The notes under the pieces were generated by a model. That model did not search any database, had not been told where the DNA came from, and worked only from the letters and a program-made list of their open reading frames with translations. Source: Bdellovibrio sp. (GTDB taxonomy: Bacteria; Bdellovibrionota; Bdellovibrionia; Bdellovibrionales; Bdellovibrionaceae). Taken from it: a stretch of DNA of 57,057 bases. Shown here piece by piece: positions 1-57,057 of the stretch. The stretch spans positions 1 to 57,057 of the forward strand of contig JACMQO010000074.1 in the NCBI GenBank assembly GCA_014376935.1, in the 5' to 3' direction. The translations under genes and the position numbers were made by a program. Every line of letters starts with the position of its first letter. Position 1 is the stretch's first letter.

Positions 1-446
1 TCGATCAAGACGGTAAGCCTGATTTCATTGCCGAAAATACGAAAGATGATGAAACATGTTTTATAAAATCTGATTTTAGTATTAAAAGTTGCGAACCCAT
101 CAGTTATACAAAAGCGTTTGGTTTTAATTACGAATTTTTTACTTCAAATGGAAAAAACAACACCGTCATCCTATTGGATCTATCCGGAGACGAAGATTCA
201 AGTGAGTTTACAATCAAAGAGTTTGAAGAAAAAACGTGGAAGTTGAAAACGGTCGCGACCGTGCTGCCAATAGTCGATTCAAAGACAAAGGCGCACAAGG
301 GGATTTTCTGGGGTTATCCTTGGGATATAACGGGGCTACAGACGAAAACCGAAAACCGTGAAGTTAAATTGTTAGCGCTATTTGGCCACAAGATGTTTGA
401 CGCGATCATGTCAGGTAAATTATTTTGTAAACGAAGATTTACGTGA
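1..446 (+). CDS. C-terminal part of a hypothetical FG-GAP/VCBS-like protein (5' end outside window)
   Basis: The frame that starts at base 3 is open from the window edge to a stop at 444-446, so the gene begins upstream. The first residues, DQDGKPDF, resemble the calcium-binding D-x-D-G-x-x-D loops of FG-GAP/VCBS repeat proteins, which are usually secreted. The rest (LLDLSGDED, then an EFEEKTWKLKTV segment) matches no family I recognise. The last 25 or so codons overlap, on the opposite strand, a sequence that reads as the start of an alpha/beta hydrolase. The original 3' end may therefore have been lost in a rearrangement near base 360, with the present stop fortuitous. Confidence 0.5.
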   Translation, partial: DQDGKPDFIAENTKDDETCFIKSDFSIKSCEPISYTKAFGFNYEFFTSNGKNNTVILLDLSGDEDSSEFTIKEFEEKTWKLKTVATVLPIVDSKTKAHKGIFWGYPWDITGLQTKTENREVKLLALFGHKMFDAIMSGKLFCKRRFT

Positions 447-529
447 AAGTGATTTTTAAATCCAGCCGTCTGATGCTGCCATAGGCGCTCATCGCATAAT
501 GTTCCCGGAAGAAATACAAAAGGTGTCAT
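365..529 (-). pseudogene. Remnant: N-terminus of an alpha/beta hydrolase
   Basis: Read leftward from the ATG at 527-529, the frame gives MTPFVFLPGTLCDERLWQHQ, then NHFHVNLR and LPDMIASNIL. The LPGTLCDERLW block is typical of the first strand and oxyanion loop of alpha/beta hydrolases related to carboxylesterases, and DMIAS fits the helix that follows. The similarity stops near base 370, well before any GxSxG nucleophile motif, so only about 50 of some 250 expected residues survive. It overlaps the end of the rightward reading frame at 1-446. Confidence 0.5.
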
Positions 530-643
530 GGCTATACAATAGAACGTGCAAGTCCATTTGAATAGGCGACTTGCCGTAAAAGATAAAATGTATCTAGGTG
601 TAAAAGGGTTGTTCGATTTTCTGCAGTAATTACCTGTCAAAAA

Positions 644-670
644 TGAACACAGTCGCGTAAGTGCCGATAA
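644..670 (+). promoter_or_regulatory. Possible sigma-28 (FliA-type) promoter
   Basis: TGAA at 644-647, a 15-base gap, and an exact GCCGATAA at 663-670 match the FliA consensus TAAA-N15-GCCGATAA with one mismatch. It lies about 40 bases before the start codon of the secreted EEP-family gene at 709. The match is by eye only. Confidence 0.35.
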
Positions 671-708
671 AGCCGTAGACTGCGAACTTTCTATAAAAAG
701 GTGGGTTT

Positions 709-1509
709 ATGAAATTGAAGTCAGCCGTATTTTTGGGTTTAGCTTTTGCGTTGCGCGCGTATGCCGATGACTCTTCAGTTTTGTGCCAGCAAGATCAGGT
801 GCGACAGCTTTCTTTTTCAAGGCAAGTTATCAGTCGCGTGAAGCCTTCAAACGAAGTCTCGTTAGTGACGTGGAACGCGCATAAGCTAGAAGATAAAAAT
901 TTCTTTTTTGATTTAAAAAAACTATCTGAAAGTTCTGATTTGTTGATGGTGCAAGAAGCCGTTCACACGACCGCATGGCAAGCGGCCTTTGCCTCGCATA
1001 TGCCTTTTGCGTTTAGCTTTAATAAAAGTTTTTGCTGGGATGATAAGGCCAATGGGGTGATGACGGCCTCAAGAATTGGATTAAACAACAATTTAGCCCT
1101 TTTATCGCCCGGAACTGAACCTGGATCTTTTACCCATAAGGTGACGGGGTATTCGCAGATTCTTGTGGGTGGAAAAGTGGTTCACGTGATCAATACGCAC
1201 GCTTTAAATTTTAACGTGGGAATTGCGTTCGAAGAACAAATAGATCATTTAGTGAAATTTATGGCGCAGCTTCAGGGCCCGATCATTTGGGCCGGTGATT
1301 TTAATACCTGGAACCCGTTACGAACTGATTATTTGAATGAAAAAGCCAAGACATTGGGATTAAGTCATGTTAATCCTGCGCGTGACAGTCGGTTCTTAGT
1401 TCTGGATCATATTTACGTACGAGGCTTCACAGCCATCTCGGCCGAAGTTTTAGATTTACAAAGTTCGGACCACTTTCCAATAAAAGCCACATTAAGATTA
1501 AATAATTAA
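709..1509 (+). CDS. Secreted endonuclease/exonuclease/phosphatase (EEP) family protein
   Basis: The 266-residue protein starts with a cleavable-looking signal peptide (MKLKSAVFLGLAFALRAYA). The mature part carries the EEP motifs in order: TWNAHK near residue 55, LMVQEA near 80, INTHAL near 152, the GDFNTW metal/catalytic block near 193, LDHIYVRG near 232, and SDHFPI near the end. These are the residues that bind Mg2+ and attack a phosphodiester in DNase I, exonuclease III and sphingomyelinase relatives. Export suggests it acts on extracellular or prey nucleic acid or lipid, but the substrate cannot be told from sequence. AAAAAGGTGGG lies just before the ATG. A sigma-28-like promoter lies upstream. 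Confidence 0.85.
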   Translation: MKLKSAVFLGLAFALRAYADDSSVLCQQDQVRQLSFSRQVISRVKPSNEVSLVTWNAHKLEDKNFFFDLKKLSESSDLLMVQEAVHTTAWQAAFASHMPFAFSFNKSFCWDDKANGVMTASRIGLNNNLALLSPGTEPGSFTHKVTGYSQILVGGKVVHVINTHALNFNVGIAFEEQIDHLVKFMAQLQGPIIWAGDFNTWNPLRTDYLNEKAKTLGLSHVNPARDSRFLVLDHIYVRGFTAISAEVLDLQSSDHFPIKATLRLNN

Positions 1510-1546
1510 AGAGCTTATTAAAATAGAAGCTTATAGATAGGACCCC

Positions 1547-1894
1547 ATGAAAAAGAATTTTAGTTTAACAGCACCGAATAAAAAACCTGATCGCCAAGTC
1601 GAATGGGTGAAACACGAAATCAACAAGTACTTAGGCCGTGAACGCCGTAAAACTTTACCCGAAGGTGTTGATTACTGGGACTTTGATTGTAAGTTCGGAG
1701 CCGACGAAAGCTCGGCCGCAGTCATTCATGTCAGCGAAATCGGTAAAAAAATCGACGGCATCGTTTTAGAAAATAGACCTTCATTTTACATTGAAATTTT
1801 AGCGAAACAAGCTAAGCGTTTAAAGCGTGATGCGGTATCTGTTGATAATGAATCAGAGGATGGCGAATCAGATAACGAGCAATCAGAAGATTAA
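1547..1894 (+). CDS. DUF6172 family protein
   Basis: The 115-residue product has the hallmark blocks of DUF6172: an MKKNFSLTAP start, VKHEINKYLGRERRK, LPEGVDYWDFDCKFG, and YIEILAK near residue 82. It is a small, charged, soluble protein with an acidic tail (DNESEDGESDNEQSED) that looks disordered. The family has no established function known to me. It follows the EEP gene by 37 bases and precedes the ycaO-like gene by 51 bases in the same direction, so co-transcription is possible. Confidence 0.8.
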   Translation: MKKNFSLTAPNKKPDRQVEWVKHEINKYLGRERRKTLPEGVDYWDFDCKFGADESSAAVIHVSEIGKKIDGIVLENRPSFYIEILAKQAKRLKRDAVSVDNESEDGESDNEQSED

Positions 1895-1945
1895 TTCTTC
1901 CGTTCTAGTTGACGGGTCATCCATTCAAAAATTACCCTGAACGCT

Positions 1946-3271
1946 ATGAATTTTTTGAAATCAAAGCGCCAAGAACTAGAACGGCAACATACCCTGAACG
2001 AGCTTAAGCTTGCTCTGAAGCAAAAAGAGCAGGTCGTGTACCGCGAAAACGGAAACCGGCATGCGAACGGGAAAACGTTTTTAAAAAAGATTGAACAGAT
2101 CGCGCCAAAAATTGGAGTTACGCGAAACGCCGATATTTCTTATTTGGGGCATGCTCCGTACCCGGTCATTCAAAGTTGCCGCCCGAATTATTTAACCCAT
2201 TCTAGCTTTGGGCAAAATTCGGGGGCTCAAGGCAAAGGGCGAAATCAAACCCAAGCTACGATTTCATGTTTGATGGAAACCATTGAAGGTTTTTGTTGTG
2301 AACCCCGTAACCCCGAACTGATCCGCGCCAGTTATGATTTTTTAAAAGACCACAAGCTAGTCTATGATCCCCGAAAGTTTGTTCGTGACAGAAGCTTAGT
2401 CGCGCCGAATTTAAAAGAATCTTTCATGTGGACTCCCGCGTACTGTTTAGTTAGTCAGCTTGAGGTTTTGGTTCCGGCGGAACTGATTTATTTTCCATTT
2501 TTAGCAGCCGATTATGAAACGCGCAGTTTGTTTCCAAGTGGCACGAATGGTTTAGCGTCGGGATCGACGTATCTAGAGGCGACGATTCATGCCCTTTACG
2601 AAGTGATTGAAAGAAATTATATTTTTCATTTTGAAACGGGCGACATCAAAATTGAAGCTTTGTACGATCAAGAAATAGAAGACGTAAGCCTTCGTCAATT
2701 TAAGAAACAGATGGCGAACGAATATGAAGTTCAGTTTTATGCTTTAGAGCATCAGCAAAATAAAAACTTACCGTGCATCCTTTGTGCTGTTGTTAGTCAG
2801 GGTGAAACGCACTTAGGCTGGGGACTTTCAGGAACGGTCGATATTTCGATAAGCCGCGCTTTTAGCGAAGCGCTTCAAAGCCTAGCGGCAAATATCAGCG
2901 GCACTCGAGAAGACTTAGCTTCGAACGAAACTGATGGAATGTCTAAAGGTGAAAACGATATCTTTGATAAAACACCCCAGCCGCAAAAAAGAACCTTGCG
3001 AATAAAAGATTATAAAAAGCGTGTTCACGATCAAATATTTAAATCTTTAAACGAAGAATTAGATTTCATTTTAAAGTGGTTGCGGCAGCGCGGATGCACG
3101 AATGTATTTGTGGCCAACTTAACCCGGGTGGGGGTCGATGTTCCAGTCGTTAAGGTGGTTATTCCGGGGTTTGAAGTTCCTCAGGCGTATAAGGTAATAA
3201 ATACGGGAACTCAGCTTGATGTTTATAAAAAGAAATTCCCAAATATCGGGATTAAGGGTTTTTATGCCTAA
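1946..3271 (+). CDS. YcaO-family ATP-dependent peptide backbone-modifying enzyme (likely thioamide-forming)
   Basis: The 441-residue protein has the YcaO ATP/Mg2+ signature blocks: SGAQGKGR at 92-99, SCLMETIE at 107-114, HALYEVIERN at 215-224, AFSEALQ at 305-311 and GTRED at 319-323. YcaO enzymes phosphorylate a backbone amide oxygen so that a nucleophile can replace it. With a TfuA partner the usual product is a thioamide. The first 60 residues are charged and helical and are not part of the core. No strong Shine-Dalgarno precedes the ATG at 1946, so the start is the weakest part of the call. The tfuA-like gene overlaps its last bases, and a candidate precursor and sulfur carrier genes follow. 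A heterocyclase role is less likely because no cyclodehydratase partner or oxidase is present. Confidence 0.85.
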   Translation: MNFLKSKRQELERQHTLNELKLALKQKEQVVYRENGNRHANGKTFLKKIEQIAPKIGVTRNADISYLGHAPYPVIQSCRPNYLTHSSFGQNSGAQGKGRNQTQATISCLMETIEGFCCEPRNPELIRASYDFLKDHKLVYDPRKFVRDRSLVAPNLKESFMWTPAYCLVSQLEVLVPAELIYFPFLAADYETRSLFPSGTNGLASGSTYLEATIHALYEVIERNYIFHFETGDIKIEALYDQEIEDVSLRQFKKQMANEYEVQFYALEHQQNKNLPCILCAVVSQGETHLGWGLSGTVDISISRAFSEALQSLAANISGTREDLASNETDGMSKGENDIFDKTPQPQKRTLRIKDYKKRVHDQIFKSLNEELDFILKWLRQRGCTNVFVANLTRVGVDVPVVKVVIPGFEVPQAYKVINTGTQLDVYKKKFPNIGIKGFYA

Positions 3272-3938
3272 AATAAAAATTTACGCGGGCTTAAGTGTAT
3301 CAGAAAAAATCGTAAAAAAATATTTGCCGCAGGCGCAGTTTTCAAAACCCATCAAAAGAAATGATCTTTATGACGATCTAAAAAATGGCGTGCAAGTGAT
3401 CGGCATCATTGATGGAGAATTTCTGCAAAGTCTTTCTGTTAGTCCCACCGAAATTCACGACGTCTTACGTTGCGGTGTTTCGGTCTACGGGGCGTCTAGT
3501 ATGGGGGCCATGCGGGCGGCTGAACTTTCAGAATATGGAATGGTCGGTTGCGGAGAAATTTTTGAACATATCCAGAGTGATTCTTATTTTCGTGATGATA
3601 AGTTAGGGCAAATTTATTTTGAGGGAATGGGTATTGAAAGTATACCCTTTGTTGATTTCTATATGGGCGCCAAGGGTTTAGTTCGGCGCGGAGTTGTGTC
3701 AAAAGCGCACGCGAATCTGTTGATAGAAGTTTACCTAGACCTTCATTTCTCGCGGCGTAATTTCAGTTCATTAGAGGCCATCGTTCGCAAGCATGCCAAC
3801 GGGGCTAAGTTGTTGATCTCAGTAAAAAAGATCAGAAACCAAATGGTGTACCAAAAAAGAGCGGACGGAATTTCATTGTTAAAGCACATTGCGAAAAATT
3901 TAGCCTTACATGATAAACAATTGCGGTTACTTTTTTGA
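3264..3938 (+). CDS. TfuA-like protein, partner of YcaO in thioamidation
   Basis: The 224-residue product has the TfuA core motif GASSMGAMRAAEL at residues 76-88, with the GMVGCGEIFE stretch close behind. In characterised systems TfuA hydrolyses a thiocarboxylated ThiS-like protein through a Ser-Lys pair to release sulfide, and it helps YcaO bind its substrate. The Ser of the SSMG block is the likely nucleophile here (inference). The ATG at 3264 was chosen because the protein then begins MPKIKIYAG, as in the family, and it overlaps the ycaO stop (3269-3271), which suggests translational coupling. An in-frame ATG at 3216 would add 16 unlikely residues. Confidence 0.85.
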   Translation: MPKIKIYAGLSVSEKIVKKYLPQAQFSKPIKRNDLYDDLKNGVQVIGIIDGEFLQSLSVSPTEIHDVLRCGVSVYGASSMGAMRAAELSEYGMVGCGEIFEHIQSDSYFRDDKLGQIYFEGMGIESIPFVDFYMGAKGLVRRGVVSKAHANLLIEVYLDLHFSRRNFSSLEAIVRKHANGAKLLISVKKIRNQMVYQKRADGISLLKHIAKNLALHDKQLRLLF

Positions 3939-3954
3939 ACCGTCGTGGTACTCT

Positions 3955-4002
3955 ATGAAAACAAAATGTCAGCCTAAACCCATGCAACAGAAGGATGAAT
4001 AA
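3955..4002 (+). other. 15-codon upstream ORF joined to the candidate precursor gene by TAATG
   Basis: ATG at 3955 opens MKTKCQPKPMQQKDE, and its TAA stop shares one base with the ATG of the next gene. Such an arrangement can couple translation. No good ribosome-binding site precedes it, so it may be chance. Confidence 0.2.
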
Positions 4003-4169
4003 TGAGAAAAAATGTTAAAGCTAATTTAGAACAACTTAATGAAAGCCCTCTTAAAACGATCGGGTCAGCAAAAGCAGACGGAAGTTCTGTGAAAAATGGA
4101 ACGATGGGTTGCCATGCGAACGTTGTTAAAAAGGGAACGATGGGCGCAATGGCTCAAGCGAAAAAATAG
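4002..4169 (+). CDS. Candidate RiPP precursor peptide with 12-residue repeat
   Basis: This 55-codon gene sits 63 bases after tfuA and is preceded by AAGGA at 3991-3995, well spaced from its ATG. The peptide is basic. Residues 31-42 begin KNGTMG and 43-54 begin KKGTMG, an exact 12-residue period, while residues 1-30 look like a leader (NLEQLNESPLKTIG). The single Cys (37) and His (38) follow the first GTMG. A Gly-rich repeated C-terminus behind a polar leader, next to YcaO and TfuA, is what one expects of a thioamidated RiPP precursor. No peptidase or exporter gene is adjacent. The identity of the modified residues is unknown; the Gly-containing GTMG motif is my guess. Confidence 0.6.
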   Translation: MRKNVKANLEQLNESPLKTIGSAKADGSSVKNGTMGCHANVVKKGTMGAMAQAKK

Positions 4170-4195
4170 TTTTATAATTCAATTTTGATAGTCTT

Positions 4196-4222
4196 AAAAA
4201 ACCGTCGTCATGACGGTTTTTT
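4196..4222 (+). terminator. Rho-independent terminator after the candidate precursor gene
   Basis: AAAAACCGTC and GACGGTTTTT form a 10-bp stem around a 5-base loop, followed by a T run. It separates ycaO-tfuA-precursor from the rhodanese-ThiF gene, so the two groups are probably transcribed separately or joined only by read-through. Confidence 0.8.
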
Positions 4223-4266
4223 AATTTCCATTGATCGTTTTGTTCGCGATCGGTTACCATATAAAG

Positions 4267-5421
4267 ATGAAACAGACTCTACAAGAACGCCTTCTTTTTT
4301 TAAATAAAACAATTGCTAAAATTTCAGCCTTAGAATTAAAGGCCAGCTTGGATCAAGTCAAATTGATCGATATCCGTGAAGAGTCTGAGTGGCTTGACGG
4401 AAAAATTCCGACGGCAGAAACGGTGCCGCGTGGATTTTTAGAATTGCGGATTGAAAATATAGCGCCGAAACGCGATCAAGCCATTGTTTTGTACTGTGCT
4501 GGCGGCACCAGATCTGTTTTAGCCGCGCAAAGTTTAATCGAAATGGGTTACACGCAGGTGCGATCTTTAGATGATGGAATAAAAGGTTGGAAAGACCAAG
4601 GACAAGCCCTTGAAGCGCTACCGCGAATCGATTTATCTTACCAACAAAGGTATTCAGCGCAGATGCGTTTACCGCAAGTCGGGCTTGAAGGACAAAAAAA
4701 ATTATCTGCGGCTAAAGTTTTAATCGTGGGGGCTGGTGGGTTAGGTTCTCCGGCGGCTTTTTATTTGGCGGCGGCCGGGGTCGGAACAATCGGTATTATT
4801 GATGATGACGTCGTTGATCTTAGTAATTTGCAAAGACAGATTTTGCACACCACAGACCGGGTTGGACTTTCGAAAGTCGATTCGGCGCAAATGACTTTAA
4901 AAAATTTAAATCCGAACCTGCAAATTAATGCTTACAAGATGCGGTTAACGGATAAAAATATTGATCAAATTTTACCTGAATATGATGTCATCGTGGATGG
5001 CTGCGATAATTTCGATACGCGTTTTTTAGTGAATGATGCCTGCCTTAAACATAAAAAAGTGAACGTTCACGGTTCAATTTTCTGGTTCGAAGGGCAAGCC
5101 ACCGTTTTTTGTGCCAAGGATGGTCCATGTTATCGTTGTCTACACCCCGAGCGGCCGACGGCAGACATGGCCCCGAACTGTGCCGAGGCGGGTGTGCTAG
5201 GGGTTCTGCCGGGGATCATCGGTCTGATCGAAGCGACCGAAGTCATTAAACTCATTTTGGGTCTTGGGGTCAGTTTAGTGGGGCGGCTTTTACTTTATGA
5301 TTCATTGCAGATGGAGTTTCGTGAATTAAACGTTCGAAAAAACAAAGATTGTGTGGCCTGTGGGAATCCAGAAAACATAAAATACCAAAAGGCTTCAACG
5401 GCCTGCGAAGTAAAGGCGTAA
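4267..5421 (+). CDS. Rhodanese-ThiF/MoeB fusion, E1-like sulfur-carrier activating enzyme
   Basis: Residues 15-118 form a rhodanese domain with the persulfide Cys in CAGGTRS (77-83). Residues 130-384 are a ThiF/MoeB/HesA adenylyltransferase with GAGGLGSP (155-162), NLQRQ (187-191), CDNFDTR, a CYRC...CVAC zinc site and the PNCAEAGVLG Cys. Such proteins adenylate the C-terminal Gly-Gly of a ubiquitin-like carrier and turn it into a thiocarboxylate. In MOCS3/MoeZ the rhodanese is C-terminal; here the order is reversed. ATG 4267 gives a normal N-terminus, while an in-frame start at 4231 would begin just after the terminator. The carrier gene follows after two bases. It could serve thioamidation, cysteine or cofactor synthesis. 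Confidence 0.85.
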   Translation: MKQTLQERLLFLNKTIAKISALELKASLDQVKLIDIREESEWLDGKIPTAETVPRGFLELRIENIAPKRDQAIVLYCAGGTRSVLAAQSLIEMGYTQVRSLDDGIKGWKDQGQALEALPRIDLSYQQRYSAQMRLPQVGLEGQKKLSAAKVLIVGAGGLGSPAAFYLAAAGVGTIGIIDDDVVDLSNLQRQILHTTDRVGLSKVDSAQMTLKNLNPNLQINAYKMRLTDKNIDQILPEYDVIVDGCDNFDTRFLVNDACLKHKKVNVHGSIFWFEGQATVFCAKDGPCYRCLHPERPTADMAPNCAEAGVLGVLPGIIGLIEATEVIKLILGLGVSLVGRLLLYDSLQMEFRELNVRKNKDCVACGNPENIKYQKASTACEVKA

Positions 5422-5423
5422 AG

Positions 5424-5696
5424 ATGGCAAAAATGATATTGGCTCCGGCTTTTCAAAAAATCACGCAGGGTGAAAAATGGGTCAAAGTAGAAAGTTCTAC
5501 TTTGATTGAAGCGATTCATGAGTTGGATCAAAAGTACCCCGGAATCAAAAGTAAAATTGTGGGTGATGCCGGTCAAATTTTAAATTATGTTTCTATTTTT
5601 TTAGGAAAAGAAGACGTCCGCTATTTACAAGGATTAAAAACAAAACTAGAGCCCCTTGACGAAGTCAGCATTCTGGTCGCCATAGCCGGGGGTTAG
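5424..5696 (+). CDS. Ubiquitin-like sulfur carrier protein (CysO/MoaD/ThiS family)
   Basis: The 90-residue protein ends in Ala-Gly-Gly, the site that is adenylated and thiocarboxylated by an E1-like enzyme. The pattern YPGI near residue 40, EDVRYLQGL near 66-74 and DEVSILVAIAGG at the end fits the CysO branch of the beta-grasp carriers. It starts two bases after the rhodanese-ThiF stop, with AAGGCG as ribosome-binding site, so the two are made together. In YcaO-TfuA systems a ThiS-like thiocarboxylate is the sulfur donor, which makes this the obvious candidate here. In other bacteria CysO feeds CysM for cysteine synthesis; no cysM lies in this window. Confidence 0.85.
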   Translation: MAKMILAPAFQKITQGEKWVKVESSTLIEAIHELDQKYPGIKSKIVGDAGQILNYVSIFLGKEDVRYLQGLKTKLEPLDEVSILVAIAGG

Positions 5697-5807
5697 AATA
5701 TATTTAACGTACTGTGAAATCTACGTACCTGAAGGCTCTGTCTGGTTACGTCATAACGTTTGCTAAACAATAACCGTTCAGCAATTTTTATCTAAACTGA
5801 AGCAAAA

Positions 5808-5891
5808 ATGAAAAACGTGTTTAATTTACTGATCGCCACAATCTTTGTATCGGTCACAGCTTTCGCCTTAGTGTATGTCGGCTGGATATAA
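5808..5891 (+). CDS. Possible 27-codon single-pass membrane peptide
   Basis: ATG at 5808 opens a short frame, MKNVFNLLIATIFV then SVTAFALVYVGWI, which is almost entirely hydrophobic and could be a membrane peptide or an orphaned signal sequence. There is no strong Shine-Dalgarno. It lies in the gap of about 260 bases between the carrier gene and the convergent phosphatase gene, where I see nothing else. Confidence 0.25.
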   Translation: MKNVFNLLIATIFVSVTAFALVYVGWI

Positions 5892-5957
5892 CTTTGGAAT
5901 TCGCGGCGATGATTTAGGTTAGCTTTGGCGTAATTCATCTTCAAATTCTGGCGCGTA

Positions 5958-7547
5958 CTAAAAAATTTCTTTTAACACGCGTCCTGAACTTGTCGCTGGC
6001 GGTAATACGCCTAATAAAAAAGATAACGTCGGCGCTAGGTCGACGATGTGAACTTGCTCGGGGTGTACGGCTGGTTGAATGTTTTTTCCAAATAGCACTA
6101 ACGGCACCATACGGTCGTAAGAAAAACCGGTCATGTGGGTCGCAAAGTTTTCGTCTTTCTCCATAAAAAATGGGCGCGGAATAATAATGACGTCGCCACT
6201 GATACCGGGGATGTATTGTTTTTTAAGTTGTTCGGCTAAAAAGCCTGGCGGGTATTGACCGTTTTGAATGTCGCTGGCGGTAGCGACGGCAAAGACTCCG
6301 GGTAAATCTTGAAGAGCTATTTGAAATTCTTTTTCAACATCTGCTTTTTTTAACTTTTTTTCATCTAAGACAACTTGATTAATATAAAATTGAAACGAAT
6401 GAGACGCCGCAATCCATTCGCCTTTACTTGATGTTCCGAATTTATTATTTAAGTGACTGTATATTTTTTTGTATAGGTCTAGGTAATCTAGCTTTCCAGA
6501 AGAAAGCTTCGATTTTTGCGCGTAATCGGTCGAAGGCGCAACGCCGTGATCGGCCGTTAACACAACCACCACATCTTTAAATGATGAGCCCATATGCTTC
6601 TTCAGCGTCTTTAAAAACTTTGCGATTTGTTGATCTTCATAAATGGTTAGCTCTTCAACTTCACGCGCGTTCGGTCCAAATAGATGACCTAACATATCGT
6701 GGGTGGAAAGACTTAAGGCTAAAATATCTGTTGCGGGCCCGTGACCTAAGTTTTCTGATTTTAGGGCTTCGGTCGCGGCATCGAAAGAGACTTGCACGCC
6801 GTAGTTTAAACTTAATCCTAATTTCGTATTGGGTTTAAATTTTTTCTGAAACCCAGTGCTGTTTGTATCACTTAGACCATTTCCGGGGCCGGTCGCAGAC
6901 CAGGTTTTTTCGGTGGTCGCATCGGCTTGAAGTTTTTTATTTAAACCTAAAACCCAGGGCGGTAAATTTTTGGTGTAGTAATCACTGGTGCGCCAAGTAA
7001 ATGTTTTATAATCCATCCAAAGTGCTAAATCAGCCCGGTGCCCCGCAAGCATCACGGCTGATCTGTCTTTTAATGCGATGCCAATGACTTTTGATTTATA
7101 CCCGGCATTTTTTAGTTCATCACCAACAGTCGTCGTTTTTAAGGCGCGCGGAGAAATTCCAAATTCGTCGTCTTCAGCGCAGTAACGCATTTTTTTAGTT
7201 TTACGATCATACCAGTCATTTAAGGGAATCCCCATCATCACGGGATACGAACCCGTTGAAATCATGGCGTGGCCGGGGCAGGTCATCGATTGCAAAACAT
7301 CGTATTCCGCAAACGGGTAGTAGGCCCCTTCAGACATTAAAAACTGAAACCCGCCGATTTCACCTTTTGTTTTTGGTTTAATAAATTTATCTTTAAAGCG
7401 GGTCAAGTAGTCGGCGCGAAATTGATCGATGACGATCACGACGACTAATTTCGGAGGGCTTTGAAATTGCGTTAAAGTTAGCTTTGCGTGTACCAGTTCT
7501 GAAATAAAAAGAGTGGCGCAAAGAAGTGTAAAAAACCATGAACGCAT
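5958..7547 (-). CDS. Secreted alkaline phosphatase superfamily protein (PafA-like)
   Basis: The 529-residue protein begins with a signal peptide (cleavage near VHA, residue 21). VVIVIDQFRADYL holds the first metal-binding Asp, SMTCPGHA contains the Thr nucleophile seen in PafA-type phosphatases (Ser in E. coli PhoA), LSTHDMLGH gives the Asp/His metal ligands, and LTADHG the second Asp-His pair. It should release phosphate from phosphomonoesters in the periplasm or outside the cell. A nucleotide pyrophosphatase/phosphodiesterase role cannot be excluded. It is transcribed leftward behind the beta-propeller-like gene, with a gap of about 40 bases. Confidence 0.85.
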   Translation of the reverse strand: MRSWFFTLLCATLFISELVHAKLTLTQFQSPPKLVVVIVIDQFRADYLTRFKDKFIKPKTKGEIGGFQFLMSEGAYYPFAEYDVLQSMTCPGHAMISTGSYPVMMGIPLNDWYDRKTKKMRYCAEDDEFGISPRALKTTTVGDELKNAGYKSKVIGIALKDRSAVMLAGHRADLALWMDYKTFTWRTSDYYTKNLPPWVLGLNKKLQADATTEKTWSATGPGNGLSDTNSTGFQKKFKPNTKLGLSLNYGVQVSFDAATEALKSENLGHGPATDILALSLSTHDMLGHLFGPNAREVEELTIYEDQQIAKFLKTLKKHMGSSFKDVVVVLTADHGVAPSTDYAQKSKLSSGKLDYLDLYKKIYSHLNNKFGTSSKGEWIAASHSFQFYINQVVLDEKKLKKADVEKEFQIALQDLPGVFAVATASDIQNGQYPPGFLAEQLKKQYIPGISGDVIIIPRPFFMEKDENFATHMTGFSYDRMVPLVLFGKNIQPAVHPEQVHIVDLAPTLSFLLGVLPPATSSGRVLKEIF

Positions 7548-7590
7548 GTAAAGCTCCTGAAGACATAAAATCGGATAAAGACCCTGTTAC

Positions 7591-8412
7591 TTATTTTTTA
7601 AAATGAAATAGTCGAATTCTTTTACCTAAACCACTACCAGTCAAACCTAATACGTACATGTGCTGGCCATCAGCTTGTGTATTCAGTGTTAAGCCTTCGA
7701 TTTCTACGACGCTAGGGTCGATAGAGATAATTTTTGAAATTTGTCCGGTCATTAAATCCATCTTATAAACCGCAAAACCCGTGTTGGTTTCATTGTTCGC
7801 GGTCATATATAAATAATCGCCAAAAACTTTACCGCCTTGAATCGAAGTTAGCATCTGAGACATCGGAATTTGACGAACCGGTTTAAAGGTTTGTAAGTCA
7901 TATAAATTAATATGGGTCGTATGACTGTATTGCGAAGTGATCAAATAACTATGCTTAGCATCGACCGCGAGCCAAGGGATGCCGTCAGGAAGCCACTCTT
8001 TTGAAATTTCAGAGTATTTTTCTAAATCTAAAGTCTGGGCGTTATAAACCGCAATGATCGGGTGCTGGTAGTCACGGCCATCTTCGACCGGAGCGTAAAT
8101 TTTGCCGTTTGAAAAATCGATATCGCCGATGTGATTAGCTCCTAAATTTTTCATTTCTTCAAGGGGGCTTGAATTGACTTTTTCTTCGGTCGTGTAATTT
8201 GAAGTTGTGCGCGTTAATTTTTGATTGGCCGAAAACCAAAAATGCCCTTGTCCATCATTGGTTAACCCTTGGCAGCGCGCCAAGCTTTCGAAGACTCCAA
8301 ACTTTGTTGATTCAAGTAAAGTCCATGACTCCGTCGCCGGTGGGTTTGCAGCTAAGGCAAAACTTATGTTTAAAATAATTCCGGTGATAAAGGTGGCGCT
8401 AACAGCTTTCAT
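7591..8412 (-). CDS. Secreted beta-propeller-like protein
   Basis: The 273-residue product has a signal peptide (MKAVSATFITGIILNISFALA) and then short blade-like repeats: QGLTNDGQGHFWFSAN, HIGDIDFSNGKIYAPVED, PWLAVDAKHSYLITSQY, IQGGKVFGDYLYMTAN and IEGLTLNTQADGQHMYVLG. This is the look of a six-bladed propeller/NHL-type fold. No catalytic residues are evident. AAGGAGTTC lies a few bases before the ATG at 8412. A longer in-frame start at 8439 would put that site inside the gene. Function unknown. Confidence 0.65.
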   Translation of the reverse strand: MKAVSATFITGIILNISFALAANPPATESWTLLESTKFGVFESLARCQGLTNDGQGHFWFSANQKLTRTTSNYTTEEKVNSSPLEEMKNLGANHIGDIDFSNGKIYAPVEDGRDYQHPIIAVYNAQTLDLEKYSEISKEWLPDGIPWLAVDAKHSYLITSQYSHTTHINLYDLQTFKPVRQIPMSQMLTSIQGGKVFGDYLYMTANNETNTGFAVYKMDLMTGQISKIISIDPSVVEIEGLTLNTQADGQHMYVLGLTGSGLGKRIRLFHFKK

Positions 8413-8527
8413 TTTGAACTCCTTCTTAAGATGAATCAAAAAAATGTGACTGTGTAAAGACTTACGTTAGTCGCGAACGATGACAAGCTGTTTAATGTTA
8501 GTATTTTGTTAATGTAGAAAGGCGTAG

Positions 8528-9059
8528 CACGCGACGGGTTATCCCGTTCCGATTGTGCAGTCAGAAGGTTTGGGTTTTGGGGTGGCGTATTTATTTTCGC
8601 CTTTTCTTGAGGGCGCTATAGGTTACAATAAGATGTCAAAAGGTCAGACTGATAATTACTTTGGCGAAGAAAAAAAGACACCAACATATTTTATTCCGCG
8701 AATCTAAAATATTTTATTTTGCCATTTAAGTACGGTTCGCTGTACGTGGGCGGCGGCTATCAGCAGGGAGAGGTTCAATCTTACTTCCGTCCGTCCTTGT
8801 TAACGGGACCCCGAGCGGATTCAAAAACATCCTATGGCGGAGTCACCTCGGCCATAGGTTTTCAAGCCAAGGCCAGCGAAAACAGTGGCTTGACTGGATA
8901 TTTGATCTTTCGGTCACTTACGCGCCGGGCACATCGATCACGTCTAATTTCGTTTTAGATGAAAAGCCGAATTTAGGTAATTTTATGGGAAAAAGTCATT
9001 TAGAAACGAAAGTGGCTTACGGGTTTCAGCCACTGCTATTGGTTGGGGCTCGGTTTTAA
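8528..9059 (+). pseudogene. Frameshifted outer-membrane beta-barrel protein
   Basis: Three consecutive frames carry barrel-like sequence. The first (8528-8707) has GLGFGVAYLFSPFLEGAIGY. The second (about 8708-8900) has KYGSLYVGGGYQQGEVQSYF and SAIGFQAKASENSGL. The third (about 8895-9059) has DLSVTYAPGTSITSNFVLD and ends with LLLVGARF and a stop. Alternating aromatic and glycine-rich strands plus a C-terminal Phe are typical of outer-membrane barrels. Two frame changes and the missing signal peptide show it is broken. It lies between the propeller gene and a small lipoprotein gene. A sequencing error at one of the shifts cannot be ruled out. Confidence 0.6.
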
Positions 9060-9285
9060 GGGGCGCTGTTAATAGTTTTTCTCTGAATGCCTATTCGGGT
9101 ACTCAATTTGAAATTTTCATGCTGATAAGAAAAATGCCTGTCCAATAATTAAACGAAGTAGCTTAATTGCACATCATTTTAAACAAATGCGAATTTGTAG
9201 TCAGACAAGAATCGGTCAAATAGTTTTTTGACTAAAGTAATTTACTAAACAAGACGAGAAGTTTGTAAACGTTCAAAGGAAAATA

Positions 9286-9849
9286 ATGAAATACACTCTG
9301 TTAGCATTAACTTCATTTTTAGTTTTTTCATCTTGCAGCAATAACTCGAGCGATACAGCCGCGCAGTCAACGGTAGACCCTGTATACGGTTCATGGACAT
9401 ACGTTGCGCCGGGAGCAACATCAACCACCGCAAAGGGTTACACCGCGACAATAGACGGAAATGGTAATATCCTGTTTATGCAAGTCTACGTTTACTCGGA
9501 CGGCTCTTCGGCAAAAGCATATGTAAGAAAAAACATTGGCACTTATGTTAGATCAGGAGAATCTTTCGATATTAAATGGTCTCACGAAACATGTAATCCC
9601 GTGGGCTCAGAAACTGTTATATTAAGATCAGCTTCGAATGATAGCCTTTTATCAAGTAATTCGAAAGGCACAATCCAAATGCAATTTTCAAGAGTTACCA
9701 AAACAAACGCAATAACAAACATGGCTGTTTTTGAAGATGTTAATTGCAACATATTAGCTAAGCTACAAAGTGCCGATTCAAAAGTTAGAATTCCTGCTAG
9801 CACTGAAAAAGTAAAATCTTTTTTTGAATTCAAGCTATTTAAAAACTAA
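9286..9849 (+). CDS. Hypothetical lipoprotein, lipocalin-like
   Basis: The 187-residue product has a lipoprotein signal (LVFSSC, Cys 17). It continues with a Ser/Asp-rich linker and a DPVYGSWTYV block followed by alternating polar/hydrophobic strands, reminiscent of lipocalin-like lipoproteins. Two further Cys (about 105 and 151) could form a disulfide. AAAGGA precedes the ATG. Its base composition is more AT-rich than its neighbours and it lies in the patch next to tRNA-Leu, which hints at acquisition. Function unknown. Confidence 0.6.
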   Translation: MKYTLLALTSFLVFSSCSNNSSDTAAQSTVDPVYGSWTYVAPGATSTTAKGYTATIDGNGNILFMQVYVYSDGSSAKAYVRKNIGTYVRSGESFDIKWSHETCNPVGSETVILRSASNDSLLSSNSKGTIQMQFSRVTKTNAITNMAVFEDVNCNILAKLQSADSKVRIPASTEKVKSFFEFKLFKN

Positions 9850-9958
9850 CTATTTCTTCTTACATTCTTTTTTGGAGCACCAAATTTGACTAGCGCGTAT
9901 TACCGAGTATAAAGCGACACAACTATCTATGAGTAGTTACTCAGTAATAGAGTATGAT

Positions 9959-9979
9959 TGCGCAGTGGGGGACTTGAAC
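9959..9979 (-). repeat. Partial copy of the tRNA-Leu 3' region (possible att remnant)
   Basis: These 21 bases match 10835-10855, inside tRNA-Leu, at 19 of 21 positions; the two mismatches are adjacent (AG for GA). Integrating elements often leave such a duplicated tRNA 3' segment. Similarity does not extend into the acceptor end, so it may be an eroded site. Confidence 0.4.
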
Positions 9980-10136
9980 ACTTATCGGGTGCAGCCTTGG
10001 ATATTTGACTTGGACGGTTCATTATATCCTTGGTTCCATTATAATGAATCATTGCTTTCAGAAATTGGGCTTTGGATGGAAGTTCAAGACAACCAAAAAC
10101 CAGTTCAATTTCAAAACTACCCGCCGAAGTCCGGAT

Positions 10137-10448
10137 CTATATTTTTTTCTCCGTAGATTCCGCAGATTCTATCCATCGGATGAAGGTTGCAAAACATATT
10201 ACACTATTGTCAAAATATTGAATTTCGACACTGTTATCATTGCGAATAAGTATTCGTTTCGCATTCGGCTTCAGTGATTCGGTGTGCTTCGTATAGTCAA
10301 TTGTCATAAATTGGTGAAATCCGTCTGGGTTGCCATTCGGTACTTTTACTTCACCGACGGATCTTTTGTTATATCTTCGAAACACATCGTATGCTAAAGC
10401 TAGTCCATTAACAATTGTTGCAATTGCAACGGCTGTCGTAAGTTCCAT
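10137..10448 (-). CDS. Hypothetical small membrane-anchored protein
   Basis: The 103-residue protein starts with a hydrophobic segment (LTTAVAIATIVNGLALAYDVF) followed by a basic stretch (RRYNKR) and a polar domain of about 75 residues. AAGGAGATGAA precedes its ATG with ideal spacing, so I take it as real. It recalls small proteins from mobile-element cargo, but I recognise no family. It lies between the partial tRNA copy and tRNA-Leu. Confidence 0.5.
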   Translation of the reverse strand: MELTTAVAIATIVNGLALAYDVFRRYNKRSVGEVKVPNGNPDGFHQFMTIDYTKHTESLKPNAKRILIRNDNSVEIQYFDNSVICFATFIRWIESAESTEKKI

Positions 10449-10526
10449 TTCATCTCCTTGGAAACTCGTATTTCAAAAATGTTGTACTTTATCTTATCAT
10501 CTGTAAATCTTAAGCAATGAGGTTAT

Positions 10527-10622
10527 GTGAGTAAAGTTATTTGCTACTTGCTAGCCGTTTTATTGCCAATAGCTTGTGGTTGTTCTACGCGCCCGTCGGG
10601 AAACCTTTTTCCCGATGAATAG
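10527..10622 (+). CDS. Possible 31-residue small lipoprotein
   Basis: A GTG at 10527, with GAGG upstream, opens VSKVICYLLAVLLP then IACGCSTRPSGNLFPDE. A hydrophobic core followed by IAC resembles a lipobox, and the short polar tail is like entericidin-type or lysis-type small lipoproteins. No paralogue is visible and initiation at GTG is unproven. From 10623 to 10831 I see no gene. Confidence 0.35.
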   Translation: MSKVICYLLAVLLPIACGCSTRPSGNLFPDE

Positions 10623-10831
10623 GAAAAGACCTTCTCACATTGTTTGCTTTCTTGATGTTGAACGAATAACCCATGAAATGCTAAATCGCTTAATTGGGTC
10701 GTATAGGCAAAAGATAATGAAAAATCTAGAAATTTAGTTGGTAGCTAATTCTATGAATAATGACGTAAAATTGTCTAACAACTTGGTCGACATTTGAAAA
10801 TCGAATTTAAAAAAGCTTAAAAAAACCGATT

Positions 10832-10918
10832 TGGTGCGCGATGGGGGACTTGAACCCCCACACCTTGCGGCATACGCACCTCAAGCGTACGTGTCTACCA
10901 ATTCCACCAACCGCGCAC
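10832..10918 (-). tRNA. tRNA-Leu (anticodon GAG)
   Basis: Read leftward from 10918, the sequence folds as a class II tRNA of 87 bases with encoded CCA. It has acceptor stem GTGCGCG/CGCGCAC, D-arm with GGTAGACAC, anticodon loop CTTGAGG (GAG at 10882-10880), a variable arm around ATGCCGCAAGGTGT, and T-arm GGGGGTTCAAGTCCCCC. It decodes CUC/CUU. A fragment of its 3' half recurs at 9959-9979. Confidence 0.95.
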
Positions 10919-11032
10919 TGTGATGATTAGGATAGCTAGTTATCGGTCGTTGTGGCAAGTGTCTGCTAACGGCAGGTGCCAATGATGGAAAGGGAGTTTT
11001 GCGCCGAATGAACCTGTGGCATAGTTAAGGCT

Positions 11033-12142
11033 ATGTTTCGAAAAGTGGCTCAGAATGCCTTATTATCCATTGTTAGCTTTCTGCTGACTTTCATTGTCAT
11101 GAATTTAGCGTGGTATCTATACGATCGCGCATTTCAGTCGGCGGTTTTTATTTCGACAGATTATAAACTGCCTTCGAAAACGAATTTAAAGAAGGCTGAT
11201 CTTAATTCGTTGGGTTTACCTGAAACTTATTTGGATTCAGAAAATAGTGGAAGTCTAAAGCTATTCTACGGGTTGGATGAAAATACCGTGCAGGGGGATT
11301 CAGTTCGGTCCGTCAAATACCAAGCGTCGACGGGGCAGGCGATTTACGACTTTACGGCGACATTAGATGCTCATAAATTTCGGGTCGTTCCTAACCAGAA
11401 TAAACAGGGTGATCCTAAAATTACTTTTTTGGGATGCTCTTACACGTTCGGCACCGGAATCGGTCATGATGAAACCGTTGGTGCTTATCTGCAAAAACTT
11501 CAGCCCGGGGCCGATGTAAAAATGGTCGCCAAAGCCGGGTGGGGAGCCAATGATATTTTATTTGAGCTTGAGAAAAATAGAACGAATTACTCTGAAAAAA
11601 GTGTTTATATTTACCAATTTATCGACGATCATTTAAGGCGCACTTTTTTTCAGCCCGCGACACTTTATAATTCGGCCGCCAGTCATCTTTTATTATCGCA
11701 GCCGTATTACGCTTTTGAAAATAATGACTGGATTTATAAGGGAAGTTTTCAAGATGCAAAACCGTTGTATCTGGTGCTTTCTAAAATTTTACCTTATTTT
11801 CCGGCCTTACAAAGAATGCAAGGTTTATGGGGTAACCCAGCGGCCGACGGGACCAAGCAATTTGAATCTTTGGTCAAAAAAATTCAGCTGCAAATTTTAA
11901 ATCTGAATCCGCAGAATCGTTTGATCGTGGTGATCTATCCGTACTCTGCAAATCGCTTAGGCCCCGTGATCGCCCAGGGCTTAAAGGCGCAAGGTGTAGA
12001 AGTTTTAGATTTATCTGGCGTTGATTTCGAAGCGGCGACGGCAAATCGCCTATTTATACCTAACGACGTGCATCCTACTAAATATACTAATTTCTTATTA
12101 GCCGAAATGTATCAAACGTATTTACAGCAGAATCAAAAATAA
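11033..12142 (+). CDS. Membrane-anchored SGNH/GDSL-hydrolase-like protein
   Basis: Residues 8-32 are a hydrophobic anchor. A domain of about 330 residues follows, with block I FLGCSYTFGTGIG (Ser in G-C-S-Y-T), a GWGANDIL block resembling the Gly/Asn oxyanion block, and a C-terminal DVHPTKYTN containing the Asp-x-His pair of SGNH hydrolases. This suggests a periplasmic esterase or O-acetyl/acyl transferase acting on envelope or exopolysaccharide. It is transcribed rightward and meets another SGNH-type gene tail to tail with a gap of about 14 bases. The substrate is unknown. Confidence 0.65.
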   Translation: MFRKVAQNALLSIVSFLLTFIVMNLAWYLYDRAFQSAVFISTDYKLPSKTNLKKADLNSLGLPETYLDSENSGSLKLFYGLDENTVQGDSVRSVKYQASTGQAIYDFTATLDAHKFRVVPNQNKQGDPKITFLGCSYTFGTGIGHDETVGAYLQKLQPGADVKMVAKAGWGANDILFELEKNRTNYSEKSVYIYQFIDDHLRRTFFQPATLYNSAASHLLLSQPYYAFENNDWIYKGSFQDAKPLYLVLSKILPYFPALQRMQGLWGNPAADGTKQFESLVKKIQLQILNLNPQNRLIVVIYPYSANRLGPVIAQGLKAQGVEVLDLSGVDFEAATANRLFIPNDVHPTKYTNFLLAEMYQTYLQQNQK

Positions 12143-12156
12143 ATTAAAAGCTAATT

Positions 12157-12918
12157 TTAATTTGCACTATCTGTTTTAGGTTTCGACTTAATTTTAGCCG
12201 AAGCTTTTTTAGCGACCGGCATTGCCAAGATTTTTTGATTCATTTTTTCAGCCGCATCAATGCCCCAATCGCCAGCCTGTGTAGCGCCATAGTGAATGCC
12301 ATCTTTATTATCTTTTGGGTATTTGGTGATTTCGGTCGAATCAATAAAGACGCATTTGTTTTTTTCGACCAGCGCTTTTATTTCTTGAACGCCTTTTTCT
12401 AAATTGGCTTTGAACGGATTTTTTGCCACATCGGGCGGTCCGATCCAGATGCATTTGCTTTTGGCTTGTTTGATTTGAGTCAGCATTTTTTCGATCGAAA
12501 GTTTTTCTTTTTCAATACTTTGTGGGCTAGTTAAAATATTTGTTCCTAAAGCCACGACGGTTAAGTTAGGTTTTACGTTTTCTATTTCTTCTGTAAATGA
12601 ACTTTGCTTGTGACTTTTAACGCGAATTTCTTTGCCGTCAGATTCTTTTTTCCAAAAGCCGCAATTTGTCGCCTTGAAGTTGGCCGTGGTGTTCACCCAC
12701 GTCGAAGGGGATGAACCGCAACTGGCTATGGACGTGGTATTCGTTGAGATGGTTCTTAAATATTTATCGATTTCGACGCCAAACTTTCCGTAGCCGTGCG
12801 AATCTGCAATAAACAAAGTATTTTCAAAGCGGGCTTCATCGGCCAATGAAAAGTTTGAAAAAAGAAAAACGCAGACATAAATCAGAATCACGTGAAGGGC
12901 GCAGCTTGTTATTTTCAT
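12157..12918 (-). CDS. Secreted SGNH/GDSL hydrolase-like protein
   Basis: The 253-residue product starts with a signal peptide (MKITSCALHVILIYVCVFLF...SLA). FIADSHGYG is block I (the S of ADSHG as nucleophile), SCGSSPSTW and ALGTNI give the oxyanion Gly and Asn, and DGIHYG the Asp-His pair. It should be a periplasmic esterase or peptidoglycan/polysaccharide deacetylase-type enzyme. The C-terminal tail is Lys/Ala-rich. ATG 12918 was chosen over an upstream in-frame start at 12975 because the signal peptide then begins normally. It faces the other SGNH gene. Confidence 0.7.
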   Translation of the reverse strand: MKITSCALHVILIYVCVFLFSNFSLADEARFENTLFIADSHGYGKFGVEIDKYLRTISTNTTSIASCGSSPSTWVNTTANFKATNCGFWKKESDGKEIRVKSHKQSSFTEEIENVKPNLTVVALGTNILTSPQSIEKEKLSIEKMLTQIKQAKSKCIWIGPPDVAKNPFKANLEKGVQEIKALVEKNKCVFIDSTEITKYPKDNKDGIHYGATQAGDWGIDAAEKMNQKILAMPVAKKASAKIKSKPKTDSAN

Positions 12919-13115
12919 TTCATTACAGTAGCAACCGAAAATAAAATGGTCTACGCACGGGTGCAGTCCACCCAAAACTGTTTAACTTTAGTCTAGCTTT
13001 TTAATCTTAAAATGCGCAGGTTAGATTCCATGAAACCCAATGCCAATTTATGTCTTACGTCAGGCGCATAACGAATAATAATAGTCAGTATCTGCATAAT
13101 AAATATTTTTTTCTT

Positions 13116-13320
13116 AACCCGAAATGGGTCCAGTTGTCGTCTTACCTTTAAGAGCACGGAAGCTCTTCCCGACGAAAGAAAGGGTGGCTAGGATGGCTAC
13201 TCTGATCGTCACCCCCTTCAGGCAAGGATGCCGTAAGGGAACACGAAGTGAACCTAAAAGTTGCCTTCGAGTAAGCCTAAGAGTTTGACCTAAAAAGTTA
13301 AGCTTTTTCAAAAGGAGTTT
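13116..13320 (+). ncRNA. Structured leader RNA candidate
   Basis: This stretch folds on paper into consecutive hairpins: ACCC/GGGT (13117-13129); TCGTC/GACGA (13137-13175) enclosing AAGAGC/GCTCTT; GGGTG/CACCC (13182-13214); and CCCTT/AAGGG (13214-13239) enclosing GGCA/TGCC. It ends in a strong ribosome-binding site for the 34-codon gene at 13323. It matches none of the riboswitch consensus sequences I checked by eye (GEMM, TPP, SAM, FMN, cobalamin, glycine, lysine). It may be a regulatory leader or part of an RNA of about 400 bases ending at the terminator at 13513. Confidence 0.4.
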
Positions 13321-13322
13321 GA

Positions 13323-13427
13323 ATGGGCGAGTTGAATTCATTGTTCGTTTTTTGCGCGCTTTATTCGGGTGTTGTGAGCTTAACCCTCTGGTTTACAACA
13401 CGCCGGGTGGATGAAGCGAAAGATTAA
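13323..13427 (+). CDS. 34-residue single-pass membrane peptide
   Basis: AAAAGGAG lies just before the ATG, an excellent ribosome-binding site. The peptide has a short polar N-terminus (MGELNS), one hydrophobic span (LFVFCALYSGVVSLTLWF) and a charged tail (TTRRVDEAKD), typical of bacterial small membrane proteins. It stands alone between a structured leader and a terminator. I know no family for it. Confidence 0.55.
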   Translation: MGELNSLFVFCALYSGVVSLTLWFTTRRVDEAKD

Positions 13428-13482
13428 GTTAGTACCGAAAAATGTCTTTGGGTTTTTGGTGGTTCCCCACTGACATTCTTCA

Positions 13483-13513
13483 AGCGGAAGCGACGAGCTT
13501 CCGCTTTTTTTTT
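13483..13513 (+). terminator. Strong Rho-independent terminator
   Basis: AGCGGAAGC/GCTTCCGCT forms a 9-bp stem with loop GACGA, followed by nine T. A second hairpin (AATGTC/GACATT, 13441-13477) precedes it. It ends the leader plus small-peptide transcript. Confidence 0.9.
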
Positions 13514-13518
13514 GTCTT

Positions 13519-13731
13519 TTACCGATACACGCACGATGTACGCTTTCCAAAGATGTAAGCCCATTGCTGAAAGATATCTTGTTTAAAATCGCACTGAACC
13601 TCTTCCTGCGCAGTTTTTATCAGGGACCCAGTTATCAAGCCCCCATTGGCTACAGAAAACGCCATGGTTAGCGCCACGGCCATTAAACCCAGTAGGGTCA
13701 GCGCTACTTTAAAGTGTTTAGATAGTTTCAT
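13519..13731 (-). CDS. Small exported protein of the sigma-54 group
   Basis: The 70-residue product has a signal peptide or N-terminal anchor (VALTLLGLMAVALTMAFSVA) and a short exported part with two Cys (VQCDF and TSCVYR) that could pair. GGGGG precedes the ATG. Its promoter matches sigma-54 (13760-13775) and shares a TGTCGA site with the promoters of the two [FY]QNC paralogues. I recognise no family. Confidence 0.55.
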   Translation of the reverse strand: MKLSKHFKVALTLLGLMAVALTMAFSVANGGLITGSLIKTAQEEVQCDFKQDIFQQWAYIFGKRTSCVYR

Positions 13732-13759
13732 AATCCCCCTAGTTCTATAACTCTAGTAA

Positions 13760-13775
13760 AGCAATATAGGTGCTT
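13760..13775 (-). promoter_or_regulatory. Sigma-54 promoter, with TGTCGA site upstream
   Basis: Read leftward it is AAGCAC-N5-TTGCT, fitting the -24/-12 consensus TGGCAC-N5-TTGCW. The -12 element lies about 30 bases before the ATG at 13731. A TGTCGA site lies 42 bases further upstream (13817-13822), as at the two sister promoters. Confidence 0.55.
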
Positions 13776-14028
13776 ATGATGAAATCGAGTGAAAGACTCT
13801 TTAAAGCTTTGCCGGATGTCGACGAGTCGAAATTTACAAACAAGTTTGACGCGTGATTTTGAGAATCGACTACTAGATGAACATGGGTTTTTCGGCTTTT
13901 AGATTTAGAATGAGTCAAAAACTTAAAAAATGCGTTCAAAGCGGCTCGTTTTCATTCTGTTTTATCAAGAAAGTTTTAGAAAATAGACGATTCAATCAAC
14001 AGAAAAAAGTAAACTTTTTGAACACAGC

Positions 14029-14062
14029 AAAAAAAAGGAAGACGAATGTCTTCCTTTTTTTT
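14029..14062. terminator. Perfect 15-bp terminator hairpin, usable from both sides
   Basis: AAAAAAAAGGAAGAC pairs with GTCTTCCTTTTTTTT around loop GAAT. T runs flank it on both strands, so it can end the leftward gene at 14087 and any rightward transcript. Confidence 0.85.
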
Positions 14063-14086
14063 CGGATAGAATTTAGAAAAATTAAA

Positions 14087-14701
14087 TTAATCAAGACTAA
14101 CTAAATTTAAAACTTCGCCCTCTTGATTCGTTATTTTATCAATTTTTGAATTCACCAGTAATATTTGCCCGCTATGGCCATCAAGGGCCGTGACGTGTGA
14201 ATTCACCAAGATAATTTGCCCGATGATATTTTTAAGACTGGCGACATCTTGAAAGTCGCATAAGACCAGGGCGCGGTTACTTGAAAGGCTGTTGGCGGTG
14301 ATATTTGAAATCAGATCGATTCGTCCCGAAGCCGAATTTGATTTGACGGTCAATGATCCCGAAAGATCGCTGACTTCTTTGACGTAGTCAGTTTGAATTC
14401 CTAAGATGCCTTTAAAGTTTTGGCTAACTAAGCTTTGTGAAATTTCTAGTTTTGAATTCGCGCATAAAGCCAAAGCTTCCGCGTGTTTTGATTCGTCTTG
14501 GCCTAGCTTGCTAACAACATCGTCTAAGGTTCCCGTGGTTGAAACGGGCATCGTTGACACTACGCCGCCATCGCTACTGACTGAATTATCAACGGCCTTG
14601 GCACTTGAGCTGCTGCTGACCTTTGCGCAATTTTGATACGCAAAAAGTAAAACCAACCCAAACACACCAACAACTGTCTTTAATTTCTTTGAACCCATCA
14701 A
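14087..14701 (-). CDS. Exported [FY]QNC protein with LVNS repeats, paralogue 1
   Basis: The 204-residue protein has a hydrophobic signal ending LVLLFAYQNCAK, a Ser-rich linker, and a C-terminal domain with repeated strands (IIGQIILVNSHV, SGQILLVNSKI) like a small beta-helix. It aligns over its last 60 or so residues with the product of 16062-16907 (shared LC-[DN]-F, LVN[ST]-HV, LVNS, DKI, GE). The Cys after FAYQN would be the lipidated residue, though Y-Q-N is not a standard lipobox. It has a sigma-54 promoter at 14726-14741. Function unknown; a surface protein is likely. Confidence 0.7.
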   Translation of the reverse strand: MMGSKKLKTVVGVFGLVLLFAYQNCAKVSSSSSAKAVDNSVSSDGGVVSTMPVSTTGTLDDVVSKLGQDESKHAEALALCANSKLEISQSLVSQNFKGILGIQTDYVKEVSDLSGSLTVKSNSASGRIDLISNITANSLSSNRALVLCDFQDVASLKNIIGQIILVNSHVTALDGHSGQILLVNSKIDKITNQEGEVLNLVSLD

Positions 14702-15006
14702 CGACCTCGCTTAACTAGTCTATAAAGCAAGAGTCGTGCTTTGATGATAAAGCCTGTCTTTGGTCTTTTTAGAGCGGAAGGGCTGTCGATATTCTAAAAT
14801 GTCATTAAAAGTTCGACGAGCTATTCTGAGAAAAGCCTAAAAGATCGACGTGCGAAATAGGTTCTTTGCGCACCGATTCGGTTTTTTTCGAATGAAACCA
14901 TGGGGTAATTGCTTAAATTGTTTCATATTTCGTAGATTCTTTGGTCGATTTCAATTTTCAAAAATTTCAGTTGTAGAACTTATTAACGAAGCTTAAATAT
15001 CTTGGA
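14702..15006. other. Divergent promoter region between the leftward [FY]QNC gene and queA
   Basis: It holds the sigma-54 promoter and TGTCGA site of the leftward gene. I see no clear sigma-70 promoter for queA and no gene. Confidence 0.5.
14726..14741 (-). promoter_or_regulatory. Sigma-54 promoter, with TGTCGA site upstream
   Basis: Leftward sequence AAGCAC-N5-TTGCT fits the -24/-12 consensus. The -12 GC is about 25 bases before the start codon at 14701. TGTCGA at 14784-14789 is 43 bases upstream of the -24 element and may be an activator site. Confidence 0.6.
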
Positions 15007-16023
15007 ATGAAACGCTCTGATCTTGTTTATGATTATCCTGAATCTTTAATCGCTACCAGTCCGTCGCGCCCAACACGCGTGATGTGGGTTGAACAGGGGG
15101 CTGAACCCGTTGAACTGACGTTAAGCGAAGTGATTGAAAAAATTCCAGCAGGTGATGTTTTTGTTATTAATAATACCAAAGTGTTAAAACGCCGCGTTTT
15201 TTCAGAAAATGAAACTGAAATTTTATTTTTAGATCAGGTTTCAGAAACAGAAACGTCAAACACGTGGAGTGTTTTATTTCCTTCTAAAAAAATCGCGATC
15301 GGTCAGTCTTTAAAATTGCCAAATGGTTTTGAAATGAAACTGATTGAAAAGGGTCGTCCGCAAAAGGTAGAGGTCTTTCCGAAGATTACGCAAAAAGACT
15401 TCGACCTGATCGCCGAAATGCCTTTACCGCCGTACATTCAAAAAGCGCGCGGCGATCGACACAATACCAGTGAAGATTCAAAGTGGTATCAAACCGCGTG
15501 GGCTGAAAATGCCGGAAGCTTTGCGGCCCCGACGGCCAGTCTTCATTTTACCGCGGATGATATTTTAACGATGAAAAATAAAGGCGTGCAGGTTGTTGAA
15601 TTAACCCTGCACGTCGGGCTTGGAACATTTCTTCCGGTTTTAACCGAAGATCTAAATGATCACACGATGCACGAAGAAATTTACGCCATTTCAGAAAAAA
15701 ATTGGAAAACCATTCTAGAAGCAAAAGAAAATAGAAAAGGAATCTGGAGTTTAGGAACGACATCCACCCGCGTTCTAGAAAGTGTCGCCCGCACAGGAGT
15801 CTTAACGGGCTCGACCGGAATATTACTTCAAGAGGGTAGCGAATTTAAAATTGTGAACCGACTTTTAACGAATTTTCACCAACCCGAATCGACTTTGCTG
15901 GCTTTAGTTTCAGGTTTTGTTGGCTTAAATCGCGTCAAGCACTGCTACAGTTGGGCGGTTGAAAAGAAGTTTAAGCTGTTTAGTTACGGCGACTTAAGCG
16001 TTTGGTTTGGCTCTAGTCATTAA
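15007..16023 (+). CDS. queA: S-adenosylmethionine:tRNA ribosyltransferase-isomerase QueA
   Basis: The 338-residue protein, of normal family length, contains NNTKVLKRRV, AEMPLPPYI, GSFAAPTASLHFT, ELTLHVGLGTF, GTTSTRVLES and LLTNFHQPESTLLALV, the conserved QueA blocks. It transfers the ribosyl part of SAM to 7-aminomethyl-7-deazaguanine in tRNA to give epoxyqueuosine. tgt (18556) and queC (24663) of the same pathway lie in this window. It is flanked by the two [FY]QNC paralogues. Confidence 0.97.
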   Translation: MKRSDLVYDYPESLIATSPSRPTRVMWVEQGAEPVELTLSEVIEKIPAGDVFVINNTKVLKRRVFSENETEILFLDQVSETETSNTWSVLFPSKKIAIGQSLKLPNGFEMKLIEKGRPQKVEVFPKITQKDFDLIAEMPLPPYIQKARGDRHNTSEDSKWYQTAWAENAGSFAAPTASLHFTADDILTMKNKGVQVVELTLHVGLGTFLPVLTEDLNDHTMHEEIYAISEKNWKTILEAKENRKGIWSLGTTSTRVLESVARTGVLTGSTGILLQEGSEFKIVNRLLTNFHQPESTLLALVSGFVGLNRVKHCYSWAVEKKFKLFSYGDLSVWFGSSH

Positions 16024-16061
16024 TTCTAGAGCCTAGCGGTTTACAATCAGAATGCTGGCGA

Positions 16062-16907
16062 CTACTGAAGTGCCACAAGACTAATTAATTCTCCAACGTG
16101 GTTTCTAATTTTATCCACTTGTGAATTGACCAAAGTTAATTTTCCTTTGTGATCGGCTAACATTGTGACGTGTGTGTTCACTAATACGATGTGACCACTG
16201 ATGTTTGATATTTGTTTAACATCATTAAAATTACAAAGCACCACCGCTTTTTCTCCAGCTGAATCATTGGCTGAAATATTTGAAATCTGCATAACCGATG
16301 AATCTTTGTGAACGGCTCTTAAAAGAACTCCGCCTAAAATATTTGTGACGTGTTTGACTTGATCGGCATTAAATTGAAGGGAACCCGCAAAGTTTGAAAT
16401 ATCAACGATCGACATTGTATTTAGTCGAACTTTGTCGTCACATAAAGCTAAGGCTGCGGCCTCAATTGAACCCGGTTGGGCTGGTGTGACTGAAGGTGAT
16501 GAATTCGGTGTAGAGGTAACTGGCATCGGAGCTCCGGGTTGAGTTTCCATTCCAGGACCTACTTTAATAGGTTGTGCCGGTGTCGGCTGGTGATCTGCCG
16601 GACCTGAAATATCGGCTGGCACTTTGATAATCGCTACCGCTCCGCCGCCCGAAGTGTTTGGCGTGACGTTATTGCCAGATGAGGCATCTGGATTGGTGGC
16701 TGCAGGTATTGCTTCGACGGGTGGGTTTAAACTGATCGGTTGATCCGTTCCTAAACCTGATCCGGCGCCTATATCGGTTACGCCACTAGTTGCTAAACTA
16801 CTTGGGTCAACATTTTTGATATCAAGCTTACCGCAGTTTTGAAAAACGGTTACGGACACTAAGCTTAATCCTGTAAAAGCCAATTTATAAAGAGTTGAAC
16901 GTTTCAT
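16062..16907 (-). CDS. Exported [FY]QNC protein with LVNS repeats, paralogue 2
   Basis: The 281-residue protein has signal LVSVTVFQNCGK, then about 120 residues rich in Pro, Ser, Thr and Gly (a stalk-like linker), and a C-terminal domain with strand repeats ISGHIVLVNTHV and KGKLTLVNSQVDKI. The last 60 residues are clearly homologous to the product of 14087-14701, so the pair arose by duplication, and queA now sits between them. FQNC is not a standard lipobox, but recurs in four proteins here. GGGGG precedes the ATG and a sigma-54 promoter lies at 16939-16954. Likely a surface-exposed protein; role unknown. Confidence 0.7.
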   Translation of the reverse strand: MKRSTLYKLAFTGLSLVSVTVFQNCGKLDIKNVDPSSLATSGVTDIGAGSGLGTDQPISLNPPVEAIPAATNPDASSGNNVTPNTSGGGAVAIIKVPADISGPADHQPTPAQPIKVGPGMETQPGAPMPVTSTPNSSPSVTPAQPGSIEAAALALCDDKVRLNTMSIVDISNFAGSLQFNADQVKHVTNILGGVLLRAVHKDSSVMQISNISANDSAGEKAVVLCNFNDVKQISNISGHIVLVNTHVTMLADHKGKLTLVNSQVDKIRNHVGELISLVALQ

Positions 16908-16938
16908 TTAAATCCCCCGATTTATATAAAGCTATTAA

Positions 16939-16954
16939 AGCAAAGAGCGTGCTC
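16939..16954 (-). promoter_or_regulatory. Sigma-54 promoter, with TGTCGA site upstream
   Basis: Leftward sequence GAGCAC-N5-TTGCT fits the -24/-12 consensus. TGTCGA at 16996-17001 is 42 bases upstream. The start codon is at 16907, with GGGGG between. Confidence 0.6.
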
Positions 16955-17194
16955 AGGGTTTTTACGCGTCGTTTGGGCTTAGTTTAGTTCTTCGCTGTCG
17001 ATCTCTTTAGCCCTAGGTAGAAGTTAGACATTTATAAATTAAAGCGTCAGTTCTAAATCAATACGTTTTCATTGGTTTTCGAAACGAAGTGTCCTGTTTT
17101 ACCCTGATCTATTTGTTTTAAAGTCATTGGATGAAGTAAAATCGCGTAAATATTTCTAAGGTTGGTTGTTCGCAAAGATAAACCGATCATCGAT

Positions 17195-17223
17195 TTGACG
17201 ACTCAGTTTGCGACATCTTAATT
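17195..17223 (+). promoter_or_regulatory. Sigma-70-like promoter
   Basis: TTGACG (17195-17200), a 17-base spacer and TTAATT (17218-17223). It would give a leader of about 95 bases to the gene at 17325. Confidence 0.35.
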
Positions 17224-17324
17224 CATTTTATGTATATTTAGTTTCAATGAAGCGTCTGGCTGTTTTTGGCAGCTTCAGTTACATTGCATCCATTCTACAA
17301 ATTATCTTACCACCCGGAGACTTT

Positions 17325-17747
17325 ATGAAATCATTTTTAATTTTAACATTTATGGCTTTAACTTCATTAACTACTTTTGCGTCGAAGTCATCAGCTGCGG
17401 CAAAAACTCCAAATTGCGCGAACGAAGCGGTCTATGCGGCCGTTGCTAAAAACTACAAGACCTTTGAGGCGGGTACAAACTCGTGCGGTATTAAAGCTCT
17501 TAACGTGGGTAGTAATTTAGAAACGTACATCGTGTGCACGACCGATGAAACAGACCCGATGGAATACATTGTGACGATCAACCCCCTAAAACAAGTGGAT
17601 GGAAAACCAGCCGCTAAATGCGCGGTTGAATACGTGGCGGCTTCGCACGAATCAGCAACGCCAACGTTTGAATCAGCCGATGGTCTAATTAAAGACGCCC
17701 AAGTTTGTTCGATCGAATACGGTGAAGCCGTTATCAACTGCAAATAG
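17325..17747 (+). CDS. Small secreted Cys-containing protein
   Basis: ATG 17325 follows CCGGAGAC, and the product then begins with a signal peptide (MKSFLILTFMALTSLTTFAS). The mature part of about 120 residues has six Cys (PNCAN, NSCGI, IVCTT, AKCAV, QVCSI, INCK) that could form three disulfides. An in-frame start at 17208 would add 39 residues without a ribosome-binding site. No family recognised. Confidence 0.6.
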   Translation: MKSFLILTFMALTSLTTFASKSSAAAKTPNCANEAVYAAVAKNYKTFEAGTNSCGIKALNVGSNLETYIVCTTDETDPMEYIVTINPLKQVDGKPAAKCAVEYVAASHESATPTFESADGLIKDAQVCSIEYGEAVINCK

Positions 17748-17811
17748 TAGTTTAAAGGTGGGGTTGAAAAAGAGGCTCGCTTTTATTACTTGGAACCTGT
17801 TATAAGTTCTT

Positions 17812-18444
17812 ATGACTTGCCTACTGTGTTCAGGCGCAGCCTTGACATACCTTCAAATTTTACATCAAACCTATTGGCGCTGTGAATCGTGCGCGTTGAT
17901 TTTTTTAGATCCATCAGAAAGATTAGATACGGCAAAAGAAAAAGCCCGCTACGAAAAACACGAAAATAATGTTTTAGATCAAGGGTATCAGCAGTTTGTT
18001 AATCCATTATACCAGGCGGTGACAAAGTCACAATCACCAGAGGACAAGGGGCTTGATTATGGATCAGGGCCTGATTCGGCGATTTCGCATTTATTGAAAT
18101 TAGAAAAGTACAATATCTTAAAGTACGACCCTTATTTTTGCGATGAACCCCAAATTTTAACGGCCAATACCTACGACTATATTATTGTTTGCGAAGTGGC
18201 CGAGCATTTTTACGACCCAAAATCTGAATTTGAAAAACTAAAATCTTATTTAAAGCCCGGCGGGCACTTGTTTGTGATGACCTCACTTATGACTGATCAA
18301 ATTGACTTTGCCACGTGGTCTTACCGTCGTGACGTGACCCATGTTTGTTTTTATTCAGCGCCGACGTGTGATTTTATTAAAACCCAAGCGGGCTTTAAAA
18401 GTGCACACGTTCATGCCAATTTAGTAATTACATTTGTGAATTAA
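17812..18444 (+). CDS. SAM-dependent methyltransferase with N-terminal zinc ribbon
   Basis: The 210-residue product starts with CLLC and CESC, a four-Cys zinc-binding knot. A class I methyltransferase fold follows: LDYGSGP (motif I, SAM binding) near residue 82, YDYIIVCEVAEHF (motif II and post-II) near 121, and KPGGHLFVMTSL near 150. This architecture is common in methyltransferases acting on sugars or small metabolites. Substrate unknown. The YRRDVTHVCFYS segment is typical of the group. Confidence 0.8.
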   Translation: MTCLLCSGAALTYLQILHQTYWRCESCALIFLDPSERLDTAKEKARYEKHENNVLDQGYQQFVNPLYQAVTKSQSPEDKGLDYGSGPDSAISHLLKLEKYNILKYDPYFCDEPQILTANTYDYIIVCEVAEHFYDPKSEFEKLKSYLKPGGHLFVMTSLMTDQIDFATWSYRRDVTHVCFYSAPTCDFIKTQAGFKSAHVHANLVITFVN

Positions 18445-18513
18445 ATAAAGCCAACCTTGGGTTCGTTCGCGGCGAGTAAAGGTAAGCGTAACATAATCGT
18501 TTTGTTTGCATGA

Positions 18514-19737
<1,224 letters not shown>

Positions 19738-19823
19738 TCATAACCCTTGATCAAAAACGCGTTTAAGTGTTCAATTTTATTTCGACATTTTAATTTTGGA
19801 AGAGTCGATTTGAAGGGAATACT

Positions 19824-20204
19824 ATGAATCTTTTAGTGAATCTATTTTTTACAGGTGTCCACGCGTTTGCGCAAACCGCAGAGACTGCAACAACAGCGGC
19901 AGCCACGGCTGCTCCTCCGGCTCCGGCTTGGATGCAATTTGTCCCGTTTGTGATCATCATCGGGGTCTTTTACTTTTTCTTAATTCGCCCTCAAGCGAAA
20001 AAACAGAAAGAGACGCAATCTTTTTTACAGGCGTTAAAAGTCGGTGATCAAGTTGTGACAGCTTCTGGGATCTTGGGTCGCATCGCTGCGATGACAGACC
20101 AAATCGTGACTTTAGAAGTTGCGAACGCGGTTCAGATCAAAGTTTTAAGAGCGCAAGTGTTAATGTCACAAGCGATTTTACAACCTAAGAAAGAGGTAAA
20201 ATAA
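19824..20204 (+). CDS. yajC: Preprotein translocase subunit YajC
   Basis: The 126-residue protein has one membrane span followed by a conserved basic block (FVPFVIIIGVFYFFLIRPQA, then KKQKE), the YajC signature, plus an Ala/Pro-rich N-terminal region. It assists SecDF at the SecYEG channel. It is the first gene of yajC-secD-secF, with gaps of 2 and 9 bases. Confidence 0.95.
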   Translation: MNLLVNLFFTGVHAFAQTAETATTAAATAAPPAPAWMQFVPFVIIIGVFYFFLIRPQAKKQKETQSFLQALKVGDQVVTASGILGRIAAMTDQIVTLEVANAVQIKVLRAQVLMSQAILQPKKEVK

Positions 20205-20206
20205 TC

Positions 20207-21898
20207 ATGGAAGGTTTTCGTTCAAAAACTTGGATCGCCGCGATTGGCGTTCTTTTAGCGATTGTGTTAGTTCTTCCAAACGTCGTTGATACGTCACACC
20301 TCCCTTGGTGGCCATCTAAGAAATTAAATTACGGTCTTGATATTCAAGGTGGCGTGCATTTAGTGATGGGCGTTGACGTCGATGGCGTTGTACAAACAAC
20401 GGTGACTCGTCAAACTTTAACTTTAAAATCTGAATTAGCTAAAGAGGGTGTTGAGGTTAAAGATTTCGACACGACAAATGCGAAGCAAGGGGCCTTTGAC
20501 GTTTTAGTTTCTTCAGCTGAAGACGCAAAAAAAGTCGCAGCTTACATTCAGAAAAATCACGTGGCTTCATTGCAAGTAGTTTCGGATTCGGCTTCTAAAG
20601 TTGAAGTGAAGTACTTCGATGCTTATTTGTTAGATCAAAAACAAAACGTGATTCGTCAAGCGATCGAAACAATTCGTAATCGTATCGATGAGTTCGGTGT
20701 GGCTGAACCTTCGATCACTCAGCAAGGGGCTGATCGTATCTTGGTTCAATTACCAGGTATGGCCGATGCTGAAAAAGCAAAACAGCTCATCAACACGACG
20801 GCGAAACTTGATTTCATGATCGTCTCGTTTGAAAAAACGGCTGAAGAACTTCGTGCTATGATCGATGCCGCTGAAAAATCGGGTAACTACTCGATCACGA
20901 CGATGAAGTACACAGACTACATTGCTAAATTGAACGAAGATTTGAAAACAAAGCTTCCGCCAAAGACAGTTGTGTATTTTGAAAAATTACAAAATGCAAA
21001 AACGATGGAAGCCGGAAGCATTCCGTTCTTATTGAAAACGGATACGGATTTAACGGGCGACTACTTAGATAGCGCGGCCGTTGCGTTTGACCAATATGGT
21101 GGTCCTGAAGTTTCAATGCATTTTAATCCAGCGGGCGGAATTAAGTTTGCGGATTTAACTGAAAAACACACCAACGAACAAATGGCGGTTGTGTTAGATA
21201 AAGTTGTTAAAACGGCTCCTAAGATCAACGGCAAAATTCCTAACGGACAAGCTGTCATCACTTTAGGTGGTGGTCGTAACCGTGAAGACTCTTTAAATGA
21301 AGCGAAATTAATTTCGATGTCTTTGCGCGCGGGTGCATTGCCGGCGGCTTTAGAACAACTTGAAGAGCGTCGTGTGGGTCCGTCATTAGGTAAAGATGCG
21401 TTAGATTCTGCGAAAACAGGTTCTTACGTTGGAGCCTTCTTAATCGTGTTATTTATGTGTTTGTACTACAAACAAATGGGCATGGTGTCTTCGTTATCGT
21501 TAGCAATTAATATTATGTGTGTATTTGCGCTTCTGACATCACTGGGTGCAACTTTAACATTACCGGGTATCGCTGGTATGGCGTTAACGGTGGGTTTTGC
21601 GGTCGATGCGAACGTTCTTATTAATGAACGCATTAAAGAAGAATATCATCACGGTAATACGATCAAGTCAGCCATTGAGCAAGGTTACGCAAAAGCCATG
21701 TCGGCGATTCTTGATGCCAATGTGACGGTCGCAGCAACAGCGTTAGTTTTGTTATACTTCGGAACAGGCCCCGTGCGTGGTTTCGCAGTGACTTTATTAG
21801 TGGGTATCGTAACAACTTTATTTGCGAACGTTTTCGTATCTAAAGTAATTGTTGATAATTTAGTACACCGTTTTGGTGTTCAGAAACTTTCAGTGTAG
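20207..21898 (+). CDS. secD: Protein translocase subunit SecD
   Basis: The 563-residue protein has an N-terminal span, the YGLDIQGGVHLVMGVD block, a large periplasmic P1 region, and a C-terminal set of five membrane segments with AGALPAALEQLEERRVGPSLG and FAVDANVLINERIKEE. With SecF it uses the proton gradient to pull exported proteins across the inner membrane. The start lies two bases after the yajC stop. Confidence 0.97.
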   Translation: MEGFRSKTWIAAIGVLLAIVLVLPNVVDTSHLPWWPSKKLNYGLDIQGGVHLVMGVDVDGVVQTTVTRQTLTLKSELAKEGVEVKDFDTTNAKQGAFDVLVSSAEDAKKVAAYIQKNHVASLQVVSDSASKVEVKYFDAYLLDQKQNVIRQAIETIRNRIDEFGVAEPSITQQGADRILVQLPGMADAEKAKQLINTTAKLDFMIVSFEKTAEELRAMIDAAEKSGNYSITTMKYTDYIAKLNEDLKTKLPPKTVVYFEKLQNAKTMEAGSIPFLLKTDTDLTGDYLDSAAVAFDQYGGPEVSMHFNPAGGIKFADLTEKHTNEQMAVVLDKVVKTAPKINGKIPNGQAVITLGGGRNREDSLNEAKLISMSLRAGALPAALEQLEERRVGPSLGKDALDSAKTGSYVGAFLIVLFMCLYYKQMGMVSSLSLAINIMCVFALLTSLGATLTLPGIAGMALTVGFAVDANVLINERIKEEYHHGNTIKSAIEQGYAKAMSAILDANVTVAATALVLLYFGTGPVRGFAVTLLVGIVTTLFANVFVSKVIVDNLVHRFGVQKLSV

Positions 21899-21907
21899 GT
21901 AGGACAT

Positions 21908-22858
21908 ATGGCAAATAAAAATATTTCAAATACAAATACTGAATCTTATGGCCGCTTTGACTTCGTTGGTAAAGTTGGCATTTTCGGTGGTATCTCTGTA
22001 GCATTAGTTTTGATTTCTTTGTTCTACATTGCATTTAAAGGCATCACGTACGGGATCGACTTTAAAGGTGGAACAGAAATTCAAGTTAAATTCGAAAAAC
22101 CAGTCACAATCGATCACGTGCGTTCAGCAGTGGGTCGCGTGGGCCTTGGCGACGTAGGTGTTCAAAGCTTCGGTGAAGGCAATGAATACATCGTGCGCTT
22201 TCAGGGTGAAAAAGGCGCAACGGATAAAGAAACAAATGATCTTTTAAATAAATCAATCGCTGAAGTTAAAATGCATTTAACAAATGAATTTAAAGACTCG
22301 GGCATTGATTTTCGTCGTACCGATACGGTCGGTCCGCAAGTTGGAGCCGAGTTAAAGCGTAACGGATTTTTAGCGGTATTTTACTGTCTATTGATCATCT
22401 TAATTTACGTGGGACTTCGCTTTGATTACAAATTTGCTCCCGGAGCGGTTATTTGTTTGGCCCATGACGTGGTCATTACTTTAGCTATCTTTATTTTCGT
22501 GGGTAAAGAGGTTAACGTTCCGATTTTGGCCGCGATGTTAACATTAATTGGGTTCTCCTTGAATGATACGATCGTCGTATTTGACCGTATTCGTGAAACT
22601 GAACATATGTACAAAGATAAAGGGTCGGCATTTGTTATTAATAAATCGATCAATGACATGTTCGTTCGTACGGTGATTACGTCAGGTACAACATTTGTGT
22701 CGTCTTTATGTTTATTCATTTTCGCGGGTGGTATCGTTTCAGATATCGCGTTCGCAATTTGTATCGGTATTTTCTTCGGAACTTACTCTTCAATTTACGT
22801 AGCGGCTCCGGCGATTTTAGTGATGGAGAAATTAAATTTATCTCCGAAAAGAGCTTAA
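21908..22858 (+). CDS. secF: Protein translocase subunit SecF
   Basis: The 316-residue partner of SecD has YGIDFKGGTEIQVKF near residue 47, VGPQVGAELKRNG near 138, then membrane segments with LRFDYKFAPGAV and FSLNDTIVVFDRIRE. All match SecF of normal length. It is preceded by GTAGGACAT. Confidence 0.97.
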   Translation: MANKNISNTNTESYGRFDFVGKVGIFGGISVALVLISLFYIAFKGITYGIDFKGGTEIQVKFEKPVTIDHVRSAVGRVGLGDVGVQSFGEGNEYIVRFQGEKGATDKETNDLLNKSIAEVKMHLTNEFKDSGIDFRRTDTVGPQVGAELKRNGFLAVFYCLLIILIYVGLRFDYKFAPGAVICLAHDVVITLAIFIFVGKEVNVPILAAMLTLIGFSLNDTIVVFDRIRETEHMYKDKGSAFVINKSINDMFVRTVITSGTTFVSSLCLFIFAGGIVSDIAFAICIGIFFGTYSSIYVAAPAILVMEKLNLSPKRA

Positions 22859-22953
22859 AAGCTTTTATTTTTTTTGTTCTTCGTATTTATTTTTGGCCGT
22901 TTTTCTTAAAGCGGCTTATCCAAAAGAGGTCTTAATTCGAAAGGAGTCTTCAT

Positions 22954-24666
22954 TTGATTTGGAAACAAAGGCAAACTCAGACTCCGAAGCCATTAGGGCC
23001 TTTTCCTGATCTGATCGCGCGGGTTTTAGCTTCGCGCGAAATTTCTCAAGATCATTTAGAAACTTTATTGCAGCCGAAGTTAAGTGGATTGAAAGATCCA
23101 TTTTCGATGTTAGGCATGGATAAAGCGGTTGAACGGTTAGTTCAAGCCTATAAAAATAATGAAAAAATATGTATCTACGCCGATTTTGATTTAGATGGAA
23201 CCAGTGGTTTAGCTATTTTAAAAGTGGGCTTAGAAAAAATGGGTTTTAAAGACGTCGCTTTTTATCAGCCAAAACGTTTAAGTGAAGGCTACGGCTTTCA
23301 TGCCGACGCTGTGACCGAGCTTTCGCACCTAGGAATTACTTTAATTATTACCGTCGACGTGGGTATTACATCTTTTAAAGCTTTTGAAAAAGCCAAAGAG
23401 CTTGGTATCGACGCGATTTTAACAGATCATCACTTACCGGCCGAAACACTTCCGGACGCGTACGTCGTCGTGAATCCGAATCAACGTCAATGCAAATCGG
23501 GTCTTGGTTATCTATGCGGGGCCGGCGTGGCCTTCTATTTACTACGGGCCGTAAAGCGCGCTTTTTTCTTAGATCAAAATCTTCCTCATAACGAGTGGGA
23601 TTTGAAAGAAGTTTTAGAATTTTTCTGTATTGGAACCGTGACCGATATGGTTCCCTTGGTTGAAGATAACCGCGTTTTAGTTAAACACGGCCTTGTGGCG
23701 TTGTCGCAAACTCAAAAACCAGGTCTTCGTACATTACTGACGGCTTTAAAATTAGATGGTCGTGAATTATCATCGCAAGATGTAGCCATTCGTTTTGCGC
23801 CGAAACTGAATGCTTTATCGCGCTTAGAAAATAACATTTTACCCGCACAAATTTATTTAGAGACTGATTTTAAAAAAGCGCAAATGATGGTTTCTGAAAT
23901 TTTAGAAAATAATCAAACGCGCCAAAACTTACAGGTCGAAGCCGATAAAAAGGCGAACGAACTGTTAGAGAACTGGTCCGAGCCTGATTTTGTATTTGTC
24001 AGTTCTGATTTATTTCATCGCGGTATTATCGGGTTAATTGCCACGAAATTAAGTCAAAGCTTTAATCGACCTGCCTTTGTGGGTTCAAAAAATTCTGAAG
24101 GCATGATTGTCGGCAGTGGTCGTACCCCCAATGGGTCAGAGATCAGCCTAGTTGAAGCATTAAAATCAAGCGAGTCAGTGCTGAACCGTTTTGGTGGTCA
24201 TGCGGCGGCGGCAGGGTTTGAGCTTCACGAATCTAAAGAATCGCAAATGATTGATTTTTTAAGACAGCATTTTATCGATTTAAAATCTGAACCCAAAGCA
24301 TTTCAAATTGATTTTGATACGGTCGCCGATATCTCAGAAATAAATCCGAACCTAATGAAATGGCACGATTTTATTGGTCCATTTGGAATGGGTTTTCAGG
24401 TGCCGTTAATTCAGTTTAATGACGTCAAAGTCATTTCAAAAAAAGAACTTAAAGGCGGCCATTTAAAATTAAATTTATTATCCGCAAAAAACGAAACCAC
24501 AAATTATTCAGAAGCCGTTGAAGCTTTGCTTTTTTCGCCATCACTACAGCAAAAAAATAGCATCGAAGCGGGTCAAAGTTACAATATGCTGACCGAACTT
24601 CAGTGGAATTACTTTAACGGAAGAAAATCAATTCAACTTTTAGTAAAGGATTTAAAATCGTTATGA
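22954..24666 (+). CDS. recJ: Single-stranded-DNA exonuclease RecJ
   Basis: The 570-residue product has the DHH phosphoesterase motifs ADFDLDGTSG (near 76), TVDVGIT, LTDHHLP (near 154) and GTVTDMVPL, and the DHHA1 GGHAAAAGFE block (near 415), followed by an OB-like C-terminus. It degrades single-stranded DNA 5' to 3' in recombination and repair. The TTG start at 22954 is supported by AAAGGAG 9 bases upstream. The stop overlaps the ATG of queC. Confidence 0.93.
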   Translation: MIWKQRQTQTPKPLGPFPDLIARVLASREISQDHLETLLQPKLSGLKDPFSMLGMDKAVERLVQAYKNNEKICIYADFDLDGTSGLAILKVGLEKMGFKDVAFYQPKRLSEGYGFHADAVTELSHLGITLIITVDVGITSFKAFEKAKELGIDAILTDHHLPAETLPDAYVVVNPNQRQCKSGLGYLCGAGVAFYLLRAVKRAFFLDQNLPHNEWDLKEVLEFFCIGTVTDMVPLVEDNRVLVKHGLVALSQTQKPGLRTLLTALKLDGRELSSQDVAIRFAPKLNALSRLENNILPAQIYLETDFKKAQMMVSEILENNQTRQNLQVEADKKANELLENWSEPDFVFVSSDLFHRGIIGLIATKLSQSFNRPAFVGSKNSEGMIVGSGRTPNGSEISLVEALKSSESVLNRFGGHAAAAGFELHESKESQMIDFLRQHFIDLKSEPKAFQIDFDTVADISEINPNLMKWHDFIGPFGMGFQVPLIQFNDVKVISKKELKGGHLKLNLLSAKNETTNYSEAVEALLFSPSLQQKNSIEAGQSYNMLTELQWNYFNGRKSIQLLVKDLKSL

Positions 24667-25352
24667 CAGACAAATCAGTTGTCTTGCTGTCGGCAGGACT
24701 TGATTCAACAGTTAATTTTTACGAAGCACTCAGTAATACCGAAGTCGTTTTAGCTTTAACTTTCGATTATGGACAAAAGGCAGCCAAGAAAGAAGTCGAA
24801 CGCGCTAAATTGATCGCCGATATGAATCATGTGAAACACATGGTGATTTCACTTCCTTGGTTTCAAAATTTAGGTAGCTCTAGTTTGACGACGACGGGCG
24901 GTTCGGTGCCGCAAGTGACAACTGATAATTTAGATAATAAAGAAGCCTCGAAACAATCAGCAAAAGCCGTTTGGATCCCGAATCGAAATGGCGTTTTTTT
25001 AAATATTGCCGCTAGTTTTGCAGAAAGTTTAAAAGCCAACATGGTCATTCCAGGATTTAACGCGGAAGAGGCCGAGACTTTTCCGGATAATAGTTTTGAT
25101 TTTATGCGGGCCACGCGAAAGGCTTTTACTTATTCAACCGCTAATCACGTCAATGTTCAGTGCTACACAATAACAAAAACAAAAGTTGATATCGTCAAAA
25201 TGGGTAAAAGTTTAAATGTTCCTTTTGGAAATATTTGGCCTTGTTATTTAGATTTAGACCGATGGTGCGGAAAATGCGAATCTTGCCAGCGGGCTAAGCG
25301 CGCGTTTACAGCGGGCGGCGTGAACGTCGATGATTGTTTTTACAAAGGTTAA
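24663..25352 (+). CDS. queC: 7-cyano-7-deazaguanine synthase QueC
   Basis: The 229-residue protein has the PP-loop LLSAGLDSTVNF, the FDYGQKAAKKE block, and a C-terminal zinc site (WPCYLDLDRWCGKCESCQRA). QueC turns 7-carboxy-7-deazaguanine into preQ0 with ATP and ammonia. It overlaps recJ by four bases (ATGA), so the two are co-translated. The second SGGxDS glycine is Ala here (SAGLDS), a minor change. Confidence 0.93.
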   Translation: MTDKSVVLLSAGLDSTVNFYEALSNTEVVLALTFDYGQKAAKKEVERAKLIADMNHVKHMVISLPWFQNLGSSSLTTTGGSVPQVTTDNLDNKEASKQSAKAVWIPNRNGVFLNIAASFAESLKANMVIPGFNAEEAETFPDNSFDFMRATRKAFTYSTANHVNVQCYTITKTKVDIVKMGKSLNVPFGNIWPCYLDLDRWCGKCESCQRAKRAFTAGGVNVDDCFYKG

Positions 25353-25358
25353 TTCAAG

Positions 25359-25937
25359 ATGAAGAAAAAGTTTATTTCAAAAAAAATTAATTACGACGGT
25401 GGCCAACTAAAACCACTCTACGCCTACGTAAATCATAAACTTCACGGCGATTCGATCGTGGCTTTTATTGGGGCCTGTGATGTGGGATTTGGCGAAATGG
25501 TTGATGCCGAAGATTTAGTGGCCGGTGCGCAAATTAAATCAGATCTAATGCTTCATTTTATCATCGAGATGTTTAATCAAAACCTGATGACGGCGGTTAG
25601 TTTACAAAGATTGATCGTTTCAATTGCGCAAAATATTTTAAACTCAACGGCACCTCAGTTAAAATCGGCGAAACTTCGTCGCAGTGGTGATGATTTGTAT
25701 CTAGATCGTGGCTCTAAAGCTTTCAAGCTTAGTATTTCGATCGCGTCGATTTCTCCGGTGTCTTCGATGATTCACTTTGCTTTAAATATTACAAACGATG
25801 GTACGCCCGTTCCGACGTGCAGTCTGAAAGACTTAGGGGTTGATCCTAAGTCATTTGCTGAAAAAGTTTTAACGGCCTTTAGTGAAGAGTATATTTCAAT
25901 TGTTGAGGCGACTCAAAAAGTGCGCCCGTTAGTTTAA
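25359..25937 (+). CDS. DUF366 family protein
   Basis: The 192-residue product matches DUF366 across its length: INYDGGQLKPLY, GDSIVAFIGACDV, MVDAEDL, MLHFIIEMF, LQRLIVSI, RSGDDLYLD, KLSISIASISPVSSMIHFA, NDGTPVP and KVRPL. The family is best known from archaea and some bacteria and its function is not settled. It starts six bases after queC, so a link to deazaguanine chemistry is a reasonable guess, nothing more. It overlaps by four bases the stop of the convergent lipoprotein gene. Confidence 0.8.
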   Translation: MKKKFISKKINYDGGQLKPLYAYVNHKLHGDSIVAFIGACDVGFGEMVDAEDLVAGAQIKSDLMLHFIIEMFNQNLMTAVSLQRLIVSIAQNILNSTAPQLKSAKLRRSGDDLYLDRGSKAFKLSISIASISPVSSMIHFALNITNDGTPVPTCSLKDLGVDPKSFAEKVLTAFSEEYISIVEATQKVRPLV

Positions 25938-28072
25938 TCACAGTAAAAACTTTCGTTCCCTGAAATTCCGCCAGAACAGTTATACGTGTGATCGTTTGAA
26001 TCACCCTTATAACAGCCGCCACCTTCAACCGGTACTTCGCGATCTGGAATTGAATTGCTGCCGGTACAAACGACCGATGATGAGTTTCCGCTATAATGGC
26101 ATTCTCCAGATCCTGATGGTCCGCCGGGGCCTCCGTAATTCCAGCTCCACGATTCGCTGTAACGGTCTTGTGAACAGTTGTCGGGTTGCGCCCAGTAATA
26201 ACTATGTAAGGTTCCTTTCGGCGGCGCAGCTATTTGGCAAGCAGCCGTATTGTAATCTGAGGTCGATGAAACCGAATTTCCGTACGGACCATTTGGGCAA
26301 GAAACCGTCGTGGTCGTAAATTTAGTTCCGGTCATCCCCGCGCCGCACGCAACGGCTTGATTTGTCGCTGTGCTGGGCGTGCACGTTGCAAGTTTGGGAA
26401 TGCACGCTTGAGTTAACGAATTAAATGTGGCATTTGCCCCGCAATCACATCGCGAGTAATCGTCCGCAGAGCAATTGACCTGAGACCATGTTTTTCCAGA
26501 ACACATCAAAGAGCATGACTGAGTCACCGCACCCGAAGCGCCAGAAGGGCACGAACCTACAGATTTTAGGGGGCTTGGTTGCGCTGATCCCGAACAGTCG
26601 TTGACCGGGCACGAAGATGAATCGACAACGCCTGTGGGTTGACGATTCCAATCTCCGTTGACACACGTGACGGAATACATTTTTTTAGCGTCATTACGTT
26701 CTGCAAACGGAGCGGGGCAGGCGACAGAATCAAAATTCACGGGCGTGATTCCAGAACATGCTTTCGGAGCGCACCCGCTATTGTCAATGGCCCCGGTGGT
26801 GACGTCGTAATTTCCGGTGGCGGTATTACAAGTGACATTATAACTTTGGTAAGCCGTTCCCACAAGGCCCGCGGGACAAGAAATCGCTACCGAAGAACTT
26901 GGGGCCTCACCCGTACAGCTTTTAGGGCATGATGAATAGTTCACCGGGCCCGTGGCGATTTGATCGTAAGCTCCGGTTGTTGTGTTACAAGTGAAAGTAT
27001 AATTCTGAACGGCTAAATTTTGATTACTAAAAGGAGCTTGGCAGCTGACCTTCGAGCCAACGTCGCTAGGTTTTGGCTGTGGGCATGATTTTGTGACCGG
27101 GCATTTTGAATCGTCACGTGTCGGTACCGATCGCACCCACGTTGTACCGGAACAACTGACCGAGTAATTTAAAACGGAACTCTTCACCGCATCATTTGGC
27201 GCCGGACAAGCAGCGCTTTCAGTTGCAGGGGGTTTTGTGGCAGGCGTGCAGATAGCGACCGGGCACGCGGATGTATCAAAAGATGAAGGCATACTTGACC
27301 AAGTCCCGTTATTGTTACAGGTCACGGTGTAGTTTTGAATCGCAAGCATCGCTGAAGATGTCGGGCAAAGTGCCGCCACTTGGGTCGGTAATTTTTTTGC
27401 GGGATCACATGCCTGCGGACAATTTTTATAATCGATATTTCCTAATAAATTGCGTGACCAGGTTCCATTACTATTGCAAGTGACCGTGTAGTTTTGAACA
27501 CCACTTAAGATGGCTGCATAGGGTGCTTGGCAAGCCACGGCCGATGTTGAAGGTGGTTTCGTATTCGCGTCACATGACTTCGAGCACGCCAAATAATCGG
27601 CGGCACCGACAAGAGTTCTAGACCAAGTTCCATCATTTAAACAGCTGACCGAATAGTTTTGGACGCCTTTTATTTCATTTGAAAACGGAGCCGGGCAGGC
27701 CACATTTTCTTTATCAGATAATCTTTTTGCAGGATCACAGACTCCAATACATAGCGAATAATCAATCGGCCCCGATACGGAGCGTGACCACGAACCATTG
27801 ATTTGGCAAACGACTGCATATTTTTTTACGGCTAATAATGAATTTTGAAGTGGAGGTAAACAAGCCACATACTCAGACTCTTGCGGTCGCGCAGATCCGC
27901 AGATCGGGCTAACGGGCGTTGAGGTGGTTGAAGCTAAGCTCGTTTGGGCAATCGAAGTAAATTTAGTTCGTCCGCAGTTTTGAAAAGTCAGAAGTAATAA
28001 AGCAATTGCAGCCAAAGGGAGGATGATCTTGGTTTTTAAGAAAGCCTTTAACAAATGAGACAGCTTCATCAT
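25934..28072 (-). CDS. Large Cys-rich repeat [FY]QNC surface protein
   Basis: The 712-residue protein has a signal ending LLTFQNCGR, then about ten modules of 45-60 residues with the pattern C...VACPAPF...GVQNYSVTCN-NGTW-R...G-DY--C. Each has about four Cys that likely pair. This resembles small disulfide-bonded adhesion modules such as CCP/sushi or thrombospondin type, but I cannot assign one. The tail (residues 620-712) is Gly/Ser/Cys-rich. GGGGG precedes the ATG. It is probably lipid-anchored and surface-displayed, possibly for adhesion to other cells. Its promoter region has TTTGCTTTA but no good -24 element. Confidence 0.7.
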   Translation of the reverse strand: MMKLSHLLKAFLKTKIILPLAAIALLLLTFQNCGRTKFTSIAQTSLASTTSTPVSPICGSARPQESEYVACLPPLQNSLLAVKKYAVVCQINGSWSRSVSGPIDYSLCIGVCDPAKRLSDKENVACPAPFSNEIKGVQNYSVSCLNDGTWSRTLVGAADYLACSKSCDANTKPPSTSAVACQAPYAAILSGVQNYTVTCNSNGTWSRNLLGNIDYKNCPQACDPAKKLPTQVAALCPTSSAMLAIQNYTVTCNNNGTWSSMPSSFDTSACPVAICTPATKPPATESAACPAPNDAVKSSVLNYSVSCSGTTWVRSVPTRDDSKCPVTKSCPQPKPSDVGSKVSCQAPFSNQNLAVQNYTFTCNTTTGAYDQIATGPVNYSSCPKSCTGEAPSSSVAISCPAGLVGTAYQSYNVTCNTATGNYDVTTGAIDNSGCAPKACSGITPVNFDSVACPAPFAERNDAKKMYSVTCVNGDWNRQPTGVVDSSSCPVNDCSGSAQPSPLKSVGSCPSGASGAVTQSCSLMCSGKTWSQVNCSADDYSRCDCGANATFNSLTQACIPKLATCTPSTATNQAVACGAGMTGTKFTTTTVSCPNGPYGNSVSSTSDYNTAACQIAAPPKGTLHSYYWAQPDNCSQDRYSESWSWNYGGPGGPSGSGECHYSGNSSSVVCTGSNSIPDREVPVEGGGCYKGDSNDHTYNCSGGISGNESFYCD
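26210..27915 (-). repeat. About ten tandem Cys-rich modules within the surface protein
   Basis: Repeating core GVQNY[ST]V[ST]C followed by NGTWSR and D-Y---C, at a spacing of 45-60 residues. The best-conserved copies cover residues 85-230. Later ones are more diverged, e.g. AYQSYNVTCN and RNDAKKMYSVTC. Confidence 0.7.
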
Positions 28073-28189
28073 AACCCCCTATGACACAAAATAGATCGGT
28101 CTAAAAATGACTTTGCTAAAGCAAAGGTTTCAGTCTTAAATTGAGGCGGTGAGCATGGAGGTAGATTGTCTAAGAAAACTAATTTTAGA

Positions 28190-28321
28190 TTAACTTCTGA
28201 AGATAAAGTAAACGGCACCAAACAAGCAGCATCCAGCCCACAAGTAATCTAATTTTAACGGCTCTTTCATATACCAAACGGTGAACCCTGCAAAGACGGT
28301 CATCGTGACCAATTGGTAAAA
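28190..28321 (-). pseudogene. Remnant: C-terminus of a DUF486 (DMT-like) membrane protein
   Basis: Leftward reading directly behind the Na/Pi symporter stop gives YQLVTMTVFAGFTVWYMKEP and then LWAGCCLFGAVYFIFRS with a stop at 28190. That is the typical end of DUF486 proteins (ITLVVFAxFSVLYLxEPL...F). No start or upstream part exists, so it is a leftover fragment of about 43 codons. Confidence 0.5.
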
Positions 28322-29962
28322 TCATGACAAATCTTCTCCGGAGCCGGTGTCGGCGGCTTTTACTTTTGTCGTCGCGTAAGCGTGATTACAAAGAAGACTT
28401 GCGATACGGCGGTATTCGCTTAGTAAATCTAAGTGAATCGAACTGGTGTTAATCGTTTCGCGCAAACCGCGATTTAGTCTAGAAATATGGTTTTCGCGAA
28501 ATGTTATTTCTAATTTTGCAAGGTCACGTTTTAGTTTAATTGCTAATTCACACATTTGCGGATTGTCGTAAGCATTAATCCCCATTGAAGCCACTTTAAC
28601 CACTTGGGCATGCATCGCTTTAATTTCGTCTAAGCCTTCTGATGAAAATTCTAATTTAAGCGCATGTTTTTTTATCGCTAAGCTTCGAATGTTGATATCA
28701 ATTGAATCAGCCGCACGCTCAAGGTCACTGATGAACATGATGATGTTCATGATATTTTGATGAACCACCGTCGTGTTCGTGTTGGCGTGATTTAATAAGA
28801 ACATCTTAATTTCGCGGTATAAAAAGTCGACCTGGTTATCGCGATCTTTGATTGACTGTACAAGGCCCGGGTCTTCGTTTTCAAAAAGTACGACCGAATC
28901 TTTAATCATACTTAAAACAATGTCTGCCATCCGCATAATTTCACGTTGTGAATAGGAAATGGCTAACGCTGAATTTTCATAATTATTTAACGTTAAGAAT
29001 TCAGCCCCAAATTCATCGGAAGCTGTTTTTGGAAACATTTTTTCGATCAGGTCTGCGCCTTTTTTGATGAACGGAAAAAAGATAAGGGCCGAAAAGATAT
29101 TAAAGAAGAAATGCGCATTTGCGACCATACGGCTGGGCGTAGTTTGGAAGGCTTCGATAAACTGAATTAAAAATTGCGTGAACGGGTAGAAGATCAAAAC
29201 ACTTAAGGTTTTATAAAAGAAATGGGCCCACGCCACTTGTTTCCCGATATAATTACTGCCGGCCGCCGCAAAAAGGGCCGTTGACGTTGTTCCGATGTTG
29301 GCGCCGTAAACCCAAAGCATGGCATCGTGAATTGAAATAACGCCAGCACTTGCTAAGCTCATCGCTAAACCAATGGTGACGGCACTACTTTGAACGAAGA
29401 CGCAAAATATCATCGAAGCGGCTAATGAATAAAATACGTTTTCACGTAGTGATTGGAAGACTTCCGCTAAAAGTTCTAACTTCGAAAAATAATGGGCGCT
29501 GGACGAAATCATTTTTAAGCCCATAAATAATAAAGCAAAACCCATTAAGACCGTCGCAAATGTTTTGACCGAAGGCTTTTTGGCGATAAAGAAAACCATA
29601 AAGCCCAAAACAAACATCGGAAGCGCATAGCCCGCAAGATCAAAAGAGATCAACTGAACCGTTAACGTCGACCCAATCGCGGTTCCAATGATGATTCCCA
29701 TCACTTGCGGAAGCTTGATCACGCGCGCGCGACCTAGGCTTACTAACATCGACGTCACAGCGCCCGAGCTTTGTAAGATGGCCGTCAACACCACCCCAAC
29801 CGTGATCGAAAGAAAAGAAGATGTTGAAATTTTATTCATCAGCGAAGTGATTCGCGTGGCCATCAGTTTTTCTAAATTGCTTGAGGCCATCGCGGCCCCG
29901 TAAAGAAAGAAACAAACCCCTGCTAGTAAAATAATGATCTGAGAATTTTGAAAATCTAGCAT
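28322..29962 (-). CDS. Na+/phosphate cotransporter (NptA/YjbB family) with PhoU-like tail
   Basis: The 546-residue membrane protein has two inverted Na_Pi_cotrans repeats with QSSGAVTSMLVSLGRA (near 65) and QSSAVTIGLAMSLASAG (near 190), eight or more spans, then a helical cytoplasmic PhoU-like domain (residues 340-530). It imports or exports phosphate with sodium. Located near no pho genes, but the PafA-like phosphatase at 5958 could supply phosphate. Confidence 0.88.
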   Translation of the reverse strand: MLDFQNSQIIILLAGVCFFLYGAAMASSNLEKLMATRITSLMNKISTSSFLSITVGVVLTAILQSSGAVTSMLVSLGRARVIKLPQVMGIIIGTAIGSTLTVQLISFDLAGYALPMFVLGFMVFFIAKKPSVKTFATVLMGFALLFMGLKMISSSAHYFSKLELLAEVFQSLRENVFYSLAASMIFCVFVQSSAVTIGLAMSLASAGVISIHDAMLWVYGANIGTTSTALFAAAGSNYIGKQVAWAHFFYKTLSVLIFYPFTQFLIQFIEAFQTTPSRMVANAHFFFNIFSALIFFPFIKKGADLIEKMFPKTASDEFGAEFLTLNNYENSALAISYSQREIMRMADIVLSMIKDSVVLFENEDPGLVQSIKDRDNQVDFLYREIKMFLLNHANTNTTVVHQNIMNIIMFISDLERAADSIDINIRSLAIKKHALKLEFSSEGLDEIKAMHAQVVKVASMGINAYDNPQMCELAIKLKRDLAKLEITFRENHISRLNRGLRETINTSSIHLDLLSEYRRIASLLCNHAYATTKVKAADTGSGEDLS

Positions 29963-30016
29963 GTTTTAGTCGTACTCCTTAAAGATTTACATTAACATTA
30001 CCAAACCGAGGAAGTT

Positions 30017-30421
30017 ATGTCATCAAGCGCGATCGAAGTTGTTGCTTTAGCCCTGCAAAGAACATCAGACAAAAAATTCTTATTGTCCCGCCGTGGTCCA
30101 GGCCAAGCAGGAGCTGGGCATTGGGAGTTTCCGGGTGGAAAAGTTGAAAAAAACGAGCAGCGCAAACAAGCTCTTGTTCGAGAAATTGAAGAAGAGCTGG
30201 GTTTTTTATTAATGCCTGAGAATCTAACTTTTGTAGCAAGCCATGTTTTTCAATATCCTGAAAAACACGTCGACCTACAGCTATTTAAATACGTATCGGA
30301 TCAACTTGATTTTAATTTCATATTAACCGAGCATGATCAAATTGCCTGGTGCTGGCCCAGCGAAATGAATCAATATGAACTCAGTCCAGGTGACATTTTC
30401 TTTATTGATAAATTACTTTAA
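30017..30421 (+). CDS. NUDIX hydrolase (MutT-like)
   Basis: The 134-residue protein has the NUDIX box GGKVEKNEQRKQALVREIEEELGF (residues 40-63: G-x5-E-x7-REUxEExGU), with the LLSRRGPGQAG and HWEFPGGK context seen in 8-oxo-dGTP diphosphatases. It probably cleans oxidised nucleotides. AGGAAGTT precedes the ATG. Confidence 0.85.
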   Translation: MSSSAIEVVALALQRTSDKKFLLSRRGPGQAGAGHWEFPGGKVEKNEQRKQALVREIEEELGFLLMPENLTFVASHVFQYPEKHVDLQLFKYVSDQLDFNFILTEHDQIAWCWPSEMNQYELSPGDIFFIDKLL

Positions 30422-30435
30422 GTCTTAAGACTAAC

Positions 30436-30825
30436 TTACTCGAGGAATCGGTTTTTTTCTTCAGGCGATGGCAGGCGGCACGTGTCTTTTTTGCCAAACA
30501 GTTTGTACCGGTTACGGGCGATCGTCTGATAAATTCGATCACGAAGCCAAACAGGTAGAATCGATGCCAGTACGGCAAATAAATTCCAACCGCCACCGAT
30601 TTCGAATAAAATTCTAAGTACCGCAGTCGAATTGGTGTAAACTTTTTGATCCTCAAGTAAAACGATTGAGTCTAGACTTAAGTTCTGGGGCGGCAGTATT
30701 TTTCTGGCAAATTGTGACTGCAAAGACGAAAATTCGAAGGCTTTTTTTTGGTCCCTTTTGAGAATAAAATCAATAAAACCGTTACATAAAGAGCAGACGC
30801 CATCGAAAAAGATAATTCTTTTCAT
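30436..30825 (-). CDS. Thiol-disulfide oxidoreductase DCC family protein (DUF393)
   Basis: The 129-residue product begins IIFFDGVCSLCNGFIDFIL, the DCC family motif D-G-x-C-x-x-C with a thioredoxin-like CxxC. RYKLFGK and YTNSTAVLRIL also match. Likely a small cytoplasmic thiol-disulfide or related enzyme; substrate unknown. ATG 30825 is preferred over 30840 because it starts MKRIIFFDG as in the family. It diverges from the Lon-domain gene at 30863. Confidence 0.85.
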   Translation of the reverse strand: MKRIIFFDGVCSLCNGFIDFILKRDQKKAFEFSSLQSQFARKILPPQNLSLDSIVLLEDQKVYTNSTAVLRILFEIGGGWNLFAVLASILPVWLRDRIYQTIARNRYKLFGKKDTCRLPSPEEKNRFLE

Positions 30826-30862
30826 AAGTTTATTGTACACTATTAGAATAGGAGATCTAAGC

Positions 30863-31468
30863 GTGCCGCGCCAAAAATCAGATTACTTTCTATTCCCGCT
30901 TGTGAATACGAACTTCTTTCCGAGCACCACGAAGCCGCTACAAATCTTTGAAGAGCGCTATGTTCAAATGATTCAAGATTCAATCGCACAACGCAGACCC
31001 GTCGCTTTATGTTTTGTTCCAGACGGATCAAGCGAAATTAGATCTGTCGCCGGTTTTGGGTACCCCCAAGTTGTTGAAAAAAGACCCGACGGAACCATGA
31101 TTATTTTTATTAATTGTATCGGCAAAGTGGACCTGGATTTAAATCAGCTTAAAGCGATTGACCCGTATATGGTGTCTTCGGGCTTAGTGATCGAGCAGAA
31201 TTTAGACGTCACTGAAGAAAACAAAACGATGTATTTTAAATTAAGCCAAGTGCTGGCACGATGGATTAAAAAAAATGTACCGGATCCGGCGCAAACCGAA
31301 ATTTTCTTAAGAAGTTTAATCGGACCTCAGGAAGTGGTTTCGGCTTTTTCGGCGTATTTAGTGATGGATTATGATATTCAGTATGAGTTGATGCAGATTC
31401 ATTCGATCAACGAACAAATCCGATTTCTTTACACGCTTTTAGAATCGGGCGAACTAACAAACAAGTAA
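30863..31468 (+). CDS. LON peptidase substrate-binding domain protein
   Basis: The 201-residue protein carries FLFPLVNTNFFPSTTKPLQI and FEERYVQMIQDSI, the Lon N-terminal substrate-binding domain without ATPase or protease parts. The GTG start at 30863 has AGGAG about 10 bases upstream; a longer in-frame ATG (30758) would overlap the divergent DCC gene. Its last 40 bases overlap the end of the convergent ctaA gene. Role unknown. Confidence 0.85.
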   Translation: MPRQKSDYFLFPLVNTNFFPSTTKPLQIFEERYVQMIQDSIAQRRPVALCFVPDGSSEIRSVAGFGYPQVVEKRPDGTMIIFINCIGKVDLDLNQLKAIDPYMVSSGLVIEQNLDVTEENKTMYFKLSQVLARWIKKNVPDPAQTEIFLRSLIGPQEVVSAFSAYLVMDYDIQYELMQIHSINEQIRFLYTLLESGELTNK

Positions 31469-32292
31469 AATAACCGCGCCCACAAAAGATGTGCAATTAA
31501 AAGATGCGCTAATTTTAAATAGACGGGCGACAAAGTTAATAGCGTAATCACGCCAATAAAAATTGCAAATAAAAATTCTAAAGCGGCCCTCGATTGATTT
31601 TTCATATAAAGCCACCACATGAAGCTAGTGGCAATCGTGCTTGCTAGTAATGGGTGAATAATGCGAAGCCGAACAAATAAATGACTCTCTGTCGAAAAAT
31701 CATTTAAAATTCCTTCAAATAAAGAGATCGACGGAAATAGCGTCGTTGATAGCGCCGCAATCGCTCCGCTAACAGCTAATAAAAGAAAAAAGATAAACGG
31801 TTTGTAGGTCGATAACTTAATTTGGCCAGGTTCATTTTTTAAAGCTAAGTAAAATAAAAAAGTGACCCCGGTTAAAAGAAAACTATTTAGTTGATGAAAC
31901 CCCATCACGATCAAGCGGGTAAAGGAATCATTCGTCGTAACCAACTGACCTTTCACAAGCGCTGCGCCCAATAAGGCTTCAGTAATCATCAATATGAGTA
32001 AAGCCACGTTTAGTTTTTTCGTAAACGCTGAAACCAGGGCTTTTCTAAATTTAAAGAAAAAATAAATGACGATCAGTCCGTAAGAGCCGCTCATTAATCT
32101 GTGCGCGTATTCGATCCAAGTTTTATTGTGTTTAAATTCGGGGATGATTTCGCCACCACATAAGGGCCAGTGATCGCCGCATCCATCGCCCGAGTGCGAA
32201 ATGCGAACCCACGCGCCCCACAGAATCACAAGTAAGGTGTATATCCAAAAATAAAAAATAATTTGACTGTATTTTTTAGTATTTAAAACCAC
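31429..32292 (-). CDS. ctaA: Heme A synthase-like protein (COX15/CtaA family)
   Basis: The 287-residue membrane protein with eight predicted spans has the CtaA motifs WGAWVRISHSGDGCGDHWPLCGG and TWIEYAHRLMSG, plus His in GFHQLN, RIIHPLL and LAHLL that could bind heme. CtaA oxidises heme O to heme A for aa3-type cytochrome oxidases. No ctaB or cox genes are in this window. The C-terminus overlaps the Lon-domain gene by 40 bases on the other strand. Confidence 0.85.
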   Translation of the reverse strand: MVLNTKKYSQIIFYFWIYTLLVILWGAWVRISHSGDGCGDHWPLCGGEIIPEFKHNKTWIEYAHRLMSGSYGLIVIYFFFKFRKALVSAFTKKLNVALLILMITEALLGAALVKGQLVTTNDSFTRLIVMGFHQLNSFLLTGVTFLFYLALKNEPGQIKLSTYKPFIFFLLLAVSGAIAALSTTLFPSISLFEGILNDFSTESHLFVRLRIIHPLLASTIATSFMWWLYMKNQSRAALEFLFAIFIGVITLLTLSPVYLKLAHLLIAHLLWARLFYLFVSSPDSKSV

Positions 32293-32298
32293 AACTTG

Positions 32299-33660
32299 TT
32301 ATAGAACCTGTTCTAAAAACGGAGCAATGATTTTTCGCGCGTTAATATTGGCCTTTAAAACTGACAAGAAAATAAACACTCCGCCCGTTTTACGATCTAG
32401 GAATAAGATCTCTCGCGGGGGAGATCTTAAATCGAAGTTTTTAAACTGCACAGCTTTCTTAACCACACGGCCCGGAAGGTCGGTCTCTTTCCAATTGTAG
32501 GTGCCGTCAGGCTTTATTTTGCCTTTAACGTCTCTTGGATCATCGACGGACCAAAACGGTTCGACCGTTTCGTAGCAGAAGTCAGAAAAAACTTTGATAT
32601 ACTCTTTTGAATCTGAAGGAATAATGAAGCCTAGATCAGATGATGCTTGTAAGAACATCTTTTCATCAAATGTGATCGATCCCTTAATCATGCGGCGGTA
32701 CGTATTTATAAATTGTTCAGTAAATGTGCCGCAAGCGCCAAAATCCAAAAGCACCACGCGATCATTTCCTAACGGATCAATTTGAATTTTATAGTTGCCT
32801 AAATGGGGATCCGTTTGAACTAAATTCCACTCAAAAATTTCTTTTAAATAAAGTTCTAAAAAGTTTTCTGACAATTGATTACGTCGCTTTTGACTTAAAG
32901 CCTGAACAAGTGGGTGATCGGCCCTGAAACCTTCTATGTATTCCGTAGCCAGTACGCGCTTATTCGAATAACGATCAAAAACTTTTGGAACCACAAAACG
33001 CGGGTCATTATTTATTTTTTCTTTATATTGTTTCGTTAAAGAGGCTTCGGTCGCGTAATCTAATTCTTGACGAAGCATGCCTTTGATTTCTTCAAAGATG
33101 GGGTCTAAATCTAGCCCTGCGGGCAAAATTTTTGCAAATTTTAAAAGGGTTTTTAACGCGGCCACGTCTGAATCGATGGCTTTTTCAACGTCGGGATATT
33201 GAATTTTTAAAGCCATCATTTCGCCGGTCGAAATGATCTTTGCTTTATGAACTTGTCCCATTGATGCGCAGCCAATAGGTTCTTGATCAATTTCAAGTTC
33301 GGCTAACAATTCAGGCGACATCGACTGTTGTAAATACTGACTCATCACATGCCAAGCCACGGCCGGAGAATCAGACTGCAAAGATTTAAGTAAATCATTA
33401 GCTTGTGGCGGCAAGAAATATTCGCCGTACATCGAAAGCATTTGTCCGGCTTTCATCAGGCTTCCTTTAAGTTGTCCAATTTCTTTCGTAATGCTTCCAG
33501 CTTGTGAAATCAAAAAATCGTCAAAGGAAGTTCCTCCGACTTTTGTTCCGGCATATTTAAAACCCGCATTAAGGCCTATTTTTGCCACGGCCAAGCCGCG
33601 CGAAAAGACCGAGCTTTTTATCTGATTTAATTTCTTTTTCTTATCGCTGTTATCTGACAT
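32299..33660 (-). CDS. ABC1/AarF/UbiB-family atypical kinase
   Basis: The 453-residue protein has KAGQMLSMYGEYFLP (the KxGQ motif), IGCASMGQVHKAK (loop), ALKIQYPDVE (ATP-binding Lys), QTDPHLGNY and LLDFGACG (metal-binding DFG). These proteins are atypical ATPases/kinases that often support quinone synthesis. It precedes ctaA by seven bases, in keeping with a respiratory role. No ubi genes are adjacent, so its exact target is open. Confidence 0.85.
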   Translation of the reverse strand: MSDNSDKKKKLNQIKSSVFSRGLAVAKIGLNAGFKYAGTKVGGTSFDDFLISQAGSITKEIGQLKGSLMKAGQMLSMYGEYFLPPQANDLLKSLQSDSPAVAWHVMSQYLQQSMSPELLAELEIDQEPIGCASMGQVHKAKIISTGEMMALKIQYPDVEKAIDSDVAALKTLLKFAKILPAGLDLDPIFEEIKGMLRQELDYATEASLTKQYKEKINNDPRFVVPKVFDRYSNKRVLATEYIEGFRADHPLVQALSQKRRNQLSENFLELYLKEIFEWNLVQTDPHLGNYKIQIDPLGNDRVVLLDFGACGTFTEQFINTYRRMIKGSITFDEKMFLQASSDLGFIIPSDSKEYIKVFSDFCYETVEPFWSVDDPRDVKGKIKPDGTYNWKETDLPGRVVKKAVQFKNFDLRSPPREILFLDRKTGGVFIFLSVLKANINARKIIAPFLEQVL

Positions 33661-33767
33661 TTGTACTTACAATGCTAAGCTGTTTTGTTAGGGTATGTAA
33701 GGGAATAAGTTAAAAAACATATTTAATCTGGTGAATAACAACCTAGACTCTTTAATAAGGTAATAAG

Positions 33768-35081
33768 ATGGATACGAATTTGACGTTGTTTTGGTTTAGA
33801 CGTGATTTAAGACTACATGATAATGCCGGGCTTTACCATGCGCTAAAAAATAATCAATCCGTCATGCCGATATTTATCTTTGATACAACCATTCTAAATA
33901 AACTTCCTAAGTCGGATAAGCGCGTGCTTTTTATTTATCAAGTTTTACATAGAATGAAGCAAGATCTTCAAGAGAAGGGTTCTGATCTCAATGTGTACTT
34001 CGGAGATCCCATCGTCGTCATAAAAGAAATTTTTGAAAAAAATAAGTTTAAAAATATTTACGCCAACCACGACTATGAGGCCGAAGCCCTGAACCGAGAT
34101 TCCCAAATTGAAAAATGGGCCTTTTCAAAAAATATCGATTTTAAAACTTTTAAAGATCAATGCATTTTTGAAAAAAGTGAAGTCGTTAGTGATATGAAAA
34201 AGCCGTATTCAGTTTTTACGCCCTATAAGAAAAAATGGTTAGCTCAGGTAAAGCCTTTTTTCTTAAAGGCCTATCCGAATGAAAAATATGAGGCCAATTT
34301 TTTAAAAGTGAGCCACAAATCAGACATGCCTTCACTTCAAAGTTTAGGTTTTGACGATTCAGAATTTGAATTTCCAAAAAAATCAGTTTCAAAAAATATT
34401 TTGATTGATTATGCCGAAAAGCGCGACTTTCCAGCTTTAGACAATACGTCTAAATTAGGACTGCATTTAAGATTTGGCACAGTTAGTATTCGAACGGCCG
34501 CGCGCGAAGCTTTAAAGCTTTCTGATGTGTGGCTTAGCGAACTCATCTGGCGTGATTTTTTTATGCAGATATTGTGGCATTATCCGCACGTACAAAAAGA
34601 AAGCTTTCGCCCGCAATACGAAAAAGTGGCGTGGCGTAAGGAATCTCTTGAATTTAAAAAATGGTGTGATGGTAATACAGGTTACCCGTTGGTTGATGCG
34701 GGCATGCGCGAACTGAATACAACAGGTCATATGCATAACCGTGTTCGCATGGTGGTCGCATCGTTTTTAACGAAACATCTTTTAATGCACTGGAGCTTGG
34801 GAGAACGTTATTTTGCTGAAAAACTTTTAGATTATGATCTAGCGGCGAATAACGGAAATTGGCAATGGGCGGCCGGAACGGGTTGTGATGCGGCTCCGTA
34901 CTTTCGCGTGTTCAATCCCGAAACGCAGATGGAACGATTTGATCCCGAATTAAAATATGTTAAAAAATGGGTTCCCGAATTCGGAACCACAAAATATGTT
35001 TCACCGATGGTCGAACATAAATTTGCCCGTGACCGCGCGTTAAGCGCTTTTAAATTAGCTTTGAAAGGCAGTGAAGAATGA
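33768..35081 (+). CDS. phrB: Deoxyribodipyrimidine photolyase
   Basis: The 437-residue protein has the N-terminal WFRRDLRLHDN block and the FAD domain with ELIWRDFFMQILWHYP, DAGMRELNTTGHMHNRVRM, DYDLAANNGNWQW and AAPYFRVFNPETQ. This is a class I CPD photolyase that repairs UV-induced pyrimidine dimers with blue light. A (6-4) or cryptochrome specificity is unlikely. Its stop overlaps the next start (ATGA). Confidence 0.95.
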   Translation: MDTNLTLFWFRRDLRLHDNAGLYHALKNNQSVMPIFIFDTTILNKLPKSDKRVLFIYQVLHRMKQDLQEKGSDLNVYFGDPIVVIKEIFEKNKFKNIYANHDYEAEALNRDSQIEKWAFSKNIDFKTFKDQCIFEKSEVVSDMKKPYSVFTPYKKKWLAQVKPFFLKAYPNEKYEANFLKVSHKSDMPSLQSLGFDDSEFEFPKKSVSKNILIDYAEKRDFPALDNTSKLGLHLRFGTVSIRTAAREALKLSDVWLSELIWRDFFMQILWHYPHVQKESFRPQYEKVAWRKESLEFKKWCDGNTGYPLVDAGMRELNTTGHMHNRVRMVVASFLTKHLLMHWSLGERYFAEKLLDYDLAANNGNWQWAAGTGCDAAPYFRVFNPETQMERFDPELKYVKKWVPEFGTTKYVSPMVEHKFARDRALSAFKLALKGSEE

Positions 35082-36442
35082 AAACAATTTTAATTACCGG
35101 TGCAACCGGACTGATCGGTCAAGAATTGGGTCTTAAGCTTTTTCGCCTGGGCTATCGTTTAAAAATTGTCACCCGAAATAAAAAGAATGCTTTGCAACAG
35201 CTGGCTTATCCGGCCGAGATCATCGCTTGCGATTTGAATACAGCGCCTCTTTCAAAACAGAACTTTCAAGATGTCGATTGCGTCATTCATTTAGCAGGTG
35301 AAACGGTCGATGGTCGCTGGACGGATGAAAAAAAGAAAAGCATTTTAGAATCAAGATCCCTATCAACGAAAAATTTACTTCAAAATTTACCCGACACTGT
35401 TCAAACAGTCATTTCAGCATCAGGCCAAGGTATCTACGGAGACCAAGGCGGCCGCGAAATCGACGAAAACGGAACACCGGGCTACGGATTCTTAGCCGAA
35501 GTTTGCCAGGCTTGGGAAAAGCCATTTCAACAGTTGATTGAAAAAGCCCAGGCTCGAACGGTTATCTTACGATTAGGAATGGTGATTAGCGGAAAAGGTG
35601 GCGCTTTAAAAAAAATGATTCCCATTTTTCAAAAAAATGTGGGGGCGACATTAGGCTCTGGCGATCAATGGATGAGTTGGATCCACATCGAAGATTTATG
35701 TCAGGTTTTTATCAATGCGGTTAGTAGTCCGAATTACCGGGGCGTTATCAATGTCTCAAGCGATTGCCCGGTTCAAAATTCGGTATTCACGCAAAAACTG
35801 TGTCAACATTTAGAAGCCTTTCAAGGGCCGCGTGTGCCGACTTTTGCGGTTCGACTACTGTTTGGTGAAATGGCAGACCTTGTTTTAGATTCAACGCGAG
35901 TTGTGCCCAAAAAATTAAAAGGAAATGACTTTAAATTTTCTTATCCAACATTAGATTCAGCGTTCGAGGCCGAGCTTAAAGAATTTAAAGCGGGCCAAGG
36001 TTTTTTATCAGCTCAGCAGTACGTTCCGTGTTCGATTGAAAAGGTTTTTAAATTTTTCTCAGATGCCGAAAATCTAGAACGCCTTACGCCTGAACTTTTA
36101 AAATTTAAAATTAAAGACATGTCGACAGAAAAAATCGAAGAAGGAACGTTAATTACGTACTCTTTAAAAATTCACGGTGTGCCGGTTCATTGGCTGACGA
36201 AAATTGAAAATTGGAACCCACCTTATGGATTCGTGGATACGCAGTTAAAAGGTCCTTACACGCTATGGCACCATACGCACACGTTTGAAAAATTAGGTGA
36301 AGGAACACTGATATCAGATGCCGTTCGTTACAGAGTTCCGATGGGCTTTGTTGGTCGCGTCGTCGCCGGGCCATTAGTCCAGAACGATGTCGCGACTATT
36401 TTCGGTTACCGCCGGCAAGTTATTGCTGATCAAGTATTTTAG
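35078..36442 (+). CDS. TIGR01777-family epimerase (SDR) fused to a SRPBCC domain
   Basis: Residues 1-300 are a short-chain dehydrogenase-like epimerase with GATGLIGQELGLKL, HLAGETVDGRWT, QGIYGDQGGREIDE and WIHIEDL. Residues 305-454 are a SRPBCC/START lipid-binding-like domain (QYVPCSIEKVFKFF...FVDTQLKGPYTLWHHTHTF). The two-domain form is a known variant of TIGR01777 (YfcH-like) proteins. Function unknown. The gene overlaps phrB by four bases. Confidence 0.85.
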   Translation: MKTILITGATGLIGQELGLKLFRLGYRLKIVTRNKKNALQQLAYPAEIIACDLNTAPLSKQNFQDVDCVIHLAGETVDGRWTDEKKKSILESRSLSTKNLLQNLPDTVQTVISASGQGIYGDQGGREIDENGTPGYGFLAEVCQAWEKPFQQLIEKAQARTVILRLGMVISGKGGALKKMIPIFQKNVGATLGSGDQWMSWIHIEDLCQVFINAVSSPNYRGVINVSSDCPVQNSVFTQKLCQHLEAFQGPRVPTFAVRLLFGEMADLVLDSTRVVPKKLKGNDFKFSYPTLDSAFEAELKEFKAGQGFLSAQQYVPCSIEKVFKFFSDAENLERLTPELLKFKIKDMSTEKIEEGTLITYSLKIHGVPVHWLTKIENWNPPYGFVDTQLKGPYTLWHHTHTFEKLGEGTLISDAVRYRVPMGFVGRVVAGPLVQNDVATIFGYRRQVIADQVF

Positions 36443-36457
36443 TTTTAATATTAAGTC

Positions 36458-36859
36458 ATGGATATTATCGCTCGTAGCCCATTTCAATCAGAAATTACTT
36501 TAAAGAATGGTCAGGTTCATGTGATTGGATCTCTTCAGTTGATTGGCCATGTTACGACTTTAAAAAATAAATTTGGTCACGACCCGAAAAAGTGGATGCC
36601 ATTGAATGAGATCAAAACAGGTGAAGATCTGTTGCTGAATGAATTTATTTTAAAATGTCGTGGCGAATTTAAATTAGCTTATGAAGACGATGAGCTTTGT
36701 CATTGCCGCATGGTTTTAGCCGACAAAGTTTATAATGCTGTCAAGCAAGGGGCTCGGTCGGTTGAAGACGTCGCACGTTTTACGTTAGCCGGCACGGGAT
36801 GTGGATCATGCAGATCCGATAGTCAAAAAATTCTAGATCAATTTAAAATGACGAACTAA
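36458..36859 (+). CDS. [2Fe-2S] BFD-like protein
   Basis: The 133-residue product ends in a BFD-like domain with CHCRMVLADKVYNAV and GTGCGSCRSDSQKIL, i.e. four Cys arranged C-x-C...C-x-x-C, for a [2Fe-2S] cluster. The N-terminal half is unassigned. It follows the TIGR01777 gene by 15 bases. It is likely an electron-transfer or assembly factor. Confidence 0.75.
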   Translation: MDIIARSPFQSEITLKNGQVHVIGSLQLIGHVTTLKNKFGHDPKKWMPLNEIKTGEDLLLNEFILKCRGEFKLAYEDDELCHCRMVLADKVYNAVKQGARSVEDVARFTLAGTGCGSCRSDSQKILDQFKMTN

Positions 36860-36882
36860 TTTAATAATTCAAATAAAACGGA

Positions 36883-37872
36883 CTACAGCGTACCCGTCTT
36901 TTTAAGTGGAAGCGTTTGAATCAGCGTTTCGATTTGTTCTTCAATTGCAGGCATCGATTTTTCGACCCAAGCGCCGGCCGAACAGTTGTGGCCTCCGCCA
37001 TTAAATGCGCGGGCCCACGATAAAACTTCAATGGGGGCGCGACTTCGAAAACTTAATTTGTGATAAAGGGCATGCTCTTCGCGAATGACGACCGCGACTG
37101 AAACGGTATCAATCGACATGAATAAATCAACCAGATCGCTGACCTGATCCGTTTCAACTTTGAAGCGGTTTAAATCGCTTTTTAAAATTTTTATGATCGC
37201 GATCGAATCGTTATTTTTGTAGACGACTTGGGTAATTAAATAAGAAAGATAATTCATTTTTGCGATATTCCAGTTCGCAAATAAATTAGCTTGAATTTTT
37301 TCATGATCAAAACCGTAAGCTAAAAGCTCGCTGGCCATTAAAAACGGGCGCGAAGAGTCCCGAATCAGGCGGAAGTTTTGCGTATCAAAAATAAGGCTCG
37401 CGTACAAAGCCGCCGCGATATTTTGATCAAGGCTAACGGGTAATTGTTTGATCAAGTTGTAAACGATTTCTCCGGTGCATGACGCCATTTCATCGATGAA
37501 CGTGTGCAGTGAATTTGTCGGGTAGTCTGTTTTGACGTGATGATCGATAAAGAAAACGGGTTTTCCATGAGCGATGGTTCGCTCATACAAAGGACTACAC
37601 AATTTCGGATCGTGCGTATCAAAAATAAGAACCAGATCTGGAACTTGGGGACACTCTTCAACCGAGCCAAAAAAGGCGCTATCCGGAATATTGGCCGTTA
37701 AAAAGTGGTAACGATCAGGGATCGTGTCGGAATGAACGAAGTGAACTGTTTTGTTTAATTTTTTTAACGCGAAATACATGGCAAATTCACTACCAAGACC
37801 ATCTCCATCAGAACTTTTATGAGTAGAAAGGATTATATTTTGCGCTTTTCGGATTGAATCGAGTACCAACAT
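36883..37872 (-). CDS. nrnA: Bifunctional oligoribonuclease/pAp phosphatase NrnA (DHH family)
   Basis: The 329-residue protein has the DHH motifs SSDGDGLGSE (near 22), FDTHDP (near 89), DHHVKTD (near 112) and the DHHA1 FNGGGHNCSAGAW (near 290). NrnA degrades short RNA oligonucleotides and/or pAp. It is convergent with the Fe-S gene. Confidence 0.85.
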   Translation of the reverse strand: MLVLDSIRKAQNIILSTHKSSDGDGLGSEFAMYFALKKLNKTVHFVHSDTIPDRYHFLTANIPDSAFFGSVEECPQVPDLVLIFDTHDPKLCSPLYERTIAHGKPVFFIDHHVKTDYPTNSLHTFIDEMASCTGEIVYNLIKQLPVSLDQNIAAALYASLIFDTQNFRLIRDSSRPFLMASELLAYGFDHEKIQANLFANWNIAKMNYLSYLITQVVYKNNDSIAIIKILKSDLNRFKVETDQVSDLVDLFMSIDTVSVAVVIREEHALYHKLSFRSRAPIEVLSWARAFNGGGHNCSAGAWVEKSMPAIEEQIETLIQTLPLKKTGTL

Positions 37873-38016
37873 GCAAATAGTCTACTTTGACGCAGCATAG
37901 TCTGTCGTCAGTTCATTGTTATAACAGGTAATTTTTAGTATAAAATAGGGCTTTTGTAGTGCTACGAAAAAATGTTAAATACTGTGCACTTCATTGCAAC
38001 TTGAAAGGTCGAAACT

Positions 38017-38496
38017 ATGGCTAATGACGTACTTCCAATTACACTTCGCGGAAAACAAATGTTGGATGCAGAGCTGAAAAAATTAATATTAGAGGATCGT
38101 CCGGCCGTCGTTCGCGCCATTGAAGAGGCCAGAGCCCACGGCGACATCAGCGAGAACGCTGAGTACGACGCAGCCAAAGAACGTCAAGGTATGATTGAAG
38201 GTCGCATCGGCGAAATTCAGTATAAGCTAGCCGGCGTTGAGGTATTTAATCCAGCTGAAATTAAATCTGATCGCATTGTATTTGGTGCGACGGTTGAGTT
38301 CGTTGATACCGAAACTGACGAGAAATCAACATACTCGATCGTGGGAGTTGATGAAGCTGACGTTAAGAAAAATATGATTTCAATTATTTCTCCGATTGCG
38401 CGCGCGATGATCGGCAAAAAAGTGGGCGATCTTGTTGTCGTGCAAAGTCCAAAGGGCGATAAAGAGTACGAGATCCTTTCATTCAAATACGTGTAA
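38017..38496 (+). CDS. greA: Transcription elongation factor GreA
   Basis: The 159-residue protein has the N-terminal coiled coil with HGDISENAEYDAAKERQG (the acidic tip that stimulates RNA polymerase cleavage) and a C-terminal FKBP-like domain ending SPKGDKEYEILSFKYV. It rescues backtracked RNA polymerase. An AAAGG site precedes the ATG. The downstream gene at 38506 follows by 9 bases. Confidence 0.95.
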   Translation: MANDVLPITLRGKQMLDAELKKLILEDRPAVVRAIEEARAHGDISENAEYDAAKERQGMIEGRIGEIQYKLAGVEVFNPAEIKSDRIVFGATVEFVDTETDEKSTYSIVGVDEADVKKNMISIISPIARAMIGKKVGDLVVVQSPKGDKEYEILSFKYV

Positions 38497-38505
38497 GGGA
38501 TAAAG

Positions 38506-40533
38506 GTGAGTCGGGCAGTCATCGATCAAGCCGGTTTTAGAGTTGTCTTTATCGGCTTTATCTTATCATTGGTGATGGGCCTGGGGCTTCGCACTCAAAT
38601 TGCTCCTGCTCGGGTTAAAGCTCTTTTGCAAGATTCGGTCAGTCTCTTAGATAAAGATTTTATTATCGATTTTACCACGGCTGAAGTCGTTTTATCAAAC
38701 TGGGGTCTGCCCCTTCCATCATTACAAATTTCAAATATTCGCGTCAGTCCTAAAAAATCGATCTGCCAAGATTCGCAAATTTTTATCGAGCACTTAAACC
38801 TACCTTTAAGTTTTGTGGCACTGATTACCTCAGAAAGTTTAATCACCGAAATTAACGCCAATCACGTCGAGCTTCGCATCGCGGATTTTGAACATTGTTT
38901 TGATGATCCGAAAAAGCCAGCGGGCAAAGAATCTTCGGTCGCGGCGGGAGCAGCCAGCTCTGAAAAAGCAAACGATAATCATTTTTCTAAAAGTGATTCG
39001 GCCAGCGTGATTAACACAACCGAAACGACCGAGAAAAATATTTTTCAATCCAGAACGGCCGCTTTACTTAAAAGAATTAACATTGATCAGTTGAAATTAA
39101 TTTACAAAAAATATCCCACACAATCGATCGACTTCAGGCATCTGACTTTTGATTTAGGTTATGAAAAAGATCGACTGAACCAAATCGACATTAATTCGCA
39201 AGTTTACGCGCTTAAAGATGTTCAAAGCGATATTATGTATTTCAAGGGTGATCTTGGCGTGCAGATCGTTGCGAATAAGTCTGATCAAATTGAAACTGTT
39301 TTGAAACTAAATGGTCGGCTGCTTGACGGCGAAATTCAGTTGTTTGCATTGGTTAATTCGGTCGAAAAAAATATTAAACTTGATATGAAGGCTAAAAAAG
39401 TAGCCGTCAAGCCGCTGATACAAATGAAATTAATCGAATCGAATTATATTAATTTTCCGATGACTTTTGATTTTAGGGGTTATGGATTTTATCAGTACGA
39501 TAAGAATATTTTTTCAGAAATTAAACTAAATGACATTGAAATATCGGGTGAACGGACGCGCATCACGATTGATGAGCTTTCGGCGAAATCAGAGAAAGAT
39601 AATTTAGTGGTTCAGTCTTTTAAGGCGAATATTCAGCGACTTAATTTAAATAAATTAGTCAATTTAAGCCAGAATAAGAATATCGCCCAAAGTATTGAAA
39701 ATTTCGGCGAATTCAGTGGCTTTTTGAGTTTTAAAAATTTAGATCATATGGCGTTTGATGGCTCTTGGGCGGGTTTAGAATTTATTTTTGCCAACCGAGG
39801 CTACCGCGAGCTTCAAAAAATTGATTCATTCGCAGTTAAAGCCAAGCTTGACCGTAAAGAGGCCGAAGCTAATTTAAGCCGTTTCGTTGTAAATAAGGTC
39901 TACCTTAAAGGTGATTCTAATTTTTCCTACAAATTAGATACCGGTTTTATCCAAGCGAAAGCGAATCTAGAAGGGCCAATTTTAAACGAACGCGTATGGG
40001 CTTTGCTTACGCAATTGCCGCAAAGCCCGAATGTCGGAATTCATTGGAACTATAAAAAAAATAAAGACGAAAAACATCAGCTGTCGATGTCGATCAGCGA
40101 AGTACAAACGTTTGGGCTTAAGCTTCAAAACTTAGATTTTAATTTTAATCAAACTTTACAAGATGGAGTTAGCGTCAATGTCGGCTTAATCGGAAAGGCT
40201 TCGAAAGTTTCGGTGATCCCCGGCGAGTCTAAAATTAATTTACTGACCGAAATTTTTAATTCGCAAAGTGATTACCGCGACCGCGAATACGTAGCAGAAA
40301 ACTTTCACCTTGCGCTCAAAGGGAACGACTGGCGCACAATGAGCTTTGACTTAGATTCACATTTAAAACCGGCAGATAGTTCGGCAAAAAATACGGGTAG
40401 CTTGAAGGCAAAAGGCCAATGGACAGAAGACGACGTGCTTTCGGGAATTCTAAGCATTCAAAGTGCTGGTAAAAATAATAAATACCAACTAATCAAAAAT
40501 CAAAACAATGAACTCGGAGTGATCGCTCTATGA
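38506..40533 (+). CDS. Large AsmA-like/DUF748-like envelope protein
   Basis: The 675-residue product starts with one membrane span (VVFIGFILSLVMGLGL), and the rest is long alternating strands with few Cys, the look of AsmA/DUF748 or TamB-like proteins that bridge the envelope and handle lipid or outer-membrane protein transport. I find no sharp motif, so this rests on general shape. GTG start 38506 has AAGGG upstream. It precedes a GDPD gene by 19 bases. Confidence 0.5.
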   Translation: MSRAVIDQAGFRVVFIGFILSLVMGLGLRTQIAPARVKALLQDSVSLLDKDFIIDFTTAEVVLSNWGLPLPSLQISNIRVSPKKSICQDSQIFIEHLNLPLSFVALITSESLITEINANHVELRIADFEHCFDDPKKPAGKESSVAAGAASSEKANDNHFSKSDSASVINTTETTEKNIFQSRTAALLKRINIDQLKLIYKKYPTQSIDFRHLTFDLGYEKDRLNQIDINSQVYALKDVQSDIMYFKGDLGVQIVANKSDQIETVLKLNGRLLDGEIQLFALVNSVEKNIKLDMKAKKVAVKPLIQMKLIESNYINFPMTFDFRGYGFYQYDKNIFSEIKLNDIEISGERTRITIDELSAKSEKDNLVVQSFKANIQRLNLNKLVNLSQNKNIAQSIENFGEFSGFLSFKNLDHMAFDGSWAGLEFIFANRGYRELQKIDSFAVKAKLDRKEAEANLSRFVVNKVYLKGDSNFSYKLDTGFIQAKANLEGPILNERVWALLTQLPQSPNVGIHWNYKKNKDEKHQLSMSISEVQTFGLKLQNLDFNFNQTLQDGVSVNVGLIGKASKVSVIPGESKINLLTEIFNSQSDYRDREYVAENFHLALKGNDWRTMSFDLDSHLKPADSSAKNTGSLKAKGQWTEDDVLSGILSIQSAGKNNKYQLIKNQNNELGVIAL

Positions 40534-40552
40534 TGCTCGGTATAGGGTCTTT

Positions 40553-41296
40553 GTGAGTTCCCTTTTTTTCGAAAAGTCAGATATTCGCCACTGGCTACCC
40601 AAGCTTCAATCGCACCGGGGCTATCGTCCAACGGGTGTCGTAGAAAATACGTTAAGCTCGGTGAAGCAGGCTTACAAAATGAATTACAAAATGGTCGAGT
40701 TTGATGTCAGGTTAACATCTGACGGATTTCTTATTTTACATCATGATCCAGCCATTGAGTCCGCTTTGATTGAAAAGACGGACTTAGACGCTCTTAAGAA
40801 ATTTAAAGCCATCGACACATTAGAAGACGTTTTTGCTTGGCTCGTTTCAATCAAAGATCTCAGCTTTAAATTAAACGTTGAGCTTAAATCCCGCAGCATT
40901 GTCGATGGTACTTTCGAGAAAAAAACATGTGAGCTGATTAAAAAATATAGGTTAGTGAATCAAGTCATGGTTTCTAGTTTTAATCCAATGTCGCTAGGTT
41001 GGGTGCGATTTTATACGCCGAAAGTGTACCGTGCTTTGCTTTTAACTTTTGAAAAAGAAAAAGGAAATTCGTTTCTGATAAAGAAAATGATTTTAAATCG
41101 TTTGGCACGACCGCATGTTTTAAATTTAAGATATCAAGATTGGATTTTAGAAAAGTTCCTGCCGGTTTTAGAACAAGTGCCGGTGGTTCTATGGACCTGT
41201 AATGATTTACAGATTTTTGAAAAAAATAAAGATAACATTTACGGAATTATCTCTGATGAAATAACTCCGCAGATGTTTAAAGAAAAAAATAATTAA
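40553..41296 (+). CDS. Glycerophosphodiester phosphodiesterase
   Basis: The 247-residue protein has LQSHRGYRPTGVVENTLSS (catalytic His, Arg), EFDVRLTSDGFLILHHDP (Glu/Asp and His), LNVELKS and VLWTCND, the GDPD TIM-barrel pattern. It breaks glycerophosphodiesters into glycerol-3-phosphate and an alcohol, e.g. for lipid reuse. GTG start 40553. No signal peptide, so cytoplasmic. Confidence 0.88.
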   Translation: MSSLFFEKSDIRHWLPKLQSHRGYRPTGVVENTLSSVKQAYKMNYKMVEFDVRLTSDGFLILHHDPAIESALIEKTDLDALKKFKAIDTLEDVFAWLVSIKDLSFKLNVELKSRSIVDGTFEKKTCELIKKYRLVNQVMVSSFNPMSLGWVRFYTPKVYRALLLTFEKEKGNSFLIKKMILNRLARPHVLNLRYQDWILEKFLPVLEQVPVVLWTCNDLQIFEKNKDNIYGIISDEITPQMFKEKNN

Positions 41297-41557
41297 TTAA
41301 GATTTTTTATCTGCTTTTTCGTCAACAACAGTTGTTTGAGTTGTCGTCGTTGTCGTGTTCATCGCCGTTTGATTTGGATTCAATTGACCTTGTGGACCAA
41401 CATCTTTGGCTTCTGTGTCGATTTCGTTAAGGCCTTGTTTGAAACCTTTGATCGCTTTACCGATTGATTGTCCTAAGGCAGGTAAACGGCTTGGACCGAA
41501 GAAAATTAAAAGAATAAGTGTTAAAATTAATAAATGCGCAATGCTAAACTCACCCAT
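41297..41557 (-). CDS. tatA: Twin-arginine translocase subunit TatA/E
   Basis: The 86-residue protein has one span (HLLILTLILLIFFGPSRLPA) and the amphipathic FGPSRLPALGQSIGKAIKGF block, then a Thr/Gln-rich tail. It forms the Tat channel for folded proteins. ATG 41557 has GGGAG 6 bases upstream; the ATG directly before (41560) is closer and less well placed. No tatC lies here. Confidence 0.88.
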   Translation of the reverse strand: MGEFSIAHLLILTLILLIFFGPSRLPALGQSIGKAIKGFKQGLNEIDTEAKDVGPQGQLNPNQTAMNTTTTTTQTTVVDEKADKKS

Positions 41558-41609
41558 CATATACTCCCTGTTAAAGGCGCCTTTTTAATGGCGCCGTTTA
41601 TCCAAGGTA

Positions 41610-42170
41610 CTACTCTTGGGTAGGGAGTTCAACTACTTCGGCTTCATTGTCATCAGAAGACTTAATGCGTGATTGAGACTGGACTGGTTCTTCTTGCGTA
41701 TTGATCTGAGAATCAATCGGTGAAGATAAATCAATCACTTGCGTCGACACAGTCGTCTTTTTCTCTGGCAATCTTGCACCACTGGCGCGCGCTTTGGCTT
41801 TTGCCGTTCCCGTTTTTTTCAACACGATTTCAGGTCCGCCATCGTTTGAATTGGCCTGAGAGGCCGACGCATTGGCATTTGAGGCCTGTACGCTACCACC
41901 AGAGCTTAATTTTTTAAGCTCTTTATCGTAATGATTTTTTAGTTTTGATAATTTGTCTTTATAGTCTTTTCGAATTTGCTCAATTTGCACTTGGCGCTGT
42001 TCGGTCATGCAACCTTTGTACGTGTCGGCCGCGATTTCTTTGGCCTTATTACGGCACGTCAGTTCGTAAGAAGCTTGTGCAAAACCAGTTTTTGACAGTA
42101 GTAGCGAGAATATAAAAATAGACGTCGCAAACATGATTTTAGAAAAAGTAACTTCAATTTTGTTTTTCAT
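41610..42170 (-). CDS. Exported coiled-coil protein
   Basis: The 186-residue product has a signal peptide (IFIFSLLLSKTGFAQA), a two-Cys helical segment (CRNKAKEIAADTYKGC), a strongly charged coiled coil (QIEQIRKDYKDKLSKLKNHY...KELKK), and a low-complexity Ser/Ala/Gln-rich tail with many charged residues. ATG 42170 gives a normal signal; an in-frame start at 42236 does not. Family not recognised; probably periplasmic and elongated. Confidence 0.6.
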   Translation of the reverse strand: MKNKIEVTFSKIMFATSIFIFSLLLSKTGFAQASYELTCRNKAKEIAADTYKGCMTEQRQVQIEQIRKDYKDKLSKLKNHYDKELKKLSSGGSVQASNANASASQANSNDGGPEIVLKKTGTAKAKARASGARLPEKKTTVSTQVIDLSSPIDSQINTQEEPVQSQSRIKSSDDNEAEVVELPTQE

Positions 42171-42312
42171 AAGTACCCCGTACCCGGAAATATTCCAAAT
42201 AAGGTGCCAATGATAAAAGCAAATATTCCGGGCCATTAACCAATTAAAAGGCTACTGCCCCAAGTGTGGAAAGAGTGTAATTGTGAAAATTATAGGGCTG
42301 TCCAGTGATTCG

Positions 42313-42333
42313 TCACCGCCAAGGTGGCGGTGA
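42313..42333 (-). terminator. Hairpin behind the opp operon (no T run)
   Basis: TCACCGCC/GGCGGTGA forms an 8-bp stem around a 5-base loop, about 40 bases after the oppC stop. CCAG/CTGG arms flank it. The absence of a T tract makes it a weak or Rho-assisted terminator, or an mRNA-stabilising hairpin. Confidence 0.4.
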
Positions 42334-42372
42334 AACTGTGCTGGGCCTAAGGCTTAACCTAAATCAGATCAA

Positions 42373-43614
42373 TTAGCGACGAATCGATTTCGGATCGATC
42401 GCGTCTTGCAGGCCATCCCCAACGAAATTAAAGCTGATCGTAACTAAGAAGATTAAAACACCTGGAATGATAGCTAAGTAAGGCGCTTGGTAAATTAATT
42501 CTTGCGCATTAAATAACATATTTCCCCAACTTGGAGTCGGCGGTTGAATCCCTAAACCTAAATAACTAAGTGCCGCTTCAAATAAAATCGATTCACCCAC
42601 GCCTAATGTCACCGACACTAAAAGTGGGGCAATGACGTTCGGAAACATATGGCGAATCATGATGGTGCTGTCAGTAGCCCCTAAAGTCTTAGCGGCTAAA
42701 ACGAACTCACGTTCACGTAATGATAAAATACTACCACGCACTAAACGCGCGACGGTCATCCACGAAAATAAACAAAGAATGAAAACCAATTTTAAGATAC
42801 TTTCATTGCCTGAAGAAAGAACGGCCTTCGCAAACGGAAGTTTTTGTAAATCGATTGCGGCCACGACAATCAATACGGGCATCACGGGAAGCGATAGTAA
42901 AGCATCCGTAACACGCATTAATAGCGTATCAACCCAACCGCCGTAAAAGCCTGCTAATGCTCCAATGATCAAACCGATAAAAGCGGAAGCTAGCGCAACT
43001 AAAATACCGACACCCATCGAAACTTGCGTCCCGTAGATAATACGCATTAACACGTCACGGCCCAGTTCATCCGTACCCAAGACGTGAAGTGTTTCAAAGT
43101 TCTTTACCATCTTTGATAACTCATGTTTTTTAGGAATTTCTAAATCTTTAATCGCAGCCAGTGCTGTTTTTGAATCCAGCTGAGCCCAGTCATATAAAGC
43201 ATCTTCGGCTTTAGTTGACGTGACGGCTTTGCTTTCGATCAGTTTATTTTCAATCGTTAGTGCTTCTGAAGGATTAGCAGTTAAGAAATTTTTTACGGTC
43301 GTTTCGCGCGTATCACTACTAGCTTGAATGTGCGACATCGGTGGTTTGTAGCGATTAAATACATTTTGAGAATCCGCATCAAGCCCTGTGATCGCTTCAA
43401 TCAGGGGGGCGCTCAGCGCGATCAAAACGAATACTAAAATAGTCCACGCGCCGATTACGGCCGCTTTATGTTCTTTAAATTGAGTATAAACGATTTTAAA
43501 TAAAGTTTGCGATTTTTCAAGTTCCGCAATTTGGGCCTTATTTAAATAATTCGCGGCCGTCGTTGCGACGATCGGTTCATTAGCTCTTGGAGTTTGATCT
43601 GGTACGTTTGTCAT
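42373..43614 (-). CDS. oppC: Oligopeptide ABC transporter permease (OppC/DppC)
   Basis: The 413-residue permease is longer than usual (about 300) because residues 70-180 form an extra periplasmic stretch after the first span. The inner-membrane domain contains HVLGTDELGRDVLMRIIYG, LIIGALAGFYGGWVDTLLMR and KTLGATDSTIMIRHMFPN (the EAA coupling helix) and ends with GVGESILFEAALSYLGLG. It follows oppB after 15 bases. The ATG at 43614 is preferred over a TTG at 43626. Confidence 0.88.
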   Translation of the reverse strand: MTNVPDQTPRANEPIVATTAANYLNKAQIAELEKSQTLFKIVYTQFKEHKAAVIGAWTILVFVLIALSAPLIEAITGLDADSQNVFNRYKPPMSHIQASSDTRETTVKNFLTANPSEALTIENKLIESKAVTSTKAEDALYDWAQLDSKTALAAIKDLEIPKKHELSKMVKNFETLHVLGTDELGRDVLMRIIYGTQVSMGVGILVALASAFIGLIIGALAGFYGGWVDTLLMRVTDALLSLPVMPVLIVVAAIDLQKLPFAKAVLSSGNESILKLVFILCLFSWMTVARLVRGSILSLREREFVLAAKTLGATDSTIMIRHMFPNVIAPLLVSVTLGVGESILFEAALSYLGLGIQPPTPSWGNMLFNAQELIYQAPYLAIIPGVLIFLVTISFNFVGDGLQDAIDPKSIRR

Positions 43615-43629
43615 ATTTTTTCCCAAGCC

Positions 43630-44601
43630 TTATTTAAACGAAATTCGTGGGTCGATCAGACCGTAAAGTAAATCGGCAACAAGATTTAAAATTAAAACCA
43701 TACTGACGGATAAAACAAAAGAAACCATCGCCACGTTAAAATCATTTCCCATGATCGATGAATAAATTAAGCGACCCACGCCCGGATAAGCAAAAAGCGT
43801 TTCGGTAATCAATGCGCCCGAGAAGATCGAAGACACGCTGATCGCGATGATTGTCGCAAGCGGAATTAATGCATTTCTAAAACCATGTCTCCAGATGACG
43901 ACTTGATTTGACATTCCTTTAGCGCGCGCAGTGCGGATGAAATCATTTCTCATGGCTTCCATCATCGAAGATCTAGCAAATCGCGAAAAGCGACCAATGG
44001 ATTGAATCGATAAAGAAACCATCGGTAAAATTAAATATTTAGATTTGTCCGTAAGTTCTGCCCACCAAGACGAATAATTAAGACCCGTTGTTTGGTAGCC
44101 ACCAGCCGGTAGCCAACCTAAATTCACGGCGAAAATAATAATAAGAACGATACCTAGCCAGAAGGACGGTAGAGAAAGACCCGCAAAATTCAAAAGATTG
44201 ACGATATAGTCTAACTTTGAATTCGGGCGAAGAGCTGTCGCGATCCCCAGAGGAATAGCGATAATTAAAGAGAAGACTAAGGATGTGATTGAAAGAATAA
44301 ATGTTGCGCGTAAAGCAGGCCCTATCATATCGGTAACGGGAATACGGTACGTTCGTGAATAACCTAAATCGCCTGAAGCGATATCAGAAACCCAATTGAA
44401 ATATCTTTTGTAAGTCGGTTGATCAAGGCCATAAAACTCGCGAAGACGAACGACGTCTTCGGTAGTGATTTTTGGATTAGCAGAAATCATTAATTCAACA
44501 GGATCGCCTGGCATTAAGTTCATTAAGCCAAAACACACGTAGGATAAAATGATTATCACTAAAAGTGTTTGTAAAAGTCTGCGTAGAATAAATGTAATCA
44601 T
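43630..44601 (-). CDS. oppB: Oligopeptide ABC transporter permease (OppB/DppB)
   Basis: The 323-residue permease has six spans, MPGDPVELM near residue 30, the AKGMSNQVVIWRHGFRNALIPL EAA loop near 230, and TETLFAYPGVGRL near 265. It forms the transport channel with OppC. It lies 60 bases behind oppA in the same operon. Confidence 0.92.
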   Translation of the reverse strand: MITFILRRLLQTLLVIIILSYVCFGLMNLMPGDPVELMISANPKITTEDVVRLREFYGLDQPTYKRYFNWVSDIASGDLGYSRTYRIPVTDMIGPALRATFILSITSLVFSLIIAIPLGIATALRPNSKLDYIVNLLNFAGLSLPSFWLGIVLIIIFAVNLGWLPAGGYQTTGLNYSSWWAELTDKSKYLILPMVSLSIQSIGRFSRFARSSMMEAMRNDFIRTARAKGMSNQVVIWRHGFRNALIPLATIIAISVSSIFSGALITETLFAYPGVGRLIYSSIMGNDFNVAMVSFVLSVSMVLILNLVADLLYGLIDPRISFK

Positions 44602-44663
44602 GCTAGCCCTTGTGAAAAATTAAAACGTGTAAACAGTCGAAAAATTTAGAATAAGCCTAAAGC

Positions 44664-46400
44664 CTATTCTAAATTCCATTTTTCTATTTCGCTTGTTTCA
44701 GGGAATTGATGTCCAGTTAATTTATAGCCTTTCATTTGTGCCGGAATAACGGCTACGTCAGAACGGTAGTATAAAGGAAGAACCGGAACTTCATCTGTGT
44801 AAGCTTTTAAAATGCCGTGAACCAAAGTTAAACGTTTAGCTGGGTCAAATTCGACATCTAAATCCTCTAAGTCTTGGTCAACTTTTTTGTTAACCCAGCC
44901 CATGTAGTTTTGGCCAGACATGCCATTTTTAGCAGTCGGTATATTTTTACTAGAGAAAGTCGATTTTTGTGAGCTTTCCGGAGAAGAAACCCAAGCAAAT
45001 AACGCCATTGAATCAAAGTTACGTTTCTTAGTTGTTTCACCGAAGAATACGCGCGCGGGTTCATTCTTAGAATTTACTTCGATACCAACTTGTTTCCATT
45101 GGTTTTGTAAATAAACTTGAACTAATTCGCGTGTTTTATTTCCAGCTGTCGTCATCAATGTGAAAGATAATTTTTTACCATCTTTTTCACGGATACCGTC
45201 AGCGCCCATTTTCCAACCGGCTTCGTCTAATAATTTTTCAGCGTCACGTTTAGAGTACTTGTAGATCACAACTTTTGTAGGATCAGCTGTGTACCAAGGA
45301 TCGGCTGGTGTGACGTTGTGAATCGCAGGCTGTTGCTTGCCTTCGAATAAAGCGTTTACAAGATCTTCTTTGTTGATTGAGTAATGTAAAGCTTTACGAA
45401 CGCGAACGTCTTTTAACGCCGGGTTGTCTAAGTTTAAATCGATATGTTCATACACAGCACTTGGTTGGAATAAAACTGTGTACGGTAAGGTCTCAGCTTT
45501 TACTTTTTTGTCGAAAGCTAAAGCTTGGTCTAACGCAAGACCAAGAACCGAAATTAGATCGATCGTGCCTGAACGTAAGTTCGCCTCTAAAGTTCCCGTG
45601 TTTGGAATCAATTTAACGATTACTTTTTTAATTTTAGTTGGTTCGCCGTAAAACTTAGGATTCGGGCTAAACGTAACATGGTCACCTAATTGAAGTTCAG
45701 TCACAACATAAGGGCCGTTGAAAAGGCCAACGTTTGTTGGGTCTTTAGAATATAAAGAATTTTTTTCGTACCCTTCTTTTTGGCCGCCATATTTTTTAAA
45801 GATAGGCTCTTCTAAATGTTTAGGTAATGGAAATAAATTACCTAATTGGTAGAAGTCCCAACGTACTTTTTCGTAAGTAAACGTGCAAAGTTTTGGATTT
45901 TTAGGATCCGCTTCAACTTTTTCAACTTGCGTGTAAGTTTCTTTTTCAGCAACACCGACTGTTGGCGCTGAAGCGACCTTGATCGCAAAAGCGAAGTCGT
46001 CACAGATAACAGGTTTTCCGTCACCCCAAACAGCGCTCTGTAAGATTTCCCAAACTGCTGTTAATTTTTTCTTGCCATTTTTTTCAGTGATTTTAGCTAA
46101 GCCGTTTTCAATTGTAGGAATTTTTTTTGCTAACTGAGGAACCCATTTACCATCGGCATCGATCACGGTTAACGTGCGATCAACCATACGTAACATGTAA
46201 GTCGTTGCAACCATGTTTGCGATCAAAGGATTGAAGTTCTCAAACTCTTGAGAAATACCAATTTTTAATTCAGCATTTGTTAATTTAGAACCGCTCGATG
46301 AAGTTGCCGTAGCTCCTGTAGACGTGTTTGAAACGCCATCTTTTTTTGTACATCCGACAACTAAAGATAAGGCCAAAACTAAAAGACCTAAATTTTTCAT
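44664..46400 (-). CDS. oppA: Oligopeptide-binding lipoprotein (OppA/SBP_bac_5)
   Basis: The 578-residue protein has a standard lipoprotein signal (LSLVVGC, Cys 17) and the family-5 solute-binding fold: ELKIGISQEFENFNPLI at the start, DVRVRKALHYSINKEDLV mid-protein and DEVPVLPLYYRSDVAVI near the end. It captures peptides in the periplasm and delivers them to OppBC. AAAAGGAG precedes the ATG, which overlaps the oppF stop (ATGA). Confidence 0.92.
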   Translation of the reverse strand: MKNLGLLVLALSLVVGCTKKDGVSNTSTGATATSSSGSKLTNAELKIGISQEFENFNPLIANMVATTYMLRMVDRTLTVIDADGKWVPQLAKKIPTIENGLAKITEKNGKKKLTAVWEILQSAVWGDGKPVICDDFAFAIKVASAPTVGVAEKETYTQVEKVEADPKNPKLCTFTYEKVRWDFYQLGNLFPLPKHLEEPIFKKYGGQKEGYEKNSLYSKDPTNVGLFNGPYVVTELQLGDHVTFSPNPKFYGEPTKIKKVIVKLIPNTGTLEANLRSGTIDLISVLGLALDQALAFDKKVKAETLPYTVLFQPSAVYEHIDLNLDNPALKDVRVRKALHYSINKEDLVNALFEGKQQPAIHNVTPADPWYTADPTKVVIYKYSKRDAEKLLDEAGWKMGADGIREKDGKKLSFTLMTTAGNKTRELVQVYLQNQWKQVGIEVNSKNEPARVFFGETTKKRNFDSMALFAWVSSPESSQKSTFSSKNIPTAKNGMSGQNYMGWVNKKVDQDLEDLDVEFDPAKRLTLVHGILKAYTDEVPVLPLYYRSDVAVIPAQMKGYKLTGHQFPETSEIEKWNLE

Positions 46401-47410
46401 AACAACTCCTTTTGAGTGGTTGTGTTTGTTTTTAAATTTAAAGGATTAACTAAATGACAAGAGGCTAAATGCCCCGGAGCGCCTTCTAATTGCGGAGCTA
46501 CTTTTGAACACACATCCATCTTAAAGGCGCAGCGTGGGTGAAACGTGCAACCCGAGGGAGGATTAATCGGCGACGGAATTTCACCGGTTAAAATTTTAGA
46601 CATTTTTTTCTTACCCGTGCCGATGCTTGGAATCGACGACATCAAAGCTTGCGTGTAAGGGTGCTTAGGATTTTTAAATAATTCATCACGTGAGCTGATC
46701 TCAACGATCTTACCTAAATACATGACGGCAATTCGGTCACAAACGTGCTCGATAACCGATAAATCGTGAGAGATAAATAGATAAGTTAAGTTGAAACGTT
46801 TTTGTAAATCTTTAAGTAAATTTAAAACTTGAGCTTGAATTGAAACATCTAGGGCTGAAACCGGTTCGTCACAGATGATCAGTTTCGGATCTAAAGCAAT
46901 GGCGCGTGCGATTGAAATACGCTGGCGTTGACCACCTGAAAACTCATGCGGGTAACGATTTACATGAGACGCTTTCAATCCGACCATCTCTAAAAGTTGT
47001 TTCACGCGCACTTCGCGCTCTTTAGTACCAAGTAGGTTATGAATGATGTAAGGTTGTTCGACGATTTGACCAACAGTCATACGTGGATCAAGGGAAGCAA
47101 ACGGATCTTGAAAGATCATTTGTAGATCTTTACGTTTTTGTCTTAACTTTTCACCCTTAGCGTGTAGGAAATCAGTGCCGTCAAATTCGATCGATCCTGA
47201 AGTTGGTTCATAAAGACGAATAATCGATCGACCTAAAGTTGATTTTCCGCATCCTGATTCGCCCACTAATCCTAAGGTTTCTCCGCGGTAAATTGTTAAG
47301 TCAATATCATCGACAGCTTTAACGTTGCCGACTTCGCGTAAGAAAAAACCTTTCTTGATCGGAAAGTATTTTTTCAGGCCTTTTATTTCTAAAATGATGT
47401 CTGATTTCAT
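46397..47410 (-). CDS. oppF: Oligopeptide transporter ATPase (OppF/DppF)
   Basis: The 337-residue ATPase has Walker [10 protein letters not shown], signature FSGGQRQRISIARA, Walker B LIICDEPVSALDV and the C-terminal oligo_HPY region (CTFHPRCAFKMDVC) with Cys that may bind an Fe-S cluster. It energises peptide import with OppD. It starts ten bases after oppD. Confidence 0.92.
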   Translation of the reverse strand: MKSDIILEIKGLKKYFPIKKGFFLREVGNVKAVDDIDLTIYRGETLGLVGESGCGKSTLGRSIIRLYEPTSGSIEFDGTDFLHAKGEKLRQKRKDLQMIFQDPFASLDPRMTVGQIVEQPYIIHNLLGTKEREVRVKQLLEMVGLKASHVNRYPHEFSGGQRQRISIARAIALDPKLIICDEPVSALDVSIQAQVLNLLKDLQKRFNLTYLFISHDLSVIEHVCDRIAVMYLGKIVEISSRDELFKNPKHPYTQALMSSIPSIGTGKKKMSKILTGEIPSPINPPSGCTFHPRCAFKMDVCSKVAPQLEGAPGHLASCHLVNPLNLKTNTTTQKELL

Positions 47411-47420
47411 TTAAAGCCTT

Positions 47421-48386
47421 TTATGGAATAGGGTTAAAGCACGCTACAGATTGATTATCAGGATACGTTACGACCGGAGGTTTATTTATCCAGCACTCTT
47501 GCTTGACGCGTGGGCAGCGATTCGAGAACGGGCAACCGGGTGGCAATTCATGCGGAGCCGGAACTGATCCTTCGATCGTTTTCAAACGCTCGATTCTTTG
47601 ACCCATATGCGGTCTAGAAGCAATTAGAGCTGCCGTGTAAGGATGATGCGGAGAATTTAAAACTGTTTGCGTGGGGCCTGTTTCGCACATAGCACCTGCG
47701 TACATCACTAAAACTTTATCTGAAACTTCAGAGATGACGCCTAAGTCATGAGTGATAAACTGAACGCTCATTTTTAGTTTTTCTTGAAGACTTTGGAATA
47801 ATTCTAAAATTTGTGCTTGAATCGTCACATCTAATGCTGTCGTTGGTTCGTCAGCAATTAGAAACGTTGGGTTACAACTTAAGGCCATGGCGATCATCGC
47901 GCGTTGGCGCATGCCGCCTGATAACTGATGGGGGTAAGTCGCATAACGTTCAGCGGCCGCAGGGATGCCGACCAATTGAAGCATTTCGATCGCACGATCA
48001 CGTGCATCTTTTTTGTTATACTTCATGTGTTTTTCAATTTGCTCGTTCATTTGATAGCCGATTGTTAAAACCGGATTCAATGCGGTCATGGGCTCTTGAA
48101 AGATCATGGCCATTTTTCCGCCACGCACTTCTTCCATTTCAGTTTTGTTTAATTTAAAAAGATCTTGGCCTTGAAGTAATGCTTGGCCATTGGTGATTTT
48201 TCCTGGGCGTTCGATCAATTGCATTAAAGAAAAAGAAGTGACCGATTTTCCGCATCCAGATTCGCCGACGATACCTAAAGTCTCACCCTGATTGATAGAA
48301 TACGAAATGCGGTTGACCGCACGAAAGGGACCAGACTTTAAAAAGAATGTTGTTTCTAAATCTTTAACTTGAACAACTGGATCCAA
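47421..48386 (-). CDS. oppD: Oligopeptide transporter ATPase (OppD/DppD)
   Basis: The 321-residue ATPase has Walker [24 protein letters not shown] and [13 protein letters not shown], and the C-terminal [15 protein letters not shown] block. First gene of the leftward operon. The upstream gap (48387-48526) should hold the promoter; I see none clearly. Confidence 0.92.
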
Positions 48387-48526
48387 TGGTTTTCCCCTTA
48401 TTCTAAAAACTAGAGCTATAAATCTAACTGACTCGGCAAAAAGCTAAATCAGTGGATGAGAGTGTTTACAAGAATGTTGGATAAAAATATATAATTCCAC
48501 GCAATTAGCTAATTGCGTCACGAATT

Positions 48527-49549
48527 TTACAGTCTTTTTATGATGTTCGTTTGATCAATAATTCGAGCCACGGTTAAAGAAAAACCTTGGGCTAATGTCT
48601 CTGAAATTTTCTCGGCTAACGTTGGTTTTTGCTCAAATGAAACTTTCACAACTTGGTGGTCTTTTGCTTTTGTTAAAAGATACTCATCACTTGTTTTGAT
48701 GCCGTCAATTAAGCCTAATTGAATTGCATTTTCACCGTACCAGAATTCTCCGGTAGCGACTTTGGCGATATCCATTTGGGGGCGAAACCTTGAAACGAAT
48801 GATTTAAATAACATGTGAGTCACTTCAAGCTGCTCTTTAAATTTCTCTTCACCTTTTGGGGTGATTTCGCCAAGAACGCTGACGGTGCGTTTGTAGTCGC
48901 CCGCGGTGTACTCTTTGTAATCAACGTCTAATTTTTTAAGTAAACGGTTAAAGTTTGGCACCTGGGCCACAACGCCAATCGATCCGATTAGGGCGAACGG
49001 GGACGCTATGATTTTGTGCGCGACACAAGCCATTAGGTATCCACCGCTGGCTGCGACTTGATCGACGCAAATCGTAAGCGGAATTTGAGCTTCGCGAATT
49101 CGAAGGAGCTGAGCCGCCGCAAATCCGTAACTGTGAACCAGGCCTCCTGGGCTTTCAACTTTGACGACCACTTCGTCTTTTGATGTCGCAACGCCAAGAA
49201 CGGTATTAATTTCTTCTTTTAGGTTTTCAGCTGCTGAGGCCTTAATGTCGCCATGCAGAAATTCAAGAACGAAAATACGGCCATTTTCTTTCTGGGCCTT
49301 TTTGTCTTTTTGTTTTTCTTCTTTTTTAAGCCTCTTGCGTTCTTTTTTAAGATCGCTGGCAGGGATTAAAGATTCTTTTAAAAAGCGAGTTTGCTCTTCG
49401 TATTTTTCATGAAGCATTTCAACTTCGAAAGAGTTTTTGTTTTTACTCTTCATAGCTAACGTGGCAATCGTGATTAGTATCGCGATGATGGCTAGGACGA
49501 TGATAAAAGTTTCGGCGAAAAAAGTTCCAATGTTTTGTAGCATTTCCAT
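48527..49549 (-). CDS. sohB: Peptidase S49 family, SohB-like
   Basis: The 340-residue protein has an N-terminal membrane span (FIIVLAIIAILITIATLAM), a charged linker, and the S49/ClpP-like domain with VKVESPGGLVHSYG, DQVAASGGYLMACVA (catalytic Ser) and IIASPFALIGSIGVVAQVPN. SohB is an inner-membrane signal-peptide-peptidase-like protease with its active domain in the periplasm. Confidence 0.9.
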   Translation of the reverse strand: MEMLQNIGTFFAETFIIVLAIIAILITIATLAMKSKNKNSFEVEMLHEKYEEQTRFLKESLIPASDLKKERKRLKKEEKQKDKKAQKENGRIFVLEFLHGDIKASAAENLKEEINTVLGVATSKDEVVVKVESPGGLVHSYGFAAAQLLRIREAQIPLTICVDQVAASGGYLMACVAHKIIASPFALIGSIGVVAQVPNFNRLLKKLDVDYKEYTAGDYKRTVSVLGEITPKGEEKFKEQLEVTHMLFKSFVSRFRPQMDIAKVATGEFWYGENAIQLGLIDGIKTSDEYLLTKAKDHQVVKVSFEQKPTLAEKISETLAQGFSLTVARIIDQTNIIKRL

Positions 49550-49643
49550 AAGTGCAAAACGTTAGCTGATAAAAAAGCCCAGGTAAAGACAAAGGTCGAG
49601 AATTTTAAAAATCACGTGGGCGGAGGGCGAAATCCCCCTTAGA

Positions 49644-50414
49644 ATGTTGAAAGTGATGCCATCAAAAAAAATCCTATTTTGTCTGACAACTTTAATGATG
49701 GTGCCTGTTTATGGGCAAACCCAGCAGGTCGATGCCGATTTATTAACGTCGCTTAATTCTGAAGCAAATCACGAATCAAAACGACGCGAAGAATTTCGTC
49801 CTGATCGCGATAAGAAAAAAGTTTTTGATGGTGAACGTGAAAAAGGTTTAGGACTTTTTCTTGAAGAACAAGAAAAGTGGGATCTTATTCGCGAAAAAGG
49901 CTTAGCTGATTACCGTAAGCAGAAAAAAGTGGATTCGCCTGTTGAAGGTGGCCCTGAATTTTTAGCCGATCAAAAAGTTAAAAAAGCTCAAGATGACGCT
50001 TTAGAAAAAGCTCGCATTTTAACGTTACAAACGCGTGAGCGGATTCGTGTTAAAACTGAAAAATTAAACAATGTCAGTGAATCGGAAGAGTTGGGTATTA
50101 ATATAAACCGACCGCGTTTTGATTTGCGTAAACGGGCACAAAACAAATGGGTTAAGGGTCAAGGAAAACCAGCTTCTGGCAGTTCAGGCTATGGTGGTTC
50201 TTCGGCTCCGCCGCCGGTGTTCGATGATTTCCCGCCGCAACCAGATTATGTTCCGGCTCCACAACCGATGGATGGTTTTGAAGAAATTCCACCGCCACCA
50301 CCAATGAACTATGATGGCATGAGTAACGCATCTCCGTACGGTGGAAGTATTGATTCTGGATTTGGAGATATTCCACCTCCGCCTCCACCTCCGCCGATGG
50401 ACTACGACTTTTAA
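49644..50414 (+). CDS. Secreted proline-rich hypothetical protein
   Basis: The 256-residue product has a signal peptide (KKILFCLTTLMMVPVYG), a strongly charged helical middle (EEFRPDRDKKKVFDGEREKG...LEEQEKW), and a C-terminal region rich in Pro, Tyr, Gly and Asp ending PPPPPPPPMDYDF. Pro-rich ends often act as spacers or binding sites. A second ATG at 49656 also fits; ribosome-binding sites are weak. Family not recognised. Confidence 0.6.
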   Translation: MLKVMPSKKILFCLTTLMMVPVYGQTQQVDADLLTSLNSEANHESKRREEFRPDRDKKKVFDGEREKGLGLFLEEQEKWDLIREKGLADYRKQKKVDSPVEGGPEFLADQKVKKAQDDALEKARILTLQTRERIRVKTEKLNNVSESEELGININRPRFDLRKRAQNKWVKGQGKPASGSSGYGGSSAPPPVFDDFPPQPDYVPAPQPMDGFEEIPPPPPMNYDGMSNASPYGGSIDSGFGDIPPPPPPPPMDYDF

Positions 50415-50418
50415 TACC

Positions 50419-51117
50419 TTAAGTCGTTTTAATTAATTCGTCGGTCTTTAAGCCCGTTAATTTAAAGATGCGATTAAATGTGTAATACATAATCCCGCCT
50501 AAAAATAATATCGACGGAACCAAGATAACGCCCATTGAGTAAAGAGTCATTTGTCCTAGCTGTTCATTCAACAGTTGCTGTTTTTGCACGTCAGTGAAGT
50601 CCTCTGGAAGTGGCGTAAAGATATGAAGCGATAAAACGAAATTTAAAATAGCGCTCATTAAAAATGACAACGATAAAAGTTGTGTTGTGTGTCTCATCAG
50701 AAGGTCAAAGCGTGTTTTTTTTTCGTCCGTATCTAAGCGGCTGTCGATCAAAGCAATATCAAATGTGGCCGGATTCATAAATAGGGTTTTAAAAAAAGGT
50801 TTCGTCGAAAAGCTAGAAATCAAAACGAAAATGCCGATTAAAAGTGGAAAAGCGGCTTCTTTAATTGCAAACCAAATCCCGCCTAAAGCCATTAACATTA
50901 ACGTTCCAGAAACCAGAACGTTTGATAGCCCTAGTAACGCAATGAAGTTGGCTTTCTTCGTTTCAAAAAGTGATTTCGCGGCAAAAAATAATGGAAATGA
51001 AAGGGCTAAGACCACCGCGTATTTAGGTTCTAAGCCATACTTGTGACCCTTGTTCAAAATCAGAACGGGGATGATGATGTTAAATAAAATATTTTTGAAG
51101 CTGTCGTTTTTTTGCAT
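50419..51117 (-). CDS. Multi-span membrane protein, VC0807-like
   Basis: The 232-residue product starts KNILFNIIIPVLILNKG and has about six hydrophobic segments with FFAAKSLFETKKANFIALLGL in the middle, consistent with VC0807-family proteins related to intracellular septation protein A. Function unknown. ATG 51117 (MQKNDSFKN) is used; an in-frame start at 51156 would add 13 residues of unlikely sequence. It converges with the proline-rich gene. Confidence 0.6.
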   Translation of the reverse strand: MQKNDSFKNILFNIIIPVLILNKGHKYGLEPKYAVVLALSFPLFFAAKSLFETKKANFIALLGLSNVLVSGTLMLMALGGIWFAIKEAAFPLLIGIFVLISSFSTKPFFKTLFMNPATFDIALIDSRLDTDEKKTRFDLLMRHTTQLLSLSFLMSAILNFVLSLHIFTPLPEDFTDVQKQQLLNEQLGQMTLYSMGVILVPSILFLGGIMYYTFNRIFKLTGLKTDELIKTT

Positions 51118-51221
51118 GCGCCCATGGTAGGTCGAAAAGCGCACTCTTGCCAACACAAAACCTTTATGCCACAGTTTTGCTGTTGTCCTTAAAACATTTA
51201 TTTTCTGAAAGGAAATAACTT

Positions 51222-51464
51222 ATGAAAAAATTAACTCTAGTGGCGATCACTTTGGCTCTTTGTTTTGCAACTGGTTTTACATGTTCAAAAAATGCTCCTC
51301 AAACTGCGACGGAGACAACTCCGAATGCGACTTCAACTGAAACAGTTGATCAATCAAATATGGAAGCTCCTCCGGCAGGAACTCAAACAGTACCTGCGAC
51401 GGCGACCCCGGTCGGCACCATTCCTGCGGCAGCTCAATCTGCAGTTCCTGCAGAAACGAAGTAG
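51222..51464 (+). CDS. Small Ala/Thr/Pro-rich exported protein, possibly a lipoprotein
   Basis: The 80-residue protein has a signal (LTLVAITLALCFATGFTC) followed by a disordered Thr/Ala/Pro tail with no Cys after position 21. GAAAGGAAA precedes the ATG. The GFTC motif is close to, but not exactly, a lipobox. It may be a surface spacer. No family. Confidence 0.5.
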   Translation: MKKLTLVAITLALCFATGFTCSKNAPQTATETTPNATSTETVDQSNMEAPPAGTQTVPATATPVGTIPAAAQSAVPAETK

Positions 51465-51556
51465 TTTCGTTTCGAAATCTCAAATTAGCGCGGCCGAAAT
51501 TGAAGTTGGCTGCGAACTATTTTGAGTATTTTCTTTCAAAGACTTAAGTCTTGCAA

Positions 51557-51781
51557 ATGGCTTCCGATAAAAGAAACTCGGAGGCTGTTTTGTCAGAAGA
51601 CTCATCAAGCTCAACACGTAAAATGATACAACTGATGCTGGGTGCTTTCGGTCTTGTGGCTTTGTTTGCCTTTCAAAATTGCTCTCCGGATCGGACGAAT
51701 GAAGTTTACCTGATGGATTCAGCGTCTCATGTTGAAACTGCTGATACGCAATTAAATATCGTGGTTAACGACGATATTTAA
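51557..51781 (+). CDS. Small [FY]QNC exported protein
   Basis: The 74-residue product has a Ser-rich N-terminus, one hydrophobic stretch (LMLGAFGLVALFAFQNC) and a short acidic tail (MDSASHVETADTQLN). The AFQNC end matches the other three QNC proteins here. The ATG at 51557 sits just after the palindrome AAGACTTAAGTCTT (51539-51552). A signal preceded by about 25 polar residues is unusual, so start and export are tentative. Confidence 0.45.
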   Translation: MASDKRNSEAVLSEDSSSSTRKMIQLMLGAFGLVALFAFQNCSPDRTNEVYLMDSASHVETADTQLNIVVNDDI

Positions 51782-51860
51782 GCCTAGACCAAAAAGAAAA
51801 CCTTCAACAATCTTAGAGCTTTAGCTCGACTTGCCAGACACATTCTGCCGTGCTCCAATA

Positions 51861-51881
51861 ATGATGAAATCAAAACATCAT
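51861..51881. promoter_or_regulatory. Inverted repeat just before fadE (operator candidate)
   Basis: ATGATG and CATCAT (6-bp arms, 9-base spacer) lie 18 bases before the fadE start codon, next to its ribosome-binding site. Position suits a repressor such as FadR/FabR or TetR type. Unproven. Confidence 0.3.
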
Positions 51882-51898
51882 CATAAGGAGTGTCATCT

Positions 51899-54397
51899 GT
51901 GGAGTCATTTTTAGGTCAAGCGCATGGTTATCTATGTAATTCAATGCCGTTATGGGCATCGATCATAGGTTCTCTTGTCGTCTTATTATTTATCGGGTAT
52001 TTCGGATCCCCACTTTTAATTTGGATCATCGCACTTTTAGCGATCATGATCGGCTTCGGCGCTCCAGTAGGGCTTATGGTGGCGTTCATCGTCGTTTCTG
52101 CGATCTTCTTAATTAAACCGATTCGTAAAGCGTTGGTTTCTGGCTTCGTGATGAAAATCATGCAGAAATTAGGCGTTGTTCCGCAAATTTCGGGCACAGA
52201 GCGCGCGGCCTTAGAAGCGGGTGTCACGTGGATCGAAAAAGATTTATTTTCGGGTAACCCTGATTTTGAAAGCATGATGAAAGAGCCGTACGGAAAATTG
52301 TCGGACGAAGAAGAAGCTTTCATGAAAGGCCCTGTTGAAGAGCTTTGTAAATTATGTGAGCCATGGAAAATCTGGAAAAATCGCGACATCCCTAAAGAGG
52401 CGATGGATTACATGAAACAAAAAGGATTCTTAGGAATGATTATTCCGAAAGAATACGGCGGTCTTGGCTTCACGGCGATGGCCCATTCTGAAGTGGTGAT
52501 GAAAATTGCTTCGCGTTCGCTTCCAGCATCGATCACGATCATGGTTCCGAACTCTTTAGGTCCTGCTGAATTACTTGTTCACTACGGAACTGAGAAGCAA
52601 AAAAATTACTGGTTACCACGGTTAGCCAAAGGGGAAGAAGTTCCTTGTTTTGGTTTAACTGAGCCACTTGCAGGCTCTGATGCGGGTTCTATTACGTCAT
52701 CGGGTGTTGTGTTTAAAGATGCAAACGGTAAATTATCGATCCGTTTAAACTGGAACAAACGTTGGATCACTTTAGCTTCAATTTCAACTGTGATCGGTCT
52801 TGCATTCAGACTCCGCGATCCTGAAAATTTATTAGGTAAAGGCGAAGATCTTGGTATCACATGTGCGTTGATTCCTTCATCGACTCCAGGAGTTGTGATC
52901 GGTCGTCGTCATGATCCATTGTCGATTCCGTTCCATAACTGTCCGACTCAAGGTCACGACGTTGTCGTTTCTTTAGAAGAAGCGGTTGTGGGTGGATTGT
53001 CGGGTGTGGGTATTGGTTGGAACATGTTGATGGACTGCTTAGCGGCAGGCCGTGGTATTTCTTTACCAGCGCAAGCAACGGGTGGAGCAAAATTAGCTTA
53101 CCGTGTGGCTTCATCTCATTCATTAGTTCGTAAACAGTTCGGTGTTAGCATCGGTAAGTTTGAGGGCGTTGAAGAGCCTTTGGGTCGTATCGGTTCATCG
53201 ACTTACGCTTTAGATGCCGTTCGTCGATTTACATTAGGTGCGTTAGATAAGGGTATAAAGCCAGCGGTTGTAACGGCGATGGTTAAATACCAAGCCACTG
53301 AAATAGGTCGTCGTGTAGTTAATGATGCGATGGACGTATTGGGCGGAGCAGGTATTTCTTTAGGTCACAGAAATTTAATCGCTGAAGGTTACGTTGCAAC
53401 TCCGATCGGTATTACGGTTGAGGGAGCGAACATCATGACAAGAACTTTGATCGTTTTTGGTCAAGGGGCTTTACGTTGTCATCCGTTTGCGTTTGCGGAA
53501 GTGGATGCTATCGGTAAAGGTGACGTCGCTGCTTTTGACGTCGCTTTCTGGGGTCATATCGGTCACGTAGTAACAAACTTATGTCGTTCTATTCTATTAT
53601 CATTCACACGTGGTTACTTAGCGTCGGCACCATCTGGAACGCACGCGAAAGTTAGAGTTCACTACCGTCGTTTAGCATGGGCTTCAGCAACGTTTGCTAT
53701 TTTAGCTGATATCGCGATGGGTTCATTAGGCGGACAATTAAAATTAAAAGAAAAAATCACGGGCCGTTTTGCTGATATTTTCTCGAATATGTACATGGCG
53801 ACTTGCGTGTTACGTCGTTTCAAAGAAGATGGCCAGTTAGAAGAAGATCTTCCATACGTTCAGCATTTCTTAAAACATAGCTTCGTTGAAATCCAAAAAG
53901 GTTTTGATGGCTTGTTTGATAACTTAAAAATCCCAGGTTTACGTTGGTTGTTTAAAGAAGTGTTAGGCGCTTGGTCACGTATCAATTCAATTGGTTCGCA
54001 AGCGACTGACGGCTGGTCTCATTTAATTTCAACGTCGATGATGGGTGCGGTGGCGCAACGTGATCGTTTGACGGCGGGTATTTACTGGGTGGGTGAATCA
54101 ACTCATGGGAATGCGGCGGTTAAATCGCGCTTAGCTGCTGGCGATCAAACTGCGCGTTTAGAAAACGCGTTTACGATCATCACAAAAGCCGAAGCAGCAG
54201 AGAAAAAAATCAGAGCGGCCATTAAATCGGGTTCAATTCCTAAGAAAAAAGGCCAAGCTTCTTGGGATGACGCTTTATCTAAAAAAATTATCTCTGAAGA
54301 AGAATATAGATTGTTATCTGAAGCCGACAAAGTTCGCTTCGATGCGATCTTAGTTGATGATTTTGACGAGAAAGAATATCACGAACACGTGAAATAA
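51899..54397 (+). CDS. fadE: Acyl-CoA dehydrogenase FadE
   Basis: The 832-residue product matches FadE in length and layout: two N-terminal spans, then an acyl-CoA dehydrogenase N-terminal and middle domain (EEVPCFGLTEPLAGSDAGS), the C-terminal helical domain (VNDAMDVLGGAGISLGHRN) and a DUF1974-like extension of about 270 residues. It performs the first step of fatty-acid beta-oxidation. GTG 51899 is preferred because AAGGAG lies 8 bases upstream; a GTG at 51890 would overlap that site. A strong terminator follows. Confidence 0.92.
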   Translation: MESFLGQAHGYLCNSMPLWASIIGSLVVLLFIGYFGSPLLIWIIALLAIMIGFGAPVGLMVAFIVVSAIFLIKPIRKALVSGFVMKIMQKLGVVPQISGTERAALEAGVTWIEKDLFSGNPDFESMMKEPYGKLSDEEEAFMKGPVEELCKLCEPWKIWKNRDIPKEAMDYMKQKGFLGMIIPKEYGGLGFTAMAHSEVVMKIASRSLPASITIMVPNSLGPAELLVHYGTEKQKNYWLPRLAKGEEVPCFGLTEPLAGSDAGSITSSGVVFKDANGKLSIRLNWNKRWITLASISTVIGLAFRLRDPENLLGKGEDLGITCALIPSSTPGVVIGRRHDPLSIPFHNCPTQGHDVVVSLEEAVVGGLSGVGIGWNMLMDCLAAGRGISLPAQATGGAKLAYRVASSHSLVRKQFGVSIGKFEGVEEPLGRIGSSTYALDAVRRFTLGALDKGIKPAVVTAMVKYQATEIGRRVVNDAMDVLGGAGISLGHRNLIAEGYVATPIGITVEGANIMTRTLIVFGQGALRCHPFAFAEVDAIGKGDVAAFDVAFWGHIGHVVTNLCRSILLSFTRGYLASAPSGTHAKVRVHYRRLAWASATFAILADIAMGSLGGQLKLKEKITGRFADIFSNMYMATCVLRRFKEDGQLEEDLPYVQHFLKHSFVEIQKGFDGLFDNLKIPGLRWLFKEVLGAWSRINSIGSQATDGWSHLISTSMMGAVAQRDRLTAGIYWVGESTHGNAAVKSRLAAGDQTARLENAFTIITKAEAAEKKIRAAIKSGSIPKKKGQASWDDALSKKIISEEEYRLLSEADKVRFDAILVDDFDEKEYHEHVK

Positions 54398-54428
54398 TTT
54401 CGGTTCAATTTGCAAATTTAGTTCCAAC

Positions 54429-54460
54429 AAAAAAAGCCCGACAGATGTCAGGCTTTTTTT
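54429..54460 (+). terminator. Rho-independent terminator after fadE
   Basis: AAAAAAAGCC(C)GAC/GTC(A)GGCTTTTTTT with loop AGAT, then T run. Confidence 0.9.
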
Positions 54461-54530
54461 GTTTCATCTTTAGAAAATAGTTTCGTCTCAAAATCAGAAT
54501 GTCTTGCATTGAGACTTGGCCGCGTTTTGC

Positions 54531-54558
54531 TTTAGTTTGTCTCGAGCTGGACCGATAA
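54531..54558 (+). promoter_or_regulatory. Possible sigma-28-like promoter of the prepilin pair
   Basis: TTTAGTTT (54531-54538), 12 bases, then ACCGATAA (54551-54558) resembles TAAAGTTT-N11-GCCGATAA. About 70 bases before the GTG at 54632. A GTCTCAA/TTGAGAC inverted repeat lies just upstream (54485-54515). Confidence 0.35.
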
Positions 54559-54631
54559 GATACCTGTGTGCGTTAGTCGCAAATAAACTTCGTTCATCAT
54601 ATTGAATTGACAGCAGAGTTAGGAGATTCGT

Positions 54632-55897
54632 GTGCCACTAAAAAGAATTTTAAATCAAAAAGGAATGAGTTTAATCGAAGTCCTTGTGGCTGTAGGGTTG
54701 ATGGCGATTGTTGCGTTGGGTATGACGGAGGTTGTGACCTCGATGAATAAAGATCAGAATAATCAAACGCGTATTGCTACTTTACGTGAATTAAAAACTC
54801 GTTTTCAAATGCTTTTTTCGGATCAAAATTCTTGGAATCAAATTCTTAATCAAAATGCAACTGCGGGCAACCCGCTAGCTGTTTGTATAAAGAATCCGAC
54901 CGATGCAAACTGCGCCATAGCAAACTTAGGAATAAGTAAAGTTGTTGTATACGATGGTAGTGGGGGATCGTTTTTTAACGGGCCCGCATTCGCAGGTGCG
55001 CCCGGTGCCAATACGAACGGTTTTAATGATAAAGGCGCACCGTGTGCGACTTTTGACGGCGGAGCTACGAGCGGTAGAGACGATTGTCCGATCTCTTATA
55101 AGGTTGTATGGGAAGGTGTCTGTCCTTCGGCTGCAACAATTTGTAAAGCTCCACTTATAAAAGTAACAGTTCGTCTTTTATTTAATCCAAGCCCGAACGC
55201 CAAGATTACATCATTTTCTATAGGTGATACGTCGGGCGGTGGAGCAGGGGCTACTTCGTGGACCAACGACGCCGATCCATCAAAGACGGGTAAATATGAC
55301 GTCGTTATCAAGCGATCGGCCTTTGCGACGAATAAAGCTTTTAGCTTAGTTCTTTTCAGACAGGCTGCAGCGGGTAGTACGGCGGTCGATGGACCAGGCG
55401 GAGGTCCTTGTGCAACTGTTCTTTCTGGTACTTGGACCAATCGCGGAAATACAACGACGTCAGGTGGCTACGGTTACGCCGGGGTTGGAAACCCGCCTTG
55501 GACAGAAGATCAAGATCCTTACGACTTAGTTTCGGTCGATGCTTCGTCGGGATTGATTACGATAAAAGCCGGTACTTATAGTTGCCGGATGACGGCAGTA
55601 GCTTGGGCTGTTGATACATTTAATATTCAACTTTATAATAATACTGCTGGGGCAGTCGTAGGCGGATCAACCGGATCATCAAATGCGGTAGGAACAAGTC
55701 ACGTGCAGGCGACTGCGACAAGTAATCCCGTGGTAAGTATCTCTGGCGCAAGTGGTTTTTATTTTCAACAACAGTGTGCTAATCCAACTGGGCCACACAT
55801 TCTTGCATCGGATGTGAAATACAATATGGGTATTCCGGTCATGGCTTATGATCAGCGAAATATAATGGCGACATTTTCATGTACCCAAACCGACTAA
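54632..55897 (+). CDS. Prepilin-like protein with N-terminal methylation motif
   Basis: The 421-residue protein starts with a type IV prepilin motif (KGMSLIEVLVAVGLMAIVAL: Gly at -1, Met +1, Glu +5), a leader peptidase PilD/GspO site. The following region is a long globular domain with repeated Gly/Ser-rich segments and Cys, much larger than a major pilin, so it is a minor pilin or pseudopilin, perhaps of a type II secretion or type IV pilus machine. GTG start at 54632 with AGGAGA nearby. The second gene overlaps its end by 19 bases. Confidence 0.7.
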   Translation: MPLKRILNQKGMSLIEVLVAVGLMAIVALGMTEVVTSMNKDQNNQTRIATLRELKTRFQMLFSDQNSWNQILNQNATAGNPLAVCIKNPTDANCAIANLGISKVVVYDGSGGSFFNGPAFAGAPGANTNGFNDKGAPCATFDGGATSGRDDCPISYKVVWEGVCPSAATICKAPLIKVTVRLLFNPSPNAKITSFSIGDTSGGGAGATSWTNDADPSKTGKYDVVIKRSAFATNKAFSLVLFRQAAAGSTAVDGPGGGPCATVLSGTWTNRGNTTTSGGYGYAGVGNPPWTEDQDPYDLVSVDASSGLITIKAGTYSCRMTAVAWAVDTFNIQLYNNTAGAVVGGSTGSSNAVGTSHVQATATSNPVVSISGASGFYFQQQCANPTGPHILASDVKYNMGIPVMAYDQRNIMATFSCTQTD

Positions 55898-57036
55898 GAT
55901 ACGGATTTATAGCTAGTAGAATTCGCTCTAAATGTGGCTCTGGTATGCTGCAGGTGCTAGTTGCAATGTCTATGATGTTTCTTATCATTTACGGCATCAT
56001 GACGATGTTAGAAAATTCAAGATTGCATCAAAAGCGTCAAACTATTCTTTCTAACGTAAGGGAATTGCAGGCGCGAATCGAAGAAGTGTTGAAAGACCCG
56101 CAAGCGTGGCGAAATACTTTGATGGATACCACTAACTCATCGATGGGCTGTTTAAGAACTATAAATACAGCGGCGACTGTTGCCTGCACTACTGGGCCAA
56201 AAACTATTGTAGTACTGAGAGATAGCGCCAATAATATTGTCATCGGAAATTTGCCAGATTGGTCTATGGCAACTTATACTTCAGACGGATTTACTGAGAG
56301 CGGTTCGCCTTGTTCGACTTTTTCCACCTCGGGAAATGATGCGTGTCCTTTTAGTTATAAAATTATTTGGGAACCTAGATCCGGCATTGTTGATCCAGGA
56401 TTTAGAATAACCGCAAGGTTTTTATACAGCCCTGGTGCAACGTCAACAAAAATGCCGTTATCTGTGGGCGCAATGAGTAACAATCCTGCGACGGACACTC
56501 CCGCAATTAATGGTGTGTCTGTTTCGCCAACTTTAAAAGTTACTAATGGTCCTAGTTACGGACTTTTTGTTCACGATGATACTGTAGGAAAGTACGATGT
56601 TGTTCTATGGAGGACTGCATTCACTACGATAGTCAGTTTTAGAGCGGTAAGTGTTTCTACGAGCAACTGCTCAACGGCCTCTATAACGAGATCGGGTTTT
56701 AGTGCTGCGAATGATCCATTCCTTGTATTAGGTGCGCCGACAACTTCGCAAATAAAAATAAAATATTCGGGAACTTGGGACTGCGATATCGTCGCTACGG
56801 GAAATGAAGTCGGCGGATTTCAAGCGCAACTTATCGAAAGTGCGTTGATATTAGGAGCTGGTACTGGTTATGCTCCGCCGGGAGTTCAGGCTGCAGTGGA
56901 TTTTTCTTCAACGTTTGTTGATAAGTATAATCTTGATGTCGTCCAAACTTGTTCTACGGTCGGGCCCGCTAACGCCTTGGGAGTTAACAGCGCGGGAGCT
57001 CCGCTCGCGTCTTTGACTTGTCGACTTGTTAATTAG
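55879..57036 (+). CDS. Atypical prepilin-like protein lacking Glu5
   Basis: The 385-residue product has CGSGMLQVLVAMSMMFLIIY, a prepilin-like hydrophobic N-terminus with Gly-Met cleavage site, but Leu, not Glu, at +5. Similar loss is known in GspK/PilX-type minor pilins that sit at the tip. The downstream domain shares segments with the preceding protein (e.g. GKYDVV, CPFSYKI/CPISYKV, GSPCSTF/GAPCATF), so the two are paralogues. They overlap by 19 bases. Confidence 0.6.
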   Translation: MYPNRLRYGFIASRIRSKCGSGMLQVLVAMSMMFLIIYGIMTMLENSRLHQKRQTILSNVRELQARIEEVLKDPQAWRNTLMDTTNSSMGCLRTINTAATVACTTGPKTIVVLRDSANNIVIGNLPDWSMATYTSDGFTESGSPCSTFSTSGNDACPFSYKIIWEPRSGIVDPGFRITARFLYSPGATSTKMPLSVGAMSNNPATDTPAINGVSVSPTLKVTNGPSYGLFVHDDTVGKYDVVLWRTAFTTIVSFRAVSVSTSNCSTASITRSGFSAANDPFLVLGAPTTSQIKIKYSGTWDCDIVATGNEVGGFQAQLIESALILGAGTGYAPPGVQAAVDFSSTFVDKYNLDVVQTCSTVGPANALGVNSAGAPLASLTCRLVN

Positions 57037-57057
57037 TAAAGCTGCTCAGAACTAAAA

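Follow-up and report, generated by a model that had tools for sequence, protein, structure and literature searches.

What is encoded by the short frame that follows ycaO and tfuA in a contig of Bdellovibrio sp. (JACMQO010000074.1, positions 1 to 57,057, called the window here), and do the adjacent enzymes act on its product? An earlier note, made from the letters of the DNA, had read this frame as an easily missed RiPP precursor with a perfect 12-residue repeat, suggesting two core units. We examined the frame, its repeat, the neighboring genes and related loci, and found that the peptide is probably the substrate of the adjacent YcaO-TfuA pair, with two core units and a dedicated sulphur relay. 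The features concerned are collected in Table 1.

Table 1. Features of the YcaO-TfuA locus in the window
Feature	Position	Strand	Evidence or description
YcaO enzyme	1946..3271	+	PF02624 E 2.4e-50; PDB 6pe3 E 3.4e-13
TfuA	3264..3938	+	PF07812 E 1.5e-25; PDB 6xp8 E 3.9e-22
Candidate precursor peptide gene	4002..4169	+	55 aa, ATG to TAG, MRKNVKANLEQLNESPLKTIGSAKADGSSVKNGTMGCHANVVKKGTMGAMAQAKK
Duplicated segment	4088..4144	+	copies 4088-4108 and 4124-4144, 19/21 nt identical, 36-nt spacing
Predicted intrinsic terminator, 3' of peptide gene	4194..4224	+	13-nt perfect inverted repeat with T run; fold z-score -3.5
Rhodanese-ThiF (MoeB/MoeZ-like) E1	4267..5421	+	PRK08762 513 bits, above cut-off; PF00899, PF00581
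ThiS/MoaD-like sulphur carrier, Gly-Gly end	5424..5696	+	PF02597 E 9.2e-8; SAMP1 model 38.7 bits, below 60 cut-off

The coding signal of the short frame was scored with a codon-usage model trained on 31 long ORFs from the contig. The frame reached 0.31 per codon, which is the 81st percentile among true gene fragments (0.23 +/- 0.09) and above every wrong-frame control (-0.53 +/- 0.25, zero reaching 0.31). A Shine-Dalgarno-like AAGGA lies directly 5' of the ATG. The frame is short and has no relatives, as a chance open frame or non-coding spacer might, but such an explanation is scarcely credible against this coding score, the Shine-Dalgarno-like site and the terminator. The existence of the gene, as the earlier note had it, is confirmed, and by these signals it is a genuine small gene, the last in the ycaO-tfuA gene string. 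The resulting order, ycaO-tfuA-peptide-terminator, counts in favor of the peptide being the substrate of the two enzymes.

In the translation, residues 31-36 read KNGTMG and residues 43-48 read KKGTMG, and Cys37-His38 follows the first copy only, just as had been noted. The word GGAACGATGGG does occur at 4098 and 4134, 36 nt apart, and is absent elsewhere in the window on both strands. What did not hold is the description of the repeat as perfect, since the 12-mers in question share 6/12 residues and 20/36 nt. In its best register, the 21-nt repeat encodes VKNGTMGCHA and VKKGTMGAMA (7/10 residues identical), and the spacing of 36 nt corresponds to 12 codons. An exact repeat of at least 11 nt arose in 3.3% of codon shuffles, and a repeated residue 4-mer in about 3% of shuffles; therefore, the exact word alone is weak evidence. 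For the full duplicated segment we obtained P = 0.0004 at the DNA level (codon shuffle) and P = 0.002 at the protein level (residue shuffle), and a real tandem duplication is therefore likely. Tandem copies of the candidate core thus exceed chance, a feature of multi-core (thiovarsolin-like) precursors. A structured RNA at the repeat was also considered and rejected, as the Rfam search gave no match there.

The 3' end of ycaO shares 8 nt with the start of its neighbor tfuA, and the PF02624 and PF07812 matches of the two are above the Pfam cut-offs. The best NCBIfam model for YcaO was TIGR03266, the McrA-glycine thioamidation YcaO (159 bits, below the 365 cut-off), and the sole NCBIfam match of TfuA was NF033432, the corresponding McrA-type TfuA (142 bits, below 235.2). 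That the archaeal pair for McrA-glycine thioamidation is the nearest match of both, and that TfuA also matches a solved TfuA (6xp8), counts for the peptide as substrate, and that both fall below the curated cut-offs counts against it; on these scores, the McrA pair itself was not assigned. An azoline-forming cyclodehydratase (TOMM) was also rejected, with a SagD-type YcaO score of 84.8/219 bits, TfuA as the partner and a ThiF protein of the rhodanese-MoeB type. Many YcaO enzymes of RiPP pathways form azoles. Since TfuA and a sulphur carrier are present here, the reaction to be expected is thioamidation of the backbone and not azole formation. The folds of YcaO, TfuA and the carrier are clear from sequence.

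The E1 and carrier genes lie 3' of the terminator, just downstream of the peptide gene. In alignment, the E1 has a CxxGxR rhodanese loop, GxGGxGS, two CxxC motifs and the conserved Cys in NCAEAGVLG, and the C-terminal GG is invariant in 7/7 carriers compared. Close E1 homologues (E below 1e-70) were found in only 3/14 genus genomes, those with YcaO-TfuA, and the carrier in only two of these three (the contig of the third, G302, starts just before its E1). The exception to this confinement within the genus is a separate molybdopterin-type cluster of the source genome (G000:C95), with its own MoeB-like E1 and MoaD-like GG protein, the names being read from sequence. In this cluster (L099, 1048-6225), the MoeB-like E1 has a C-terminal rhodanese-like domain, opposite to the arrangement in the window's E1. 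Since the genome has this second set, the E1 and carrier of the window would not be needed as a molybdopterin pair; together with their confinement to YcaO-TfuA genomes, this leaves them best explained as the predicted sulphur supply of YcaO-TfuA. The same confinement marks the locus, by its gene content, as a predicted cluster for YcaO-TfuA thioamidation that has a sulphur relay of its own.

Of 369 phylum genomes, five were found to have a YcaO of this type, namely the source genome, G301 and G302 (same genus), G235 and G326. Among the relatives found, the closest lies on the Paraburkholderia megapolitana plasmid NZ_CP041744, where two such modules are present (YcaO 50% and TfuA 45% identical). 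Scans of genome contigs with YcaO alone and with A1 gave no close relative. Four loci from A1 (L034-L037) were set aside, as they encode long YcaO proteins and no TfuA, E1 or carrier was detected on the stretches examined. E1 and carrier adjoin YcaO-TfuA in Paraburkholderia (both modules), G301, G235, Legionella, Mycetohabitans and Rhizobium, and are not at every TfuA locus compared, e.g. that of Paracoccus. In the first Paraburkholderia module, the GG-ending carrier lies between TfuA and E1 (L033, 6993-7262) and is omitted from the PLSDB gene table.

Related clusters were also inspected for their gene content. The YcaO-TfuA/E1/carrier cluster of G301 (L045, 7124-13563) encodes another candidate peptide (11799-11963); it also has two PhyH-type dioxygenases and a Tat-signal-like protein, which suggests further tailoring there. 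In G235 (L048, 2217-7343), the E1 and carrier genes diverge from a series of two distinct YcaO genes with one TfuA, and a Lys-rich 52-aa ORF lies 3' of the carrier. Two Legionella species have a carrier-E1-YcaO-TfuA module with an ATP-grasp and a 61-aa ORF on conjugative plasmids, next to the conjugation genes (L049 and L050, 3326-8301). The genes flanking the Bdellovibrio cluster were not beside such a cluster in relatives, and no clean empty site was found. In the window, adjacent short frames at 8555-8958 resemble pieces of one outer-membrane-type protein, with no Pfam match, and are perhaps a broken gene; a tRNA gene (Rfam RF00005) is at 10835-10916 on the minus strand.

The peptide itself had no relatives in 359 genomes of the phylum and none among plasmids, phages and viral contigs. 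The best match had an E value of 0.017, which is chance level, and Pfam and NCBIfam profiles gave no match. Since no homologue was detected, conservation of the leader, repeat or core is not demonstrable, and the two-core reading is one that we infer. The small ORFs of the G301, Paraburkholderia, Legionella and G235 loci resembled the peptide no more than chance would allow, and leader homology to them was rejected because the scores were no better than those of shuffled sequences. That no homologue was found, and that the leader is like no other candidate precursor beyond chance, counts against the peptide as a substrate.

In the proposed mechanism, residues 1 to about 29 would be the leader, and the C-terminal part with its two tandem VKxGTMGxxA copies would form two modification (core) units. 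The rhodanese domain would hold the sulphur as a persulphide. The ThiF domain would adenylate the carrier's C-terminal glycine, which would then receive this sulphur and become a thiocarboxylate. TfuA would then free the carrier sulphur as sulphide for YcaO, which with ATP would replace a backbone oxygen by sulphur, probably within each GTMG unit. Except for a cysteine desulphurase to load the rhodanese, the whole of this relay is encoded within 4 kb. Amide activation with ATP by YcaO is known from published work, and archaeal TfuA is stated to hydrolyse thiocarboxylated ThiS as the sulphur donor for YcaO (PMC8153245, PMC8939145). YcaO-TfuA enzymes of low-sulphide organisms tend towards ThiS homologues (PMC13063428).

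Because the peptide gene adjoins thioamide-forming enzymes and contains a duplicated segment, the peptide is likely their substrate. The claim of a YcaO-modified precursor with a duplicated segment has good support from the coding signal, the operon position, the YcaO-TfuA partners and a non-chance repeat. Thiovarsolins derive from a YcaO-TfuA precursor whose cores are repeated (PMC6511847); by analogy, the duplicated GTMG unit is likely the modified core, used twice, and two separately modified or released cores are plausible. The data show the gene, its place between tfuA and a terminator, the duplication and a complete dedicated enzyme set; from these we infer its product's role as substrate, modification at both copies, the residue concerned and the function of the mature product. 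That there are only two copies, which diverge after GTMG and of which the first alone has Cys-His, counts against two cores. The divergence would fit a precursor that YcaO-TfuA modifies at one site, probably GTMGCH, with the second copy as a duplication relic or recognition element, and the candidate precursors of related loci show no repeats by eye. We consider this unlikely, as the two copies agree in every letter of the GTMG core and have diverged in the codons after it.

The enzymes might instead modify a large cellular protein, as with McrA or ribosomal uL16, leaving the 55-aa peptide as a bystander or regulator. The closest curated families are those of McrA-glycine thioamidation, and YcaO also modifies uL16 (PMC13063428). 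The neighboring genes examined, up to about 13 kb, included no recognisable leader peptidase or exporter, which likewise counts against the peptide as substrate. But a conserved housekeeping modification would hardly be restricted to 5/369 phylum genomes, the ycaO-tfuA gene string ends with the peptide gene, and the small ORFs vary between sister clusters, in the manner of precursors. Modification of a large protein is therefore quite improbable, and a two-core substrate of YcaO-TfuA remains the preferred reading. More tentatively, and with the odds somewhat against it, the locus may represent a new thioamide RiPP class of a Bdellovibrionota lineage, in which a two-core precursor is thioamidated in tandem GTMG units by means of its own rhodanese-E1-carrier relay.

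Characterised YcaO-TfuA products are few; a 2026 preprint counted four classes and added one (PMC13174530). Whether bacterial TfuA draws sulphur from a dedicated carrier is named as an open question in PMC8153245, and with precursor, YcaO, TfuA, E1 and carrier within 4 kb, this locus is a convenient system for it. The duplicated GTMG unit offers a built-in internal comparison for site choice.

Among known systems, the thiovarsolin pathway (varA, varY, varT; PMC6511847) likewise has YcaO and TfuA acting on imperfectly repeated cores. In VarA, however, the repeats are APR/GPR-based and number at most five, and the pathway includes a heme oxygenase-like enzyme, whereas the window cluster has VKxGTMGxxA twice, together with a dedicated E1 and carrier. 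The archaeal McrA thioglycine system provides the closest curated YcaO and TfuA models, and thiF, moaD, moeB and rhodanese genes are reported near it in several archaea (PMC5589413); its substrate is the large McrA protein, whereas the candidate substrate here is a small adjacent peptide in a bacterium. The NZ_CP041744 clusters share the E1 and carrier, but have another small ORF, several cupin proteins, an O-methyltransferase and MFS transporters. Global mining of TfuA clusters gave 613 cluster families, 797 precursor families and 2,972 singletons (PMC8120280). In these clusters, as here, MoeB/ThiS-like proteins accompany YcaO-TfuA; their small precursors vary, and the orphan status of our peptide matches this published picture of highly diverse precursors. 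The peptide and its repeat are unlike any precursor compared, a comparison that lay outside the precursor list of PMC8120280. Taken together, the enzyme set, thioamide RiPPs made with such machinery and repeated cores (thiovarsolins) are known, and the orphan precursor sequence is new.

Follow-up and report, generated by a model that had tools for sequence, protein, structure and literature searches.

A predicted sigma-54 promoter type with a palindromic upstream element before members of a divergent lipoprotein family in Bdellovibrionales

The window analysed here is the whole of a 57,057-nucleotide stretch from Bdellovibrio sp. (assembly GCA_014376935.1, contig JACMQO010000074.1). Three genes on its minus strand, called genes 1, 2 and 3 below, carry similar sites upstream:

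13519..13731, minus strand: gene 1, a 70-aa exported-looking protein with a signal-like N-terminus and no family match
13761..13775, minus strand: sigma-54-like -24/-12 site of gene 1, AAGCAC-CTATA-TTGC
13817..13851, minus strand: upstream element of gene 1, CGTCAAAC-N19-CGTCGACA, an imperfect palindrome that includes a TGTCGA described earlier
14087..14698, minus strand: gene 2, a YQNC lipoprotein with a C-terminal repeat domain; the ORF may start at TTG 14701
14727..14741, minus strand: sigma-54-like site of gene 2, AAGCAC-GACTC-TTGC
14784..14818, minus strand: upstream element of gene 2, CGTCGAAC-N19-TATCGACA
16062..16907, minus strand: gene 3, an FQNC lipoprotein paralogous to gene 2, with 41% identity in the part that the two share
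16940..16954, minus strand: sigma-54-like site of gene 3, GAGCAC-GCTCT-TTGC
16996..17030, minus strand: upstream element of gene 3, TGTCTAAC-N19-GATCGACA

Gene 2 more likely begins at the ATG at 14698 than at the TTG three bases before it. Gene 1 is unrelated to genes 2 and 3, and searches of the proteins against Pfam, NCBIfam and the PDB gave no credible match. The lipobox of the two lipoproteins suggests a location at the cell surface. Their C-terminal domain has repeats resembling G-x-(I/L)-x-(I/L)-x-N-S; for gene 2, AlphaFold2 (two sequences) predicted mostly short strands with a mean pLDDT of 65.6, and this model is read as a beta-solenoid, with no match at E 0.001 when the predicted domain was compared with the PDB. 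Between genes 2 and 3 lies a gene on the opposite strand (15007-16023) that is well conserved, with homologues in 33 of 36 genomes.

A preliminary description of this DNA had placed three -24/-12-like sites and three TGTCGA sequences upstream of these genes and had noted a near-constant spacing between them; all six positions were recovered, and the distance from AGCAC to TCGACA (the gene-strand form of TGTCGA) is 42, 43 and 42 bases. The TCGACA proved to be one arm of a longer site, as a further block that had escaped the preliminary description, GTCNAACTT, lies exactly 28 bases upstream of it in all three cases (13850, 14817 and 17029). On the minus strand, all three genes are thus preceded by GTCNAACTT-N19-TCGACA-N42/43-(R)AGCAC-N5-TTGCTTTA followed by a short leader, with the geometry of the three blocks fixed in each promoter and the common stretch extending downstream to TTGCTTTA-(N)-TAG. 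An imperfect palindrome, TGTCGAAC-N19-GTTCGACA, is the best reading of the upstream element; its outer arm begins 78-79 bases upstream of the G at -24, and its centre would lie near -85 relative to the expected start. All three sites have the G of -24 and the GC of -12 at the standard spacing (GCAC-N5-TTGC). Sites resembling the sigma-70 pattern TTGACA-N16-18-TATAAT number four in the region 13500-17300, none of them before genes 1-3.

The assembly (3,270,856 bases in 192 contigs) was scanned for these motifs, with reversed patterns as controls. The pattern AGCAC-N5-TTGCT alone is not enriched, since it occurs 5 times and its reverse 8 times. Of its two extra matches, one is inside a coding region (contig C92); the other has no upstream element, and the nearest leftward gene begins several hundred bases downstream of it (contig C187). 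The combined pattern TCGACA-N34-46-AGCAC-N5-TTGC, for which the preliminary description had proposed a genome-wide scan, occurred three times, always at the genes described here, and its reverse did not occur. In 58 other genomes the combined pattern gave 6 matches (in 5 genomes) versus 1 for the reversed control, and these were treated as chance because those 5 genomes had no match to the lipoprotein family with the four-member profile described below. Exact GTCNAACTT-N19-TCGACA was likewise found only at these three genes in the assembly; at up to two mismatches it gave 42 matches versus 40 for the control. Across 140 genomes, the exact element matched 10 times outside the window's genome versus 7 times reversed, which is near background in number, and two of the ten sit just upstream of family members, in genomes G058 (with GTCGAACTT and TCGACA 28 bases apart) and G020. 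By a rough estimate of our own, about 2e-5 exact matches would be expected in 18 such 150-base regions. Another exact element, in genome G084 (locus L147), is followed 44 bases on by TGGCACGTATATTGG, and no gene follows at the right place.

A sequence model built from the three promoters and searched against 59 genomes resulted in one clear extra match (E 6.6e-5) in the genome of another species of the genus, G012, and one plausible extra match (E 0.016) on contig C154 of the window's assembly. The match in G012 precedes a lipoprotein of the same family and carries GGGCACGCCACTTGCTTTAAT together with a GTCGACCTT block. Six weak matches (loci L094-L099) were judged to be chance, with gene lists available for five of the six. 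A pattern joining the AAG form of the element to RGCAC-N5-TTGC was found four times in the window's assembly and twice in G012 among 99 genomes; 11 single matches elsewhere were no more numerous than those of the reversed control. The regulon defined by the strict motif in this assembly would accordingly comprise the three genes here and the weaker candidate on C154. A second queA-type gene, with 69% identity, is also present in the assembly on a contig of 3.4 kb, and this gene and the division into 192 contigs suggest that some contigs, possibly C154, may derive from another organism.

The lipoprotein family was then followed through other genomes. Used as the sole query, the gene 2 protein matched in its own genome and in just one more of the 59 searched; a four-member protein profile matched in 18 of 99 genomes and a wider profile in 42 of 138. 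The resulting set consists of 43 members outside the window from 20 genera, which apart from the lipobox are very divergent, with pairwise identities mostly of about 20-48% and one pair at 92%. The first set comprised 18 of these members with placeable starts, 17 from the four-member profile, from which G007 was left out because its gene start lies off the contig, and the member in G020. This last gene was previously unknown and was found through the exact element; its later profile match (E 8.9e-31) is not independent, since the profile included it, and pairwise BLAST also shows its homology to other members. Within 90 bases of the start, 17 of the 18 have a site that agrees with the sigma-54 consensus at 7 or more of 10 positions, compared with 26 of 241 ORFs from the same neighbourhoods. 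For a second set of 31 further ORFs, 25 of which have a lipoprotein-type start, the score was fixed beforehand, and 18 of the 31 reached 7 of 10, against the same 26 of 241 control ORFs.

A weighted promoter score and a looser element score were set after the second set had been seen. At a weighted score of at least 6.4, a sigma-54-like site was found for 39 of 43 members and 18 of 274 control ORFs with starts assigned by Shine-Dalgarno match, or 44 of 274 if the best of all possible starts was allowed; by genus median, 17 of 20 genera reached the threshold. Four of the 43 members fall below it. The count excludes six ORFs that have no lipoprotein-type start, all low-scoring (G125, G025c, G025d, G025e, G097c and G067), and with these counted as misses the threshold would be reached by 39 of 49 in all and by 22 of 31 in the second set. 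Also outside the counts are wider-profile matches in G041, G128 and G073 (C1:242175) with E values of 0.03-0.04, and additional rows of genes already counted. The start of the G079 member was corrected; it scores 3 on the first scale and 6.7 on the second. Among the members outside the window that could be anchored, 28 of 42 have G at -25.

At a looser element score of at least 12 of 14, the upstream element was found for 11 of the 43 members (G012, G010; G075, G101, G079, G080, G078; G020; G058; G121; G136), which belong to six genera and three families of the order, and in all 11 the outer arm lies 72-79 bases from the G at -24. Shuffled sequences lead to an expectation of 0.1 in this zone, and 2 of 215 controls carried the element, neither of them in the zone; the control with a score of 14 is probably a gene divergent from the G020 member that shares its intergenic region. 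In the half-site reading, the G020 element matches at 15 of 16 positions, a near-perfect palindrome, and the inner arm is perfect in G101, G078 and G012b. With position unrestricted and a threshold of 11, half-sites 10 bases apart are as frequent as those 19 apart, and the gap of 10 is also enriched. The remaining 32 of 43 members score below 12, and the -24/-12 part is better conserved across the family than the upstream element; where no clear element is present, the member may depend on a different activator or may have drifted. As judged by these comparisons, much the same promoter and element appear to recur before many relatives of genes 2 and 3 in other genomes of the order.

The assembly encodes the proteins such promoters would need. 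An rpoN gene was identified (PF04552, E 4.7e-65; 483 aa, with ARRTVAKYRD present), and 15 matches to PF00158, the domain of enhancer-binding activators (EBPs), were found, ten of them above 140 bits; G(A/S)FTGA is present in 9 of 9 extracted EBP proteins. On the basis of the -24/-12 geometry, rpoN, the roughly ten EBP genes and the position of the palindrome, about 85 bases from where transcription is expected to start, we consider it probable (about 0.82) that the three promoters are of the sigma-54 (RpoN) type, that the core of their regulon is the F/YQNC lipoproteins and that one EBP acts at the palindrome. RNA polymerase with RpoN would occupy (R)G(C/T)AC-N5-TTGC in a closed complex, to be opened only by an AAA+ EBP bound at TGTCGAAC-N19-GTTCGACA near -85. 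Transcripts would begin about 12 bases downstream of the polymerase site, with leaders that are very roughly 15-25 nucleotides long, and the regulon would have as its core the fast-diverging lipoprotein family with its repeat domain, joined by a few genes for small proteins, of which gene 1 is an example. The proposal in the preliminary description of sigma-54 promoters under one activator controlling a surface-protein regulon thus appears well supported, mainly by the relatives in other genomes.

A different division of labour, in which the RpoN promoter is real and the palindrome is occupied by some other regulator, either a repressor or an activator that is not an EBP, with the EBP acting elsewhere or from solution, would agree with two observations: no EBP gene was found within the window, nor an activator gene beside family members in the neighbourhoods of ten relatives, where only receiver-domain similarity to EBPs was detected; and most members fall below the element threshold, yet nearly all have the promoter. 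However, repressor sites more often overlap the promoter, and a pair of inverted half-sites at a fixed distance, which here is some 60 bases further up than -24, is in keeping with an EBP site, so we regard a separate regulator as unlikely. The likeness of the promoters could also stem from recent duplication, one segment having been copied along with a gene. Genes 2 and 3 are indeed paralogous, and the promoters of genes 1 and 2 are identical at 24 of the 40 bases that directly precede the motif; outside the motif blocks, however, the gene 3 promoter resembles the other two only at the level of shuffled sequence, so that copying could account for at most one of the three promoters. Since gene 1 is moreover unrelated to the other two, and the arrangement recurs in other genera before proteins that are often 20-45% identical, duplication is a very improbable source of the shared pattern.

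Equally little credence is given to the upstream block being an ECF sigma promoter, whose -35 would be GAACTT and whose -10 would be TCGACA, with an incidental TTGC part. GTCGAACTT does resemble the -35 of RpoE-type promoters, but a gap of 19 between -35 and -10 is long for ECF-type promoters. The near-perfect palindrome in G020 and the better conservation of the -24/-12 part than of the upstream block across the family also argue against it.

Promoters of this kind are already known, and what would be new is the regulon and the lipoprotein family. Like EBP-controlled sigma-54 promoters of the NtrC/PspF type, the three have -24/-12 sites with G-N10-GC spacing, a palindrome near -85, and rpoN and EBP genes in the genome. 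They differ in having AG rather than GG at -25/-24, slightly off the textbook consensus, and in the palindrome, as we know of no EBP site that fits TGTCGAAC-N19-GTTCGACA. An RpoN-like gene, bd0843, is reported for B. bacteriovorus HD100 (PMC3464611; PMC11209729), and a sigma-54-regulator-like protein of that strain, Bd1238, is described as abundant (PMC10627809). No account of RpoN targets in Bdellovibrio or its relatives turned up in a search of the open-licence literature, and Bdellovibrio goes unmentioned in the main text of a survey of sigma-54 regulons from 2025 (PMC12316311).

The attack-phase promoters of Bdellovibrio that depend on FliA (sigma-28) offer a parallel, as there too an alternative sigma factor serves many genes, including those of cell-surface proteins; a FliA-type motif is reported for 92 of 140 mapped attack-phase promoters (PMC3627812). 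The motif itself differs, TTAAG-N16-CCGATA, and at up to two mismatches it matched 26 times in the window versus 18 expected, with no match upstream of genes 1-3. The link to the predatory cycle that the preliminary description had raised therefore gains no support from these analyses. Viewed across the order, an RpoN regulon in which one dedicated activator controls rapidly diversifying surface lipoproteins, present in some species and absent in close relatives, might constitute a programme of surface variation or prey contact separate from the FliA attack phase, a tentative idea that we hold with less than even confidence. In Borrelia burgdorferi, where the Rrp2-RpoN-RpoS pathway operates, RpoN and an EBP also end up governing surface lipoproteins; that control is indirect, via RpoS, whereas here the lipoprotein genes themselves would bear the RpoN promoters. 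If the sigma-54 reading is right, RpoN in these bacteria gains concrete surface-protein targets, the activator could be sought by means of its binding site, and a lipoprotein family emerges that no Pfam model covers and that is order-wide yet very divergent. A motif that is at background in one genome became testable by following the gene family across genera.

A fourth, weaker candidate promoter of the same kind was located in the window's assembly, and one intergenic stretch of the window was listed as a candidate small RNA.

L092 1801-1903 (contig C154, window's assembly): fourth, weaker candidate promoter; arm and sigma-54-like site
13148-13515, + strand: intergenic stretch, candidate small RNA; motif, ORF and hairpin

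On C154, a TGTCGAAC arm lies 85 bases from AAGCAC-CACCT-TTGC, with tandem genes for two small KOW-domain-like proteins downstream. The exact upstream element also occurs in genome G084 (locus L147, 1501-1600), where it is followed by TGGCACGTATATTGG. No gene was found downstream of this copy and a terminator-like hairpin lies 3' of it; a small RNA may be transcribed here from a sigma-54 promoter. The palindrome is missing in the lipoprotein family members of genomes G086, G139, and G025 (loci L193, L209, L201, and L218). By eye, their sigma-54-like sites are preceded by GAGACCTC or TGAGA-like blocks, perhaps a site for a different activator.

Within the window, 13148-13515 (+) is possibly a small RNA. 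Searching this region against Rfam returned no match reaching the gathering score, the suhB/mmgR-like match at 13447-13520 being below threshold (23.2 bits versus 41). The stretch contains TTAAG-N16-CCGACG (FliA-like with two mismatches) and a small ORF with its ATG start at 13323. It also has a GC-rich hairpin, after which comes a T run.

The bin of the window's assembly may hold contigs from a second organism, as its 3.4 kb contig C135 (locus L089) carries a second queA-type gene with 69% identity to the window copy.
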